From Chryseobacterium gleum (GTDB lineage Bacteria > Bacteroidota > Bacteroidia > Flavobacteriales > Flavobacteriaceae), in the NCBI GenBank assembly GCA_945881885.1, contig CAMCVI010000009.1, forward strand, positions 1 through 64,000: DNA of 64,000 bases, in the 5' to 3' direction. Below the pieces are notes generated by a model. It ran no database searches. It saw only the letters and a program-made list of their open reading frames with translations, and had not been told where the DNA came from. How positions within the stretch are numbered: position 1 is the stretch's first letter; the number at the start of each line of letters is the position of its first letter. The position numbers and the translations under genes are program-made. Below are positions 1-64,000 of the stretch, piece by piece.

Positions 1-209
1 TCCCAATTGCTTTGTTGAAAGCCTTGTTGAACAATTACATTGCCTGTTTTTGTCCCTGTAACAGATTGTTGGCCAATAGTGTATTTAACTACTATTCCAG
101 ATTGTGTTCTTGCATTTCCTCCTTGCGCACTTATCATTTGATGATGTAATGTCTGAGAATAAGTATTACATGTACAAAGTAGAATAAGTACTTTTAATGC
201 TTTTTTCAT
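1..209 (-). CDS. Partial CDS (5' part): secreted protein of the type found with T9SS sorting domains
   Basis: Reverse-strand ATG at 209 opens MKKALKVLILLCTCNTYSQTLHHQMISAQGGNARTQSGIVVKYTIGQQSVTGTKTGNVIVQQGFQQSNW and runs off the window; signal peptide plus the 'TIGQQSVTG...VQQGFQQ' pattern common in Flavobacterium T9SS cargo. Confidence 0.6.
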   Translation of the reverse strand, partial: MKKALKVLILLCTCNTYSQTLHHQMISAQGGNARTQSGIVVKYTIGQQSVTGTKTGNVIVQQGFQQSNW

Positions 210-375
210 TGTAAAAATTTTTACAAAACACGTAATTATATGCTGCTCAAAAAAGGATATATATTCTTATTTTATATCAAAAAATAGTTTTTGATATAAT
301 GCAACGTCTTTAAATTAATGATATAATTTTTTTTTTACATACATTATTTATAAGTTTGAAAATTAAAATCATTTT

Positions 376-1521
376 ATGAATTTACATTTATCCATTCCAG
401 ATTTTTTATTATTTGCAGCTTCAACACTTCTGATATTTACCACACTGTTGTTACTCAAGAAAGTCAACTCTAAAAACTATATGCTAGTAGGTACATTAGC
501 AATATACTTTAGTTTAATTACCGCAACCATAGTACTAATATTATTTACCCGTTACAACATTAAACTTCTCGATTCAGCAACTATTCTAGTATTAATGGCA
601 ATTGTATATTCACTTTATAATGTCTTTCACTATTTCAGTTTACAGCAATTGATTGCTAAAAAAACTCGGTTTACTTTACAACATGGTCTCCACTTAGGAG
701 TTATTTTATTAGTTGCCATTTTGATTTTTTATTTTTACGAACCAATAGATTTCATAAAAAGCAAGGGATACAGTTTTGTTTTTGAAACCCAACATTTGAT
801 GTCCGTTCAAAAGAAAAATTTTATATTACGTTTAATACGTACAATTTATCCGATATTTTATTTTATACTTGGGGGTTATTTATTATTTGCATTTTATAAT
901 TCTCCCCGATACCTTTCCGTGCAAAAATCAACGCGTTTTTTTATTTTCTTTTTTTACTTTCAGAGATTATTACTTTTCTTCTGGGTTTCAATTGGGTTTA
1001 TAGGATATAATATTGATGAAAATCTTTTTAGTTCTATTTCAATGATAGGTTTTTCTATAACTGTCTTACTAATGTCTAGCTATATTTTGTTAAGTCCAAA
1101 CTTGTTGTTGCAAATTACAAAGCTTAATTACAACTCAAAAAAAACAGCAGTTGATACCTCTAAATTTCAAGATTTATTTGCACAATTGAATCGTTTAATG
1201 GATCAGAATAATTTTTATTTAGATGCTAACTATAGCCTTACCAATTTATCATCTGATACTGATATATCAGCTAATACAATTCGAGAAGTAATTGCCGCAA
1301 ACGGCTACAAAAATTTCTCAACTTATATAAATTCGTATAGAATTGCACATGCTGAACAATTAATTTCCAATGGCTATTTGGATACCTATTCTATTGAATC
1401 CCTATGTAAAGATTCGGGATTTCAATCTGAAGTAACTTTTTACCGTGTATTCAAAAAAGTTAACCACTGCACTCCTAAAGAATTTACTTATAATTTGAAG
1501 AACTATAAACAAAAAAGTTGA
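376..1521 (+). CDS. Membrane-anchored AraC-family transcriptional regulator
   Basis: N-terminal multi-TM region, C-terminal AraC HTH (ISANTIREVIAANGYKNFSTYINSYRIAHAEQLI...SIESLCKDSGFQSEVTFYRVFKKVNHCTPKEF). Confidence 0.85.
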   Translation: MNLHLSIPDFLLFAASTLLIFTTLLLLKKVNSKNYMLVGTLAIYFSLITATIVLILFTRYNIKLLDSATILVLMAIVYSLYNVFHYFSLQQLIAKKTRFTLQHGLHLGVILLVAILIFYFYEPIDFIKSKGYSFVFETQHLMSVQKKNFILRLIRTIYPIFYFILGGYLLFAFYNSPRYLSVQKSTRFFIFFFYFQRLLLFFWVSIGFIGYNIDENLFSSISMIGFSITVLLMSSYILLSPNLLLQITKLNYNSKKTAVDTSKFQDLFAQLNRLMDQNNFYLDANYSLTNLSSDTDISANTIREVIAANGYKNFSTYINSYRIAHAEQLISNGYLDTYSIESLCKDSGFQSEVTFYRVFKKVNHCTPKEFTYNLKNYKQKS

Positions 1522-1756
1522 TAAACAATTATTAGTTTGGCTGCTTTTAAAAAAGTTTTAAATCTGAATTTAAAAAGTTTGTTCCATAGATTTACAACTA
1601 TTATTTTATATAATAGTTGTAATCTATAGTCTTTTAACTAAGAATAAATTAGATTCAATTAAAATGAATTTGTTCGGAATGTGGGTGATATTTATATAAC
1701 TTCAAGTCAAATATCTGATTTTATTGAAAATTAAATTGATAAAATATCATAAAAAA

Positions 1757-1780
1757 AATCCTACATTTCTGTAGGATTTA
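1757..1780 (-). terminator. Hairpin downstream of tRNA-Val
   Basis: AAATCCTACA-TTTC-TGTAGGATTT perfect stem with flanking A/T runs. Confidence 0.7.
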
Positions 1781-1786
1781 ATAAGT

Positions 1787-1860
1787 GGGCAATGAGGGGT
1801 TCGAACCCCCGACCCCCTCGGTGTAAACGAGGTGCTCTGAACCAGCTGAGCTAATTGCCC
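1787..1860 (-). tRNA. tRNA-Val (anticodon TAC)
   Basis: Reverse complement GGGCAATTAGCTCAGCTGGTTCAGAGCACCTCGTTTACACCGAGGGGGTCGGGGGTTCGAACCCCTCATTGCCC folds as a cloverleaf; anticodon loop TTTACAC. Confidence 0.95.
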
Positions 1861-1892
1861 CAATAAAACGCGCTACTTTAGTAATGCGAGTG

Positions 1893-1922
1893 CAAATATA
1901 CATCTGTTTTCGGTATATGCAA
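1893..1922 (-). promoter_or_regulatory. Bacteroidota-type promoter of tRNA-Val
   Basis: Minus strand TTG-N19-TATATTTG, matching the -33 TTG / -7 TAnnTTTG consensus. Confidence 0.7.
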
Positions 1923-1938
1923 ATAAAAAACAAAAAAA

Positions 1939-3153
1939 TTATAGTATTTCAGCAACTACAAAGTTACTGCCTCCAATAAAAATTAAATCTTTTATAGAAG
2001 ATTTATCAACTGCGGATTTGTATGCTTTTGAAACAGAGGCGTATGTGGTTCCAATAAGTTGGTATGATTTCGCTTTTTCTTGAAGTATTTTTGCGGCCAA
2101 ACCACGTTCAATTTTTGGTTTACAGAAATAATAATTGGCGTTTTTAGGGAATAATGGGATAATTGTTTCTAAATCTTTATCATTTACTACACCTAAAACA
2201 ATATGTAATTGGTTGTATTTCTCTTTTTTTAATTGATTCATAACTATTTCAAGTCCATGTGAGTTGTGGGCCGTATCGCAAATAACTTTCGGATTTTGTT
2301 GCAAAATTTGCCATCTTCCTTGTAGACTTGTGTTTTGGACTACATTCAAAATTCCGTTTTTTATATTTTCTTCCGAAATTTTGAAATCATATTTGAAATT
2401 TCTAAAGGTTTCAATTACAGTTTTTTTGTTTTTCCGTTGGTAATCGCCTAAAAGTCCGCAAGGATAATCTGGATGGTTTTCATCCTGTGCAAAATAAATT
2501 TCCGAGTTGTTTTTCTTAGCCGCTTCTAAAAAAACAGATTTTGTTTCTGGAGTGTATTCTCCAATTACTACCGGAATAGTGGGTTTTATAATTCCCGCTT
2601 TTTCAAAGGCAATTTTTTCTAAAGTATCGCCCAAAAACTGTGTGTGGTCTTTTCCAATATTTGTAATTACTGACAGCAAAGGCGTTAATACATTTGTTGC
2701 ATCCAGTCTGCCGCCCATTCCTACTTCAATAATAGCAATATCTACTTTTTTATCTGAATAATATTGAAAAGCCAATCCAACAGTCATTTCAAAAAAACTT
2801 AATTCGGTTTTCTCAAAAAATGATTTATGTTTTAAAATAAATTGATGTACATAATTTTTTGAAATTTTCTTACCATTAATTGTAATTCGTTCTCTGAAAT
2901 CTTTCAAATGAGGTGAAGTATATAAACCTACTTTATATCCTGCTTCCATAAAAACAGATGCAACCATACTACTTGTTGAACCTTTTCCGTTTGTACCAGC
3001 AACATGAATGGTTTTAAAATTTCTTTCTGGATGGTTCAAATGGGCTGTTAATAATAACGTATTGGTCAAATCTTCTTTATATGCAGCAGCACCAATGTTT
3101 TGAAAAACGGGCAGTTGATTGAAAAGCCAGTTAATGGATTCTTTATAGGTCAT
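1939..3153 (-). CDS. folC: Bifunctional folylpolyglutamate synthase/dihydrofolate synthase
   Basis: HVAGTNGKGSTSSMVASVFMEAGYKVGLYTSPHL and GGRLDATNV motifs. Confidence 0.95.
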   Translation of the reverse strand: MTYKESINWLFNQLPVFQNIGAAAYKEDLTNTLLLTAHLNHPERNFKTIHVAGTNGKGSTSSMVASVFMEAGYKVGLYTSPHLKDFRERITINGKKISKNYVHQFILKHKSFFEKTELSFFEMTVGLAFQYYSDKKVDIAIIEVGMGGRLDATNVLTPLLSVITNIGKDHTQFLGDTLEKIAFEKAGIIKPTIPVVIGEYTPETKSVFLEAAKKNNSEIYFAQDENHPDYPCGLLGDYQRKNKKTVIETFRNFKYDFKISEENIKNGILNVVQNTSLQGRWQILQQNPKVICDTAHNSHGLEIVMNQLKKEKYNQLHIVLGVVNDKDLETIIPLFPKNANYYFCKPKIERGLAAKILQEKAKSYQLIGTTYASVSKAYKSAVDKSSIKDLIFIGGSNFVVAEIL

Positions 3154-3281
3154 ATTTTTTTGATATTTTTATAAAATTTGGTCTTTAGTAAAATAAAATA
3201 TACTTTTTTTAGTTTTATACTTTATAGAAAAATGTATCTTTATTGCAAATTTCAAAAAATTAATTAAGAATAGTATTACTT

Positions 3282-3992
3282 ATGATCGGATTTTTTTTAC
3301 AAACTACTGTAGACACTGTTGCACAAGCTGTAACAAATGTAGCTAATACGAATACAACCCCTGTTAACGAGGGCATATCGGTTTTTGAATTCATTTTAAA
3401 AGGTGGTTTTTTCTTAATTCCAATTATTATTTTGATGATTTATACCATTTATTTGATAGTTGAAAGGTATTTATACATCACAAAAACTACCAAAAATGAT
3501 GATTTTCTGCTTAAAGAAGTGCGTACACATTTAAATGGTGGAAATATAAATTTAGCAGTTGGTGCCGCAGAACGCGTAAATAATGCTACAGCAAGAGTTG
3601 TAAAAGAAGGAATTTTAACAATTGGAAGACCAATTTCTGAAATTGAATCGAATATGGAACGTATGGCTCAAATTGAATTGGGCGAAATGGAACGTAAAAT
3701 GGGTCAATTAGGTTTAATTGCTGGTATGGCGCCTACTTTAGGTTTCGTGGGAACAATTTCGGGTGTAATTAAAATTTTCTATAGCATTTCTATTACCGAA
3801 AACATTAGTATTGGAAATATTTCTGGAGGATTATACGAAAAAATGATTTCTTCAGGAGCAGGGCTTATAGTGGGTTTAATTGCTTACGCTGGATATCATT
3901 TATTGAATGGGAAAATTGATCATTTCTTGTTAAATGTTCAAAAACAAGTATTAGAATTTGTAAACATAATTCAGCGACCAAATGGCAATTAA
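3282..3992 (+). CDS. exbB: MotA/TolQ/ExbB proton channel family protein
   Basis: GLIAGMAPTLGFVGTISGVIKIF and TM layout. Confidence 0.92.
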   Translation: MIGFFLQTTVDTVAQAVTNVANTNTTPVNEGISVFEFILKGGFFLIPIIILMIYTIYLIVERYLYITKTTKNDDFLLKEVRTHLNGGNINLAVGAAERVNNATARVVKEGILTIGRPISEIESNMERMAQIELGEMERKMGQLGLIAGMAPTLGFVGTISGVIKIFYSISITENISIGNISGGLYEKMISSGAGLIVGLIAYAGYHLLNGKIDHFLLNVQKQVLEFVNIIQRPNGN

Positions 3993-4377
3993 AAGAAACA
4001 GACGATTTCATGCAGAAGTTCATGCGTCCTCTATGAGTGACATCATGTTCTTTTTGCTCTTGTTTTTTCTAATTATCTCTACATTGGCGAATCCGAATGT
4101 GATTAAAATGACTTTGCCAAAATCGAAAACAAACGAAAAAACAAACAAACAATTTATAAGTATTTCAGTTACGGAAGACAAAGCTTTTTTTATTGACAAA
4201 CAACCTGTCAATTTTGAAGAATTGGAAAAAGAATTGTTAGCAAAAATTGGCACAGATAAAGAACAAACCGTTGTAGTTCGCATACCGTTTAATTTGCAAG
4301 TACAAGATTTAGTAGATGTGCTTCAAATAGGCGTAAAAAACAACTTGAAGTTTGTGATTGCGACTAATCCGAAGTAA
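3982..4377 (+). CDS. exbD: ExbD/TolR biopolymer transport protein
   Basis: Single TM with SDIMFFLLLFFLIIST motif; overlaps exbB by 11 bp. Confidence 0.92.
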   Translation: MAIKRNRRFHAEVHASSMSDIMFFLLLFFLIISTLANPNVIKMTLPKSKTNEKTNKQFISISVTEDKAFFIDKQPVNFEELEKELLAKIGTDKEQTVVVRIPFNLQVQDLVDVLQIGVKNNLKFVIATNPK

Positions 4378-4434
4378 ATAATCACTCATTTTATTAATAA
4401 AAACAAGTAAAAATCTTTTTTTGCTTTTTATAAT

Positions 4435-4465
4435 TTGTGTAATCTGTCTTTAAAAATTACTTTTG
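4435..4465 (+). promoter_or_regulatory. Promoter of pyrD
   Basis: TTG-N20-TACTTTTG; the ORF-track start (4463) falls inside the -7 element. Confidence 0.55.
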
Positions 4466-4486
4466 CTGTACAACACAACTATCATT

Positions 4487-5500
4487 ATGTATAAATTACT
4501 TTTGCGTCCTATATTATTCTGTTTCGATCCAGAAAAAGTGCATTATTTTACCTTTGCATTGGTGAAATTTATTTCTAAAATCCCATTCGTTACTTCAATT
4601 ATAAAAGCCATTTATGTGATAGAAGATAAACGATTAGAAAGAGAAGTGTTTGGATTGAAATTTAAAAATCCAGTCGGATTAGCTGCAGGATTTGATAAAG
4701 ACGCTATGTTGTTCAACGAATTATCTGATTTCGGATTTGGATTTATAGAAATCGGTACGCTTACACCAAAACCACAAGACGGAAATCCTAAGAAAAGATT
4801 ATTTCGGTTGAAATCCGATTCAGCAATTATTAACCGAATGGGATTTAATAATGGTGGAGTAGAAGCAGCAATTTTAAGACTAAAGAAAAATAAAGGTGTT
4901 TTAATTGCTGGAAATATTGGGAAAAATAAAATCACACCAAATGAAAATGCTATTGATGATTATGTGATATGTTTTGAAGCTCTATACAATTATGTTGATT
5001 ATTTTGCAGTTAATGTAAGTTCGCCAAACACACCAAATTTACGTGAGTTACAAGAAAAAGAACCATTGACAAAATTATTACAGACTTTACAAGATTTAAA
5101 CATTACTAAAGTTAAGGCAAAACCTATTCTTCTAAAAATCGCACCTGATTTAACAAACGAACAATTGCTAGATATTATTGATATTGTAAACGAAACCAAA
5201 ATCGCAGGAGTAATCGCAACCAATACCACCATATCTCGTGACGGATTAACTTCTGAAAATAAAGAGGAAATGGGCGGATTATCTGGAAAACCATTAACCA
5301 AACGTTCTACGGAAGTTATTAGATTTTTATCAGAAAAAAGCAATAAATCCTTTCCAATTATCGGAGTAGGAGGCATTCACACTGCCGATGATGCTATCGA
5401 AAAATTAAACGCTGGTGCGAGTTTAGTGCAATTATATACAGGATTCATTTACGAAGGACCCCAGTTGATAAAGGATATTAATAAGAAGTTGCTTCAATAA
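4487..5500 (+). CDS. pyrD: Quinone-dependent dihydroorotate dehydrogenase
   Basis: [38 protein letters not shown] motifs; start moved from 4463 to ATG 4487 ([11 protein letters not shown]). Confidence 0.93.
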
Positions 5501-5581
5501 CAATTCATAAACTTAACCAAAATGTCAATTTGAAATTCTAATTATTGAATTTTGATATTGATATTAAATTTTGCCATTGAT

Positions 5582-6163
5582 ATGAAATTAGTCTTCTCAT
5601 CCAACAATAAAAACAAAATTGCTGAAATTCAGCAACAAGTCGGCTCGCAATTTGAAATTGTTTCTTTAGAAGACATTGGTTGTTTTGTTGACATTCCGGA
5701 GACTTCTGAAACTATCGAAGGAAATGCGATTTTGAAAGCCAATTATGTAACCGAGAATTTCGGTTTATCTTGTTTTGCTGATGATACAGGTTTGGAAATA
5801 GAAAGTTTAAATTACGAACCAGGCGTATATTCTGCTCGTTATGCAGGTGAACAGAAAAACGCGGAAGACAACATGAATTTGGTTTTACAGAAATTAGCTA
5901 ATGAAACCAACAGAAATGCGCAGTTTAAAACCGTTATCGCGTTAAATATTAATAACCAACAACATTTGTTTGAAGGCATCGTAAAAGGTGGAATTACTTT
6001 GGAAAAGTCAGGAAATAAAGGCTTTGGTTACGACCCGATTTTCCAACCAGAAGGTTTTTCAACCACATTTGCAGAAATGACTATGGAGCAAAAATCGATT
6101 ATCAGTCACAGAGGCATTGCCGTGCAAAAATTGATAAAATTCTTATCCAATTTGTCTTTGTAA
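5582..6163 (+). CDS. rdgB: Non-canonical purine NTP diphosphatase (RdgB/HAM1 family)
   Basis: MKLVFSSNNKNKIAEI, FADDTGLEIESL, GFGYDPIFQPEG; start taken at ATG 5582. Confidence 0.92.
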   Translation: MKLVFSSNNKNKIAEIQQQVGSQFEIVSLEDIGCFVDIPETSETIEGNAILKANYVTENFGLSCFADDTGLEIESLNYEPGVYSARYAGEQKNAEDNMNLVLQKLANETNRNAQFKTVIALNINNQQHLFEGIVKGGITLEKSGNKGFGYDPIFQPEGFSTTFAEMTMEQKSIISHRGIAVQKLIKFLSNLSL

Positions 6164-6281
6164 CTGTAAAATCATAGTTAAATTGCAGTAACTTTAACGT
6201 AACTTTCTGAAAATCAATTAAAAACAAATTAGTTTTAACCAATTTTTAATCCTACCTTTGCACCCAATTTAATAATATATA

Positions 6282-8273
6282 ATGAATAAATTTGAGCAAT
6301 TAGGGTTAAACGAATCGTTGTTAAAAGCAATAAGTGATTTAGGATTCGAGACCCCGTCGGAAGTACAGGAGAAGGCCATACCACTATTATTGGAAGATGA
6401 CACAGATATCGTCGCTCTTGCCCAAACAGGAACAGGAAAAACCGCAGCTTTTGGTTTTCCGCTAATCCAAAAAATTGACCCATTCAACAAGCAAACACAG
6501 GTTTTAATACTTTCTCCTACAAGAGAATTGTGTTTGCAAATTACAAACGAGATTAAATTATACTCAAAATACATCGACGGTTTATATACTGTTGCGGTAT
6601 ACGGTGGTGCGAGTATTCATGATCAAGCACGTGATATTAAGCGAGGTGCACAAGTAATTGTGGCCACACCGGGTAGAATGCAAGATATGATTAACAGAGG
6701 TATGGTGAATATAAAAAACATCAGCATCTGTGTTCTTGATGAGGCAGACGAAATGTTAAACATGGGTTTCTATGAAGATATTACAAGTATCTTATCAGAC
6801 ACGCCAAAAGACAAAAACACTTGGTTATTCTCGGCTACAATGCCGCAAGAAGTAGCCAGAATCGCTAAAGAATTTATGAGAAATCCGCAAGAAATTACGG
6901 TAGGTCATAAAAACTCGAGTTCAGCAAACATTTCTCACGAATATTATTTAGTTAATGCGCGTGATAGATACGAGGGATTAAAAAGATTGGCAGATGCGAA
7001 TCCAGATATTTTCTCCGTCATTTTTTGTAGAACAAAAAGAGATACACAAGCGGTTGCAGAAAAATTAATTGAAGATGGTTATAATGCTGCGGCATTGCAC
7101 GGAGATTTATCGCAAGCACAACGTGATGGCGTAATGAAATCGTTCCGTGGAAGACAAATTCAAATGCTTGTTGCAACTGATGTTGCAGCTCGTGGAATTG
7201 ACGTAGAAAACATTACACACGTAATCAATTATCAATTACCAGACGAAATTGAAACCTATACGCACCGTTCAGGTCGTACGGGTCGTGCCGGAAAATCAGG
7301 TACTTCGTTTGTAATTATTACAAAAAGTGAAATCAGAAAAATTCACTCTATTGAGAGAATTATCAAAACTAAATTCGAAGAAAAATCTATTCCTTCAGGT
7401 ATGGAAATCTGCGAAATTCAGTTGTTACACTTAGCCAACAAAATTAAAGATACAGAAACGGATCATTCAATTGATACGTATTTACCTTCAATTATGGAAT
7501 TGTTACAAGACATTCCTAAAGAAGAATTAATCAAAAAAGTAATTTCTGTAGAATTTAATCGTTTCTTAAATTATTATAAAAAATCGAAAGATTTAGCTTC
7601 TCAAGATGGTTCATCAAGTAGAGCTGAAATCCCATCTGATGGTACAGTTAGATATTTTATTAATATCGGTACAAGAGATGATTATGACTGGATGACTTTA
7701 AAAGATTATTTACGTGATTCGCTACAAGTAGGTCAAGATGACGTATTTAAAGTTGATTGTAAAGAAGGTTTTTCTTTCTTTAATACCAATGCCGATTTGG
7801 CAGAAAAAGTAATGGAAGTTTTAAATGCTGTGAATGTAAACGGCAGAAAAATTAACGTTGAAATTTCTAAAAATGACGGTGGCGGACGCAGAGACCATAA
7901 CGGAAGAAGTGGTGGAAGATCAGGCGGAAGCGGATTCTCAGGAAGACGTGAAGGCGGAAGTTCAGGTGGATATAGAGGAAATTCTGGTGGTGGAAATCGC
8001 GATGGTGGTGGATACAGAGGAAATTCTGGTGGTGGAAACCGTGAAGGTGGTGGATACAGAGGAAATTCTGATGGTGGAAATCGTGAAGGGGGAAGTGGTT
8101 TCAGACCAAGAACTTCATCAACTGGTTCAAGCGATAGAAGATCATCGTCATCAGATTCTCGCGATAGCGGAAGAAGAGGCGAAGGGCGTTCATCATCTGA
8201 AGGACGTTCAACAGAAAGAAGAAGTTCTGGCTTTGATAGTGCAAAAAGAACGCCAAGAAGATCAAATGACTAA
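6282..8273 (+). CDS. DEAD-box ATP-dependent RNA helicase with C-terminal Gly/Arg/Ser-rich tail
   Basis: AQTGTGKTAAFGFP, DEAD, SAT, HRSGRTGRAGKSG motifs; DbpA-like RNA-binding domain and RGG-like tail. Confidence 0.95.
   Translation: MNKFEQLGLNESLLKAISDLGFETPSEVQEKAIPLLLEDDTDIVALAQTGTGKTAAFGFPLIQKIDPFNKQTQVLILSPTRELCLQITNEIKLYSKYIDGLYTVAVYGGASIHDQARDIKRGAQVIVATPGRMQDMINRGMVNIKNISICVLDEADEMLNMGFYEDITSILSDTPKDKNTWLFSATMPQEVARIAKEFMRNPQEITVGHKNSSSANISHEYYLVNARDRYEGLKRLADANPDIFSVIFCRTKRDTQAVAEKLIEDGYNAAALHGDLSQAQRDGVMKSFRGRQIQMLVATDVAARGIDVENITHVINYQLPDEIETYTHRSGRTGRAGKSGTSFVIITKSEIRKIHSIERIIKTKFEEKSIPSGMEICEIQLLHLANKIKDTETDHSIDTYLPSIMELLQDIPKEELIKKVISVEFNRFLNYYKKSKDLASQDGSSSRAEIPSDGTVRYFINIGTRDDYDWMTLKDYLRDSLQVGQDDVFKVDCKEGFSFFNTNADLAEKVMEVLNAVNVNGRKINVEISKNDGGGRRDHNGRSGGRSGGSGFSGRREGGSSGGYRGNSGGGNRDGGGYRGNSGGGNREGGGYRGNSDGGNREGGSGFRPRTSSTGSSDRRSSSSDSRDSGRRGEGRSSSEGRSTERRSSGFDSAKRTPRRSND
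7965..8090 (+). repeat. Three 42-bp in-frame tandem repeats coding GGYRGNSGGGNRxG
   Basis: Units 7965-8006, 8007-8048, 8049-8090, nearly identical. Confidence 0.9.
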
Positions 8274-8293
8274 CTTTTTAGTTTAAATATATT

Positions 8294-8329
8294 AATCCCG
8301 ATTCATCTTTTTCGTTTCGGGATTTTTTA
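8294..8329 (+). terminator. Rho-independent terminator of helicase gene
   Basis: AATCCCGA ... TCGGGATTTTTT. Confidence 0.75.
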
Positions 8330-8419
8330 TGCTATAAAAATTAAACTTTCTTATAATCTTATGTTAACAATATTCAACATTAAAAATTTAATCTTATTTT
8401 TGTGTAAATATATTTTCAT

Positions 8420-9184
8420 ATGAAAAAAATAGCTTTTCTTATTATAATTTTTAGCACCGTATTTGGGTTTTCTCAATCCGATTCTTTGCAATTAAAGGTG
8501 AAAGGAAAAATTATTGAATTGAAAACTAAAATGCCAATTGCTAGAGTAACGGTTTTGAATAAAAACACAGCTAGCGTAGTACTGGCCTCTGAAAATGGCG
8601 ATTTTGAAATTTCAGCTAAAATTAATGAAAAATTATTATTCTCTCATTTAGGATACACTTATGCTGAGGTAGAAGTGAATCAGAAATGGATGTCTGGAAA
8701 TAAAATCATTTCATTAATTGAAAAGGAAAATCAAATTGAAACTGTTTTGGTAACCAGTTATACCTTAACGGGTTATTTAGAAATTGACACAAAATTAATT
8801 CCTGTTAATGAGAATTATCGTTACAATATTGCGGGTTTAAATTTAGGTTATGAACCAGGAATGAAGGCCAAAAATGCCACAGAAAATTTATTAAAATCAT
8901 TGTCAAATCCAGTAGATTTAGTGTATTCTTTATTTAATTCTAAAGAAAAAGATTTTAAAAAATTAATAAATTTAAAAAATGATACGCATTTTTCTGCCAT
9001 TTTAAGTAGCAATACCAATCGTGAAGTTTTGGTGATGTTATTACAATTAGATAAAAATGAAATTGATAAAATATTAGAAAAATGTAATTATTCTAAAAAT
9101 TTTATTACAACAGCTAGCGACTTGCAAGTTTTAGATGCATTAGCAACATCATACAATGATTATAAAGTTTTGAAGAGAAATTAA
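8420..9184 (+). CDS. Exported carboxypeptidase-like regulatory domain (CarboxypepD_reg-like) protein
   Basis: Signal peptide; KGKIIELKTKMPIARVTVLNKNTASVVLASENGDFEI N-terminal domain. Confidence 0.75.
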   Translation: MKKIAFLIIIFSTVFGFSQSDSLQLKVKGKIIELKTKMPIARVTVLNKNTASVVLASENGDFEISAKINEKLLFSHLGYTYAEVEVNQKWMSGNKIISLIEKENQIETVLVTSYTLTGYLEIDTKLIPVNENYRYNIAGLNLGYEPGMKAKNATENLLKSLSNPVDLVYSLFNSKEKDFKKLINLKNDTHFSAILSSNTNREVLVMLLQLDKNEIDKILEKCNYSKNFITTASDLQVLDALATSYNDYKVLKRN

Positions 9185-9186
9185 TT

Positions 9187-9225
9187 AAGTCAGAAAGTCA
9201 GAAAGTCAAAAGTCAAAAGAGTCAA
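9187..9225. repeat. Short tandem tract AAGTCAGA x2, AAGTCAA x2, AAGAGTCAA
   Basis: Read directly between two convergent genes. Confidence 0.85.
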
Positions 9226-9246
9226 GTAGCTATTTACAATTGCTAA

Positions 9247-9912
9247 CTAATTAACATTATTTAAAAACTGTTTTTCAATATACGCAATATCTTTTATTGT
9301 TTTTCTAGTCCAATCCAATCGTTTTTCTAAAATTTCTTCATCGGTAAGTTGCCAATTAATATCCGATTGTCGCATTCTGTTTGTAATATCTTGAATTACC
9401 AAAGCCGCTGAAACGGAAATATTTAAACTTTCAGTAAAACCAACCATTGGAATTTTAATAAAACCATCCGCTTGCCGCATTACTTCGTCAGAAAGTCCAT
9501 CAATCTCAGTTCCAAAAAAAATAGCCGATTTTTTCGAAACATCAAATGTATCTAGCATACAAGAGTCATTGTGTGGTGTGGTAGCAATGATTTGATAGCC
9601 CTGTGCTCTTAAACTTGCGATACAACTTTTCATATCTTGATGTTGGTTAATGTCTACCCATTTCTCAGCGCCCATCGCAATTTGTTTGTCAATTGCTTTT
9701 CCGTAACGTTGTTCTACTATATGCAAATTTTGTATACCAAAAACCTCACAACTTCTCATTACAGCACTAGTATTATGTAGTTGATACACATCTTCCATAG
9801 CAATCGTAAAATGATTGGTTCTGTGCTTTAGAACCTCTATAAATCTGTTTTTTCTGTTTTCAGACATGAAGTTTTCTAAATATTCTAATAAAGCAAGTTT
9901 GTTTTTTGGCAT
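9247..9912 (-). CDS. trmH: TrmH-family (SpoU) RNA 2'-O-methyltransferase
   Basis: HNTSAVMRSCEVFGIQNLHIVE, FGTEIDGLSDEVMRQADGFIKIPMVGFTESLNISVSAAL motifs; start likely at ATG 9912. Confidence 0.9.
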   Translation of the reverse strand: MPKNKLALLEYLENFMSENRKNRFIEVLKHRTNHFTIAMEDVYQLHNTSAVMRSCEVFGIQNLHIVEQRYGKAIDKQIAMGAEKWVDINQHQDMKSCIASLRAQGYQIIATTPHNDSCMLDTFDVSKKSAIFFGTEIDGLSDEVMRQADGFIKIPMVGFTESLNISVSAALVIQDITNRMRQSDINWQLTDEEILEKRLDWTRKTIKDIAYIEKQFLNNVN

Positions 9913-10087
9913 TTTTTTTAATTTATCGCAAAGTAACAAAAATTATACAAATGAAAATAGTTGAATTGTCACCATCAATTTTTGAATTTATATTATTTTT
10001 AAATTAATTTTTCAAAAAACACTTAACTAATTTCGGAAAACACCTCACTAATTACTAAATTTGCACCTTTACAAACAACAAAACATC

Positions 10088-11431
10088 ATGCAATTAACCG
10101 AATTAAATGCCGTATCGCCAATTGACGGTCGATACAGAAGTAAAACAAAATCGTTATCAGCTTATTTTTCGGAAGAAGCGTTAATTAAGTATAGAGTTTT
10201 AGTTGAGGTAGAATATTTTATTTCTATGTGTGAATATGATGTACCACAATTACAAGGTATTGATAAAAATGTGTTTGGAAAATTGAGAAGCATTTACGAA
10301 AATTTCTCGACGGAAGATGCACTTTGGATTAAAGAAACAGAAAAAACAACCAACCACGATGTAAAAGCGGTTGAATATTTCATAAAAAAGAAATTTGATG
10401 AATTTGGTTTAGAAGCATTTAAAGAATTCATTCACTTTGGATTAACTTCTCAGGATATTAACAATACTGCTATTCCGCTTTCTACAAAAGAAGCTTTTGA
10501 AAATGTGTATTTACCAGGTTTAATTGCAATTGTTCAGAAGTTAAAAGAACTTTCTGTAGAATGGGCAAATATTCCTTTATTGGCTCGTACTCATGGGCAA
10601 CCTGCATCTCCAACGCGTTTAGGAAAAGAAATTTTAGTTTTTGTAGAACGGATAGAAGAGCAAATGCGTTTGTTGTTCAATGTGCCTTTTGCGGCTAAAT
10701 TTGGTGGAGCAACTGGAAATTACAATGCACATAAAGTGGCCTATCCAAACCATGATTGGAAAGCTTTTGGGTCAAAATTTGTTGAAGAAAATTTAGGATT
10801 ACGCCATTCGTTTCCAACCACACAAATTGAACATTACGATCATTTCGCTGCGTTTTTTGATGCGTTAAAGCGTATAAATACAATTTTAATCGACTTAGAT
10901 AGAGATGTTTGGACGTACGTTTCAATGGATTATTTCAAGCAAAAAATTAAAGCAGGAGAAATCGGTTCTTCAGCTATGCCACATAAAGTAAATCCTATAG
11001 ATTTTGAAAATTCGGAAGGAAATTTAGGAATTGCCAATGCTATTTTTGAACATTTATCTGCAAAATTACCATTGTCAAGATTACAACGGGATTTAACAGA
11101 TAGTACTGTTTTACGTAATATTGGTGTGCCAATTGGACACACACTTATCGCATTTGAATCAACATTAAAAGGGTTGAATAAATTATTGCTAAATGAATCA
11201 AAATTTGCTGAAGATTTAGAGAAAAATTGGGCTGTTGTTGCAGAAGCTATTCAAACGATTTTACGACGAGAAGGTTATCCAAACCCATACGAAGCACTAA
11301 AAGATTTAACAAGAACCAATACAATTATCAATAAAGATTCTATTCATGCATTTATTGAGTCGTTAAACGTTTCTAACGAAATTAAAACAGAATTAAAAGC
11401 GATTACACCAAGTAATTATTTGGGAGTATAA
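10088..11431 (+). CDS. purB: Adenylosuccinate lyase
   Basis: SPIDGRYRSKTKSLSAYFSE, TSQDINNTA, GSSAMPHKVNPIDFENSEGN; ORF-track start 10061 lies in a TAAATTTG promoter-like element, so ATG 10088 preferred. Confidence 0.95.
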   Translation: MQLTELNAVSPIDGRYRSKTKSLSAYFSEEALIKYRVLVEVEYFISMCEYDVPQLQGIDKNVFGKLRSIYENFSTEDALWIKETEKTTNHDVKAVEYFIKKKFDEFGLEAFKEFIHFGLTSQDINNTAIPLSTKEAFENVYLPGLIAIVQKLKELSVEWANIPLLARTHGQPASPTRLGKEILVFVERIEEQMRLLFNVPFAAKFGGATGNYNAHKVAYPNHDWKAFGSKFVEENLGLRHSFPTTQIEHYDHFAAFFDALKRINTILIDLDRDVWTYVSMDYFKQKIKAGEIGSSAMPHKVNPIDFENSEGNLGIANAIFEHLSAKLPLSRLQRDLTDSTVLRNIGVPIGHTLIAFESTLKGLNKLLLNESKFAEDLEKNWAVVAEAIQTILRREGYPNPYEALKDLTRTNTIINKDSIHAFIESLNVSNEIKTELKAITPSNYLGV

Positions 11432-11435
11432 TTCT

Positions 11436-11462
11436 GTCATTCTGAACTAGTTTCAGAATCTG
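11436..11462. repeat. Palindromic element, copy 1: GTCATTCTGAACTAGTTTCAGAATCTG
   Basis: ATTCTGAA/TTCAGAAT 8-bp arms; near-identical copy at 32238-32263. Confidence 0.85.
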
Positions 11463-11468
11463 GCATAC

Positions 11469-11503
11469 AAAAAATCCATTCCCGTATGTTGGAATGGATT
11501 TTT
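11469..11503. terminator. Terminator between convergent purB and guaB
   Basis: AAAAATCCATTCC ... GGAATGGATTTTT. Confidence 0.8.
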
Positions 11504-11533
11504 ACTTTTTTCTAATTACTTTTCACTAACCAC

Positions 11534-13006
11534 TTAACGGGAATAATTCGGAGCTTCTTTAGTTATTGTAACATTATGTGGATGACTTTCGCTAATTCCG
11601 CTTGATGTTAATCTTACAAATCGGCTTGTGGCTTGTAAAGTTTCTATGTTTTTAGCACCACAATAACCCATTCCGGCACGAAGACCGCCAATAAATTGTT
11701 GCATACTTTCGTTTAATTCGCCTTTATATGGAACGCGACCAACAATTCCTTCCGGAACTAATTTTTTAACATCATCTTCCACATCTTGAAAATACCTGTC
11801 TTTTGAACCTTCTTCCATAGCTTCTACAGAACCCATTCCACGGTACGATTTGAATTTTCTTCCTTCAAAAATTATAGTTTCTCCCGGAGATTCTTTTGTT
11901 CCAGCTAGCATTGAACCTAACATCACACATGAAGCACCAGCAGCCAAAGCTTTTGGGATATCTCCTGTATATCTAACGCCGCCATCAGCAATTACTGGAA
12001 TTCCAGTTCCTTCCAAAGCAGCAGCTACTTCTAAAACGGCAGAAAATTGAGGAAAACCAACACCTGCAACAATACGAGTCGTACAAATAGATCCAGGTCC
12101 TATTCCAACTTTTACAGCATCAGCACCATTTTCGACTAAATATAATGCGGCTTCTGGTGTAGCTATGTTTCCAACTACTACATCTAATTCAGGGAATTTG
12201 TTTTTTACTTGTTTTAAAACGTCTACCACCCCTTTTGTATGTCCATGTGCCGTGTCAATAATTACAGCATCTACACCTGATTTTACCAAGGCTTCTGCTC
12301 TTTCAAGCGCATCGGTTGTAACACCAAGAGCAGCAGCAACACGTAAACGACCATATTTGTCTTTATTCGCGTTTGGTTTTTGGGTAAGCTTTGTAATATC
12401 TCTAAAAGTAATTAATCCAATTAATTTAAAATCGGCATCAACAACTGGTAATTTTTCAATTTTACTTTCTTGAAGAATCTCTTCTGCTGCAGCTAAAGTT
12501 GTTCCTTTTCCTGTAGTTACTAAATTTTCAGAAGTCATAACTTCTGTTATGGCACGACTGTTTTCTTTTTCAAATCGCAAATCTCTGTTGGTAACAATTC
12601 CTTTCAAAATCCCTTTTTCATCTACAACAGGAATACCTCCAATGCCAAATTCTCTCATCGCATTTTTGGCATCACCTACATTTGCAGTTAAAGGTAGTGT
12701 TACAGGATCTAAAATCATTCCGCTTTCTGCACGTTTTACTTTTCTCACTTCAGCAGCTTGTTGCGCAATAGTCATATTTTTATGTAGCACACCAATACCA
12801 CCTTCTTGCGCCATAGCAATAGCCATAGCACTTTCTGTAACTGTGTCCATTGCAGCGGAAACAATTGGTGTGTTTAAGGTAATGTTTTTACTAAATTTCG
12901 ATTGGATAGAAACTTCTCTTGGAAGAATTTCTGAGTAATTTGGAATTAAAAGAACGTCGTCATACGTAAGTCCTTCTCCTATTATTTTTGTGGTGTGTGC
13001 TTTCAT
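11534..13006 (-). CDS. guaB: IMP dehydrogenase
   Basis: [16 protein letters not shown], tandem CBS domains, [17 protein letters not shown] active-site loop. Confidence 0.97.
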
Positions 13007-13118
13007 GCCGCAATTGAAGTTAAATTGCGTGCAAATATACGAAAAAGTTACTTGTAAACCATGATTTATTTCAAAACAATAGCATTTTTCTGCAAAATCA
13101 ATGCTGTAAGTTTATTTT

Positions 13119-13982
13119 TTAATGAAATGCGCCAAACAATTTAGTAGCTTCGTTATACGCACTTTCAAAGCTCATTGGGCTTGTGTTGGTGTTTTCTTTT
13201 TTGGTTGTAAAATAAGATAATAACTTTTCGGTGGGCATATTTCCGGTTAAGTCATCTTTTGCCATCGGACATCCGCCAAATCCTTGAATAGCGCCGTCAT
13301 ATCTTCTGCAACCTGCTTTGTAAGCCGCATCTATTTTTTCAAACCATTTGTCCGGTGTTGTATGTAAATGGGCTCCAAATTCAATATTTGGATATTTAGG
13401 TATTAAATTACGAAACAAATAATCAATAATTTCAGGCGTAGAAGAACCAATTGTATCGGAAAGTGATAAAATTTTTACGCCCATGTTAGACAATTTTTCT
13501 GTCCAGTTACCTACAACATCTACATTATAAGGATCACCGTAAGGATTTCCAAATCCCATAGAAATATAGGTTACCACTTCTTTATTAGATTTGTCAGCTA
13601 TTTCTAAAATTTCTTGCAATGTTATAAGGCTTTCAGCGATGGTTTTGTGTGTGTTTCGCATTTGAAAATTTTCAGAAATAGAAAACGGAAAACCAAGATA
13701 TTGTATTGCTTTATGTTTTGATGCTGTTGCTGCACCCTGTGTGTTGGCAATTATAGCTAATAATTTACTTTGTGTTTGCGATAAATCTAATTGGTCCAAT
13801 ACTTCAGCCGTGTCTTGCATTTGAGGAATGGCTTTTGTCGACACAAAACTTCCGAAATCTAGCGTATCAAATCCTACTCGTAATAAAGATTGAATGTATT
13901 GTACTTTTTTTTCGGTAGGAATAAACATTTTAATGCCTTGCATGGCATCGCGTGGACATTCGATAATTTTTATTGCTTTCAT
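13119..13982 (-). CDS. Hydroxymethylglutaryl-CoA lyase
   Basis: HMGL-like TIM barrel: ECPRDAMQG, SLSDTIGSSTP, GAHLHTTPDKW, DGAIQGFGGCPMAKDDLTGNMPTE. Confidence 0.88.
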   Translation of the reverse strand: MKAIKIIECPRDAMQGIKMFIPTEKKVQYIQSLLRVGFDTLDFGSFVSTKAIPQMQDTAEVLDQLDLSQTQSKLLAIIANTQGAATASKHKAIQYLGFPFSISENFQMRNTHKTIAESLITLQEILEIADKSNKEVVTYISMGFGNPYGDPYNVDVVGNWTEKLSNMGVKILSLSDTIGSSTPEIIDYLFRNLIPKYPNIEFGAHLHTTPDKWFEKIDAAYKAGCRRYDGAIQGFGGCPMAKDDLTGNMPTEKLLSYFTTKKENTNTSPMSFESAYNEATKLFGAFH

Positions 13983-14123
13983 AGGAATGTCAAAGATAAG
14001 TAAAACTTTTTTTTTAACAAATATGTTTTTTTGTGTTCGATTAATTAGATTTTGTTGTTAAAAAAAAATTATAAAAAATGTTTTTTTATTTATACTTTTG
14101 CAGCACTAATTAAGTAAGAAATT

Positions 14124-15380
14124 ATGGTTAAAGATTTATTTGAAAGAATACAACAAAATAAAGGACCATTAGGAAAATGGGCTTCACAAGCAGAAGGTTA
14201 TTTCGTATTTCCAAAGTTGGAAGGTGAATTGGGTCCAAGAATGCAATTTCAAGGTAAAAATATATTAAATTGGAGTTTGAATGACTACTTAGGTTTAGCC
14301 AATCATCCAGAAGTTCGTAAAGCAGATACTGAAGCAGCAGCTCAATATGGTGCAGCTTATCCTATGGGAGCTAGAATGATGAGTGGTCATACCAAATATC
14401 ATGAACAATTGGAAGAAGAATTAGCGGCTTTTGTAATGAAAGAGTCGGCTTATTTATTAAATTTTGGTTACCAAGGAATTTTATCTACAATTGATGCTTT
14501 GGTTACTAGAAATGATGTTATTGTTTATGATGTAGATGCCCACGCATGTATTATTGATGGTGTTCGTTTGCATAGTGGAAAACGTTTTACTTACAAGCAT
14601 AACGACATTGAAAGTATGGAGAAAAACCTACAACGTGCTACAAAATTAGCTACCGAAACCGGTGGTGGAATTTTGTTTATTACGGAAGGAGTTTTTGGTA
14701 TGCGAGGACAACAAGGTAAGTTAAAAGATATTGTAGAAATGAAGAAAAAATACAATTTCCGTTTGTTGGTTGATGATGCGCATGGTTTTGGTACACTTGG
14801 TAAAACAGGTGCTGGAGCAGGTGAGGAGCAAGGCTGTCAAGATGGAATTGATGTATATTTTTCAACTTTTGCAAAATCAATGGCAAATATTGGAGCTTTT
14901 GTAGCTGCTGATAAAGATGTTATTGATTATTTAAAATATAATTTACGTTCGCAAATGTTTGCCAAATCATTGCCAATGATACAAACAATTGGTTCTTTAA
15001 AACGTTTAGAAATTTTGCGTAATTCATCTGAAATTAAAGATAAATTATGGGTAAATGTTAACGCATTACAAAACGGTTTAAAAGAAAAAGGTTTTAATAT
15101 TGGCGATACAAATACTTGTATAACTCCTGTGTATTTGGAAGGAAGTATCCCTGAAGCTATGATTATGGTGAATGATTTAAGAGAAAACTACGGAATTTTC
15201 TTGTCGATAGTTGTTTATCCAGTGATTCCAAAAGGGATGATTTTATTGAGAATGATTCCTACTACAACCCATACTTTAAAAGATATTGATGAAACGTTAA
15301 CGGCTTTTGAAGCCATACGTGAAAAATTGGAAAACGGGACTTACAAAAAAATTGCCGAATCAACAATTACCGATAAATAG
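14124..15380 (+). CDS. PLP-dependent alpha-oxoamine synthase family acyltransferase (SPT/KBL/CFAT-like)
   Basis: NILNWSLNDYLGLANHPEV, GYQGILSTIDALV, DDAHGFGTLGKTGAG, FSTFAKSMANIGAFVA (PLP lysine). Confidence 0.85.
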   Translation: MVKDLFERIQQNKGPLGKWASQAEGYFVFPKLEGELGPRMQFQGKNILNWSLNDYLGLANHPEVRKADTEAAAQYGAAYPMGARMMSGHTKYHEQLEEELAAFVMKESAYLLNFGYQGILSTIDALVTRNDVIVYDVDAHACIIDGVRLHSGKRFTYKHNDIESMEKNLQRATKLATETGGGILFITEGVFGMRGQQGKLKDIVEMKKKYNFRLLVDDAHGFGTLGKTGAGAGEEQGCQDGIDVYFSTFAKSMANIGAFVAADKDVIDYLKYNLRSQMFAKSLPMIQTIGSLKRLEILRNSSEIKDKLWVNVNALQNGLKEKGFNIGDTNTCITPVYLEGSIPEAMIMVNDLRENYGIFLSIVVYPVIPKGMILLRMIPTTTHTLKDIDETLTAFEAIREKLENGTYKKIAESTITDK

Positions 15381-15400
15381 AAAATAATATTTCTAAATTT

Positions 15401-15432
15401 AAAAGCGTTGATTGATTTTGACGCTTTTTTTA
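15401..15432 (+). terminator. Terminator-like hairpin
   Basis: AAAAGCGT ... ACGCTTTTTTT. Confidence 0.65.
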
Positions 15433-15530
15433 TTCTTCTTATTTTGAGTCACTTAAAAGTATAAAAAGGATAAATTTATCGTAATGTTTATCGAATATTA
15501 ATAAAAAATGAATTTTAGGCTCAAATAAAA

Positions 15531-15561
15531 TTGTTTTATCCTTAATGAAATGATATATTTG
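15531..15561 (+). promoter_or_regulatory. Promoter of secDF
   Basis: TTG-N20-TATATTTG. Confidence 0.6.
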
Positions 15562-15596
15562 TCCGTTTTTAAAGAAAATAACTTAAATTAACTATA

Positions 15597-18551
15597 ATGC
15601 AGAACAAAGGACTAATTAAATTCTTCGCAATCATTTTTACGATTGCTTGTATCTACCAACTTTCTTTTACGTTTGTTGCTAACGGAATTGTAAAAGATGC
15701 GAAAGAATTTGCGAAAGGAGATTCTCAAAAAGAATTAAAATACTTAAAAGATCTAAAGAAAAAAGACGTTTTTTTAGGCTTTACTTATGAAGATGTTGAA
15801 AAACAACAAATTAACAAAGGATTAGATTTAGAAGGTGGAATTAACGTGACACTAGAAGTTTCTGTTAAAGACGTTTTAAAAACTTTGTCTAACAATTCTA
15901 AAAATCCAACTTTTAACAGAGCTTTAGAAAGAGCTACAAAAGAGAGAAAAGGAAATCAAGATTATTTAGATGCCTTTTTTGACGCTTTTGCTGCAGAATC
16001 TAACGGAACGATAAAAATGGCTTCAGCGGAAGCATTCTACAATAGAACTTTTGAGGAAATTCAGTTAAATATGACGGATGACCAAGTGAAAGTAATCTTG
16101 AAAAAGAAAGTTGCTGAATCTATTGAAAGTGCTTATAAAGTATTAACAAAACGTATTGACAAATTCGGAGTAGCGCAACCAAACATTCAAAAAATTGGTG
16201 AAACTGGAAGAATTTTAGTAGAATTACCTGGTGCAAAAGATTTGGATAGAGTTGAAAAATTATTATCTCAAACCGCACAATTAGAATTTTGGGAAACTTT
16301 AAAACCAGAAGAATTAGGTAATTTCTTTAATGCAGCAAATGATGCCTTAAAAGCGACTGAGAAAAAACCTACTGTAGCAGTTGCTCTTGTAGATACCACA
16401 AAAGCCGTTGATGCAAAATCTAAAGTAAATGAATTATTAGGTGATAAAAAAGATAATGCTAAAAAAGCAGCTAAAGATTTAGGTCCTTTATTTGAAAAAG
16501 CAATTCCAAGTCCATCTGGATTAATTGGATATAATGTTAAAGATACGGCTACAATTAACTCGTATTTAAAAAGATCAGAGATTAGAGCTTTATTGCCAGC
16601 AACGGCTTCAAATGCAAAATTTGCTTGGGGAAAAACAACTTCTAAAGCAGAAGATGTTACAGAACTGTATGTTTTAAAAGGAACTGTAGACGGAGTTGCG
16701 CCATTATTAGGTAGTGCCATTACAGATGCTAATGCTGATTTTGACCAATTTGGTAAACCTGCTGTAAGTATGCAAATGAACCCAGTTGGATCTAGAAAAT
16801 GGGAACAATTAACAGGTGACATTGCTAAAAATGGAAACCAAGTTTGTATTGTTTTAGATAATGTAGTGTATTCTGCAGCTACTGCAAAAGCAGCTATTTC
16901 TGGTGGACAAACACAAATTTCAGGTGCTTTCACATTAGAAGAAACTGCCGATTTAGAAAATGTATTAAGAGCGGGTAAATTACCAGCTAAAGCAGATATT
17001 GTTCAAAAAGCAGTAGTTGGACCATCTTTAGGTCAAGAAGCTATTGATAATGGTATTTTATCATCAATCATAGGTTTATTATTAGTTTCTTTCTGGATGG
17101 TTTTCTATTACGGAAGAGCAGGTTGGTATGCTAACGTTGCTTTATTATTAAACTTAGTATTATTATTTGGTGCAATGGCTAACTTTGGTTTTGTGTTAAC
17201 ATTACCTGGTATTGCGGGTATAGTTTTAACAATGGGTACAGCGGTAGATGCAAATATTATTATTTATGAAAGGGCAAAAGAAGAATTAAGAGCAGGCTTG
17301 TCATTAGAAAATGCAGTAGTTACTGCTTTTGGATGGAAAGGCGCTATGCGTTCAATTATTGACGCCAACGTAACACACATTTTAACAGGTACAATTTTAT
17401 ATATTTTTGGAGAAGGAATGATTAGAGGTTTTGCCATTACATTATTAATAGGTATTTTAACTTCATTGTTTACTTCAATTTTTATTGCGCGTTTCTTTAT
17501 TGATGCAGATATTGCTAAAGGAAGAAGTTTACAATTTTCTACAAACATTACAAAAAATTGGTTTACAGGTTTCAACTTTGATTTCTTAAAAATTAAGAAA
17601 TTTACTTATGCATTCTCGTTAGTGGTTTGTATTATTAGTTTTGTTTCTTTCTTTACGAATGGATTCGATCAAGGTATTGACTTTGTAGGAGGAAGAACAT
17701 TCCAAGTACAATTTGACCAAAAAGTGTCATCAGAAGAGGTTTCCAACGCACTTTCTACTGCTGAGTTTTTTAACAGAGCTGAAGCGAAAACATTTGGAAA
17801 CGATAATCAATTGAAAATAACTACTAAATACAAAATCGACAAGCAAGGTGTTGAGGTTGATAAAGAAGTAAACGAAAAATTATATGCAGGTTTGAAAAAA
17901 TTCTTTGCTAAAGAAATTTCTTACAATCAGTTTACAAATACTCAAGAAGGAAAACAATTTGGGGTTTTACAAGCCATGAAAGTTGGACCTTCTATTGCAG
18001 ATGATATTAAAACAAATGCTTATTGGGCAGTATTAGGAGCCATGTTATTGGTTTGTTTGTACTTAGTAATTTCGTTCAGAAAATACCAATATTCATTAGG
18101 AGCAATTGCTGCGGTTGCCCATGACGTTATTTTTGTATTAGGAATTTACTCTTTATTATACAAATACATGCCATTCCATATGGAAATTGACCAACACTTT
18201 ATTGCGGCAATTCTAACTGTTATTGGTTATTCTATGAATGATACAGTAATTGTATTTGATAGGGTTCGTGAATTCTTAGGAGGAAAATCGCACCATGGTA
18301 ACTTTAATAAAATTGTAAATGATTCTGTAAATACTACATTATCACGTACATTAAACACATCTTTAACGATGATTATGGTTTTAGCCATTATGTTTGTATT
18401 TGGTGGCGATTCTATTCGCGGATTTATCTTTGCGATGTTAATCGGTATCATTGTAGGAACGTATTCTTCACTGTTTATTGCTACACCAGTATTAGTGGAT
18501 ACTATGTCTGCAATGGATAAAAAACAAATTGAAGCAGAGCACAACTCATAA
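15597..18551 (+). CDS. secDF: Fused protein translocase subunit SecDF
   Basis: SecD GLDLEGGINVTLEV and SecF GIDFVGGRTFQVQF in one 984-aa ORF. Confidence 0.96.
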   Translation: MQNKGLIKFFAIIFTIACIYQLSFTFVANGIVKDAKEFAKGDSQKELKYLKDLKKKDVFLGFTYEDVEKQQINKGLDLEGGINVTLEVSVKDVLKTLSNNSKNPTFNRALERATKERKGNQDYLDAFFDAFAAESNGTIKMASAEAFYNRTFEEIQLNMTDDQVKVILKKKVAESIESAYKVLTKRIDKFGVAQPNIQKIGETGRILVELPGAKDLDRVEKLLSQTAQLEFWETLKPEELGNFFNAANDALKATEKKPTVAVALVDTTKAVDAKSKVNELLGDKKDNAKKAAKDLGPLFEKAIPSPSGLIGYNVKDTATINSYLKRSEIRALLPATASNAKFAWGKTTSKAEDVTELYVLKGTVDGVAPLLGSAITDANADFDQFGKPAVSMQMNPVGSRKWEQLTGDIAKNGNQVCIVLDNVVYSAATAKAAISGGQTQISGAFTLEETADLENVLRAGKLPAKADIVQKAVVGPSLGQEAIDNGILSSIIGLLLVSFWMVFYYGRAGWYANVALLLNLVLLFGAMANFGFVLTLPGIAGIVLTMGTAVDANIIIYERAKEELRAGLSLENAVVTAFGWKGAMRSIIDANVTHILTGTILYIFGEGMIRGFAITLLIGILTSLFTSIFIARFFIDADIAKGRSLQFSTNITKNWFTGFNFDFLKIKKFTYAFSLVVCIISFVSFFTNGFDQGIDFVGGRTFQVQFDQKVSSEEVSNALSTAEFFNRAEAKTFGNDNQLKITTKYKIDKQGVEVDKEVNEKLYAGLKKFFAKEISYNQFTNTQEGKQFGVLQAMKVGPSIADDIKTNAYWAVLGAMLLVCLYLVISFRKYQYSLGAIAAVAHDVIFVLGIYSLLYKYMPFHMEIDQHFIAAILTVIGYSMNDTVIVFDRVREFLGGKSHHGNFNKIVNDSVNTTLSRTLNTSLTMIMVLAIMFVFGGDSIRGFIFAMLIGIIVGTYSSLFIATPVLVDTMSAMDKKQIEAEHNS

Positions 18552-18570
18552 AACTTTGTTATAGAATATA

Positions 18571-18605
18571 AAAAAAAGTCCCGATGAAAATTGGGACTTT
18601 TTTTG
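18571..18605. terminator. Bidirectional terminator between secDF and wbqC-like gene
   Basis: AAAAAAGTCCC gatgaaaatt GGGACTTTTTT. Confidence 0.8.
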
Positions 18606-18625
18606 TTTATGTTTATAAAAAGAAA

Positions 18626-19273
18626 TTATAAATGATGCTGTTTTAAATAATCGACTGCATATCTTCCTTCATTGAATAACAAATCTAAAATGGATAAATT
18701 GTTTATAAAACCGTGCTTGGTATCAAAAACTTGTGTGTAAGGTTCTATTTGAGTTGTGTCCTTTTTGCCATTTACCAAATAGCGATAATCAGTTTTATCA
18801 GTAACTTCATGCAAATATTCCGTTGTTTTTTCAAAAGGTATAGAAATACCTAATGCCGCATTTACCAATTCAAAAACTTCGAAGTTTAAATCTAACATAA
18901 ACTCGTGTTTCTTTTCAAATATTGGGTTTAAATCATCAACAAAGTATTCGTAAAATGGCGAATTCTTATAAGCAGCTTCTAAAGATTTAAAATGGTTTTT
19001 TTGCCAATTGTATTGGTTGTCTATTTTGATGTCTTTAAAGTTGCTATTTGCACTGTCATGCTTTACTGATATATTTAACATTTGAATTCCATTCGGACTA
19101 TAAATATACATTCGGTTTCTGTTGGTTTGCTTTTGAAAAGTGTCTTCCACTTCAAAAGTTACAGATTTTGCTTGAATCATCGCTATGTAATGACTTATAG
19201 ATGGAAAGTAAGTGGGGTAAATTAAAATATCATTATGATTCATAATTTCGTTGTAATGAAAAAAGAGTTGCAA
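18626..19273 (-). CDS. WbqC family protein
   Basis: YPTYFPSISHYIAMIQAKSVTFEVEDTFQKQTNRNRMYI; conserved neighbour of lepB in Flavobacteriaceae. Confidence 0.85.
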   Translation of the reverse strand: MQLFFHYNEIMNHNDILIYPTYFPSISHYIAMIQAKSVTFEVEDTFQKQTNRNRMYIYSPNGIQMLNISVKHDSANSNFKDIKIDNQYNWQKNHFKSLEAAYKNSPFYEYFVDDLNPIFEKKHEFMLDLNFEVFELVNAALGISIPFEKTTEYLHEVTDKTDYRYLVNGKKDTTQIEPYTQVFDTKHGFINNLSILDLLFNEGRYAVDYLKQHHL

Positions 19274-19297
19274 ACTAAATTACAACTCTTAAATTAT

Positions 19298-20878
19298 TTA
19301 AAGTAAATCTGCTTCTTTTTTCTTTTTCTTGTTTCTATACCAATCAAAGGCAAAATAGCCCGCTAAAGCAAATAAGAAATATTTGAAATACGATTCTGGT
19401 TGGCCTTCTCCGCTAACGGTTGTAAAGAAACGTTCGGTTCTGAATTTATTTAGTAAACCTTTTGCGTTCCAATCCAAACTCATCCAAATAAAAATGGGTT
19501 TTCCAACAATATGATCTGCTGGTGTGTAACCAAAATATCGCGCGTCTAACGAATTATGTCTGTTGTCTCCCATCATCCAATAGTAATCTTGTTCAAAGGT
19601 GTAGGAAGTAGCTATTTTACCGTTTATTTTAATTTCGTTACCTTTTACTTCTAGCTTATTCCCTTCATATTCTGTAATGATAATTTTATACAAGGGTAAT
19701 GTTTTTTTATTTAAAACCACAGTTTTACCCGCTTGTGGAATATAAATTGGACCAAAATTATCTCCATTCCAATTATTAGTTACAGATGGATTTCCATCTT
19801 TAAAATCAGGGAATACGCCGTCTTCAACTTTTTTGTTTATCATTCTTTTTACAGAAGTAATACCGCTAATTGATTTTAATTTTTCTGCGTTTTCAAAAGT
19901 TAGTGCTTGAACATAAAGTGTGTCGCTAGTTATCATTCCAGCCGGATCAGTAACTTTCATTTCTCTTAAAATTGTCTCAAAATCAACTGCTGTTTTGCCA
20001 TCAGTACTAATTTTGTAAGAATACTGTGGTTTTGCTCTTTCAGGTAAAATTAATTCTTTACCGTTTATGAAAACAATTCCATCTTTAATTTGCAAACTGT
20101 CGCCAGCAATACCCACACAACGTTTTACATAATTTGTTTTTTTATCACGAGGTTTGTCAATTCTTTCAGTAGCTGGCAAATACATATTCGAAAGTGTATC
20201 TCTTGGCCAATTGAAAACAACAATATCGTTATTTTTTATTTTTTCTAAAGCCGGAAATCTGAAATAAGGTAATTGTGGTTTGCTTAAATACGATAGTTTT
20301 TTTACAATTGGAATGGAGTCATGTACCATTGGCGCAGCAATTGGCGTCATAGGTGTTCTAGCGCCATAATTAAACTTACTTACAAATAAAAAATCACCAA
20401 TTAATAATGATTTTTCTAACGATGAAGAAGGAATCACAAATGGCTGAATAAAATAAGTATGCACAAATGTAGCTACAATTAAAGCAAAAGTTAAAGATCC
20501 TAAAGTGTCTAAAGTCTTTGTTGCTGGTTTGGTATCGCGTTCGGCCTCGTATGAAACTTTTTGGGTGTAATTTATATAACCAATATACAATCCGAAAGTA
20601 ATAACACCCAACCACATATCTGCAGTGGTTTTTTTACCGAAAGTACGCAGGGTTTCAATCCAAATTACAGGTAAAATTAATAAGTTAATAACTGGTAAAA
20701 ACAGCAAAAACACCCACCATTTTGGTCGATTTATCATTTGCATTAATACAATTCCGTTATAAACAGGAACGAATGCTTCCCAAGTTTTTTTACCTGCTTT
20801 TAAGTATAATTTCCAAGTACAAATTCCGTGTAAAGTACTAATTATTAATACTGTAATAATCCAAATTGATATGTCCAT
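19298..20878 (-). CDS. lepB: Signal peptidase I with N-terminal membrane extension
   Basis: IPSSSLEKSLLIGDFLFVSKFNYG, NYVKRCVGIAGDSLQIKDG, YWMMGDNRHNSLDARYFG. Confidence 0.95.
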   Translation of the reverse strand: MDISIWIITVLIISTLHGICTWKLYLKAGKKTWEAFVPVYNGIVLMQMINRPKWWVFLLFLPVINLLILPVIWIETLRTFGKKTTADMWLGVITFGLYIGYINYTQKVSYEAERDTKPATKTLDTLGSLTFALIVATFVHTYFIQPFVIPSSSLEKSLLIGDFLFVSKFNYGARTPMTPIAAPMVHDSIPIVKKLSYLSKPQLPYFRFPALEKIKNNDIVVFNWPRDTLSNMYLPATERIDKPRDKKTNYVKRCVGIAGDSLQIKDGIVFINGKELILPERAKPQYSYKISTDGKTAVDFETILREMKVTDPAGMITSDTLYVQALTFENAEKLKSISGITSVKRMINKKVEDGVFPDFKDGNPSVTNNWNGDNFGPIYIPQAGKTVVLNKKTLPLYKIIITEYEGNKLEVKGNEIKINGKIATSYTFEQDYYWMMGDNRHNSLDARYFGYTPADHIVGKPIFIWMSLDWNAKGLLNKFRTERFFTTVSGEGQPESYFKYFLFALAGYFAFDWYRNKKKKKEADLL

Positions 20879-20899
20879 AGTTTTTGTTTTTTAAAGAAA

Positions 20900-20927
20900 A
20901 TAGAACATAGAGAATAGAAAATAGAGG
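20900..20927. repeat. Heptad tract (ATAGNNN)x4
   Basis: ATAGAAC ATAGAGA ATAGAAA ATAGAGG. Confidence 0.85.
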
Positions 20928-20933
20928 ATGTCT

Positions 20934-21284
20934 CTATTTAAGACCATTTTGAAAACTCATAGTCATTCTTTGAAATTCTTCAATTTTATTTTCTAATATA
21001 TTAAAAGTTTCTTCTGTTATGTATTTTCTGTGTTTTGCAACAATTAGTTGCGTAATTAATTCAAATGACGACCCTAATGAGATGTCTAAAAAATGACTGA
21101 AAGATTTATCAGTTCTTGAAGAACCTTCAGCAATATTACTCGGAATAGATACGGAACACCTACTTATTTGAGAGCTTAAATCGTATCTTTCATGTTTTGG
21201 AAAATCTAATAAAATATCCGAAATGTCATTCGTAATTGATATTCCGTTTTGCCATATTTTAAGATTCTTATAATTATGCCTCAT
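20934..21284 (-). CDS. Four-helix-bundle protein (S23 / 23S rRNA intervening-sequence protein family)
   Basis: NLKIWQNGISI...FPKHERYDLSSQISRCSVSIPSNIAEGSSRTDKSFSHFLDISLGSSFELITQL family signature. Confidence 0.9.
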   Translation of the reverse strand: MRHNYKNLKIWQNGISITNDISDILLDFPKHERYDLSSQISRCSVSIPSNIAEGSSRTDKSFSHFLDISLGSSFELITQLIVAKHRKYITEETFNILENKIEEFQRMTMSFQNGLK

Positions 21285-21299
21285 TTCAAAGTCAATATT

Positions 21300-21355
21300 C
21301 TATAATCTATTCTCTATTCTCTATTTTCTATATTCTATACTCTATACTCTATTCT
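21300..21355. repeat. Heptad tract (CTATNNT)x8
   Basis: CTATAAT CTATTCT CTATTCT CTATTTT CTATATT CTATACT CTATACT CTATTCT, abutting the dapB stop codon. Confidence 0.9.
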
Positions 21356-22054
21356 CTAAATCCCCAAAACGTCTTTCATTGTGAAAATGCCTTTTTTACC
21401 AATTAGCCATTCTGCTGCAATGACTGAACCTAATGCAAAACCTTCTCTGCTGTGCGCCGTGTGTTTAATCTCAATTTGGTCAACTTTACTATCGTAAAAA
21501 ACGGAATGAGTTCCAGGAATGTTTTCTATCCTTTTGGCGTCAATGTAAATTTGATTAGCAGTTGGATTTTCTAATGTCCAATTGACATAATCTGTATTTT
21601 CTATAATTCCGTTTGCCAAACTTATTGCTGTTCCACTTGGCGCATCGAGTTTTTGAGTGTGATGAATTTCTTCTATTGAAACCTTGTAATCAGAAAGATT
21701 TTTCATCATTTTCGCTAAATAATTATTTAGTTCGAAAAAAATATTTACCCCCAAACTAAAGTTCGAAGCATAAATAAAACTTCCATTTTTTTCATGACAT
21801 AAATTTACCATTTCAGGGTAGCTTTCTAACCAGCCAGTAGTTCCAGAAATTACAGGAATATTTTGGTTTAAACATTCCGATATATGGCTAACAGCTGTGG
21901 TTGGAACACTAAAATCTATTGCAACATCAGCACTTGTAATGCCTTCAAAAGAGTCTAATCTATCCTTTCTTAACACAATTTCATGACCACGTTCTAAAGC
22001 AATTTTCTCAATTACTTTTCCCATTTTACCATAACCTAATAATGCTATTTTCAT
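21356..22054 (-). CDS. dapB: 4-hydroxy-tetrahydrodipicolinate reductase
   Basis: MKIALLGYGKMGKVIE, ISGTTGW, EIHHTQKLDAPSGTA. Confidence 0.96.
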   Translation of the reverse strand: MKIALLGYGKMGKVIEKIALERGHEIVLRKDRLDSFEGITSADVAIDFSVPTTAVSHISECLNQNIPVISGTTGWLESYPEMVNLCHEKNGSFIYASNFSLGVNIFFELNNYLAKMMKNLSDYKVSIEEIHHTQKLDAPSGTAISLANGIIENTDYVNWTLENPTANQIYIDAKRIENIPGTHSVFYDSKVDQIEIKHTAHSREGFALGSVIAAEWLIGKKGIFTMKDVLGI

Positions 22055-22098
22055 TTTGATTAGTTGTTGTTTTAAATAAAATGTTACGAAAAAATACG

Positions 22099-22665
22099 TT
22101 AAAATTGATAAGTTAATGTAAAACCTAAATTTTGATTGAATGTAAATGGATTGGGTTGTAAATCGGGTTTAAAAGATAAATCGTCATTCACGTTAAATTG
22201 CAATAAATGCGCACCAACATTGGCTTCAACAATATTCAAAATATATAATCCAGCTGTAATAAGCACAGATAAATCTCTGTTTTTTCGATAAAATTTTTGC
22301 CCACGAATGACACTTTCTGTACTCAATTTCCCGTATAACGGATCAGTAGTGTCTATAGTGCCGCCGTTTGCTAATCTTTTTTTGTATTCGTCTCGGTATT
22401 TATTGTGTTTTTTATTATTATCCATAATAAAATAAACGCCTGCACCAATGGCACCATAAACTATAGGAATTTTCCAATATTTTTTATTGTATGCTTGACC
22501 CAAACCAGGTAAAATAGCAGAATAAAAAGCTGCTTTTGCTGGTGATAAAGGATTGATATCGGTCTTTACACTATCTATTGTATTAATTTTTAATTCATTT
22601 TTTTGAGCTATAGAAAATGTGCTACTCAAAAATAGTAAAATAAATATGTAAAGAAACCACTTCAC
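22099..22665 (-). CDS. DUF5683 domain membrane protein
   Basis: SPAKAAFYSAILPGLGQAYNKKYWKIPIVYGAIGAGVYF. Confidence 0.88.
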   Translation of the reverse strand: MKWFLYIFILLFLSSTFSIAQKNELKINTIDSVKTDINPLSPAKAAFYSAILPGLGQAYNKKYWKIPIVYGAIGAGVYFIMDNNKKHNKYRDEYKKRLANGGTIDTTDPLYGKLSTESVIRGQKFYRKNRDLSVLITAGLYILNIVEANVGAHLLQFNVNDDLSFKPDLQPNPFTFNQNLGFTLTYQF

Positions 22666-23564
22666 TAGTTGTTGATTAATTTCATGATTCGGTTAAAATC
22701 TTCTTCTGAATGAAAAGGAATTGCTATTTTTCCTTTACCATTTGAAGCTACATTAATGTCTACTTTTGCACCAAAAAAGTTGGCAAATGTTTTCTTTTGT
22801 TCTGTTGCAATTTCAAATGATTTTGTTGCAGCTGTTTTAGTTGATTTTGGTTTTAATCCTTCTTGGTATTTTTTAACCAGCGCTTCGGTTTCTCTAACAG
22901 AGAGGTTTTGAGTAACAACTGTATGATAAATAGTACTTTGCGCTTCTTGGTTTTCAATGTTTATTAATGCTCTTCCGTGTCCCATCGAGATAAATCCGTC
23001 TCTCATACCAGTTTGAATAATGGGATCTAGTTTTAATAAACGCAAATAATTCGTAATAGTGGAACGCTTTTTTCCTACACGTTCACTCATTTCTTCCTGA
23101 GTTAAATTCACTTCTTCTATTAATCTTTGGTACGAAATAGCAACTTCAATTGGGTCTAAATCATGACGTTGAATGTTTTCAACCAAAGCCATTATTAAAG
23201 ATTCGTTATCGTTTGCTAATCTAATATATGCTGGAATAGTAGAAAGTCCTAACAATTTTGAAGCTCGCAATCTTCGTTCTCCAGAAATTAATTGGTATTT
23301 ATTAAATTCTAATTTTCTAACAGTAATAGGTTGTATGACACCTAATTCTTTAATGGATTTGGCTAATTCTTGTAGCGAATCTTCATTGAAATTAGTTCTT
23401 GGTTGAAACGGATTTATTTCAATAAAATTAATATCAAGTTCTATGATGTTGCCAACAACTTTGTCAGCATTTTTATCTTCTACCGACTTGATGTCATTTG
23501 ACGGATCATTTAAAAGTGCCGAAAGACCTCTTCCTAATACAGGTTTTTTTACTGCTTTTGTCAT
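22665..23564 (-). CDS. parB: Chromosome partitioning protein ParB
   Basis: LGRGLSALL, NPFQPRTNF, SGERRLRASKLLG, VENIQRHDLDPIE. Confidence 0.96.
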   Translation of the reverse strand: MTKAVKKPVLGRGLSALLNDPSNDIKSVEDKNADKVVGNIIELDINFIEINPFQPRTNFNEDSLQELAKSIKELGVIQPITVRKLEFNKYQLISGERRLRASKLLGLSTIPAYIRLANDNESLIMALVENIQRHDLDPIEVAISYQRLIEEVNLTQEEMSERVGKKRSTITNYLRLLKLDPIIQTGMRDGFISMGHGRALINIENQEAQSTIYHTVVTQNLSVRETEALVKKYQEGLKPKSTKTAATKSFEIATEQKKTFANFFGAKVDINVASNGKGKIAIPFHSEEDFNRIMKLINN

Positions 23565-24334
23565 TATTTACTACTGTTTTTCTTGATAATTTCTTCTGCT
23601 AAATTTAAGTAATTCGCAGCACCTTTGCTTGTAGCATCATAGTTTATAATGCTTTCTCCAAAGCTTGGCGCTTCGCTTAGTTTAGTATTTCTTTGAATAA
23701 TGGTAGAAAACACCATATTGTTAAAATGCTTTTGAACTTCTTCAACAACCTGATTTGATAATCTCAAACGGGTATCATACATGGTTAAAAGTAATCCTTC
23801 AATATCTAAACTTGGATTGTGAATTTTTTGCACACTTTTTATAGTGTTTAATAATTTCCCTAATCCTTCTAATGCAAAATATTCACATTGAATTGGAATT
23901 ACAACACTATCAGCAGCGGTTAATGCATTTAATGTTAATAAACCTAAAGAAGGGGCACAATCTATAATTACATAATCGTATTTTTCTTTAATTTCGTTTA
24001 ATGCTTGTTTCAGCATGTATTCTCTTTTTTCTTTGTCTACCAATTCAATTTCTATGGCAACTAAGTCAATATGTGCGGGTATAATCCAAACATTTGGAGC
24101 ACTTGTAGGAATAACACCTTCTTCTGCTGTATTGCTATGTTCTATTATTTGATAGGTGCCAATTTCTACATTTTCCACGTCAATTCCTAAGCCAGAACTT
24201 GCGTTAGCTTGAGGATCGGCATCTATTATTAGCACTTTTTTCTCTAAGGCCCCTAATGATGCAGCAAGATTAATTGAAGTGGTTGTTTTTCCTACTCCTC
24301 CTTTTTGATTGGCAATTGCAATGATTTTACCCAT
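23564..24334 (-). CDS. parA: Chromosome partitioning ATPase ParA
   Basis: ANQKGGVGKTTTSINLAASL Walker A, DYVIIDCAPSLGLLTLNAL. Confidence 0.96.
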   Translation of the reverse strand: MGKIIAIANQKGGVGKTTTSINLAASLGALEKKVLIIDADPQANASSGLGIDVENVEIGTYQIIEHSNTAEEGVIPTSAPNVWIIPAHIDLVAIEIELVDKEKREYMLKQALNEIKEKYDYVIIDCAPSLGLLTLNALTAADSVVIPIQCEYFALEGLGKLLNTIKSVQKIHNPSLDIEGLLLTMYDTRLRLSNQVVEEVQKHFNNMVFSTIIQRNTKLSEAPSFGESIINYDATSKGAANYLNLAEEIIKKNSSK

Positions 24335-24464
24335 TTTTTATTTTAAAATTTTAGAAGTGTAAAAATACAATTATTTATGGTATTACCAACCCAATTTTAT
24401 TAACATTACGTTAAAGTCTTTATTTAAGGTTATCTTTGCTTTAAAAATTATTTTTTTTGTAAAT

Positions 24465-25010
24465 TTGACAATTAAATTTTTAAGAGTGGTAGAAGAAAAA
24501 GTAATTTTAGTAGATACAAATGACAATCCAATTGGATTGATGAATAAACTTGAAGCACACGAAAAAGCAGTATTGCATAGGGCGTTTTCTGTTTTTATTT
24601 TAAATGATAACAATGAGTTGATGCTGCAACAGCGCGCACAGCATAAATACCATTCCCCTTTATTATGGACCAATACTTGCTGTAGTCACCAGCGAGAAAA
24701 CGAAACTAATATTCAAGCTGGAACCAGACGTCTTCGTGAAGAAATGGGTTTTGAAACTGAGTTGAAAGAAATGTTTCATTTTATCTATAAAGCTCCATTT
24801 GATAACGGATTAACGGAGCATGAATTGGATCATGTGATGATTGGTTATTATAATAAAATGCCGGATATTAACAAAGATGAAGTAGAAAGTTGGAAATGGA
24901 TGAAGATTGAAGACGTTAAAAATGACATGATTACAAACAAAGAACAATATACTATTTGGTTTAAAATAATATTTGAAGAATTTTATCATCATTTTGATGA
25001 CAATAAATAA
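24465..25010 (+). CDS. idi: Isopentenyl-diphosphate delta-isomerase (start codon uncertain, TTG or GTG)
   Basis: LHRAFSVFIL, LWTNTCCSHQRENE, RLREEMGFE Nudix motif; TATCTTTG -7 box at 24431-24438. Confidence 0.92.
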   Translation: MTIKFLRVVEEKVILVDTNDNPIGLMNKLEAHEKAVLHRAFSVFILNDNNELMLQQRAQHKYHSPLLWTNTCCSHQRENETNIQAGTRRLREEMGFETELKEMFHFIYKAPFDNGLTEHELDHVMIGYYNKMPDINKDEVESWKWMKIEDVKNDMITNKEQYTIWFKIIFEEFYHHFDDNK

Positions 25011-25014
25011 AAAA

Positions 25015-25425
25015 ATGAAAGTAACAGTAAGCAGAAAAGCGCATTTTAATGCCGCACACAGATTATTTCGAAAAGATTGGTCTATGGAAAAAAACAATGC
25101 CATTTTTGGCAAATGTAATAATCCAAATTATCACGGACATAACTACGAATTGATTGTTAGTGTTACTGGTGAGATTGATCAAGAAACGGGTTTTGTTGTA
25201 GATGTGAAAATTTTATCAGATTTGATAAAAGAACATATAGAAAATGCGTTTGACCATAAAAACTTAAATTTAGATGTTCCCGAATTTGAAAAATTAAATC
25301 CAACAGCTGAAAATATTGCGGTTGTAATTTGGCAAAAATTAAGAACACACATTAATTTAAACCTAGATTTAGAGGTAGTTTTATATGAAACGCCTCGTAA
25401 TTTTGTAACTTATAAAGGCGAATAA
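25015..25425 (+). CDS. queD: 6-carboxytetrahydropterin synthase family protein
   Basis: RKAHFNAAHRL, CNNPNYHGHNYELIVSVTGEID; ATG 25015 preferred. Confidence 0.9.
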   Translation: MKVTVSRKAHFNAAHRLFRKDWSMEKNNAIFGKCNNPNYHGHNYELIVSVTGEIDQETGFVVDVKILSDLIKEHIENAFDHKNLNLDVPEFEKLNPTAENIAVVIWQKLRTHINLNLDLEVVLYETPRNFVTYKGE

Positions 25426-26385
25426 ATGTTGTTTTATCCACTAGTTTTTGAACCTATTTTTAAAGAGCGTATTTGGGGTGGAAACAAATTAAAAGAGTTT
25501 TTAAACAAATCTTTTGATGGCCAACAAATTGGAGAAAGTTGGGAATTGTCAACCGTCGCTAATGATATTAGTGTAGTAGCCAATGGCGCATTTAAAGGAT
25601 TGAATTTAAATCAATTAATAGATAAATATCCTGCAGAAATATTAGGTGTGAATTCCATTCAAAATTTCGGACATCATTTTCCTTTGCTTTTTAAGTTTTT
25701 AGATGCCAAAGAAGATTTGTCTATTCAAGTTCATCCAAATGACAAATTGGCAAAAGAAAGACACAATTCTTTTGGCAAAACAGAAATGTGGTATGTAATG
25801 CAAGCCGACGAAAATGCAAGATTGGTAGTTGGTTTTAAAGACAAAACAAATAAACAAGACTACCAAGAGCATATTAAAAATAAAACATTGGCAGCTATTT
25901 TAAATGAAACACCTGTTGAAAAAGGCGACGCTTTTTTCCTAGAAACAGGAACAGTACATGCTATTGGCGCTGGTGTTTTAATTGCAGAAATACAACAAAC
26001 TAGCGACATTACGTATCGATTATACGATTGGGATAGGGTAGATGCAAATGGAGTTGGTAGAGAATTACATACTGATTTAGCACTCGACGCAATAAATTTT
26101 GAAACTACAAACACTAAATTACAATACGAAAACGGTTTAAACAAATCTGTTAATTTAGTTTCATGTCCTTTTTTTGAAACGCATATTTTAAATATTTCAG
26201 GAAACTATAATTGGAAAAAAACCAAAGAATCATTCACGGTTTTTATGTGTACGGAAGGTAATTTTAGTATAAATATGTTCGATTTCCAAGCTTCGTTCAA
26301 AAAAGGTGACACCTTATTAATACCTGCTACAATAGCTAGTTTTGAAATTATTGGAACAACTTCTCTATTGGAAATTACAATTTAA
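25426..26385 (+). CDS. manA: Class I mannose-6-phosphate isomerase
   Basis: KERIWGGNKLKEFL, SIQVHPND, GKTEMWYVMQ, FFLETGTVHAIGAG. Confidence 0.93.
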   Translation: MLFYPLVFEPIFKERIWGGNKLKEFLNKSFDGQQIGESWELSTVANDISVVANGAFKGLNLNQLIDKYPAEILGVNSIQNFGHHFPLLFKFLDAKEDLSIQVHPNDKLAKERHNSFGKTEMWYVMQADENARLVVGFKDKTNKQDYQEHIKNKTLAAILNETPVEKGDAFFLETGTVHAIGAGVLIAEIQQTSDITYRLYDWDRVDANGVGRELHTDLALDAINFETTNTKLQYENGLNKSVNLVSCPFFETHILNISGNYNWKKTKESFTVFMCTEGNFSINMFDFQASFKKGDTLLIPATIASFEIIGTTSLLEITI

Positions 26386-26442
26386 TTAGCAGTGTATTGA
26401 TATATTGTTTACTTTTGCATCATAATTTTTAAAAATAAGAAA

Positions 26443-26712
26443 ATGGCAAGCGTTAAAAACTTGAAAAAGGAAATTAACTACGTTTTAGGAGATATCTTAA
26501 ACATAGTATATATTTGGGAAATGACCTCTACTGGAAAACCAACAGAATCATCTGAGGCATTAGTAGGAGATATTTACGATACATTTGATGCATTAATGGT
26601 TAAAGTAAACCAAAAAAATGTTGAAAATAAAAAAGCTCATTACAAATTAGTGAAAACTGAATTTGAAGTTGCTGCAAATCAATTTGTTGCAAAAGTGAAC
26701 GAATTAAACTAA
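26443..26712 (+). CDS. Conserved small hypothetical protein, helical
   Basis: 89-aa ORF with TACTTTTG box at 26410-26417; no catalytic motif recognised. Confidence 0.75.
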   Translation: MASVKNLKKEINYVLGDILNIVYIWEMTSTGKPTESSEALVGDIYDTFDALMVKVNQKNVENKKAHYKLVKTEFEVAANQFVAKVNELN

Positions 26713-26742
26713 GAAAAAACTCAAAAAAAATATTTATTTTTT

Positions 26743-26772
26743 TTGCAATTTAAATTATCAAGACTATATTTG
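26743..26772 (+). promoter_or_regulatory. Promoter of tRNA-Thr
   Basis: TTG-N19-TATATTTG. Confidence 0.7.
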
Positions 26773-26788
26773 CACTGCAAAATGAGTC

Positions 26789-26862
26789 GCCGGTGTAGCT
26801 CAGCTGGCTAGAGCAGCTGATTTGTAATCAGCAGGTCGTGGGTTCGAGTCCCTCCACTGGCT
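26789..26862 (+). tRNA. tRNA-Thr (anticodon TGT)
   Basis: GCCGGTGTAGCTCAGCTGGCTAGAGCAGCTGATTTGTAATCAGCAGGTCGTGGGTTCGAGTCCCTCCACTGGCT cloverleaf. Confidence 0.95.
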
Positions 26863-26865
26863 CAA

Positions 26866-26898
26866 AAAAAAAGGCAATCGAAAGATTGCCTTTTTTTA
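26866..26898. terminator. Bidirectional terminator
   Basis: AAAAAAAGGCAATC gaaa GATTGCCTTTTTTT. Confidence 0.85.
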
Positions 26899-27285
26899 TT
26901 AAATATCGTCAAAATCTATATCTGTATAACTGTTTGAAGAAGTTTTAGTTGTTGTTTCAGAACTTGAATGTTCAGATCCATCTGATTCTTTTTTAAAATC
27001 TTTTTGGTGTCTTTCTGAAATAACTTCTTCTCCTTTATGATTAACTACATACTCAGTCATTTCACTTAAAATTTCATTAAAAGAAGAAAAATCTTCTTTA
27101 TACAAATAAATTTTATGCTTTTTAAAATGATACGAGCCATCTTCTTCAGTAAATTTTTTACTTTCAGTAATGGTAATGTAATAATCGTCTGCTTTTGTAG
27201 CCCTAACATCAAAGAAGTAGGTTCTTCTTCCTGCTCTTAATACCTTAGAAAAAATATCTTTTTCTACTAATTCTTTGTCATACAT
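26899..27285 (-). CDS. PUR family (DUF3276) nucleic-acid-binding protein
   Basis: DIFSKVLRAGRRTYFFDVRATKADDYYITITESKK ... FHFKKHKIYLYKEDF-type PUR repeat. Confidence 0.88.
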   Translation of the reverse strand: MYDKELVEKDIFSKVLRAGRRTYFFDVRATKADDYYITITESKKFTEEDGSYHFKKHKIYLYKEDFSSFNEILSEMTEYVVNHKGEEVISERHQKDFKKESDGSEHSSSETTTKTSSNSYTDIDFDDI

Positions 27286-27355
27286 AATCCTTCGTTCAAT
27301 TATTAGTTGTTTTAGTGTTTCAAAAATCTAAAAAAAAACAATAAAAAACAATTTT

Positions 27356-29119
27356 TTAAGCATTTTCTTTTTCAGAAAGTTGTTTTATGTATAAATCTTT
27401 ATAAAATCCTTCTTTATTTACTAGTTCTTTGTGTGTGCCTTCCTGAACAATTCTTCCTTCATCTAAAATTATAATTTTATCTGCATTTTTTGCAGCAGAA
27501 GCTCTATGCGTAACAATAATAGTAGTTTTGTGTTTGAAAATAGTTTTAAAATTTGTTATAATTTTTTCTTCAGTTTCTGTATCAACTGCGCTTAAGCAAT
27601 CGTCTAAAATTAATATTGGTGCTTCCTTAATAATAGCTCGGGCAATAGATACGCGTTGTTTTTGACCACCTGATAATGTAATGCCTCTCTCGCCTAAAAC
27701 GGTTTCATATTTATTAGTAAATAACTGAATCGTATCATCTACAACTGCCATTTTTGCCGCAATAATAATTTCTTCATCAGTAGCGTCTTCTTTACCAAAT
27801 TTTATATTATTTTTTATTGAATCTGAAAACAAGAAAGGATCTTGAGTTACAATGCTCATATTTTTTCTTAAGTGATAAATATCATAATCTACCAAATCTT
27901 TATCATCAATTTTAATTTTAGAATTTCCAGACACATCATGAATTCTAGTCAACAAAGATAAAATTGTTGACTTTCCAGATCCTGTTTTTCCTAATATGGC
28001 AATAGTTTCACCTTTATTTATAGTGAAATTCACATCTGTTAGTGCTTTAATATTCGTGTCATCATAAGTATAACTTACATTTTCAAAAGAAATTTTTCCA
28101 TTAATCGATGTGGTTATTTTTCCTGTATTCTGAATTTCAGGTTGTTCTGTTAAAAATTCATTAATCCTTTTTTGTGAAGCTTCCGCTTCTTGCACCAAAG
28201 AAGAAACCCATCCAATAGAAGCTACTGGCCATACTAGCATTCCAATGTATAATAAAAACTTTGCAATCTCGCCCAGGTCTTTTATTTCGCCATTTACATA
28301 CATATCGCCACCAACAAAAATTACAATTAAATAGCTTAAGCCAATTAATAATATCATTAAAGGTCCAAATAATGCGTTTGTTTTTACAAGTGCTAAGTTT
28401 TTTTCTTTACTAATTTTAGATAATATATTGAATTCATTATTTCTATCTTTCTCTAAGGCATAAGCTTTTATCACTCTAATACCTGAAAAAAATTCTTGAG
28501 TAAACGAAGATAATGTTGATAAATTTTCCTGATATTCCGTACTTTTTTTATTAATACGTTTGCTCAAAATAAAAATACTATACGACAAAACAGGAAGCGG
28601 GAGCAGGCAATAAATGGTAAGTTTTACGTTGATAGCCGACATGCTAACAATGATTGCGGCAAATCGTATAATTGTATTAATGGTGTACATAACCGCCGGA
28701 CCAACATACATTCTTACTTTTCCAACATCTTCACTAATGCGATTCATTAAATCACCAGTTCTGTTTTTTTTGTAAAAATTTTGAGAAAGATTTTGGTAAT
28801 GATTGAATATTTCATTTTTAAGATCAAACTCAACAAAACGTGACATAACAATCAAGGTTTGACGCATTAAAAATGTCATAAAACCCGCAATTAAAGTACA
28901 AAATATAATTATGGTTATGTTTTCAAATAAATCTTTTTTTAGTAAAGACGTATTTTTGTTTTCAGATTTTAGGTATAATTCTATTAATGATATTGATTTT
29001 CCAACTAATTCTGGCGTAAACAAAGCAAATATTTGTGCCACAATTGTGATAACTATTCCAAATAAAAAGCGGTATTTGTATTTTATGAAATATTTGTTTA
29101 AATATCGTAATTCTTTCAT
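27356..29119 (-). CDS. ABC transporter, fused permease/ATP-binding (MsbA/MDR-like)
   Basis: LGKTGSGKSTILSLLTRI Walker A, LSGGQKQRVSIARAI, ILDDCLSAVD. Confidence 0.95.
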   Translation of the reverse strand: MKELRYLNKYFIKYKYRFLFGIVITIVAQIFALFTPELVGKSISLIELYLKSENKNTSLLKKDLFENITIIIFCTLIAGFMTFLMRQTLIVMSRFVEFDLKNEIFNHYQNLSQNFYKKNRTGDLMNRISEDVGKVRMYVGPAVMYTINTIIRFAAIIVSMSAINVKLTIYCLLPLPVLSYSIFILSKRINKKSTEYQENLSTLSSFTQEFFSGIRVIKAYALEKDRNNEFNILSKISKEKNLALVKTNALFGPLMILLIGLSYLIVIFVGGDMYVNGEIKDLGEIAKFLLYIGMLVWPVASIGWVSSLVQEAEASQKRINEFLTEQPEIQNTGKITTSINGKISFENVSYTYDDTNIKALTDVNFTINKGETIAILGKTGSGKSTILSLLTRIHDVSGNSKIKIDDKDLVDYDIYHLRKNMSIVTQDPFLFSDSIKNNIKFGKEDATDEEIIIAAKMAVVDDTIQLFTNKYETVLGERGITLSGGQKQRVSIARAIIKEAPILILDDCLSAVDTETEEKIITNFKTIFKHKTTIIVTHRASAAKNADKIIILDEGRIVQEGTHKELVNKEGFYKDLYIKQLSEKENA

Positions 29120-29294
29120 TTAAAGTAAAGTAAGTAAAAGTAAATATGGTTTTGTTAAATAATTTATAGTTTTCCGTTCTTAATTATCATTATGAATAAT
29201 TATTGTATTCGTAAAAATAAAATAAAAAATAAGAAAAATATCTATTTTATATATATTTTTGCGACTTATTATTGATAAATAATCAAATTTACTC

Positions 29295-30401
29295 ATGACT
29301 ACTGATATTATAAATTCTAATGAACTACATAAAGTAGATCCTGTTTTTGGTCAAATTTCTTTTGACGGACACGAACAAGTTGTTTTTTGTAACGACAAAG
29401 ATACAGGATTAAAAGCAATAATCGGAATACATAATACAGTTCTTGGTCCGGCACTTGGTGGCACAAGAATGTGGCAATATACCAACGAATGGGAAGCATT
29501 AAATGATGTTTTACGATTGTCTCGAGGTATGTCTTTTAAATCTTCCATTTCTGGATTGAATTTAGGTGGTGGAAAAGCGGTTATTATCGGCGATGCTAAA
29601 ACAGAAAAAACTCCTGAATTAATGAGGAAATTTGGAGAATTTGTAAACTCTTTATCAGGAAAATATATTACAGCTGAAGACGTGGGAATGGAAACCAAAG
29701 ACATGGATACAGTTAGAGAAGTAACGCCATATGTTACTGGAATTTCAGAAAGCAAAGGTGGTTCTGGAAATCCATCTCCAATTACCGCTTATGGTGTATT
29801 TGTGGGAATGAAAGCTGCTGCAAAGCACAAATTTGGCACAGAGTCATTAGCTGGAAAAAAAGTTTTAGTGCAAGGTATTGGACATGTTGGCGAAGTATTG
29901 GTGCAACATTTAACGAACGAAGGGGCAATTGTGACCATTTCGGATATTAATGAAAGCAGATTACATGAAGTAGGTTCTAAATATGGAGCTAAAATTTTTA
30001 GTGGAAACGATATGTACAGTTTAGATGTAGATATTTATGCGCCATGTGCTTTAGGCGCAACTATTAACGATGAAACGATTAGTAAAATTCAAGCAAAAGT
30101 AATTGCTGGTGCAGCTAATAATCAACTAGCAAATGAAGTAATTCATGGTAAATTATTAAAAGAAAAAGGAATATTATACGCGCCAGATTTTTTAATTAAT
30201 GCTGGTGGGGTAATTAATGTATATTCAGAGTTGGCCAATTTAACAAATGCTCAAGTTATGGAAAAAACAGAAAATATTTACAATACTGCAATGGACATCT
30301 TTAGGTTGTCGGATGATCAAAATATTACCACACATCAAGCGGCATTAAATATTGCTCAAAAAAGAATTGATGACAGAAAAAAAGAATTACAAAACAAATA
30401 A
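29295..30401 (+). CDS. Glu/Leu/Phe/Val dehydrogenase (leucine dehydrogenase-like)
   Basis: GPALGGTRMWQY, MSFKSSISGLNLGGGKAVIIGD, VLVQGIGHVGEVLV. Confidence 0.92.
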   Translation: MTTDIINSNELHKVDPVFGQISFDGHEQVVFCNDKDTGLKAIIGIHNTVLGPALGGTRMWQYTNEWEALNDVLRLSRGMSFKSSISGLNLGGGKAVIIGDAKTEKTPELMRKFGEFVNSLSGKYITAEDVGMETKDMDTVREVTPYVTGISESKGGSGNPSPITAYGVFVGMKAAAKHKFGTESLAGKKVLVQGIGHVGEVLVQHLTNEGAIVTISDINESRLHEVGSKYGAKIFSGNDMYSLDVDIYAPCALGATINDETISKIQAKVIAGAANNQLANEVIHGKLLKEKGILYAPDFLINAGGVINVYSELANLTNAQVMEKTENIYNTAMDIFRLSDDQNITTHQAALNIAQKRIDDRKKELQNK

Positions 30402-30429
30402 TTCTTTAAAATAAAATATTGTAAATTTG

Positions 30430-30476
30430 TCCCGAAATAAAAAAGTAATTATTTCGGGATAATTTTTTTAAAGTTC
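30430..30476 (+). terminator. Rho-independent terminator
   Basis: TCCCGAAATAA aaaagtaa TTATTTCGGGATAATTTTTTT. Confidence 0.8.
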
Positions 30477-30482
30477 TTAGCC

Positions 30483-31424
30483 ATGCTTAACAGAAGACAT
30501 TTTAGAGTAAAAGTGATGCAAACCATCTATGCCATGCATAGACACGAATCGGATTCATTAGACAAAGAAGAAAAATTTTTATTGCATAGTATTGAAAGTT
30601 CTCAAGATTTATATTTGGTAATGTTATCCATTTTCACTGAATTACAACTCAAAGAAAAAGCGTATTTAGCACTAGCTTCTAAAAAACATTTGGCTACAAA
30701 AGAAGAGCAAAATCCTAATTTTAAGTTTGTAAATAATAGTTTCTTTAAAATTTTAAGTAATCATTCTGCTTTTTTTGATAAATTAGAAGAAAGAAAAATT
30801 GACAATTGGAAACGCAATGACGATTGTATTATTTTTCTTTTAGAAGCCATAAAATCTTCAGATTTATACAAGCGATACATGGCCGTTGAAACAGCAGATT
30901 TTAAAAAAGATATTTTCTTTATATTCGATGTTTTTAATGAAATTATTGCCCCAAACGAAAAACTTTACGATTATTTAGAAGATTGTAAAATTACTTGGGT
31001 AGATGATATTCCAGTGATAAATACGTTGCTTTCTAAACAAATAAAGTCTATTAAAAGTCTTGACGACATATTAGAGTTACCGATTGTTTTTAAAGATTTA
31101 GACGATAAAGAATTTGTGACAAATTTATTCAGGAAAACAGTTTTAAATGAATTGGAATTTGCCGCAACATTTGAAAACAAAACGCCAAATTGGGACAAAG
31201 AGCGTATTGCAGAATTAGATACCATTATTCTTAAAATGGCCATTTGTGAATTACTTAAATTTCCATCAATTCCTATAAAAGTTACCTTAAATGAATATTT
31301 AGAAATTGCGAAAGAATATTCTACACCAAAAAGTAGTATATTTATTAACGGAATTTTAGATAATTTAGTAAAAGATTTTCAATCCGAAAATAAAATTAAA
31401 AAAGCGGGTAGAGGCTTATTATAA
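30483..31424 (+). CDS. nusB: Transcription antitermination factor NusB (long N-terminal form)
   Basis: LNRRHFRVKVMQTIYAMHR; C-term IPIKVTLNEYLEIAKEYSTPKSSIFINGILDNL. Confidence 0.93.
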   Translation: MLNRRHFRVKVMQTIYAMHRHESDSLDKEEKFLLHSIESSQDLYLVMLSIFTELQLKEKAYLALASKKHLATKEEQNPNFKFVNNSFFKILSNHSAFFDKLEERKIDNWKRNDDCIIFLLEAIKSSDLYKRYMAVETADFKKDIFFIFDVFNEIIAPNEKLYDYLEDCKITWVDDIPVINTLLSKQIKSIKSLDDILELPIVFKDLDDKEFVTNLFRKTVLNELEFAATFENKTPNWDKERIAELDTIILKMAICELLKFPSIPIKVTLNEYLEIAKEYSTPKSSIFINGILDNLVKDFQSENKIKKAGRGLL

Positions 31425-31434
31425 ATAAATAAAA

Positions 31435-31869
31435 ATGAAAAAAACGATTAGAATTTTTTTAGCAGCAGCATTGCTAATTACTTGGTCTTGTAAAAAAGAG
31501 GGGTCAGCCGAAGAAAATTTAAGACTTAATTTACAAAAGAATGCTGACGCACCTAAAACGAAAGTATCATTTGATAAAATGGTTCATGATTTTGGTGAAA
31601 TTAAACAAGGCGAAGTGGTGTCTACCATATTTACCATTAAAAATGTTGGCGATAAAGATTTATATGTTTTGGAAGCGCATGGATCTTGTGGTTGTACCGT
31701 TCCTGAAGTTACAAAGGAACCTATTTCACCAGGAAAAACAGCACCAATTTATGTAAAATTTGATTCAAACGGAAAATCTGGTGAAGTAACAAAATCAATT
31801 ATAATTACTTGCAACACGGCAAGAATTGTTGAAAATATTAGTATAAAAGCAAGTATTAAATCTAAATAA
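31435..31869 (+). CDS. DUF1573 lipoprotein
   Basis: Lipobox WSCKK; FDKMVHDFGEIKQGEVVSTIFTIKNVGDKDL...GSCGCTVPE. Confidence 0.92.
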   Translation: MKKTIRIFLAAALLITWSCKKEGSAEENLRLNLQKNADAPKTKVSFDKMVHDFGEIKQGEVVSTIFTIKNVGDKDLYVLEAHGSCGCTVPEVTKEPISPGKTAPIYVKFDSNGKSGEVTKSIIITCNTARIVENISIKASIKSK

Positions 31870-31875
31870 ATCGAT

Positions 31876-32148
31876 ATGAATCCAATGTTAATTGCACAGT
31901 TAGTATTAATGATAGTAGTATTTTACTTCTTAATCATTATGCCAAAAAACAAAAAAATTAAATTAGAAAAACAATTTTTAACAAATTTAAAAACAGGTGA
32001 TAAAATTATCACAATCGCTGGAATTCATGGTAAAGTTTCTGAAATTTCCGAAACTACAATTGTTATGGAAACTATGTCTGGAAAGTTAAAAGTTGAAAAA
32101 AGTTCTATTTCAGCAGAAATGAGTTTGAAATTAAGCGAGAAAAAATAA
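31876..32148 (+). CDS. yajC: Preprotein translocase subunit YajC
   Basis: FYFLIIMPKNKKIKLEKQFLTNLKTGDKIITIAGIHGKV. Confidence 0.93.
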   Translation: MNPMLIAQLVLMIVVFYFLIIMPKNKKIKLEKQFLTNLKTGDKIITIAGIHGKVSEISETTIVMETMSGKLKVEKSSISAEMSLKLSEKK

Positions 32149-32154
32149 TATTTT

Positions 32155-32219
32155 AAATTCCAAATTCCAAAAAAATAAATTCCAAATTCCAAACTGAAAA
32201 GTAGCGGAATTTGGAATTT
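32155..32219. repeat. Heptad tract AAATTCC x4 followed by inverted GGAATTT x2
   Basis: AAATTCC at 32155, 32162, 32177, 32184; GGAATTT at 32206, 32213. Confidence 0.9.
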
Positions 32220-32237
32220 TTGTATAAAGTGTTTTTT

Positions 32238-32263
32238 GTCATTCTGAACTTGTTTCAGAATCT
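32238..32263. repeat. Palindromic element, copy 2: GTCATTCTGAACTTGTTTCAGAATCT
   Basis: Differs from 11436 copy at one loop base. Confidence 0.9.
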
Positions 32264-32272
32264 TATAACCTT

Positions 32273-33520
32273 TTATTTCTTATTCTGAATCGCATTTAAT
32301 TCTGCAATTTTTACAATTACTTCAACGGCTTTTTGCATACTTTCTACTGGAACATATTCATATTTACCGTGAAAGTTATGTCCGCCTGCAAAAATATTTG
32401 GACAAGGTAATCCCATAAATGATAAACGCGAACCATCAGTTCCACCACGAATTGGCTTAATTAATGGTTTTATGTTTAGTTCTTTCATAGCTTGTTCAGC
32501 AAGTTTTACAATATGCATTACAGGTGCTACCTTTTCACGCATGTTGTAATATTGGTCTTTTATTTCTAAAACAGCAATATCTTCACCAAATTGTTTTTTG
32601 TATTTCTTATTAATTTTAGCAACTACTTCTTCAACATAAACTTTTCGCTTTTCAAATTTCTTACGATTGTGGTCTCTAATAATTAATTGAACTAACGTGT
32701 CTTCAATACTTCCTTGAATATTAGTAACGTGATAAAATCCTTCGTAATTTTTAGTCGTTTCAGGCGTTTCATTTTTAGGTAATTTTGCAATAAACTTATT
32801 TGCTAAAAGCATTGAATTTATCATTTTCCCTTTAGCATAACCAGGATGCACGCTTTTTCCTTTGAACGTTATTTTTACTCCAGCTGCATTAAAATTTTCA
32901 TATTCTAATTCGCCAATTTGACTTCCGTCCATAGTATATGCCCAATCTGCACCAAATTTTTCTACATCAAAGTGGTCTGCGCCACGTCCAATTTCTTCAT
33001 CAGGTGTAAAACACACTTTTAATGCTCCGTGTTTAATTTGTGGGTTTTTAATCAAAAATTCCATTGCAGTCATAATTTCTGTAATTCCTGCTTTGTCGTC
33101 TGCACCAAGTAGCGTGGTACCATCTGTAGTAATTAAAGTTTGACCTTTATATTGCAACAAATCTTTAAAATAAGAGGGTGATAAAATGATGTTTTTTTCT
33201 TTATTTAAAATAATATCACCACCATCATAATTTCTTATAATTTGTGGTTTTACATCTTTTCCAGTGAAATCAGGAGTGGTATCAAAATGCGAAACAAAAC
33301 CAATTGTAGGCACTTCATAATCTAAATTACTTGGTAAAGTTGCCATGACATAGGATTTGTCGTCAATAGACGCATCTGTTAAACCAATTTGTTTTAGTTC
33401 TTCAACTAATTTATTGGCTAAATCCCATTGTTTGGCTGTACTTGGTGTGGTGTTTGATTCTGGATCTGATTCTGTATCTACAGTTACATACCCAATAAAT
33501 CGATCAATTATATGTTGCAT
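32273..33520 (-). CDS. pepT: Peptidase T (tripeptidase)
   Basis: [74 protein letters not shown] 33520. Confidence 0.95.
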
Positions 33521-33558
33521 TTTTAGTATTTTAAAGTAATGCAAATATAATTGTTTAT

Positions 33559-33577
33559 AGTTTAAAAGTTTTAAACT
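33559..33577. promoter_or_regulatory. Perfect dyad AGTTTAAAA-G-TTTTAAACT upstream of pepT
   Basis: 9-bp arms, 1-nt centre; about 10 bp upstream of a minus-strand TATATTTG (33542-33549). Confidence 0.4.
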
Positions 33578-33631
33578 TTTTGAGGATATTTTGTCTTGAA
33601 TTTTTATTAAATGAAAACAATTGACTTAAAG

Positions 33632-34627
33632 TTAATTTTTAAAATTATAAGTAATTGTGCCTACTTGTTTTTCAGCAGCTGATTCACTTGGTGTCCATTT
33701 TGTTTTTCGTGCAAAGTTTTTTGCTAATGCAATTAAACAAGCATCTCCCGTTGTACCTCTACCATTTGATACTCCAATAGTATTACCAGCTTTATCAACG
33801 GTAACCTCAATTACTACTTTTCCGAAAGAATTACATTCGTTATCAACTGCGGGTTTATTAATATTTCTTCTTCCAGCTAAGCTGTAATTTGTACCACCTG
33901 TGCCACCACTTCCATTTCCGCCACCAGACCCTGAACCATTTCCTGCTCCAGTCCCAGTTCCGTTTCCTGTTCCGTTGCCACCACCTGTTCCGCCACCAGA
34001 ACTACCACCGCCATAATAGCCGTTAGCATTAGCGCTTCCGTTTGCAGCACCTTGGTTTCCATTGGTATTGCTATTTCCGTCACCACCTTTATTTTGCCCT
34101 TTAATCATATTGCTTAAAGCGCTGTTAGGTTTTTTTACTGGTGTTTTTGGAATTTCTACTGGTTTGGTTTCCGTAGGTTTTTTTTCAATGGGTTTACTTT
34201 TTGATTTTGGTGGAGTAGGTACATCGGCACCTATATTGTCTTGCGTTAAGATGTCTTCAGGATTAGATTCTTCGGGTTCTGAAGCTACATCTTTCATATT
34301 TACCTCTAAGGTTTCATTTAAATAATCGTCACCTTTTCCAAAATCTGTATCCCCAATATTTAAAGAAACACCGCCACCGCCACCTCCTTGTGCTATTAAC
34401 ATTTCGGTTTTTCCGTAAGGAGGCCAAAATCGTACAAATAATAGTAAAAGCACCAGGCAAACTACTGAATGCGTTGTGATTACAATAGATTTATTTGAAT
34501 CAGAAAGTCTTGATTTTTTTATAAAATGGATTAATAACCAAATAGAACCAATTAAAACAACCAATAAAAGCAAGGTGAAATAGCCGTGCTCGTATAGTGA
34601 TTTTAATAATTTTATAATTGATTTCAT
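33632..34627 (-). CDS. TonB-like energy transducer with two N-terminal TM segments and Gly/Asn/Ser-rich linker
   Basis: HSVVCLVLLLLFVRFWPP TM, FGKGDD, Pro/Lys-rich KPIEKKPTETKPVEIPKTPVKK, TonB_C-like CNSFGKVVIEVTVDKAGNTIGVSNGRGTTGDACLIALA end. Confidence 0.82.
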   Translation of the reverse strand: MKSIIKLLKSLYEHGYFTLLLLVVLIGSIWLLIHFIKKSRLSDSNKSIVITTHSVVCLVLLLLFVRFWPPYGKTEMLIAQGGGGGGVSLNIGDTDFGKGDDYLNETLEVNMKDVASEPEESNPEDILTQDNIGADVPTPPKSKSKPIEKKPTETKPVEIPKTPVKKPNSALSNMIKGQNKGGDGNSNTNGNQGAANGSANANGYYGGGSSGGGTGGGNGTGNGTGTGAGNGSGSGGGNGSGGTGGTNYSLAGRRNINKPAVDNECNSFGKVVIEVTVDKAGNTIGVSNGRGTTGDACLIALAKNFARKTKWTPSESAAEKQVGTITYNFKN

Positions 34628-34674
34628 TTGGATTTTTTAATAGTAACGATTAAAAGTAATAAAAATTGTTGACA

Positions 34675-34714
34675 CAAAAAAACTAGGTCTAAAAATGTTT
34701 CAACCTAGTTTTTA
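34675..34714. terminator. Terminator-like hairpin between two minus-strand genes
   Basis: AAAAAACTAGGT ... ACCTAGTTTTT. Confidence 0.75.
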
Positions 34715-34735
34715 ATATTTATTTATTAAACAGTA

Positions 34736-35962
34736 TTATACTAATTGTTTCACTGCAATTTCATAAGCCCTAGCACTAATATTTGTCTTGCTAGCATTTA
34801 GATCAAATGTTTTTTGAATGGCTTTTCCTATAATTTCAGATGCGTCATTAAAAATAGCTTCATCTGTCATTTGTACTTTTTTCTCCATGAAGAAGGCAAA
34901 AACTCTTGCCATTCCGCAGTTTGAAATAAAATCTGGAATTAAACTTACTTTATTGTCTGTTTCTTCCATTATAGGTCCGTAGAATATTTCTTTGTCGGCG
35001 AATGGAACATTCGCACCACATGAAATCACCTCTAAACCGTTGGCAATCATATTTTCCACATTGTCTTTAGATACAATTCTTGAAGCGGCACATGGAGCAA
35101 AAATATGTGCACCAATTTTCCAAATTTTATCATTTATTTCCGCAAAAGGAATCATTTGGTCAGCAACTAATTTATTACCATCTTTATTTCTGAATAATTC
35201 TGAAATTTCTTCTAATGAAAATCCGTTTTCGTTTAGTACTCCGCCATCTCTATCGATAATTCCAACTACTTTCGCACCCATTTTAGCAAGATAAAAAGCG
35301 GCGGCTGATCCTACATTTCCAAAACCTTGTACAATGGCTTTTTTACCAACAACGCTTCCGCCATAAATTTTGTAAAAATGATGAACTGCTTCCGCAACAC
35401 CATAACCTGTAATCATATCGGCAACAGTATATTTTTTTGATAAATCTGGAGTATATTCTCCATTCTCAATTACTTTAATTACACCTTGGCGCAATTGTCC
35501 GATTCTATTGATTTTATCTGCTTCACTTGGTTTAAAATGTCCGTTGAAAACGCCTTCTTGCGGATGCCAAACACCACATTCTTCTGTCATTGGGATTACT
35601 TCGTGAATTTCATCTACATTCAAATCGCCACCTGTTCCGTAATAATTTTTTAATAAAGGAGAAACCGCTTTGTACCAACGTTCTAAAACACCTTTTTTAC
35701 GAGGATCTGCTGGATCGAAATTAATTCCAGACTTTGCGCCACCTATTGCAGGACCAGAAACTGAAAATTTTACTTCCATAGTTTTGGCTAAAGAAAGCAC
35801 TTCGTTTTGATCTAATCCTTTTCTCATTCTCGTTCCACCGCCTGCAGCACCACCACGTAATGAATTTATTACAGTCCAACCTTCGGCTTCCGTTTCTGGA
35901 TCTTTCCAGTTGAATACAATTTCTGGTTCTTTATTTTCGAATTTATGAAGTAAATCTTTCAT
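34736..35962 (-). CDS. Glu/Leu/Phe/Val dehydrogenase (glutamate dehydrogenase-like)
   Basis: GGAAGGGTRMRKGLDQNEVLSLAKTMEVKFSVSGPAIGGAKSGI, VQGFGNVGSAAAFYL. Confidence 0.92.
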   Translation of the reverse strand: MKDLLHKFENKEPEIVFNWKDPETEAEGWTVINSLRGGAAGGGTRMRKGLDQNEVLSLAKTMEVKFSVSGPAIGGAKSGINFDPADPRKKGVLERWYKAVSPLLKNYYGTGGDLNVDEIHEVIPMTEECGVWHPQEGVFNGHFKPSEADKINRIGQLRQGVIKVIENGEYTPDLSKKYTVADMITGYGVAEAVHHFYKIYGGSVVGKKAIVQGFGNVGSAAAFYLAKMGAKVVGIIDRDGGVLNENGFSLEEISELFRNKDGNKLVADQMIPFAEINDKIWKIGAHIFAPCAASRIVSKDNVENMIANGLEVISCGANVPFADKEIFYGPIMEETDNKVSLIPDFISNCGMARVFAFFMEKKVQMTDEAIFNDASEIIGKAIQKTFDLNASKTNISARAYEIAVKQLV

Positions 35963-36029
35963 GTTTGGATTTTCGGATTTGATTTATTTGCAAATATAAT
36001 TGTAAAAAATGACTGAGGAAAATTATTGT

Positions 36030-37091
36030 CTAAAATACTTCGCCCGAGCTATGATTTTCTTTAGCACCTGTTACACTTGCTAAAACGTTAATTTCGTTGC
36101 GCAATTTTAATACGCCGAGTAAAGCAAAAATTAATGCTTCTTTGTACTTTATGGTTTTATCATTAGGAATTATAACTTCAATTGTTGGTAAATAGTTTTT
36201 TATTCTTTCAATTAAAAAATCATTATAAACGCCTCCGCCAGAAATTAATAGTTTTCCAGTTTTGTGTTGTAATATTTTTCCAATTTGAAATGCAATATGC
36301 TCTGTAAATGTACTCATTTTGTCTTCGGTTGAAATTGGGTAATTTTCTAAAATGGGTAAAATAATTTCTTTTACAAATTCAAATCCTAACGATTTTGGGA
36401 ATGTTTTTTGGTAGAATTCAAGTTGATTTAATTCTTCAAATAATTCGGAATTCAAATTTCCTGAAGCAGAAATTTTACCTTTGTCGTCATATTCTAATCC
36501 GAAGGTATTCGCATAAAAATTCAAAACGGTATTTACAGGTGAAATGTCAAATGCAATTCGCTCCTTATTTTTTTCATAAGAAATATTTGAAAAGCCACCA
36601 AGATTTAAACAATAATCGAATTCAGAAAATAAAATTTTATCGCCAATTGGCACTAATGGCGCGCCTTGTCCGCCAAATAGCACATCTTGAACTCTAAAAT
36701 TACATACCACTTTTTGATTTGTAATTTTTGCAATTTCGGGTAAATTTCCTATTTGAAGCGTGAAACTATTTTCTGGCTGGTGCAAAATGGTATGTCCGTG
36801 AGAACAAATCGCATCTAAATTAGAAATTTTGTTTAAGGTTATAAATTCAGAAATAATATTTCCTAGTAAATTGGTGTATTCAATATTTAATTCTAAAAGT
36901 TCAGTTTTAGTAAAATGAATTCCGTTTTTAAGTTTTGAAATCATTTCATTAGTATACGAAATTGTATCACATTCTACTATTTGATAAGTCCAATTATCAT
37001 TTTTTATTTCAAAATAAATATGTGCCAAATCTACTCCATCTAATGAAGTGCCAGACATTACGCCGATAACGTTATAGTTGTGCTTAAACAT
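36030..37091 (-). CDS. anmK: Anhydro-N-acetylmuramic acid kinase
   Basis: GVMSGTSLDGVDLA, CSHGHTILHQP, LLISGGGVYNDFL. Confidence 0.94.
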   Translation of the reverse strand: MFKHNYNVIGVMSGTSLDGVDLAHIYFEIKNDNWTYQIVECDTISYTNEMISKLKNGIHFTKTELLELNIEYTNLLGNIISEFITLNKISNLDAICSHGHTILHQPENSFTLQIGNLPEIAKITNQKVVCNFRVQDVLFGGQGAPLVPIGDKILFSEFDYCLNLGGFSNISYEKNKERIAFDISPVNTVLNFYANTFGLEYDDKGKISASGNLNSELFEELNQLEFYQKTFPKSLGFEFVKEIILPILENYPISTEDKMSTFTEHIAFQIGKILQHKTGKLLISGGGVYNDFLIERIKNYLPTIEVIIPNDKTIKYKEALIFALLGVLKLRNEINVLASVTGAKENHSSGEVF

Positions 37092-37113
37092 GGGTTAAAA
37101 ATACAATTTCTTA

Positions 37114-37144
37114 TTGAAAATTTCATATAAATTACCTACATTTG
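37114..37144 (+). promoter_or_regulatory. Promoter of acyl-CoA dehydrogenase gene
   Basis: TTG-N20-TACATTTG. Confidence 0.6.
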
Positions 37145-37187
37145 AACCAAATTTTTAAGAAATATTCAATTAACCTATAGTAAAATA

Positions 37188-38327
37188 ATGGATTTTAAAT
37201 TAAATGAAGAACAATTAATGATTCAACAAGCAGCTAAAGATTTTGCTGTTACAGAATTATTACCTGGTGTTATTGAAAGAGACGAACATTCGAAATTTCC
37301 AACCGAGCAAGTTAAGAAAATGGCTGAACTTGGTTTTATGGGAATGATGGTGGATCCTAAATATGGTGGTGCGGGTTTAGATAGCGTATCTTATGTTTTA
37401 GCTATTGAAGAAATTGCCAAAGTAGATGCTTCTGCTGCTGTTATTATGTCGGTAAATAACTCATTAGTTTGTGCTGGTTTAGAAAAATATGGTTCTGAAG
37501 CGCAAAAAATTAAATACTTAATGCCATTAGCAAAAGGAGATGTAATTGGTGCATTTTGTTTGTCAGAACCAGAAGCCGGTTCTGATGCAACTTCCCAAAA
37601 AACAACTGCAATTGATATGGGAGATCATTATATATTAAATGGAACCAAAAATTGGATAACAAATGGAGGAACTGCTTCTACTTTTTTTGTTATGGCTCAA
37701 ACAGATGTTTCAAAAGGACATAAGGGAATCAATGCTTTAATTGTAGAAAAAGGAATGCCAGGTTTTGAAATAGGACCGAAAGAAAAGAAAATGGGAATTC
37801 GTGGTTCGGATACACATACTTTATTATTCAACGATGTAAAAGTACCAAAAGAAAATAGAATTGGAGAAGATGGGTTTGGTTTTGCTTTTGCCATGTCAAC
37901 TCTAAACGGTGGAAGAATTGGAATAGCTTCTCAAGCTTTAGGAATTGCTCAAGGTGCATATGAATTGGCTTTAAAATATTCGCAGGAACGCGTGGCATTT
38001 AAGAAGCCAATTTTTCAACATCAGGCGATTGCTTTTAAATTAGCTGACATGCATGTGAAAATTACCTGTGCAAGATTGCTAATTCATAAAGCTGCTACCG
38101 AAAAAGATTTGGGTGAAGATATTGCACATTCTGGTGCGATGGCTAAATTATATGCTTCTGAAATTGCTTTAGAAGTGGCTAATGAAGCTGTTCAAATTCA
38201 TGGTGGTAACGGTTATGTTAGTGAATATCATGTAGAAAGAATGATGCGCGACTCGAAAATTACTCAAATTTATGAAGGGACTTCTGAAATTCAAAGAATT
38301 GTAATTTCTAGAGGTTTGGTTTCATAA
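37188..38327 (+). CDS. Acyl-CoA dehydrogenase
   Basis: FCLSEPEAGSDATSQKTTA, NGTKNWITNGGTAS, QIHGGNGYVSEYHVERMMRDSKITQIYEGTSEIQRIVI. Confidence 0.96.
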   Translation: MDFKLNEEQLMIQQAAKDFAVTELLPGVIERDEHSKFPTEQVKKMAELGFMGMMVDPKYGGAGLDSVSYVLAIEEIAKVDASAAVIMSVNNSLVCAGLEKYGSEAQKIKYLMPLAKGDVIGAFCLSEPEAGSDATSQKTTAIDMGDHYILNGTKNWITNGGTASTFFVMAQTDVSKGHKGINALIVEKGMPGFEIGPKEKKMGIRGSDTHTLLFNDVKVPKENRIGEDGFGFAFAMSTLNGGRIGIASQALGIAQGAYELALKYSQERVAFKKPIFQHQAIAFKLADMHVKITCARLLIHKAATEKDLGEDIAHSGAMAKLYASEIALEVANEAVQIHGGNGYVSEYHVERMMRDSKITQIYEGTSEIQRIVISRGLVS

Positions 38328-38345
38328 TATTTAAATATTAGTTTA

Positions 38346-38378
38346 AAAAAAGGCAACCAAATTGGTTGCCTTTTTTTG
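38346..38378. terminator. Bidirectional terminator
   Basis: AAAAAAAGGCAACCAA ATTGGTTGCCTTTTTTT. Confidence 0.85.
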
Positions 38379-39662
38379 TTATAATATTTCCAAGATTCTT
38401 TCTAAACTCATACCACGTGAACCTTTTATGAGTAAGAAACTATTTTCTGTTTTTAGTTTTGTAAAATTTGTTTTAAAGGATTCAAAAGTTTCATAAAAAC
38501 TCATGTTTGTGTTTAAATTTTTATGGTTAAAAAAATCATTTCCAATAAAATAAAAAATCATTTCTTTTTGATTCCTACAGAATTCTACAAGTCTTTTGTG
38601 TTCATCTGAGCTTTCAATTCCTAATTCGAACATATCGCCCAAAATAGCCACTTTGTTTTTCTCGTTTAACTGAAAGAAATTTGTCAAAGCTGCATTCATG
38701 CTACTCGGGTTAGCATTGTAAGCATCCAATATTATTTTATTGGATTTTTTTTCTATTAACTGTGACCGATTATTATTCGGAATATAGTTTTCTAATCCGA
38801 ATTTTATTTTTTCATTTGAAACGCCAAAATGTTTTCCAATTGTGATGGCCGCATTTATGTTATTTGCGTTGTATAATCCTATTAAATGAGATTGAATAAT
38901 AGTGTTATCAAATTCAATTTTCACCATTGGATTGGTTTCAATTTTAGTAATGGAAATAAAATTTTCTGTTGTATTTAAACCAAAAGTAATGCTATTTATA
39001 TTTTTAGTTTTTTCGTTCTGAATGGCATCATCCGTATTTACAAATGCTGTTTTTTGATTCGCAAAAAGAAATTCGTATAATTCACTTTTACCTTTAATTA
39101 CGCCTTCAGTTCCACCAAATCCCTCTAAATGCGCTTTTCCGAAATTGGTAATGTACCCAAAATCTGGTTGACAAATACTGCAAAGCAATTCAATTTCTTT
39201 TTGGTGATTGGCACCCATTTCCACTATGCCTATTTCGGTAGTTTTGTCAAAAGAAAGTAGGGTTAAAGGAACGCCAATATGATTATTTAAATTTCCAACG
39301 GTTGCTTTGGTGTTATATTTTTGAGAAAGTACAACATGAATAAGTTCCTTTGTGGTGGTTTTTCCGTTGCTTCCCGTCAATCCAACAATTGTAATTTTTA
39401 GTTGATTTCTATGGTAATTGGCTAATTTCTGTAATGTTTCTAATGCATTTTCTACTAAAATAAATCGTTCGTCTAGTTTATATTCGATTTCATCTATTAT
39501 AGCAAATTTAGCACCTTTTTCTAATGCACTTAAAGCAAATTTGTTTCCATTAAAGTTGTCGCCTTTAAGCGCTACAAACATATTGTTTGCATAAATTTTT
39601 CTGGTATCAGTAGCAATGCCTGTTGATTGCAAAAAGTAGTTGTAAATTGTTGCTATTTCCAT
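38379..39662 (-). CDS. murF: UDP-N-acetylmuramoyl-tripeptide--D-alanyl-D-alanine ligase
   Basis: STGIATDTRKI, GLTGSNGKTTTKELI, EMGANHQKEIE, DAYNANPSSMNAAL. Confidence 0.95.
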   Translation of the reverse strand: MEIATIYNYFLQSTGIATDTRKIYANNMFVALKGDNFNGNKFALSALEKGAKFAIIDEIEYKLDERFILVENALETLQKLANYHRNQLKITIVGLTGSNGKTTTKELIHVVLSQKYNTKATVGNLNNHIGVPLTLLSFDKTTEIGIVEMGANHQKEIELLCSICQPDFGYITNFGKAHLEGFGGTEGVIKGKSELYEFLFANQKTAFVNTDDAIQNEKTKNINSITFGLNTTENFISITKIETNPMVKIEFDNTIIQSHLIGLYNANNINAAITIGKHFGVSNEKIKFGLENYIPNNNRSQLIEKKSNKIILDAYNANPSSMNAALTNFFQLNEKNKVAILGDMFELGIESSDEHKRLVEFCRNQKEMIFYFIGNDFFNHKNLNTNMSFYETFESFKTNFTKLKTENSFLLIKGSRGMSLERILEIL

Positions 39663-39673
39663 ATGGCTAAAAT

Positions 39674-39706
39674 AAAAAAAAGCCCTTTATAAATAAAGGG
39701 CTTTTG
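39674..39706. terminator. Terminator downstream of gldJ
   Basis: AAAAGCCCTTTAT aa ATAAAGGGCTTTT. Confidence 0.8.
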
Positions 39707-39724
39707 TAAAATATTTTAAGTAAA

Positions 39725-41440
39725 TTAATTTCTAACGTTACCTCTCGGTGTTTTTCTGTTAGATTTTGGTCCAACTTTAGACATGGCACATCTAAATCCG
39801 ATATAATCTGTTGCCATATCTTGTGGGAAATACCTTCTAGATGCTGGATCTAACCAATAAGCTCTGTCTCTCCATGATCCGCCTTTGTATACTCTTACAT
39901 TGTCGTCTACTAAAGTAGTTCTGTTGTCAGATTTATCAAATTGTTTTACTTGACTACCTGCGCTATCGGCCGAAATTTTATGTATTGGTGAGCTGTACAT
40001 TCTTTTATTTGGATCTTCCTTTTTGTTTGCTTCTTCTTCATTGGCTCCAAAATCAAAATATCTAGTAGATTGTTTGTCACCATCTCTGTAGTTTTTATTG
40101 TCAGATGTAGAGAAGTTTTGTCTTAAATAGGTTTCATTTTCGTCAACTGGTATTTGAGCAAGCGATCCAGGGAAACTTCTAGCTATTACTTTACCAGTAC
40201 TTAATGTGTCATATTTGATGTTATCTTTTGTTACCATTTCTACTGTTCCGTCATCACCAATTTTATTTTTAGTGTATACGTTACCTCTAAAGTAGTTAAA
40301 GTCATTTGCTTCATCATCAATAATTGGTCTGTAAACATCTTGTACCCATTCTGCAACGTTACCAGCCATGTCATACAATCCAAAATCATTTGCAGGGTAA
40401 AATTTAACTACTTGTGTAATATCAGCACCGTCATCAGACCATCCTGCAATTCCGCCGTAATCTCCTTTACCTTGTTTGAAGTTAGCCAATTGGTCACCTC
40501 TTAATTTTCTTTTACCAGAACGAGTATATTGACCTTTCCAAGGATATTTTTTTTGTCCTTTGTAAATGTTATATTCTCTATTTCCTACTAAAGCCAATGC
40601 GGCATATTCCCATTCTGCTTCTGTAGGTAATCTGTATTCAGGTAAAATTATACCTGAACTTCTTTGTGCATATACATTTTTGGCGTCGGTAGGAGTTGCT
40701 GCAGCAGATCTTCTTCCAGAACTTCTTTGTCCAAGAGGTTTTTTCAAAACTATATCATCTTTACCACCAAAAGTTTTGGAAGGTGAATTGATGTATGATT
40801 CTGTATCAAAATTTGATTCAGCAGTAACTTCTGCACTAATTTTATTTCCTTTTTTAAGGTAACCTTCTTTTTCAAGAATGTTTTCGTTTACTCGATTGGT
40901 TCTCCAGTCGCAAAATTCACTAGCTTGAATCCAGTTTACTCCAACTACAGGATAGTTAGCATAAGCGGGATGTCTTAAGTAATTGTTTGTCATCGTTTCG
41001 TTATATCCTAAACGATCTCTCCATACTAATGTGTCTGGAACAACGCCATTGTAAATATTTTTGTAATTATCTTCTGTTGGAGGATAAACTGATTTTACCC
41101 AATATAAGTATTCTGCATACATTAAGTTTGTTACTTCTGTTTCATCCATATAAAAAGATTGAACATGTTGCTTGGTTGGACTGTTGTTCCAATCGTGCAT
41201 TACATCATCTTCCACTTTTCCCATTGTGAATGTTCCACCTTCAATTGAGGTCATTCCAGGAGGTGTTTCTTGCTTTTGGTATTTAGTGTTGTATTGGAAA
41301 CCACCGTTTTTATCGTTGATTTGCCATCCAGTTGCACTAGAACCACCTTTGGTGCTTCCACTTTTGCTACAGCTGGTAAAACCTATTGCTACAGTCAACG
41401 CTAGTAGCAATTTTAAAGACATAATTTTAGTAACTTTCAT
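39725..41440 (-). CDS. gldJ: Gliding motility lipoprotein GldJ (formylglycine-generating-enzyme fold)
   Basis: Lipobox GFTSCSKS; GMTSIEGGTFTMG, ETEVTNLMYAEYLYWVK, RLPTEAEWEYAA, VYKGGSWRDRAYWLDPASRRYFPQDMATDYIGFRCAMS; start ATG 41440. Confidence 0.94.
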   Translation of the reverse strand: MKVTKIMSLKLLLALTVAIGFTSCSKSGSTKGGSSATGWQINDKNGGFQYNTKYQKQETPPGMTSIEGGTFTMGKVEDDVMHDWNNSPTKQHVQSFYMDETEVTNLMYAEYLYWVKSVYPPTEDNYKNIYNGVVPDTLVWRDRLGYNETMTNNYLRHPAYANYPVVGVNWIQASEFCDWRTNRVNENILEKEGYLKKGNKISAEVTAESNFDTESYINSPSKTFGGKDDIVLKKPLGQRSSGRRSAAATPTDAKNVYAQRSSGIILPEYRLPTEAEWEYAALALVGNREYNIYKGQKKYPWKGQYTRSGKRKLRGDQLANFKQGKGDYGGIAGWSDDGADITQVVKFYPANDFGLYDMAGNVAEWVQDVYRPIIDDEANDFNYFRGNVYTKNKIGDDGTVEMVTKDNIKYDTLSTGKVIARSFPGSLAQIPVDENETYLRQNFSTSDNKNYRDGDKQSTRYFDFGANEEEANKKEDPNKRMYSSPIHKISADSAGSQVKQFDKSDNRTTLVDDNVRVYKGGSWRDRAYWLDPASRRYFPQDMATDYIGFRCAMSKVGPKSNRKTPRGNVRN

Positions 41441-41630
41441 ACTTTGTAGGTAATAATTTAAGTGCTGCAAGATAATAATAAACCATTAATATGCAACAAA
41501 AAAATAAAAAAAATTAAACAATAAATTTAGAGTATATGTTGGTAAACGTAAAATTGTGCATATTATTATATAAAGTTATTTTAAAATTTATTATTTGCAA
41601 TATTTTAGTTTATTTTGCGTTATGATGAGA

Positions 41631-44600
41631 ATGAAAAAAAAATATTTACTATTTGTATTCGCTTCTTTTTTGAGTTTTGCTCAAAATACTAAAGATTTTT
41701 CAATTGTTTGGAATACAAATACGTCATTTATTGTAGGAGATACAAAATATAATATTCCCCAATTTCAGTCTGAAAATTTTGAATTTCAGGTTGCGAAAAA
41801 TACAATTTCTTATGTTAATAGCTTAAAAGTTACAGGCTTAATTTCTGAAAGCACTGTTGCTATTAATAATATTATTTATGAAACAATTGATGTTTCTTTA
41901 TTAGGTGATTTAGGGGTGTCAAATATATCCTCTAAAATTGATTTTAAATCGTTTTCATCTTACGCCAGAGATGAAGCATTTCTTTCGTTCCAGTTTAATC
42001 CAATAATTAAAGACAATTCGGGTTACAAAAGAGTAAAATCATTTACGCTAAATTATTCGGTTTCTAATGCTAACAGCACTTTTCAAAGCATTAATTCTAT
42101 TCAAAATTCAGTTTTGGCAACTGGGTCTTGGCACAGATTTTATGTTGAAAAATCTGGGGTTTACTTAGTTAGTAAAAGTTTTCTTCAAAGTATTGGCGTG
42201 AATGTTGCAGTTGACCCAAGAAATATTAAAATTTATGGTAATGGTGGTAGGATGTTACCTTTACTAAACAGTACAGCATATCCTATTGATTTGGAAGAAA
42301 ATGCCATTCAATTTGTGGGCGAAGCAGATGGTGTTTTTAATGAAAATGATTACATTCTGTTTTATGCAGAAGGTATGGATACATGGAACGATGAGAGTCT
42401 AACGCACGTAAATCAGTTTGCAGATAGATCTTATTATTATGTAACTTCAAATGGTGCAGCAGGAAAAAGAATTCAAAATTATACAGAGCCTGCTGGAACA
42501 CCAACTTTAGTACTTTCCAATTATGATGGCTATCAATTTCATGAAGTTGATTTGTTTAACGCTGGAAAAATTGGCAGAAGATGGTTTGGTGAAAAATTTG
42601 ATTTAGATGACAATCAGACTTTTCAATTCGTATTACCTAATTATACTTCGGGTTCACCCGTAAATTTTTCAGCGAATTTTGCAGCTGTTTCTTTTGTTTC
42701 CACTTCATTTAAAGTGAAAGCAAATGCCGTCGATATCGGAACTGTTTCAATTAATTCTGCTTCAGGGTCTGCATTAGGTTATGAAAATATTTTAAATACC
42801 ACTTTTGTTCCTACTTCAAACGCTGTATCAATCGATTTATCATACATTAATAGTGGTGTGCCTTCTTCAAAAGGATATTTAGATTATATTATTTTAAAAT
42901 ATAACGCCGAACTAAAAGGTTTCGGCAAACAATTTTTGTTTTCTAATAATTTAGTAAAAACCAATATCGGAGTAGGACAATTTGTTGTTTCGAACGCCAC
43001 AACTTTAAGATCGGTTTGGGATGTTACAGATATATATAATGTTACAAAATTAGATAACACTCAAAATAATGTGTCTTTTAAATTGGCTTTAGGACAAGAT
43101 AAAAAGTTTGTTGCGGTTGATAATGTAGATTTTTATACTCCTTTGAGAGAAAATGAAACCAATGTGGCCAACCAAAATTTAAAAGGCACCATTTTTAAAA
43201 ATAATCAAGGTCTTTTCCAAGATATAGATTATTTAATAGTAACTCCATCGAGCTTGGTTGCTCAGGCAGAAACTTTGGCTAATTTCCATAGAAATAACTC
43301 AAATATGAATGTTAAAGTAGTACCGCTACCTTTAATATATACTGAATTTGGAGGTGGAAAACAAGATGTCGCGGCTATTAGAAATTTTGTAAAATATGTT
43401 TATGATAATGCTTCAAATACAACCAGTAAAGTTAAATATTTAAATTTATTTGGAGATGCATCGTATGATTTTAAAAACAGAATTAAAAACAACACAAATA
43501 TCGTACCTATTTTTCATGGTTTTGATGTTTCTAATTCCTTAAGTCCAAATAACAGTTCAAATTTTTCTTTATTTTCTTCTTTCATGTCGGATGATTTTTT
43601 TGCGCTTATGGATAGCAACGAAGGGAATATGATAGCTTCTGCAGATTTAATGGATTTAGCTGTAGGCAGAATGCTAGTTTCTTCAAACACACAAGCTTCA
43701 GAGATGGTAAACAAAGTACTTGAATATCATGATGAAAAATCTTACAAAAGATGGAGAAATAACTTAGTGTATTATTCAGACGATCCCGATCCTTTTTTAT
43801 CTGGAGATTATTTATTACAAAAAGATTTAAATGAATTAGCGGATGAAGTTTCAGTCGCCAACCCATTTTTTAATTCAAACAAAATTTTTACTGACGCTTA
43901 TGTACAAGAAGTTAGCGCCGGTGGGCCAAGATATCCACAAGCAAAAAAAGCATTTATTGACGCAATTGAATTAGGCGCGTTAGTTTTAAATTATTACGGA
44001 CATGGAAATGAAGAGAGTTTTGCAATTGAACGAATTTTTGAAAAAGCAGATGCACAAACACTTAATAATAGGTATAAATATCCTTTATTTATTACAATTA
44101 CTTGTGAGTTTACCCGTTTTGATGATCCAAATCGTCCAACAGGTGGCGAATACATGTATTGGAACAAAACAGGTGGCGCCATTGCATTATTAGCAACAAC
44201 CAGACAAATTAGTCAGTCACTCGGAATTGATTTAAATGAAGCGATTTATGATAATTTATTTACGATGGAAAACAATTCCTATATTTCTATTGCAGAATCT
44301 CTTCGTAGGGCCAAAATTAGTTTGGGCGGTTCAAATAAACGAGTCGTTTTTTATATAGGCGATCCCGCCTTAAAATTAGCCATTCCAAAACCAAAAATAG
44401 TTTTAACAAAAATAAATGGTGAAAATATAAATACGACAACGCTTTCTTTACAAGCCTTATCTTTAGGAACTTTATCAGGAGAAGTTATAGATGAAAACAA
44501 TACTTTAATAACCAATTATAATGGAGATTTAGCAGTACAAGTGTATGATAAAAATTTAAATAGATTGACACTTGATAATGACAATGTTTCATTGCCACCC

Positions 44601-45494
44601 ATTAATCAACCTAAGCTAAATTTTGTAAGCTTAGGAGAAGTAATCTACAGAGGAAATGCTTCTGTTGTAAACGGAAAATTTGAGTTTAGTTTCATCGTGC
44701 CACAAGATATTCAAATTCCTATTGGAAATGCTAGAGTAAGTTTTTATTCCAAAAGTAACTCACCAATTTTGCAAAATCAAACAGGATACAACACGCAAAT
44801 AAAAGTAGGAGGTGTAAATACTTCAGCTCCTTCAGATACTACGCCGCCAAAATTAAAATTATACATGAACGATACCAATTTTGTCAGTGGTGGCATTACA
44901 AATGAATCACCAATTTTTCTTGCGTTTTTAGAAGATGAAAACGGAATTAATACTGCAAGCGGAATTGGACACGATATTGTAGCTATTTTGGACAATGATG
45001 AAAACAATCCATTTAATTTAAATGACTATTACGAAACAGAAACGGATAACTACAAAAAAGGTAAAGTTACTTATCCGTTCAGAGATTTAGCACCTGGTTT
45101 GCATACTATTTTGTTTAAAGCATGGGATGTTTATAATAATTTAATTACTGCTGAAATTCAGTTTGTGGTTATTGGCGACGGTGATTTGCAATTAGAACGC
45201 GTTTTAAATTATCCAAATCCATTTGTTAGTTATACCGAATTTTGGTTTAATCACAACAGGCCATTTGAACCTTTAGAAGTTCAAGTTCAGATTTTAACAA
45301 TAACAGGTAAATTGGTAAAAACCATAAACCAAACTGTTGTAAATGAGGGTTTTACTTCCAGAGATATTAAATGGGATGGAAAAGATGATTTTGGAGATAA
45401 AATAGGAAAAGGAGTTTATGTATACAAAGTAACTGTAAAGTCAGCAATTACAGGTAAAAAATCCGAAAAAATTGAAAAACTTGTAATCCTATAA
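41631..45494 (+). CDS. porU: Type IX secretion system C-terminal signal peptidase (gingipain-like C25 family)
   Basis: C25-like domain (DYLIVTPSSLVAQAETLANFHR, YLNLFGDASYDFKNR, LNYYGHGNEESFAIERIF, FITITCEFTRFDDP); C-terminal YPNPF...GKGVYVYKVTVKS sorting domain; start near 41631. Confidence 0.94.
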   Translation: MKKKYLLFVFASFLSFAQNTKDFSIVWNTNTSFIVGDTKYNIPQFQSENFEFQVAKNTISYVNSLKVTGLISESTVAINNIIYETIDVSLLGDLGVSNISSKIDFKSFSSYARDEAFLSFQFNPIIKDNSGYKRVKSFTLNYSVSNANSTFQSINSIQNSVLATGSWHRFYVEKSGVYLVSKSFLQSIGVNVAVDPRNIKIYGNGGRMLPLLNSTAYPIDLEENAIQFVGEADGVFNENDYILFYAEGMDTWNDESLTHVNQFADRSYYYVTSNGAAGKRIQNYTEPAGTPTLVLSNYDGYQFHEVDLFNAGKIGRRWFGEKFDLDDNQTFQFVLPNYTSGSPVNFSANFAAVSFVSTSFKVKANAVDIGTVSINSASGSALGYENILNTTFVPTSNAVSIDLSYINSGVPSSKGYLDYIILKYNAELKGFGKQFLFSNNLVKTNIGVGQFVVSNATTLRSVWDVTDIYNVTKLDNTQNNVSFKLALGQDKKFVAVDNVDFYTPLRENETNVANQNLKGTIFKNNQGLFQDIDYLIVTPSSLVAQAETLANFHRNNSNMNVKVVPLPLIYTEFGGGKQDVAAIRNFVKYVYDNASNTTSKVKYLNLFGDASYDFKNRIKNNTNIVPIFHGFDVSNSLSPNNSSNFSLFSSFMSDDFFALMDSNEGNMIASADLMDLAVGRMLVSSNTQASEMVNKVLEYHDEKSYKRWRNNLVYYSDDPDPFLSGDYLLQKDLNELADEVSVANPFFNSNKIFTDAYVQEVSAGGPRYPQAKKAFIDAIELGALVLNYYGHGNEESFAIERIFEKADAQTLNNRYKYPLFITITCEFTRFDDPNRPTGGEYMYWNKTGGAIALLATTRQISQSLGIDLNEAIYDNLFTMENNSYISIAESLRRAKISLGGSNKRVVFYIGDPALKLAIPKPKIVLTKINGENINTTTLSLQALSLGTLSGEVIDENNTLITNYNGDLAVQVYDKNLNRLTLDNDNVSLPPINQPKLNFVSLGEVIYRGNASVVNGKFEFSFIVPQDIQIPIGNARVSFYSKSNSPILQNQTGYNTQIKVGGVNTSAPSDTTPPKLKLYMNDTNFVSGGITNESPIFLAFLEDENGINTASGIGHDIVAILDNDENNPFNLNDYYETETDNYKKGKVTYPFRDLAPGLHTILFKAWDVYNNLITAEIQFVVIGDGDLQLERVLNYPNPFVSYTEFWFNHNRPFEPLEVQVQILTITGKLVKTINQTVVNEGFTSRDIKWDGKDDFGDKIGKGVYVYKVTVKSAITGKKSEKIEKLVIL

Positions 45495-45585
45495 AAAAAA
45501 TGTATATTTGTCAATTCACTATTAAAATAAGCATATTGAAATAAAACTACATCTGAAATAAATAAATACTAATTAAATCAAACAG

Positions 45586-46758
45586 ATGAAAAATCTAATT
45601 AAACTTTTAACAATTTTAGTAGTTACGCAATATACCTTCGGGCAAGAAAGAGTAATTACTACCGGAGTTCCTTTTTTATTAATTGCTGCTGATGCACGTT
45701 CTGCAGGTTTGGTCGACATGGGCGTAGCTACTTCTGCCGATGCCTATTCGCAACAATATAACCCATCAAAATATGCGTTTTCAAAGCAAAAGCAAGGATT
45801 TTCAATGAGTTACACACCTTATTTAACTAGTATTGCAAATGATATTTCGTTGGGGCAAATAACGTATTTTAATCGATTCAATGATCGTATGGCTTTTTCT
45901 GGAAGTTTGCGTTATTTTGGTTTTGGAGATATCGAATTAAGAGAAACTGGTGATCCCAATGAAGTTCCTGTAATTACAAGTCCAAATGAGTTTGCGCTAG
46001 ACGGTTCGTATTCGTTAAAACTTAGCCCTGAATTTGCGATGGGAGTTTCTGGTCGTTATATTCGTTCCAACCTAAAAATTGCCAACGCCACAACTGATGC
46101 TAGACCAGCTACTACTTTTGCGGTGGATGTTTCAGGTATTTATCAATCTGAAGAAGTTGCGTATGATAATTTCAACGGAAAATGGAGAGCAGGTTTTAAT
46201 TTTCAAAATTTAGGACCAAAATTATCGTATGACAATGATTTGTTAAATGAAAATTTTATCCCAGCGAATTTGAGATTGGGAGGAAGTTTTGACTTTATTT
46301 TAGATGATTATAACAAAGTAAGTTTAATAGGTGAAACTACAAAATTATTAGTGCCAACTCCTCAAGCGGTTACAGATTTAAATAATGATGGCGTTATTGA
46401 TGCCACTGATAAATCAATTAACAATCAAAATTATAGACAAATAAGTTGGACAAGCGGAATTTTTCAATCTTTCGGCGATGCGCCTAACGGTTTTTCAGAA
46501 GAGTTACAAGAGTTTACTTGGGCGTTAGGCGCTGAATATTGGTACCAAGATTCTTTTGCTTTAAGAACGGGTTACTTTAACGAAAGTGTAGAAAAAGGTG
46601 CCAGAAAATACTTAACATTAGGAGCTGGTTTTAAATATAATATCGTGAAAATAGATATTTCCTATTTGTTCTCAGCATCAAAAGTTAGAAACCCGCTTGA
46701 GAATACTTTAAGATTTTCTTTATCATTTAATTTTGGAGACGAATACGATGATAACTAA
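45586..46758 (+). CDS. porV: Type IX secretion outer membrane protein PorV/LptO
   Basis: VPFLLIAADARSAGLVDMGVATSADAYSQQYNPSKYAF; downstream of porU. Confidence 0.94.
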   Translation: MKNLIKLLTILVVTQYTFGQERVITTGVPFLLIAADARSAGLVDMGVATSADAYSQQYNPSKYAFSKQKQGFSMSYTPYLTSIANDISLGQITYFNRFNDRMAFSGSLRYFGFGDIELRETGDPNEVPVITSPNEFALDGSYSLKLSPEFAMGVSGRYIRSNLKIANATTDARPATTFAVDVSGIYQSEEVAYDNFNGKWRAGFNFQNLGPKLSYDNDLLNENFIPANLRLGGSFDFILDDYNKVSLIGETTKLLVPTPQAVTDLNNDGVIDATDKSINNQNYRQISWTSGIFQSFGDAPNGFSEELQEFTWALGAEYWYQDSFALRTGYFNESVEKGARKYLTLGAGFKYNIVKIDISYLFSASKVRNPLENTLRFSLSFNFGDEYDDN

Positions 46759-46778
46759 TAAAATATATAATTAATTTT

Positions 46779-46818
46779 AATCCAAATTCAATCTTTTTTG
46801 AATTTGGATTTTTTTTCC
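46779..46818 (+). terminator. Terminator of porV
   Basis: AATCCAAATTCAA ... TTGAATTTGGATTTTTTTT. Confidence 0.8.
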
Positions 46819-46850
46819 AAAAAAAGTAAATTTTTTTAAAAAAGTCATTT

Positions 46851-47333
46851 ATGCAAGAAATACGAATAGAAACTAAAATAACTGTTTTTGAGTCATTTGA
46901 TGAATTATCAGATTTGGAAAAAGAATACATGAATAAAGCCATAGAAATTAGAAAAAAAGCCTATGCGCCCTATTCGAAATTTTTAGTAGGTGCAGCTATT
47001 GTATTAGATAATGGTATAGTTTTACAAGGTTCGAACCAAGAAAACGCAGCCTATCCTTCAGGTTTGTGCGCAGAACGAGTGGTGATTTTTTACGCAGGAG
47101 CCAATTATCCTGAAAATAAGATTGTAAAAATGTTTATTTCAGCCGCACCTTCAGATCGTGAAGCAACAACACCAATTCCACCTTGTGGTTCCTGTCGTCA
47201 ATCCATTTCTGAATATGAAGTGAAACAAGATTTGCCCATCGAAGTTTATTTTATGGGATCAAATGGACCAATTCATAAGTCTGATTCTATAAAAAATTTA
47301 TTACCTTTTATGTTTGATAAAACTATTCTATAA
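46851..47333 (+). CDS. cdd: Cytidine deaminase
   Basis: YAPYSKFLVGAA, NAAYPSGLCAERVVIFYA, PIPPCGSCRQSISEY. Confidence 0.94.
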   Translation: MQEIRIETKITVFESFDELSDLEKEYMNKAIEIRKKAYAPYSKFLVGAAIVLDNGIVLQGSNQENAAYPSGLCAERVVIFYAGANYPENKIVKMFISAAPSDREATTPIPPCGSCRQSISEYEVKQDLPIEVYFMGSNGPIHKSDSIKNLLPFMFDKTIL

Positions 47334-47454
47334 CGTTTTCGCTAATAAAAATTAAAATAAATTGATTATTTTTTTAATTTAAACAGTAATAAATTTTTAG
47401 AATAAAATACGTTGTAGTATTTTTGTGGTTCGTAAAAAAAATAAAAAACAATAT

Positions 47455-48456
47455 ATGAAACCAATTACAAAAGAAGTATATCTAAAATGGTATGAAGACA
47501 TGCAGTTTTGGAGAAAGTTTGAAGACAAATTAGCTGCTTTATATATACAACAAAAAGTAAGAGGATTTCTTCATTTATATAATGGACAAGAAGCCGTTTT
47601 AGCAGGTGCATTGCACGCTATGGAGTTAGGTGGAAAAGATAAAATGATTACCGCTTATAGAAATCACGTGCAGCCAATTGGTATGGGCGTAGATCCAAGA
47701 AAAGTAATGGCAGAATTATTAGGTAAAGTCACCGGAACTTCAAAAGGTATGGGTGGTTCGATGCACATTTTCTCAAAAGAACATGGCTTTTATGGAGGAC
47801 ATGGAATTGTAGGTGCTCAAATTCCTGTTGGTGCAGGTATGGCTTTTGCTGATAAATACTTTGAAACAGGTGGCGTTACATTAACCTATTTTGGAGATGG
47901 AGCAGCACGTCAAGGATCTTTACATGAAGCATTTAATATGGCTATGTTGTGGAAATTACCAGTTGTTTTTATTTGTGAAAATAATGGATATGCCATGGGA
48001 ACTTCTGTAGAAAGAACGGCGAATCATACAGATATTTGGAAGTTAGGTTTAGGATACGAAATGCCTTGCGGACCAGTTGATGCTATGAATCCTGTTAAAG
48101 TAGCTGAAGCTATGCATGAAGCCATGGAACGCGCTAGAAGAGGTGATGGACCAACTTTCCTAGAAATGAAAACTTACCGGTACAGAGGTCACTCTATGTC
48201 AGATGCGCAACATTATAGAACGAAAGACGAAGTAGAAGAGTACAGAAAAATTGATCCAATTACTCAGGTTTTAGATATTATAAAAGAGAAAAAGTACGCT
48301 ACTGAAGCAGAAATTGAAATTATAGATCAAAGAGTAAGCGATTTAGTAGCTGAATGTGAAAAATTTGCTGAAGAATCTCCTTTCCCAGAAGCACAACAAT
48401 TATATGATGTGGTTTACGAACAAGAAAATTATCCATTTATTCCCCACAGACTATAA
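47455..48456 (+). CDS. pdhA: Pyruvate dehydrogenase E1 component subunit alpha
   Basis: RGFLHLYNGQEAVLAGA, GGSMHIF, GDGAARQGSLHEAFNMAMLWKLPVVFICENN; ATG 47455 (ORF-track GTG lies in a TATTTTTG box). Confidence 0.95.
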   Translation: MKPITKEVYLKWYEDMQFWRKFEDKLAALYIQQKVRGFLHLYNGQEAVLAGALHAMELGGKDKMITAYRNHVQPIGMGVDPRKVMAELLGKVTGTSKGMGGSMHIFSKEHGFYGGHGIVGAQIPVGAGMAFADKYFETGGVTLTYFGDGAARQGSLHEAFNMAMLWKLPVVFICENNGYAMGTSVERTANHTDIWKLGLGYEMPCGPVDAMNPVKVAEAMHEAMERARRGDGPTFLEMKTYRYRGHSMSDAQHYRTKDEVEEYRKIDPITQVLDIIKEKKYATEAEIEIIDQRVSDLVAECEKFAEESPFPEAQQLYDVVYEQENYPFIPHRL

Positions 48457-48459
48457 ATT

Positions 48460-50067
48460 ATGGCAACAGTAATTACAATGCCCCGTTTAAGTGATACCAT
48501 GACAGAAGGAGTGGTAGCTTCTTGGCTAAAAAAAGTGGGTGACACAATAAAAACAGGTGAAATTTTAGCCGAAATTGAAACTGATAAAGCTACAATGGAA
48601 TTTGAATCCTTTTATGACGGTGTTTTATTACACATAGGTATTCATGAAGGAGAATCAGCTCCAGTAGATTCTTTATTAGCTATTGTAGGAAAACAAGGTG
48701 AAGACATTTCGGCTTTGTTAACTTCAGGTGCTCCAGAAAAACAAGCTACTCCAATAGAAGAGGTTAAAACTGAAACTAAAACTGCTACATCAACATCAGA
48801 AATTCCTGCAGGTGTAAAAGTAGTAACTATGCCGCGTTTATCAGACACAATGACAACCGGTACTGTGGCAACTTGGTTGAAAAAAGTAGGAGATACGGTG
48901 AAAGAAGGAGATATTTTAGCAGAAATAGAAACAGACAAAGCTACAATGGAATTTGAATCTTTCAACGCAGGTACCTTATTATATATTGGTGTGGAAGAAG
49001 GAGGAACGGCTCCAGTAGATACTATTTTAGCCATTTTAGGGCCAGCTGGAACAGATGTTTCAGGAATTGCAGCTAACTATTCAGTGGGTGCAACTGTTTC
49101 AACGCCAAAAATTGAAGATGTTAAGCAAGATACAAACCCAACACCCAACATCCAACACCCAACACCTAATAGTAATGACCGAATTTTCGCATCGCCGTTA
49201 GCAAAGAAAATTGCTTCAGACAAAGGCATCAATATTTCTCAAGTAAAAGGGTCAGGTGAAAATGGAAGAATTACAAAATCAGATGTAGAAAACTTTACTC
49301 CATCATTTGGTAATACTCCGGTTCAAGCCGTAACAGATGCTACTAATGCAGTTTCAGCCGTGAAGCCTTTTGTTCCAGCAGGAGAAATGTTTCAAGAAGA
49401 AATTAAAAACTCGCAGATGCGTAAAACTATCGCGAGACGTTTATCAGAATCTAAATTTACAGCACCACATTATTATTTAACAATTGAGTTAGATATGGAT
49501 AATGCGATTGCTTCAAGAAATACAATTAATAGTTTGCCAGAAACAAAAGTATCATTTAACGATATGGTTATTAAGGCATCTGCTATGGCACTGAAAAAAC
49601 ACCCACAAGTCAATTCTCAATGGAGAGAAGATGCAATGGTAATCAATCATCATGTAAACATTGGAGTTGCCGTTGCCGTTGAAGACGGTTTAATGGTTCC
49701 AGTATTGAAATTTACAGATCAAATGAGTTTAACTCAAATTGGTGTGAGTGTAAAAGATTTAGCAGGAAAAGCAAAATCAAAGAAAATTCAACCAGCCGAA
49801 ATGGAGGGAAGTACTTTTACGATTTCCAACCTGGGAATGTTTGGCATCCAATCTTTTACTTCAATTATCAATCAACCCAACTCTGCTATTTTATCTGTTG
49901 GCGCTATTGTTGAAAAACCAGTAGTTAAAAACGGTCAAATTGTAGTGGGTAATACCATGACAGTAACATTAGCTTGTGATCATAGAACGGTAGATGGAGC
50001 CACAGGCGCTAAGTTTTTACAGACTTTTAAAGCGTTTATGGAAAATCCTGTAACTATGCTTGCATAA
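48460..50067 (+). CDS. pdhC: Pyruvate dehydrogenase E2, dihydrolipoamide acetyltransferase with two lipoyl domains
   Basis: Two MPRLSDTMTxG..ETDKATMEFESF lipoyl domains, E3/E1-binding domain, C-terminal DHRTVDGATGAKFL. Confidence 0.95.
   Translation: MATVITMPRLSDTMTEGVVASWLKKVGDTIKTGEILAEIETDKATMEFESFYDGVLLHIGIHEGESAPVDSLLAIVGKQGEDISALLTSGAPEKQATPIEEVKTETKTATSTSEIPAGVKVVTMPRLSDTMTTGTVATWLKKVGDTVKEGDILAEIETDKATMEFESFNAGTLLYIGVEEGGTAPVDTILAILGPAGTDVSGIAANYSVGATVSTPKIEDVKQDTNPTPNIQHPTPNSNDRIFASPLAKKIASDKGINISQVKGSGENGRITKSDVENFTPSFGNTPVQAVTDATNAVSAVKPFVPAGEMFQEEIKNSQMRKTIARRLSESKFTAPHYYLTIELDMDNAIASRNTINSLPETKVSFNDMVIKASAMALKKHPQVNSQWREDAMVINHHVNIGVAVAVEDGLMVPVLKFTDQMSLTQIGVSVKDLAGKAKSKKIQPAEMEGSTFTISNLGMFGIQSFTSIINQPNSAILSVGAIVEKPVVKNGQIVVGNTMTVTLACDHRTVDGATGAKFLQTFKAFMENPVTMLA
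49137..49171. repeat. Heptad tract CCCAACA-like x5 within pdhC
   Basis: CCCAACA CCCAACA TCCAACA CCCAACA CCTAATA. Confidence 0.88.
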
Positions 50068-50086
50068 AATAATTTTATCATAATAG

Positions 50087-50118
50087 AATCCCGAAAATTA
50101 TTTTTCGGGATTTTTTTT
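50087..50118 (+). terminator. Terminator of pdhAC
   Basis: AATCCCGAAAA ... TTTTCGGGATTTTTTTT. Confidence 0.8.
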
Positions 50119-50144
50119 TATATTTACATCAAACTAATACTATT

Positions 50145-50822
50145 TTGAAAAATATAATAATTACAGGAACTTCTCGCGGCATTGGTTATGAAATGGCTTT
50201 GCAGTTTGCTAATGCGGGTTATCAAGTATTGGCAATTTCACGCAAAACGCCACAAATTTTAATTGAGCACGAAAACATTACGTGTTTAGCAATCGATATT
50301 TCAGATGAAAATCAGTTGCAACAAGTTAGTGATTTTGTGTCAAAAACTTGGCAAAAAGTGGATATTCTAATTCATAACGCAGGAAGTTTGTTACATAAAA
50401 ATTTTACAGAAATTACTACCCAAGAATTTCAAAATATTTATAAAGTAAATGTTTTCGCAGTTGCAGAGCTAACCAAAATTTGCATCCCATTTATGGAAAA
50501 AGGAAGCCACGTTGTAACTATAAGTTCCATGGGTGGCATTCAAGGAAGTGTCAAATTCGCTGGACTTTCAGCTTACAGCTCAAGTAAAGGAGCCGTAATA
50601 ACGCTATCAGAATTATTAGCTGAGGAATATAAAGAAAGTGAAATTGCGTTCAATGTTTTGGCATTAGGTGCCGTGAATACAGAAATGTTACAAGAGGCTT
50701 TTCCAGGATATGAAGCGCCACTTTCAGCTAAAGAAATGGCAGATTATATATTTAATTTCGCCTTAACTGGAAATAAATATTATAATGGGAAAGTTTTGCA
50801 GGTAAGTGCTTCAACACCTTAA
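50145..50822 (+). CDS. SDR family oxidoreductase (TTG start)
   Basis: IITGTSRGIGYEMAL, ILIHNAGSL, YSSSKGAV. Confidence 0.9.
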   Translation: MKNIIITGTSRGIGYEMALQFANAGYQVLAISRKTPQILIEHENITCLAIDISDENQLQQVSDFVSKTWQKVDILIHNAGSLLHKNFTEITTQEFQNIYKVNVFAVAELTKICIPFMEKGSHVVTISSMGGIQGSVKFAGLSAYSSSKGAVITLSELLAEEYKESEIAFNVLALGAVNTEMLQEAFPGYEAPLSAKEMADYIFNFALTGNKYYNGKVLQVSASTP

Positions 50823-50833
50823 ATAGTTATAAT

Positions 50834-51433
50834 TTGGACATTCTTTCTAAATATTTACCTGAGCACGCCGTGGAACCAGTTTTTGAATTGATTAAGCAAA
50901 ATCATGTGCACTTGAAAATTGTAAACGAACGAAATACCCGCCATGGCGATTATCGAAGACATCCTGATGGTTTTCATCAAATTACTGTCAATGCCAATTT
51001 GAATAAGTACCGATTTTTAATGACTTTAATTCATGAAATCGCTCATTTGGTTGCTTTTGAAAAATATGGTAGAAACATTTTACCTCATGGAACAGAATGG
51101 AAAATTACTTTTCAGCATTTAATGATTCCTTTTATTCGTCCAGAAATATTTCCGCATCAAATTTTGCCTTTGATGGCAAGACATTTTAGAAATCCAAAAG
51201 CAAGTTCTGACACAGATGCTACCTTGTCTTTGGCTTTAAAACAATTTGATGAAAGAAATACAGAACACAATTATATTTTTGAAATTCCAAATGGAAGTAC
51301 ATTTAGAATTAAAAACGGAAAAGTTTTTAAAAAAATAGCTTTGCGTGTTAAACGATATGAATGTTTAGAATTGAGTTCAGGAAGATTGTTCTTATTTCAA
51401 CCAAATGCAGAAGTTGAAGTGATTTCAAATTAA
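50834..51433 (+). CDS. SprT-like zinc metalloprotease domain protein (TTG start)
   Basis: TLIHEIAHLVAFEKYGRNILPHGTEWK. Confidence 0.88.
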   Translation: MDILSKYLPEHAVEPVFELIKQNHVHLKIVNERNTRHGDYRRHPDGFHQITVNANLNKYRFLMTLIHEIAHLVAFEKYGRNILPHGTEWKITFQHLMIPFIRPEIFPHQILPLMARHFRNPKASSDTDATLSLALKQFDERNTEHNYIFEIPNGSTFRIKNGKVFKKIALRVKRYECLELSSGRLFLFQPNAEVEVISN

Positions 51434-51470
51434 TGGAATATAATAAAAGGCGAAAAATGATTTTATAAAA

Positions 51471-51501
51471 AAAAAGCTTCAGATTTTCTGAAGCTTTTTT
51501 G
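51471..51501. terminator. Bidirectional terminator
   Basis: AAAAAAGCTTCAGA ttt TCTGAAGCTTTTTT. Confidence 0.8.
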
Positions 51502-51516
51502 TATGTATTAAAAAGA

Positions 51517-51855
51517 TTACGCTTTTTTCGGTGTAGCTTTTTTAGGAGTAGTTTCTTTTGTTGCTGTTGTTTTTTTAACAGGAGCTTTTTTAACTGGAGC
51601 TTTTTTTGGTGCCACTTTTTTTGTGGTTTTCTCTGCTGTTTTTTCAACTTTATCTTTTGCAACTACTTTTTTGACTGGTGCTTTTTTTACAGGAGCTTTT
51701 TTTACGGGAGCTTTTTTAACTTTTGGATTTTCTTCAATTATTTCAGGAGCTTTTTCCAATACAGGTTCAGCAATTTCTGATTTTTTTACACCAGTATTTT
51801 CTTCTGTTTGTTTAGCTTTTCCAAATAATGAGCTAAAAAAATTTAATAATCCCAT
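51517..51855 (-). CDS. Lys/Ala/Pro-rich low-complexity protein (histone H1/AlgP-like tail)
   Basis: MGLLNFFSSLFGKAKQTEEN N-terminus then (VKKAP)n repeats; sits between terminator and a start at 51855. Confidence 0.75.
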   Translation of the reverse strand: MGLLNFFSSLFGKAKQTEENTGVKKSEIAEPVLEKAPEIIEENPKVKKAPVKKAPVKKAPVKKVVAKDKVEKTAEKTTKKVAPKKAPVKKAPVKKTTATKETTPKKATPKKA

Positions 51856-52025
51856 AATAATTTAGTTTTAAGTTTCGCCAAAGATAAGTAATTGGTAATC
51901 AATACACAAAATAAAATTTTAACAAATTTAAAAATGTTATAATTATGGTGAAAACTTTTGTGGAAAACCAGTAATCTAACTTTTTCATTTCCAATCAATT
52001 TTCTATATTTGTAAAAAACAGTTAT

Positions 52026-52940
52026 ATGTTATCATTAAGCCTAAAAAATGAAACCTCAAGATTAAAAGCCGTGGTACTTGGCACAGCGATTAGCAATGGT
52101 CCCACACCAACAATTGAAGAAGCTTATGACCCAAAATCATTAGAACACATTAAGGCTGGATCCTATCCAATAGAAGCAGATATGGTTGCTGAAATGGAAG
52201 CTTTTGATGCCGTTTTTAAAAAATATGAGGTGCAAGTATATCGACCTGAAATTATTGAAAATTACAATCAAATTTTTTCGAGAGATATCGGTTTTGTAAT
52301 TGAAGACCTTTTTATTAAAGCAAATATTTTACCAGATAGAGAACGAGAATTAGATGCCATTCAATATATAATTGATAAAATTGATCCCAATAAAGTTGTC
52401 CGTCCACCCGAAGACGTTCATATAGAAGGAGGCGACGTGATGCTTTGGAACGATTATATTTTTATAGGAACGTATAAAGGTTCAGATTACAAAGATTATA
52501 TTACAGCTAGAACCAACATGAAAGGAGTGAATTACATACAAAATTTGTTTCCAAATAAAATAGTAAAAGCATTCGATCTAGTTAAATCTAAAATAGAAGC
52601 AAGAGATAATGCCTTACATTTAGACTGCTGCTTTCAGCCTATTGGCATAAACAAAGGCATCATTTATAAGAGTGGTTTTCGCGAAGAAGCGGATTATGTA
52701 TTTTTAGTAAATTTGTTCGGTAAAGAAAATCTGTTTCATATTGACAGAGAAGAAATGTACCACATGAATTCAAATATTTTTTCAATAGCGCCAGATGTTA
52801 TTGTGTCTGAGAAAAACTTTACAAGATTAAATAATTGGTTACGCCAAAACGGTTTTAGAGTTGAAGAAATTCCTTATGCAGAAATTTCCAAACAAGAAGG
52901 TCTTTTGCGTTGTTCCACTTTACCATTAATTAGAGACTAA
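52026..52940 (+). CDS. Arginine deiminase/amidinotransferase superfamily protein
   Basis: DVHIEGGDVMLW, NALHLDCCFQPIG, terminal LLRCSTLPLIRD (putative nucleophile Cys). Confidence 0.85.
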   Translation: MLSLSLKNETSRLKAVVLGTAISNGPTPTIEEAYDPKSLEHIKAGSYPIEADMVAEMEAFDAVFKKYEVQVYRPEIIENYNQIFSRDIGFVIEDLFIKANILPDRERELDAIQYIIDKIDPNKVVRPPEDVHIEGGDVMLWNDYIFIGTYKGSDYKDYITARTNMKGVNYIQNLFPNKIVKAFDLVKSKIEARDNALHLDCCFQPIGINKGIIYKSGFREEADYVFLVNLFGKENLFHIDREEMYHMNSNIFSIAPDVIVSEKNFTRLNNWLRQNGFRVEEIPYAEISKQEGLLRCSTLPLIRD

Positions 52941-52960
52941 AAACTCACAACAATCAAATC

Positions 52961-53899
52961 ATGAAACAAACTACCAATACCATATTAATGATTCGTCCCG
53001 TGGCGTTTCGTATGAACGAACAAACTGCTGTAAATAATTATTATCAAAAAATACTTGATGATTTAACTCCAGAATCAGTCAATTTCAAAGCAGTGCAAGA
53101 ATTTGATGCATTTGTTGAAAAATTAAAAAGTGTAGGTGTACAAGTAATTGTAATTCAAGACAAAAAAGAACCTGACACACCAGATAGTATTTTTCCAAAC
53201 AATTGGATTTCTTTTCATGAAACAGGTGATGTAACTTTATATCCAATGTTCGCTGAGAACAGAAGATTAGAGCGAAGAGAAGATATTTTAGATGTTCTAG
53301 AAGATAAAGGGTTTGAGATAACTGAAATTATGGATTATACTTCTGCAGAAGAAGATAATGTATATTTAGAAGGAACTGGAAGTTTAATTTTAGATAGAGA
53401 ATTTAATAAAGCTTATTGTGCACTATCGCCAAGAGCAGATGAAGAATTATTTATTGAATTTTGCGAAGATTTTGATATGTCACCTATTATTTTTGAAGCA
53501 TTCCAAACCGTAAATGGAGAAAGAAAAGCAATTTATCATACCAACGTTATGATGTGTATTGCAGAAACATTTGCCGTAATTTGTGCCGATTGTATTGATG
53601 ATAAAAAAGAACGCAAAATGGTTTTAGAAAATTTAAAATCAGATGGCAAAGAAATTATTTTAATCACAGAAGACCAAGTCAATAATTTTGCTGGAAACAT
53701 GCTTCAAGTTCGAGGAGCTGGTGATAAACGTTATATAGTAATGAGCAATTCAGCTTATCAAAGTTTAACAAAGATCCAAATTGATAAAATTGAAAAACAT
53801 TGTGAAATTTTACACGCAAGTTTGGATATTATTGAAGCTTGCGGCGGAGGAAGTGCCCGTTGTATGATGGCTGAGGTTTTTTTACCGAAAATGGAATAA
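52961..53899 (+). CDS. ctlX: Arginine deiminase-related, CtlX-type citrulline utilization hydrolase
   Basis: MIRPVAFRMNEQTAVNNYYQ, DSIFPNNWISFH, CGGGSARCMMAEVFLPK. Confidence 0.88.
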   Translation: MKQTTNTILMIRPVAFRMNEQTAVNNYYQKILDDLTPESVNFKAVQEFDAFVEKLKSVGVQVIVIQDKKEPDTPDSIFPNNWISFHETGDVTLYPMFAENRRLERREDILDVLEDKGFEITEIMDYTSAEEDNVYLEGTGSLILDREFNKAYCALSPRADEELFIEFCEDFDMSPIIFEAFQTVNGERKAIYHTNVMMCIAETFAVICADCIDDKKERKMVLENLKSDGKEIILITEDQVNNFAGNMLQVRGAGDKRYIVMSNSAYQSLTKIQIDKIEKHCEILHASLDIIEACGGGSARCMMAEVFLPKME

Positions 53900-53919
53900 A
53901 TATAAATGGTTAAATGCTT

Positions 53920-53976
53920 AAATTCCAAATTTCAACAATACTCAGTTGGAATTTGGAATTTTTATTTTTGGAATTT
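53920..53976. repeat. Heptad tract AAATTCC/AAATTTC then inverted GGAATTT x3
   Basis: AAATTCC 53920, AAATTTC 53927, GGAATTT 53948, 53955, 53970. Confidence 0.85.
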
Positions 53977-53982
53977 ATAAAT

Positions 53983-54624
53983 TTAAATTCCTCTAATAAT
54001 ACTTAAAACCGCACTAATAATATATTGAATTCCGATTGCAATGGTTAAAAATCCAATGATTCTTGATATCGCTACAATTCCTGATGAACCTAATATTTTT
54101 GCAAGATAATGCGCACTCCTTAATACCAAATAAATTAAAATGGCTACTGCTAAAATAGCAAAACTTGAAAATAGTATTTCCGATGTGGTTATTGAAGCGT
54201 TGGATTCTGTTAATTCTTGATAATAAGCAATCAACAACGAAATAGATCCAGGACCTGCAAGCATAGGCATTGCTAAAGGAGTAAGTGCGATATTTTGACG
54301 CATTTCCACTTCTTTTTGTACTTTTTTATTAATTCCTTTGTTCTTACTAAAATTTCCATTTAATAATGAAAATCCTGAACTGGCAATAATAATTCCACCA
54401 GCAATTCTTAATGCAGTAATGGTAATCCCAAAAAAAGACAATACATATTGACCGACAAAAAATGAAATGAGTAAAATTACAAATACATTAATTGAAGTGA
54501 TTAAAGAGGTTCTTGATCGTTCAGATGCAGAATATCCTTGTGTCAATCCTACAAAAATAGGCACGGTTCCAATCGGATTTAAAACAGAAAACAAGGCGGC
54601 GAATAAATAAATAAAAATGTCCAT
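53983..54624 (-). CDS. marC: MarC family membrane protein
   Basis: AALFSVLNPIGTVPIFVGLTQGYS, ITALRIAGGIIIASSGFSLLNG, LTPLAMPMLAGPGSI. Confidence 0.93.
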   Translation of the reverse strand: MDIFIYLFAALFSVLNPIGTVPIFVGLTQGYSASERSRTSLITSINVFVILLISFFVGQYVLSFFGITITALRIAGGIIIASSGFSLLNGNFSKNKGINKKVQKEVEMRQNIALTPLAMPMLAGPGSISLLIAYYQELTESNASITTSEILFSSFAILAVAILIYLVLRSAHYLAKILGSSGIVAISRIIGFLTIAIGIQYIISAVLSIIRGI

Positions 54625-54732
54625 AGTTTTTTTGCAAATATATCTTGTTAATCAAAGATAGCATTTACAAAACAATTAATTAAATGTAAATTAAAAAATA
54701 TTTTGTAAATTAGTACAACTAAAATTTGAAAA

Positions 54733-55089
54733 ATGAAAACGTTAGTGATAGGAGCCACCACAAATAAAGAGCGATATGCTTATAAAGCCATTCAAAGTTT
54801 AATTAATAAAACACATCAAGTAGTGGCCATCGGTGCTAAAGAAGGCATGGCATTAGACGTGAAAATTGAAACTACTAAATTTCCATTTACTGGAATTGAT
54901 ACCGTTACGTTATATTTAAATCCTAAAAATCAAGAAGAATATTACGACTACATTATTTCTTTAAAACCAAAACGAGTAATATTTAATCCAGGAACTGAAA
55001 ATCCAACATTTTACGAAATATTAAAACAAAATAATATTCAATCTGAAGTTGCTTGCACTTTGGTTTTGTTAGCTACAAATCAGTATTAA
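54733..55089 (+). CDS. CoA-binding domain protein
   Basis: TLVIGATTNKERYAYKAIQSLINKTHQVVAIG; NPGTENPTF. Confidence 0.85.
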   Translation: MKTLVIGATTNKERYAYKAIQSLINKTHQVVAIGAKEGMALDVKIETTKFPFTGIDTVTLYLNPKNQEEYYDYIISLKPKRVIFNPGTENPTFYEILKQNNIQSEVACTLVLLATNQY

Positions 55090-56578
55090 TTATGCCTTTT
55101 TTACTTATTAAGTACAATCCAATAAAAGTAATCAAACCATTTACTATAATTAATTCTTCAGCAAAAGCATACGGAATTAACTTTGGAGCCTCCGCATCAA
55201 TTCCAGAATTTGTACTAATTAAAAAGGTTATCGCCGGCGACAATAAGCAAATAAATGGCACCAATTTATCTTTTACAGAACGGTTTTTGACTAAAATTCC
55301 AAAAGCAAACAAACCTAAAAGTGGTCCGTATGTGTAAGACGCAACTTTAAATATTAACTTTACTACCGATTGATTGGTTAACGAATTAAATATTAAAATC
55401 ACCAAAAATATAGCCAACGAAAATCCAATATGAACTAAATGCCTTGTTTTTACTGTATTTTTAGTTTCTTCTTTTTTCTCCATTCCTAAAAAATCAATAC
55501 AAAATGAAGTCGTTAACGCAGTTAATGCGGAATCTGTCGTAGCAAAAGTAGCAGCGGTTAAACCTAATAAAAATACAACAGCTGGCACTAAAGCAAAATG
55601 ATTGAAAGCAATTTCAGGAAATAATAAATCGGTTCTTGCAGCACCATTTAATGTAGGAACAGGAATGTTGTTTTTTGCTGCAAATAAATATAATAAAGCA
55701 CCTACACTTAAGAAAAACAAATTAATTATTACAAATATTACAGTAAACGTAAACATGTTTTTTTGTGCTTCTTTAATATTCTTACAGCTCAGATTTTTCT
55801 GCATTAAGTCCTGGTCTAAACCAACCATAGCAATAGTTACAAAAATTCCACCTAAAATTTGTTTTACAAAATGTTGACCTGAACCTATAAAATCTTCAAA
55901 AAAGAAAATTTTAGAATATTCAGAATTATTAATTGTAGAAATCGCTTCACTAAAACCTAAATCCAAACTATCACAAACAAAGTAAAGGGTAAAGAAAACA
56001 GAACTTACTAAAAATACTGTTTGAAGTGTATCTGTAATAATAATTGTTTTCAATCCGCCTTTATAGGTGTAGGCAAAAATTAGTCCTAAACTAATTAAAA
56101 CTGTTGCCCAAAATGGTATCCCATAAGCGTTAAAAACAAAATTTTGTAATACTAAAACAACTAAATATAATCTAAAAGCCGAACCGATTGTCCTACTTAG
56201 TAAAAATATAAAAGAAGCGGTTTTATAACTAAAATATCCTAATCGTTGTTCAATATACGTGTAAATTGAGGTTAAATTTAGTTTATAATATAATGGCAAT
56301 AATACGGTGGCTACTATAATAAATCCAATAGCGTTGCCTAAAATAAATTGAAAATAGGCAAACTGATTAGACGATACAGCACCAGGTACTGAAATAAAAG
56401 TAACACCAGAAAGTGCTGTTCCAATCATACCAAAAGCTACTAAATACCAAGGCGATTTGCTATTTGCCTTAAAAAAAGTATCGTTGCTACTGCCTGATTT
56501 TTTGTTCATGAAATAGGAAATTCCAAATAAAACAATGAAATAAGAAACAAAAAAGAGTAGAATTGTAATTGGTTGCAT
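55073..56578 (-). CDS. Sodium:solute symporter family protein
   Basis: Multi-TM; GMIGTALSGVTFISVPG, GLTAATFATTDSALTALTTSFCID; 17-bp convergent overlap with the CoA-binding gene. Confidence 0.93.
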   Translation of the reverse strand: MQPITILLFFVSYFIVLFGISYFMNKKSGSSNDTFFKANSKSPWYLVAFGMIGTALSGVTFISVPGAVSSNQFAYFQFILGNAIGFIIVATVLLPLYYKLNLTSIYTYIEQRLGYFSYKTASFIFLLSRTIGSAFRLYLVVLVLQNFVFNAYGIPFWATVLISLGLIFAYTYKGGLKTIIITDTLQTVFLVSSVFFTLYFVCDSLDLGFSEAISTINNSEYSKIFFFEDFIGSGQHFVKQILGGIFVTIAMVGLDQDLMQKNLSCKNIKEAQKNMFTFTVIFVIINLFFLSVGALLYLFAAKNNIPVPTLNGAARTDLLFPEIAFNHFALVPAVVFLLGLTAATFATTDSALTALTTSFCIDFLGMEKKEETKNTVKTRHLVHIGFSLAIFLVILIFNSLTNQSVVKLIFKVASYTYGPLLGLFAFGILVKNRSVKDKLVPFICLLSPAITFLISTNSGIDAEAPKLIPYAFAEELIIVNGLITFIGLYLISKKGIINTDL

Positions 56579-56655
56579 GAGTTTTTTTTACAAAAATAAC
56601 AGAATAATGCATATTCGTAGCATATTTATTAAAATTAGCACAAAATAAAATCTTC

Positions 56656-56690
56656 AAAAACCTATTTGCATTTATGTAGATAGGTTTTTT
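56656..56690. promoter_or_regulatory. Hairpin upstream of recR
   Basis: AAAAACCTAT-N14-ATAGGTTTTT then TCTTTTT. Confidence 0.6.
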
Positions 56691-56698
56691 CTTTTTAA

Positions 56699-56706
56699 TA
56701 TATTTG
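56699..56706 (+). promoter_or_regulatory. Putative -7 box of recR
   Basis: TATATTTG ending 4 bp before the ATG at 56711. Confidence 0.5.
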
Positions 56707-56710
56707 CAAA

Positions 56711-57331
56711 ATGGAATTCTCGTCAAAATTATTGGAAAATGCAGTTAATGAAGTCGCAATGTTGCCCGGCATTGGGAAACGAACAGCTATGCGATTGGTG
56801 TTGCATTTGCTAAAACAACCTGCAAATCAAACGCAATTATTGACAGATGCACTAACTAAAATGCGAAATGAAATTATTTATTGTCAAAATTGTCATAATA
56901 TTTCTGATTTTGCAGTTTGTGAAATTTGCAATAATCCGTCAAGAGACCATTCAATAATTTGTGTAGTTGAAGACGTAAGAGATGTTATGGCTATTGAAAA
57001 CACTAGAATGTATAAAGGAATTTATCATGTTTTAGGAGGTAAAATATCTCCTATTGAAGGTATTTCACCAAGCCAATTAAATATTAATTCTTTGGTAGAA
57101 AAAGTAAAAGAAGAGAAAGTTTCAGAAATAATCTTTGCATTAAGTTCCACTATGGAAGGCGATACCACAAATTTTTATATCTTTAAACAGATAAAAGCAT
57201 TTACAATAAAAGTGTCTACAATTGCCAGAGGAATTTCTGTTGGTGACGAATTGGAATATGCAGATGAAGTTACATTAGGAAGAAGTTTATTACAAAGAAT
57301 TCCTTTTGAATCTTCAATGAAATCTATTTAA
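56711..57331 (+). CDS. recR: Recombination mediator RecR
   Basis: [33 protein letters not shown] zinc finger, [14 protein letters not shown] Toprim. Confidence 0.96.
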
Positions 57332-57376
57332 GATTTCACAGATTAAAAAATATTAAAGTTAAAGAAAATTAAAAAG

Positions 57377-58765
57377 ATGATTAAAAATATTTGTTGTATT
57401 GGTGCAGGTTATGTTGGAGGACCAACAATGGCCGTTATTGCTCAAAAATGCCCACATATAAAAGTAACTGTTGTTGATTTAAATCAGGATAGAATAAATG
57501 CTTGGAACGATCAAGATTTGAGTTTATTACCCATTTATGAACCGGGATTAGATAAAGTAGTTGCTGAAGCAAGAGGAAGAAATTTATTTTTTTCAACTGA
57601 AGTCGATCAAGCAATTGACGAAGCAGATTTAATTTTTATTTCTGTAAATACACCTACAAAAACTTATGGCGTAGGAAAAGGTATGGCTGCAGATTTAAAA
57701 TATATCGAATTGTGCGCCAGACAAATTGCACGCGTGGCTAAAACAGATAAAATTGTAGTTGAAAAATCTACACTTCCTGTTCGAACTGCTCAAGCGATTA
57801 AAGATATTTTGGACAATACAGGAAACGGTGTAAATTTTCAAATTTTATCGAATCCAGAATTTTTAGCTGAAGGCACCGCAATAGAAGATTTGTTTGCTCC
57901 TGATAGAGTGCTAATTGGCGGAGACACTACTGTTGAAGGTCAAGATGCCATACGTAAATTAGTTGAGGTGTATGCAAATTGGGTAAACAAAGATCTTATT
58001 TTGACTACAAATGTGTGGTCTTCTGAATTGTCAAAATTAACAGCAAATGCTTTCTTAGCGCAACGCGTTTCTTCTATAAATGCGATGAGTGAATTGTGTG
58101 AAAAAACTGGTGCCGATGTCAATGAAGTTGCAAAAGCCATTGGTTTAGATAGTAGAATTGGTTCAAAATTTCTAAAAGCATCAGTTGGTTTTGGCGGTTC
58201 TTGTTTTCAGAAAGATATTTTAAACTTAGTGTATATCGCTAAATCATACGGATTAAATGAAGTTGCCGATTATTGGGAACAAGTAATCATAATGAATGAC
58301 CACCAAAAGCGTCGTTTTTCAAATAATATTATTAGTACTTTATATAATACAGTTTCAGGTAAAAAAATTGCTTTTTTAGGATGGGCTTTTAAGAAAGATA
58401 CAAACGACACTAGAGAATCAGCTGCCATTTATGTAGCAAATGATTTAATAAGTGAGCGTGCAAACATTGCAGTTTTTGACCCTAAGGTAAAAGAAAAACA
58501 AATACTTTCGGATTTAAATTATCTAGAGTCTCGTTCAGATGAGCAAAATCAAAAGTACATTTCAGTGGAAAATAACGGTTATGATGCATGTAAAAACGCA
58601 CATGCTATAGCTGTTTTAACAGAATGGGACGAGTTTAAAACCTACGATTGGCAAAAAATATATGACAATATGCTAAAACCTGCTTTTGTTTTTGACGGAA
58701 GAAACATATTAAACAAAGCAGCATTAGAAAAAATAGGATTCATTTATCAAGCTATTGGATCATAA
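57377..58765 (+). CDS. UDP-glucose 6-dehydrogenase
   Basis: [46 protein letters not shown]. Confidence 0.94.
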
Positions 58766-58768
58766 AAA

Positions 58769-60202
58769 ATGTTTTTTAATTCACTTCATTTTGCTGTTTT
58801 TTTACCCATAATTTTTATTTTATATTGGTTTGTTTTCAATAAAAATAAATCTTGGCAAAATAGTTTATTAATTATTGCAAGTTATTATTTTTATGCTTGT
58901 TGGGATTGGCGATTCCTTTTTTTATTGGTATTTTCAACTCTTTTAGATTATTTTTCAGGAATTCAAATTGAAAAAAGTAAATCAGTTAAGGAAAGTAAAT
59001 TCTGGTTTTGGTTGAGTATTATAATCAACTTGGGATTTTTAGGCATTTTTAAATATTATAACTTTTTTGCCACTTCATTCACCGAATTAATCAATGGTTT
59101 TGGATTTCAAGTAAATCCATTATTAATAAAAGTAATTTTACCTGTCGGAATTTCGTTTTACACCTTTCATGGCTTATCCTACGTTATCGATATTTATTAC
59201 AAACGCATTAAAGCAGAAACGAATTTCATCGATTATTCGCTTTTTGTAAGCTATTTTCCATTATTAGTTGCCGGACCTATTGAACGAGCCACACATTTAC
59301 TGCCTCAAGTAAAAGTAAAACGAGAATTTAATTTCGAAAAAGCCAAAGAAGGCGTTCATCAAATTATTTGGGGATTGGTAAAAAAAGTTGTCATTGCCGA
59401 TTCTTGTGCGTTGTATGCTAACGAAGTTTTCAACCATCAGGAACAAATGAATTCGTTGTCCTTATTATTAGGTGCAATTTATTTTGCTTTTCAAATTTAT
59501 GGCGATTTTTCAGGATATTCAGATATTGCGTTAGGCACTTCAAAATTATTTGGAATTGATTTATTGAAAAACTTTAATTTCCCCTATTTTTCAAGAGATA
59601 TTGCTGAGTTTTGGCGACGTTGGCACATTTCATTATCTTCATGGTTTAGAGATTATTTGTACATTCCATTAGGCGGAAGCAAAGGTGGAAAATGGATGCA
59701 AGTTCGTAATACGTTTGTAATATTTTTAGTCAGTGGTTTTTGGCACGGTGCCAATTGGACTTTTATTGCATGGGGTTTGCTAAATGCCATTTACTTTTTG
59801 CCCTTATTATTGTTAAATAGAAACAGAAATAATATAGAAGACATTCATTTTAAATTTAATTTTAATGGATTAAAAACGCTTTTTAAGATACTTATCACTT
59901 TTTCAATGACCACTTTTGCTTGGATATTTTTTAGAGCAAAATCTATTTCCGATGCTATTTTGTATATAAAAAACATGTTTACCAATTTGAATTTTGATAG
60001 TCAATATTTAAATAACGCTCGCTATGCACCAGAATTGTTATGGTTAATTGGTACTTTTATTTTATTTGAATGGTTTCATAAATACAAAACAGAACCCATT
60101 TCTGGAAAATATGAAAACATAAAATTATTGTTTTGTATTTTGACTATTTTAGCATTAGGCGTTTTTTCTGATTATAAAGAATTTATTTATTTTCAGTTTT
60201 AA
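58769..60202 (+). CDS. MBOAT family O-acyltransferase (AlgI/DltB-like)
   Basis: GISFYTFHGLSYVID, ISLSSWFRDYLYIPLGGSKGGKWMQVRNTFVIFLVSGFWHGANWTFIAWG. Confidence 0.94.
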   Translation: MFFNSLHFAVFLPIIFILYWFVFNKNKSWQNSLLIIASYYFYACWDWRFLFLLVFSTLLDYFSGIQIEKSKSVKESKFWFWLSIIINLGFLGIFKYYNFFATSFTELINGFGFQVNPLLIKVILPVGISFYTFHGLSYVIDIYYKRIKAETNFIDYSLFVSYFPLLVAGPIERATHLLPQVKVKREFNFEKAKEGVHQIIWGLVKKVVIADSCALYANEVFNHQEQMNSLSLLLGAIYFAFQIYGDFSGYSDIALGTSKLFGIDLLKNFNFPYFSRDIAEFWRRWHISLSSWFRDYLYIPLGGSKGGKWMQVRNTFVIFLVSGFWHGANWTFIAWGLLNAIYFLPLLLLNRNRNNIEDIHFKFNFNGLKTLFKILITFSMTTFAWIFFRAKSISDAILYIKNMFTNLNFDSQYLNNARYAPELLWLIGTFILFEWFHKYKTEPISGKYENIKLLFCILTILALGVFSDYKEFIYFQF

Positions 60203-61077
60203 TGAAACGATTTTTTAAACTATCAGTCGTATTTATTTTTATATTTTTTATAGCTTCATTGCTGTTAGATTTTATTTTTACTACAATAATTTCTCAATCA
60301 TCTGAACGAAATAAAGTTGAATATGTAATCCATTCCTTTGGGAAGAAATACGATGTCATTATTATGGGAACTTCTCGAGCCAATAACCATTTTGTTACAA
60401 ATTTGTTCGAAAAAAAAGGTTTAAAATCGTTTAATTATGGTATTAGCGGTTCGCATTTATTCGAAACGTCTTTGTTATTAAAAGTAATGATTGCCAATAA
60501 ATTTCAAATTAAGAATCTAATTTTGGAAGCTGATTTAAGTATTTGTAATGAAAAAAGAGACGAAGGAACAACTGCACGTTTTATGCCTTATATTCACACA
60601 AATACTATTATCAAAGAACATTATAAAAACCAATCAGATTTTAAACAACTCTATTATTTACCGTTTTATAGATATATAAAATTTGATGCAAAAATTGGTT
60701 TTAGAGAAGTTTATGAAGTTCTTTCCAAAAAACCGACTAACACGCTACAAAATAAAGGCTATTATCCTTTAATTTCAGACAAAAAAGGAAGCATGAAAAA
60801 TGATATTTCTACCTTAAAAGTGATCCGAAATAAATATTACGAAGAAATAAAAAAAATCTGTAAACAAAACAATATCAATTTAATTGTTGTGATGACACCA
60901 ATGTGTCAAAACACTAAAGGATTAGATTATTTTGATAAAGTAAAAAAACAATATCCAGAAATCAATAATTTTGAAAATATCGTAACAAATGATCGTTATT
61001 TTGCATCTTGCGGTCATTTGAATAACGAAGGTGCATTTATCTATACAAATCATATTATAAATACATTTTTCAAATAG
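60202..61077 (+). CDS. Membrane-anchored SGNH-hydrolase-like protein, putative acyl-transfer partner
   Basis: TM N-terminus, DVIIMGTSRANNHFV, C-terminal CGHLNNEGAFIYTNHI; 1-bp stop/start overlap (TAATG) with MBOAT gene. Confidence 0.75.
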   Translation: MKRFFKLSVVFIFIFFIASLLLDFIFTTIISQSSERNKVEYVIHSFGKKYDVIIMGTSRANNHFVTNLFEKKGLKSFNYGISGSHLFETSLLLKVMIANKFQIKNLILEADLSICNEKRDEGTTARFMPYIHTNTIIKEHYKNQSDFKQLYYLPFYRYIKFDAKIGFREVYEVLSKKPTNTLQNKGYYPLISDKKGSMKNDISTLKVIRNKYYEEIKKICKQNNINLIVVMTPMCQNTKGLDYFDKVKKQYPEINNFENIVTNDRYFASCGHLNNEGAFIYTNHIINTFFK

Positions 61078-61332
61078 CTATTTATCTTACTTTTTTTGTA
61101 ATTTTATGACTTGATTTTTCATTTAATACCCTAAAATTTCACTTATTTTTTCAATTTTTGTATTTTTTATTCTAAATTTTATGTTTTGTCTAAACACCTA
61201 TTAATCAGTATAATTATCTCTCAATTTTAATCGTTTTTTCGTCTTAAAAAAATGTTAATTGCTTGATATTCAGAAAAATAATAAAAATAGTTGTATCTTT
61301 GCAAAGTTAATTCAATAGGAGTGGTCTGATTT

Positions 61333-61386
61333 ATGTCAATCAAACACAATGTAAAAAATTCATTTTTTTACCCTTTTGAGAAATAA
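61333..61386 (+). CDS. Candidate 17-aa leader ORF (MSIKHNVKNSFFYPFEK)
   Basis: ATG at 61333, TAA at 61384-61386, downstream of TATCTTTG box (61294-61301), 6 bp before the next ATG. Confidence 0.3.
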   Translation: MSIKHNVKNSFFYPFEK

Positions 61387-61392
61387 ATTTAC

Positions 61393-62031
61393 ATGAGAAA
61401 AGACATTTTTTATTTTGGAGTTGCCATTGCATTTATTGCTATAATTAGTTCTGGTTTTAGTGCATTTAAAGAGGAATCAGTAACAGGATTTCATATCGAT
61501 GATTCCGAAGTTTACGAGTATCGAGTACCTTCAAAAGACGAATCGGTAAAGTTGAATTTTTCTATACCTTATACAGGAAATACTTTTATCGGTTTCACAC
61601 AAGCCCTAGGTGTCAAAGAATCAGCGGGTATTTACACTTTGGTTAATCCTTACGGTTACATGGGAAAATACCAATTCGGAAGAAGCACATTAAGACACAT
61701 TGGTGTTTACAACTTCAATAACTTCCTTAATAACCCTAATTTACAAGAAGATGCTTTTTATGCCTTATTGTGTATAAATAAATGGGAATTAAGAAAAGAA
61801 ATTAAAAATTATTCAGGTAGAATAATTAACGGAATCAAAATTTCAGAATCGGGATTATTAGCTGCAGCGCATTTAGCAGGTGCGAGCTCAGTAAAAGCAT
61901 ATCTTCGAAGTAATGGAAAAAATGGTTTTAAAGATGGTTTTGGAACTTCTTTAAGATCATACATTAAAAGATTTAACGGCTATGATACTTCTAACGTAAT
62001 ATCAAATAGATTCGCAAAAGTAACAGATTAA
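61393..62031 (+). CDS. Exported lysozyme/transglycosylase-like protein
   Basis: N-terminal TM/signal; GFTQALGVKESAGIYTLVNPYGYMGKYQFGRSTL transglycosylase-like motif. Confidence 0.65.
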   Translation: MRKDIFYFGVAIAFIAIISSGFSAFKEESVTGFHIDDSEVYEYRVPSKDESVKLNFSIPYTGNTFIGFTQALGVKESAGIYTLVNPYGYMGKYQFGRSTLRHIGVYNFNNFLNNPNLQEDAFYALLCINKWELRKEIKNYSGRIINGIKISESGLLAAAHLAGASSVKAYLRSNGKNGFKDGFGTSLRSYIKRFNGYDTSNVISNRFAKVTD

Positions 62032-62765
62032 TTTTTTTGAATAATAAAAATACAAGGTCGATTATGTAAATCGACCTTTTCTTTTTTCCAGTCGTTTACG
62101 GTTTTTGTTTTTATAAATTCTGTTGGCAAAGTTATATCGCATGCTATACACAAATTAGTTTGTGGGTGAAGTGTGGTTAAAATATCTTCTAAAAATTTAT
62201 TATTTCTGTAAGGCGTTTCCATAAAAAGTTGTGCCTGATTTTTTTCTTGAGACCATTTTTCTAAATTTCTCAAAGCACTTTTCTTTTCGTTTTTGTCAAT
62301 AGGTAAGTAGCCCGTAAAAGCAAAACTTTGACCGTTCATGCCGCTAGCCATTAATGCCATAAGAATAGAACTTGGTCCAACAAGTGGTATTACCTGAATG
62401 CCTTTTTCATGAGCTAATTTTACTATTACAGCTCCAGGATCTGCAACTCCCGGACATCCTGCTTCGCTCATTACGCCCATATTTATGCCGTTTAAAAGCG
62501 GTTGAATCATTTCATAATGCTCGGCAAATTCCGTATGTTTATTTAATGACCACAATTGCAAATTAGGTTGTGGTTTTTCGGGACAAATCGCCTTGATGCA
62601 TTTTCTAGCAGTTTTTTCATTCTCAACAATATAATGATCTAAAAGTTCAATACACCTTTTAATAGTTTGTGGCAACACATCGTTTGGATCAACTGATACT
62701 TCACCAGGATTTGATAAAGTACAAGGTATTAAATATAATTTACCAAATGTTGAGTTTGTATTCAT
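62028..62765 (-). CDS. RsmI-like tetrapyrrole-methylase-fold SAM-dependent methyltransferase
   Basis: GKLYLIPCTLSNP, MGVMSEAGCPGVADPGAVIVKLAHEKGIQVIPLVGPSSILMALMASG. Confidence 0.92.
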   Translation of the reverse strand: MNTNSTFGKLYLIPCTLSNPGEVSVDPNDVLPQTIKRCIELLDHYIVENEKTARKCIKAICPEKPQPNLQLWSLNKHTEFAEHYEMIQPLLNGINMGVMSEAGCPGVADPGAVIVKLAHEKGIQVIPLVGPSSILMALMASGMNGQSFAFTGYLPIDKNEKKSALRNLEKWSQEKNQAQLFMETPYRNNKFLEDILTTLHPQTNLCIACDITLPTEFIKTKTVNDWKKEKVDLHNRPCIFIIQKN

Positions 62766-62793
62766 CTTTTATTTTTTAGTAAAGAAAATGAGT

Positions 62794-63264
62794 CTATTTT
62801 ATACTAATGTAATTTAATTTTTCAGCAATTTTTACACATACTTCATCTAACAAATGAAACACCTGTTCAAAATCTTCTATTTCTCCGTAATACGGGTCTG
62901 GAACTTCAAACTCATTGGTTGCATGTAATTCATATAAAATTACTTTAACTTTTTGTTTTGATTGTTCATCTGGTGCTAAAGCTATTACGTTGTTGTAATT
63001 AGAAGTATCCATTACATAAATATGGTCAAAAGTTTCAAAATCAGATTTAGTAATTTGTCTACACTTTTGTTGACTAATATCGATGCCGAATTTTTTGGCA
63101 ATTAAAATAGAACGCTTGTCTGGTGGTGCTCCAACATGGTAATTTGCAGTTCCAGCACTATCTATTAAATATTCTTGTTTTGGGAGTTTTGATTGTAAAA
63201 TGCCTTCTGCTAATGGTGAACGACATATATTGCCTAAGCAAACCATTAAAACCTTGGTAGGCAT
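62794..63264 (-). CDS. Low molecular weight protein-tyrosine phosphatase
   Basis: VLMVCLGNICRSPLAEG, DPYYG. Confidence 0.94.
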   Translation of the reverse strand: MPTKVLMVCLGNICRSPLAEGILQSKLPKQEYLIDSAGTANYHVGAPPDKRSILIAKKFGIDISQQKCRQITKSDFETFDHIYVMDTSNYNNVIALAPDEQSKQKVKVILYELHATNEFEVPDPYYGEIEDFEQVFHLLDEVCVKIAEKLNYISIK

Positions 63265-63265
63265 T

Positions 63266-64000
63266 TTAAATACTTAGCTTTTTGTTAATGTCTTCCACAA
63301 ACTTTTTAAATTGTTTGTCGGTAGCTACTAAATTGTCCACTGTTTTTACCGCGTGCAATACGGTTGCATGATCTCTATCTCCAATTTGCGAACCAATATT
63401 TGCCAATGAAGCTTTAGTGAACTTTTTAGAAAAATACATGGCTAACTGACGTGCCTGAACAATGTGACGTTTTCTGGTTTTAGATTTTAAAGTTTCTGTA
63501 TCTAATTGAAAATAATCTGAAACCACTTTTTGAATGTAGTCAATAGAAATTTCACGTTTGATATTTTTCACAAACTTCTCTACAACTTGTTTGGCTAGTT
63601 CTAGGTTAATTTCACGTTTGTTGAATGAAGATTGCGCAATTAATGAAATAATAGCACCCTCTAATTCTCTAACGTTTGATTTTATATGTTTGGCTACGTA
63701 TTCTAAAATTTCATCAGGCATTTCAACGCCATCTCTGTATAAAATGTTTCTTAAGATAGAAATTCTTGTTTCGTAATCAGGTTGATGCAATTCTGCAGAC
63801 AATCCCCATTTGAATCTAGACAGTAAGCGTTGCTCGATGTCTTGCATGTCTACTGGCGCTTTGTCTGAAGTTAAAATAACTTGTTTTCCGTTTTGGTGTA
63901 AATAATTAAAAATGTGGAAAAATACATCTTGTGTTCCTGCTTTTCCTGATAAAAATTGAACATCATCAATAATTAAAACATCAATAAGTTGGTAGAAGTG
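63266..64000 (-). CDS. dnaA: Chromosomal replication initiator DnaA (5' part beyond window)
   Basis: Frame stays open to the edge: HFYQLIDVLIIDDVQFLSGKAGTQDVFFHIFNYLHQNGKQVILTSDKAPVDMQDIEQRLLSRFKWGLSAEL ...; C-terminal IGDRDHATVLHAVKTV. Confidence 0.96.
   Translation of the reverse strand, partial: HFYQLIDVLIIDDVQFLSGKAGTQDVFFHIFNYLHQNGKQVILTSDKAPVDMQDIEQRLLSRFKWGLSAELHQPDYETRISILRNILYRDGVEMPDEILEYVAKHIKSNVRELEGAIISLIAQSSFNKREINLELAKQVVEKFVKNIKREISIDYIQKVVSDYFQLDTETLKSKTRKRHIVQARQLAMYFSKKFTKASLANIGSQIGDRDHATVLHAVKTVDNLVATDKQFKKFVEDINKKLSI

Follow-up and report, generated by a model that had tools for sequence, protein, structure and literature searches.

The small gene between dapB and lepB in the stretch of DNA analysed here (64 kb, hereafter the window) represents, with a probability of about 70%, a widespread type of mobile cassette, which consists of a single gene for an S23-family protein and a long, imperfect hairpin of degenerate heptads with that gene as its loop, and which would be processed and spread by the mechanism proposed below. 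In our best reading of the sequences, intergenic cassettes of this kind and the intervening sequences (IVSs) of 23S rRNA genes belong to a single class of elements, and gene-less derivatives of the cassettes resemble MITEs or REPs. The class would hold, beside the rRNA IVSs, a new intergenic form and its gene-less offspring.

To our knowledge, neither a function nor a catalytic site is known for the S23 'four helix bundle' genes, the rRNA IVSs have no agreed origin so far, the heptamer repeats of several phyla have been described without a cause, and no enzyme is known for the movement of S23 cassettes. The common anatomy laid out below would tie together S23 genes, rRNA IVSs and heptamer repeats. 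Testable predictions follow from it on the binding target of S23 proteins, the reason for a period of seven and the spread without a recognisable transposase, and an annotation rule is gained for many intergenic repeats and four-helix-bundle genes.

The S23 gene of the window and its arms

The product of the window gene matched both PF05635 (114.5 bits; cut-off 33.8) and TIGR02436 (about 102 bits; cut-off 24) above the curated cut-offs and over nearly the full profile, which bears out the S23 assignment made in a first-pass annotation of the same DNA. The solved S23 relatives 2gsc and 2rld, from which the fold is known, were also found by profile; each has five chains, assembled together in the crystal. 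The gene order is parA-parB-DUF5683-dapB-S23-lepB-wbqC, all on the minus strand, and the co-directional run described earlier is confirmed (Table 1).

Table 1. Features of the S23 locus in the window
Feature	Position	Strand	Profile
Gene for a four-helix bundle of 116 aa (S23 / 23S rRNA-intervening-sequence protein)	20934..21284	minus	PF05635, TIGR02436
Heptad arm upstream (5') of the gene; coding strand ATAGAGN-type, plus strand CTATNNT x8	21292..21359	minus	
Heptad arm downstream (3') of the gene; coding strand CTATNNT-type, plus strand ATAGNNN x4	20893..20927	minus	
dapB, neighbour upstream of the S23 gene	21356..22054	minus	
lepB, neighbour downstream of the S23 gene	19298..20878	minus	

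The core runs of the two arms were placed exactly in the first-pass annotation: four ATAGNNN units at 20900-20927 (ATAGAACATAGAGAATAGAAAATAGAGG) and eight CTATNNT units at 21300-21355. The tracts as a whole (TRF scores 48-95) reach slightly past these runs (Table 1), the 5' arm starting inside the stop codon of dapB and the 3' arm terminating just ahead of the A-rich leader of lepB. Dinucleotide shuffling of the entire window (64 kb, 60 rounds) produced no run of more than 3 units, which rules out a chance origin for runs of eight and four. As the first-pass annotation had it, the 3' arm is inverted relative to the 5' arm; the two are complementary and pair with each other in the predicted fold of the cassette RNA (18 + 13 bp, z = -3.6). 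The window copy is accordingly predicted to share with IVSs a stem of inverted terminal repeats around the ORF, while its location between dapB and lepB, outside any 23S rRNA gene, is not that of an IVS. An Rfam search of 20800-21450 returned no match, so a known Rfam RNA at this site was ruled out.

Profile searches of the host genome (99.5% complete) found neither a PF00078 reverse transcriptase, which agrees with the earlier statement that no reverse transcriptase is present, nor a PF01797 (Y1_Tnp) transposase. By these profiles, neither a retroelement nor a Y1 transposase stands behind the cassette. The window protein belongs to the same four-helix-bundle superfamily as Avd, the protein of diversity-generating retroelements, and its weak matches to the Avd and bAvd models (27.0 and 25.6 bits) could suggest that it serves in trans, as an Avd-like accessory, some retroelement of the diversity-generating or another kind. 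These scores are below the cut-offs (40 and 80 bits), and the genome lacks a PF00078 match where such an element is defined by a reverse transcriptase with template/variable repeats; we therefore regard this reading as very improbable.

Inverted arms at S23 genes of many phyla

All six S23 genes of the host genome lie between inverted short-period tracts, with one motif at each locus (CTAAG, AGCT, TTAGA, GGGT, ATAG and AAGATTTAAT types). The suggestion that ATAG/CTAT tracts might flank the other S23 genes of the genome was therefore right as to the inverted bracketing, but not as to the motif, which differs at each. Among 212 co-directional genes from 464 kb of the host genome, the window S23 gene ranked second for inverted match between its flanks, and S23 genes made up four of the top five; these controls rule out the tracts as a general trait of operon genes.

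The main survey set comprised 92 distinct S23 loci of Bacteroidia, where S23 genes were present in 104 of the 126 genomes sampled (1-23 copies each). The inverted match between the upstream and downstream flanks of the same locus had a median of 36, versus 17 for mismatched locus pairs, 17 for shuffled flanks and 19 for control genes, and the self-match of the flanks peaked at lags 7, 14 and 21 (about 0.35-0.40 vs 0.30). Both neighbours were co-directional with S23 at 87 of the 92 loci, versus 56% for host-genome genes. A separate set of named loci, which takes in Nomurabacteria (L324), Anaerolineales (L371) and Ignavibacteriae (L359), gave a median inverted match of 30 vs 17, with lag-7 values of 0.39 and 0.43 vs 0.27-0.32 at other lags except 14. 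Thirteen S23 loci on plasmids, mostly cyanobacterial and some of them within Cmr operons, gave 32 vs 18 and lag-7 values near 0.45. Armed S23 loci are present in Cyanobacteria, Gemmatimonadota, Chloroflexi and Patescibacteria besides Bacteroidia; some 15-25% of loci had arms that matched no better than background.

Several further features were noticed at these loci. On cyanobacterial plasmids, heptad-flanked S23 genes occur inside CRISPR operons, in the orders cas6-S23-cas4 and cas10-S23-cmr3 (L424, L435, L431). Some S23 arms have a period of 8 or 6, and among short periods other than seven, a clear enrichment is seen for 8 alone. A stop triplet is present in many heptad motifs, and with a period of seven it yields stops in all three frames.

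The arm motif tracked the S23 protein and not the insertion site. Locus pairs at different sites with S23 identity of at least 65%, most of them from one subfamily plus a few other pairs, had a mean motif match of 40; pairs at the same site with S23 identity below 55% matched at about 20 (background 18), and each of the loci with dissimilar S23 still has complementary arms. Tracts specific to the dapB-lepB site were ruled out by the same comparison. As the motif follows the S23 lineage while the arms stay complementary, both arms must change together within a lineage; possible causes are that the protein recognises them, that the stem is under selection, or that one arm is copied from the other. 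Such joint change, with a separate motif for each lineage, is at odds with the earlier description of the heptads as fixed 'ends' of one cassette.

The same arrangement was found inside rRNA genes. An S23-bearing insert on the Azospirillum lipoferum plasmid AZO_p2 (L434 1330-1960) lies inside a 23S rRNA gene, the Rfam LSU match (286-3267) spanning the insert, and its ORF is flanked by GACGGAT-GACAGAG-GACGGAG-GACAGAA and the inverse, i.e., (GACRGAN)4 arms. The Coxiella rRNA insert (helix 45) has a 28-bp terminal stem with inverted ends and, ahead of the S23 ORF, tandem GACAGAT heptamers whose number varies among strains; RNase III cuts it at the first repeat in vitro (PMC4990558). In vivo, Coxiella does not seem to produce its S23 protein, which may thus be dispensable there. 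From the heptad arms in Azospirillum and Coxiella, rRNA inserts and intergenic S23 loci have one anatomy in common, which we found stated in no paper. The only paper we found that ties an S23 gene to heptads is the one on the Coxiella insert, which notes the heptamers without linking them to other S23 genes (PMC4990558).

The recurrence of the same armed anatomy with differing repeats, across phyla and in rRNA genes, suggests that hairpin-armed mobile cassettes form a single family, so far unrecognised. Judged by sequence, this class is far wider than the first-pass annotation supposed and includes the S23 inserts in 23S rRNA. The window locus has both the S23 ORF and the inverted, locus-specific period-7 arms by which we propose to define a 'heptad-armed S23 element'.

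Gene-less tracts and occupancy of sites

Heptads are not confined to S23 cassettes: tracts and hairpins without the gene are abundant, also at S23-less lepB junctions of relatives. In the 464 kb of host-genome stretches surveyed, period-7 tracts in non-coding DNA were about five times as common as tracts of control periods (32 vs 6-7). Most of them had no S23 gene, and most of these orphans are single arms. ATAG tracts occupy about 20 sites in the host genome, one of which has S23. At L401 (G000:C1:188246-188421), inverted ATAGAGN arms without an S23 gene lie between two co-directional genes and enclose a loop of about 90 nt with a terminator-like hairpin; the predicted fold of a gene-less heptad hairpin has z = -5.7. 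The ATAG tract sites and the L401 hairpin are dispersed gene-less copies of the kind by which MITE-like elements are recognised.

Heptads of other motifs were also seen. Two AAATTCC / GGAATTT hairpins without S23 lie between convergent genes in the window (32149-32200 and 53902-53969). Of the S23-less lepB leaders in relatives (L011-L034), many have C-type heptads of their own (TTTAAAC, AAATCTA) that abut the start codon, and G-type heptads come after stop codons at the dapB-lepB junctions.

Heptad hairpins could form an independent class of intergenic repeats, spread or expanded by the host, which S23 genes merely use as landing sites. We consider this unlikely on balance, although most host-genome tracts are without S23, S23-less lepB junctions of many relatives have heptads of their own and the L002 site of the sister species (G080) holds a hairpin without S23. 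Against it, S23-free genomes are nearly free of tracts, with 2 in 700 kb (0, 0, 1, 0 and 1 in five genomes), versus 54 in 1158 kb of eight S23-bearing genomes (0-7 per 100 kb); the last of the five, a member of the same genus with similar GC (G040), gave a single weak, A-rich match. The number of S23 copies correlated with tract density (Spearman 0.74, uncorrected for kinship), and the median number of ATAG tracts was 28.5 in 14 genomes with the window subfamily vs 1 in 85 without it (p = 4e-7, likewise uncorrected for kinship). When phylogeny was taken into account, there were five independent pairs for the subfamily and ATAG tracts, none of them opposite, too few for significance. Moreover, orphan tracts matched the S23 arms of their own genome at 28.8 vs 22.5 for arms of other genomes (sd 1.1; 0 of 2000 draws), and arms travel between sites with the S23 lineage.

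Somewhat less probable again is that the arms are a mutational by-product of replication slippage and template switching at an existing hairpin, which would lengthen the heptad tracts and preserve the match between the arms, the S23 protein having no role. Such a process would fit the joint change of the arms at each locus and their differences between lineages, the variable number of heptamers among Coxiella strains (PMC4990558) and the general over-representation of heptamers among bacterial repeats (PMC4692102), whereas it sits badly with the strong specificity for S23 genes inside the same genome, with the tie between tract density and S23 presence, and with a period of 7 and not any period.

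The empty sites that the first-pass annotation proposed to look for at lepB-dapB were found in two relatives. In the sister species (G080; 92% and 96% amino acid identity in dapB and lepB, respectively), the dapB-lepB gap is 46 nt long, without S23 and with three TTTACGA units. In the more distant G089, the site is also empty of S23 and has a TTTACGA tract, so that the empty state looks ancestral. The same S23 subfamily lies at dapB-lepB in seven species, in four of which heptads have overwritten the dapB stop codon, lengthening the reading frame. Alternatively, the gene was inherited vertically at dapB-lepB and lost in G080, in which case the site would show a loss and no mobile cassette. G512, placed outside the host (G000) and G080 by its dapB and lepB, carries at this site an S23 98% identical in amino acids to that of the window, which lends some probability to a loss in G080, and relic arms persist in G080 at another site (L004). 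Nevertheless, G080 and G089 have the TTTACGA tract in common, and fourfold sites of the host and G512 are identical at 0.79 in S23 (28 sites only), versus 0.62 in lepB and 0.54 in dapB. Gain is favoured over loss by this common tract and, over these 28 sites, by a synonymous divergence that is lower in S23 than in its flanks; the subfamily clearly changes site elsewhere, and vertical inheritance with loss is in our view improbable.

Three other S23 sites of the host genome hold in G080 and G089 a gene-less hairpin of another motif (L002 in G080), a relic with both arm ends (L004 in G080) or nothing. Apparent frameshifts in S23 were noticed in the G080 ortholog of host locus L003 (L093/L097, G080:C27:21939-22252), where the heptad arms persist, and in G028 contigs 59 and 97.

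The window subfamily occupies at least four sites. At 75% identity or more, about 50 of the 397 Flavobacterium genomes have it, mostly between thiolase and acyl-CoA dehydrogenase genes, with dapB-lepB and a 3-hydroxyacyl-CoA dehydrogenase site as further locations; the fourth site is that of a more distant branch (60-64% identity). The S23 gene tree requires five site changes (the minimum possible being three), with ATAG-type arms throughout. The seven dapB-lepB copies may have one origin (AU p = 0.29), and homologous recombination that transferred the gene could account for some of the changes of site. In another species, the 3-hydroxyacyl-CoA dehydrogenase site holds a different S23 with ATACAAT heptads. 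The ends are degenerate, and comparison of empty and occupied sites gave no clear target-site duplication; neither transposition nor an excision circle was seen. We infer from these comparisons that the S23 cassette moves on evolutionary time. The cassette proposed at first pass survives as a recurring unit of S23 gene and inverted arms, with an empty site in the sister species, other sites occupied, and no reverse transcriptase or Y1 transposase; it has lost its fixed heptad ends. Neither outcome named as contrary to it was observed, as there are relatives without the gene at this site and all six host S23 genes are armed.

Proposed mechanism and comparison with known systems

The cassette, lying between co-directional genes, would be transcribed together with them. 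Its arms would fold into a double-stranded stem to be cut by host RNase III, by analogy with the Coxiella insert in vitro. Such a cut would free the S23 message and keep the neighbouring messages separate, so that insertion would be tolerated. The S23 protein probably binds its own arms and helps to keep or spread them, host enzymes would supply the catalytic steps for spread, and the heptad hairpins that lack a gene would be remnants and non-autonomous descendants of such cassettes. It is attractive to speculate, as a tentative extension with the odds against it, that a pan-bacterial mobile system without a transposase has S23 proteins as its sequence-specific agents: each S23 lineage would recognise a heptad of its own, build or maintain both arms and scatter hairpins without a gene over intergenic DNA, and the rRNA IVSs and the Xanthomonas and Nostoc heptamers would be branches of the system.

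The REP/RAYT (IS200/IS605-like) system resembles the S23 cassette in that (i) a solitary gene is flanked by inverted short repeats with a motif tied to the resident gene, and (ii) gene-less relatives of these repeats are dispersed over the same intergenic positions. RAYTs belong to the Y1 HUH transposases, and their targets are fixed palindromes. In contrast, the S23 arms are degenerate tandem heptads, and the host genome, having no Y1_Tnp match, lacks the transposase that defines that system.

Intergenic heptamer tracts have been described with the motif GGGAATC in Xanthomonas and Nostoc (PMC4692102) and TAACTGA in Beggiatoaceae (PMC4679880), and neither paper mentions S23. The Xanthomonas GGGAATC tracts are like the S23-arm heptads in forming many convergent inverted pairs, and follow the same rule as seen here, with the G-strand on the coding strand where a tract comes after a stop codon and on the opposite strand where it precedes a start (PMC4692102). 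As structure 2GSC is that of an S23 protein from Xanthomonas campestris (XCC0516), a link between S23 and the Xanthomonas heptamers is predicted.

The closest parallel is the 23S rRNA IVS with an S23 ORF, as in Coxiella and Azospirillum. Like the window cassette, it combines the ORF with inverted heptamer terminal repeats (GACAGAT and GACRGAN, respectively), has a predicted stem whose loop contains the ORF, and is tolerated within a transcribed unit. The window cassette differs from it in that it lies between protein genes, its heptad differs per lineage, and many gene-less hairpins coexist with it.
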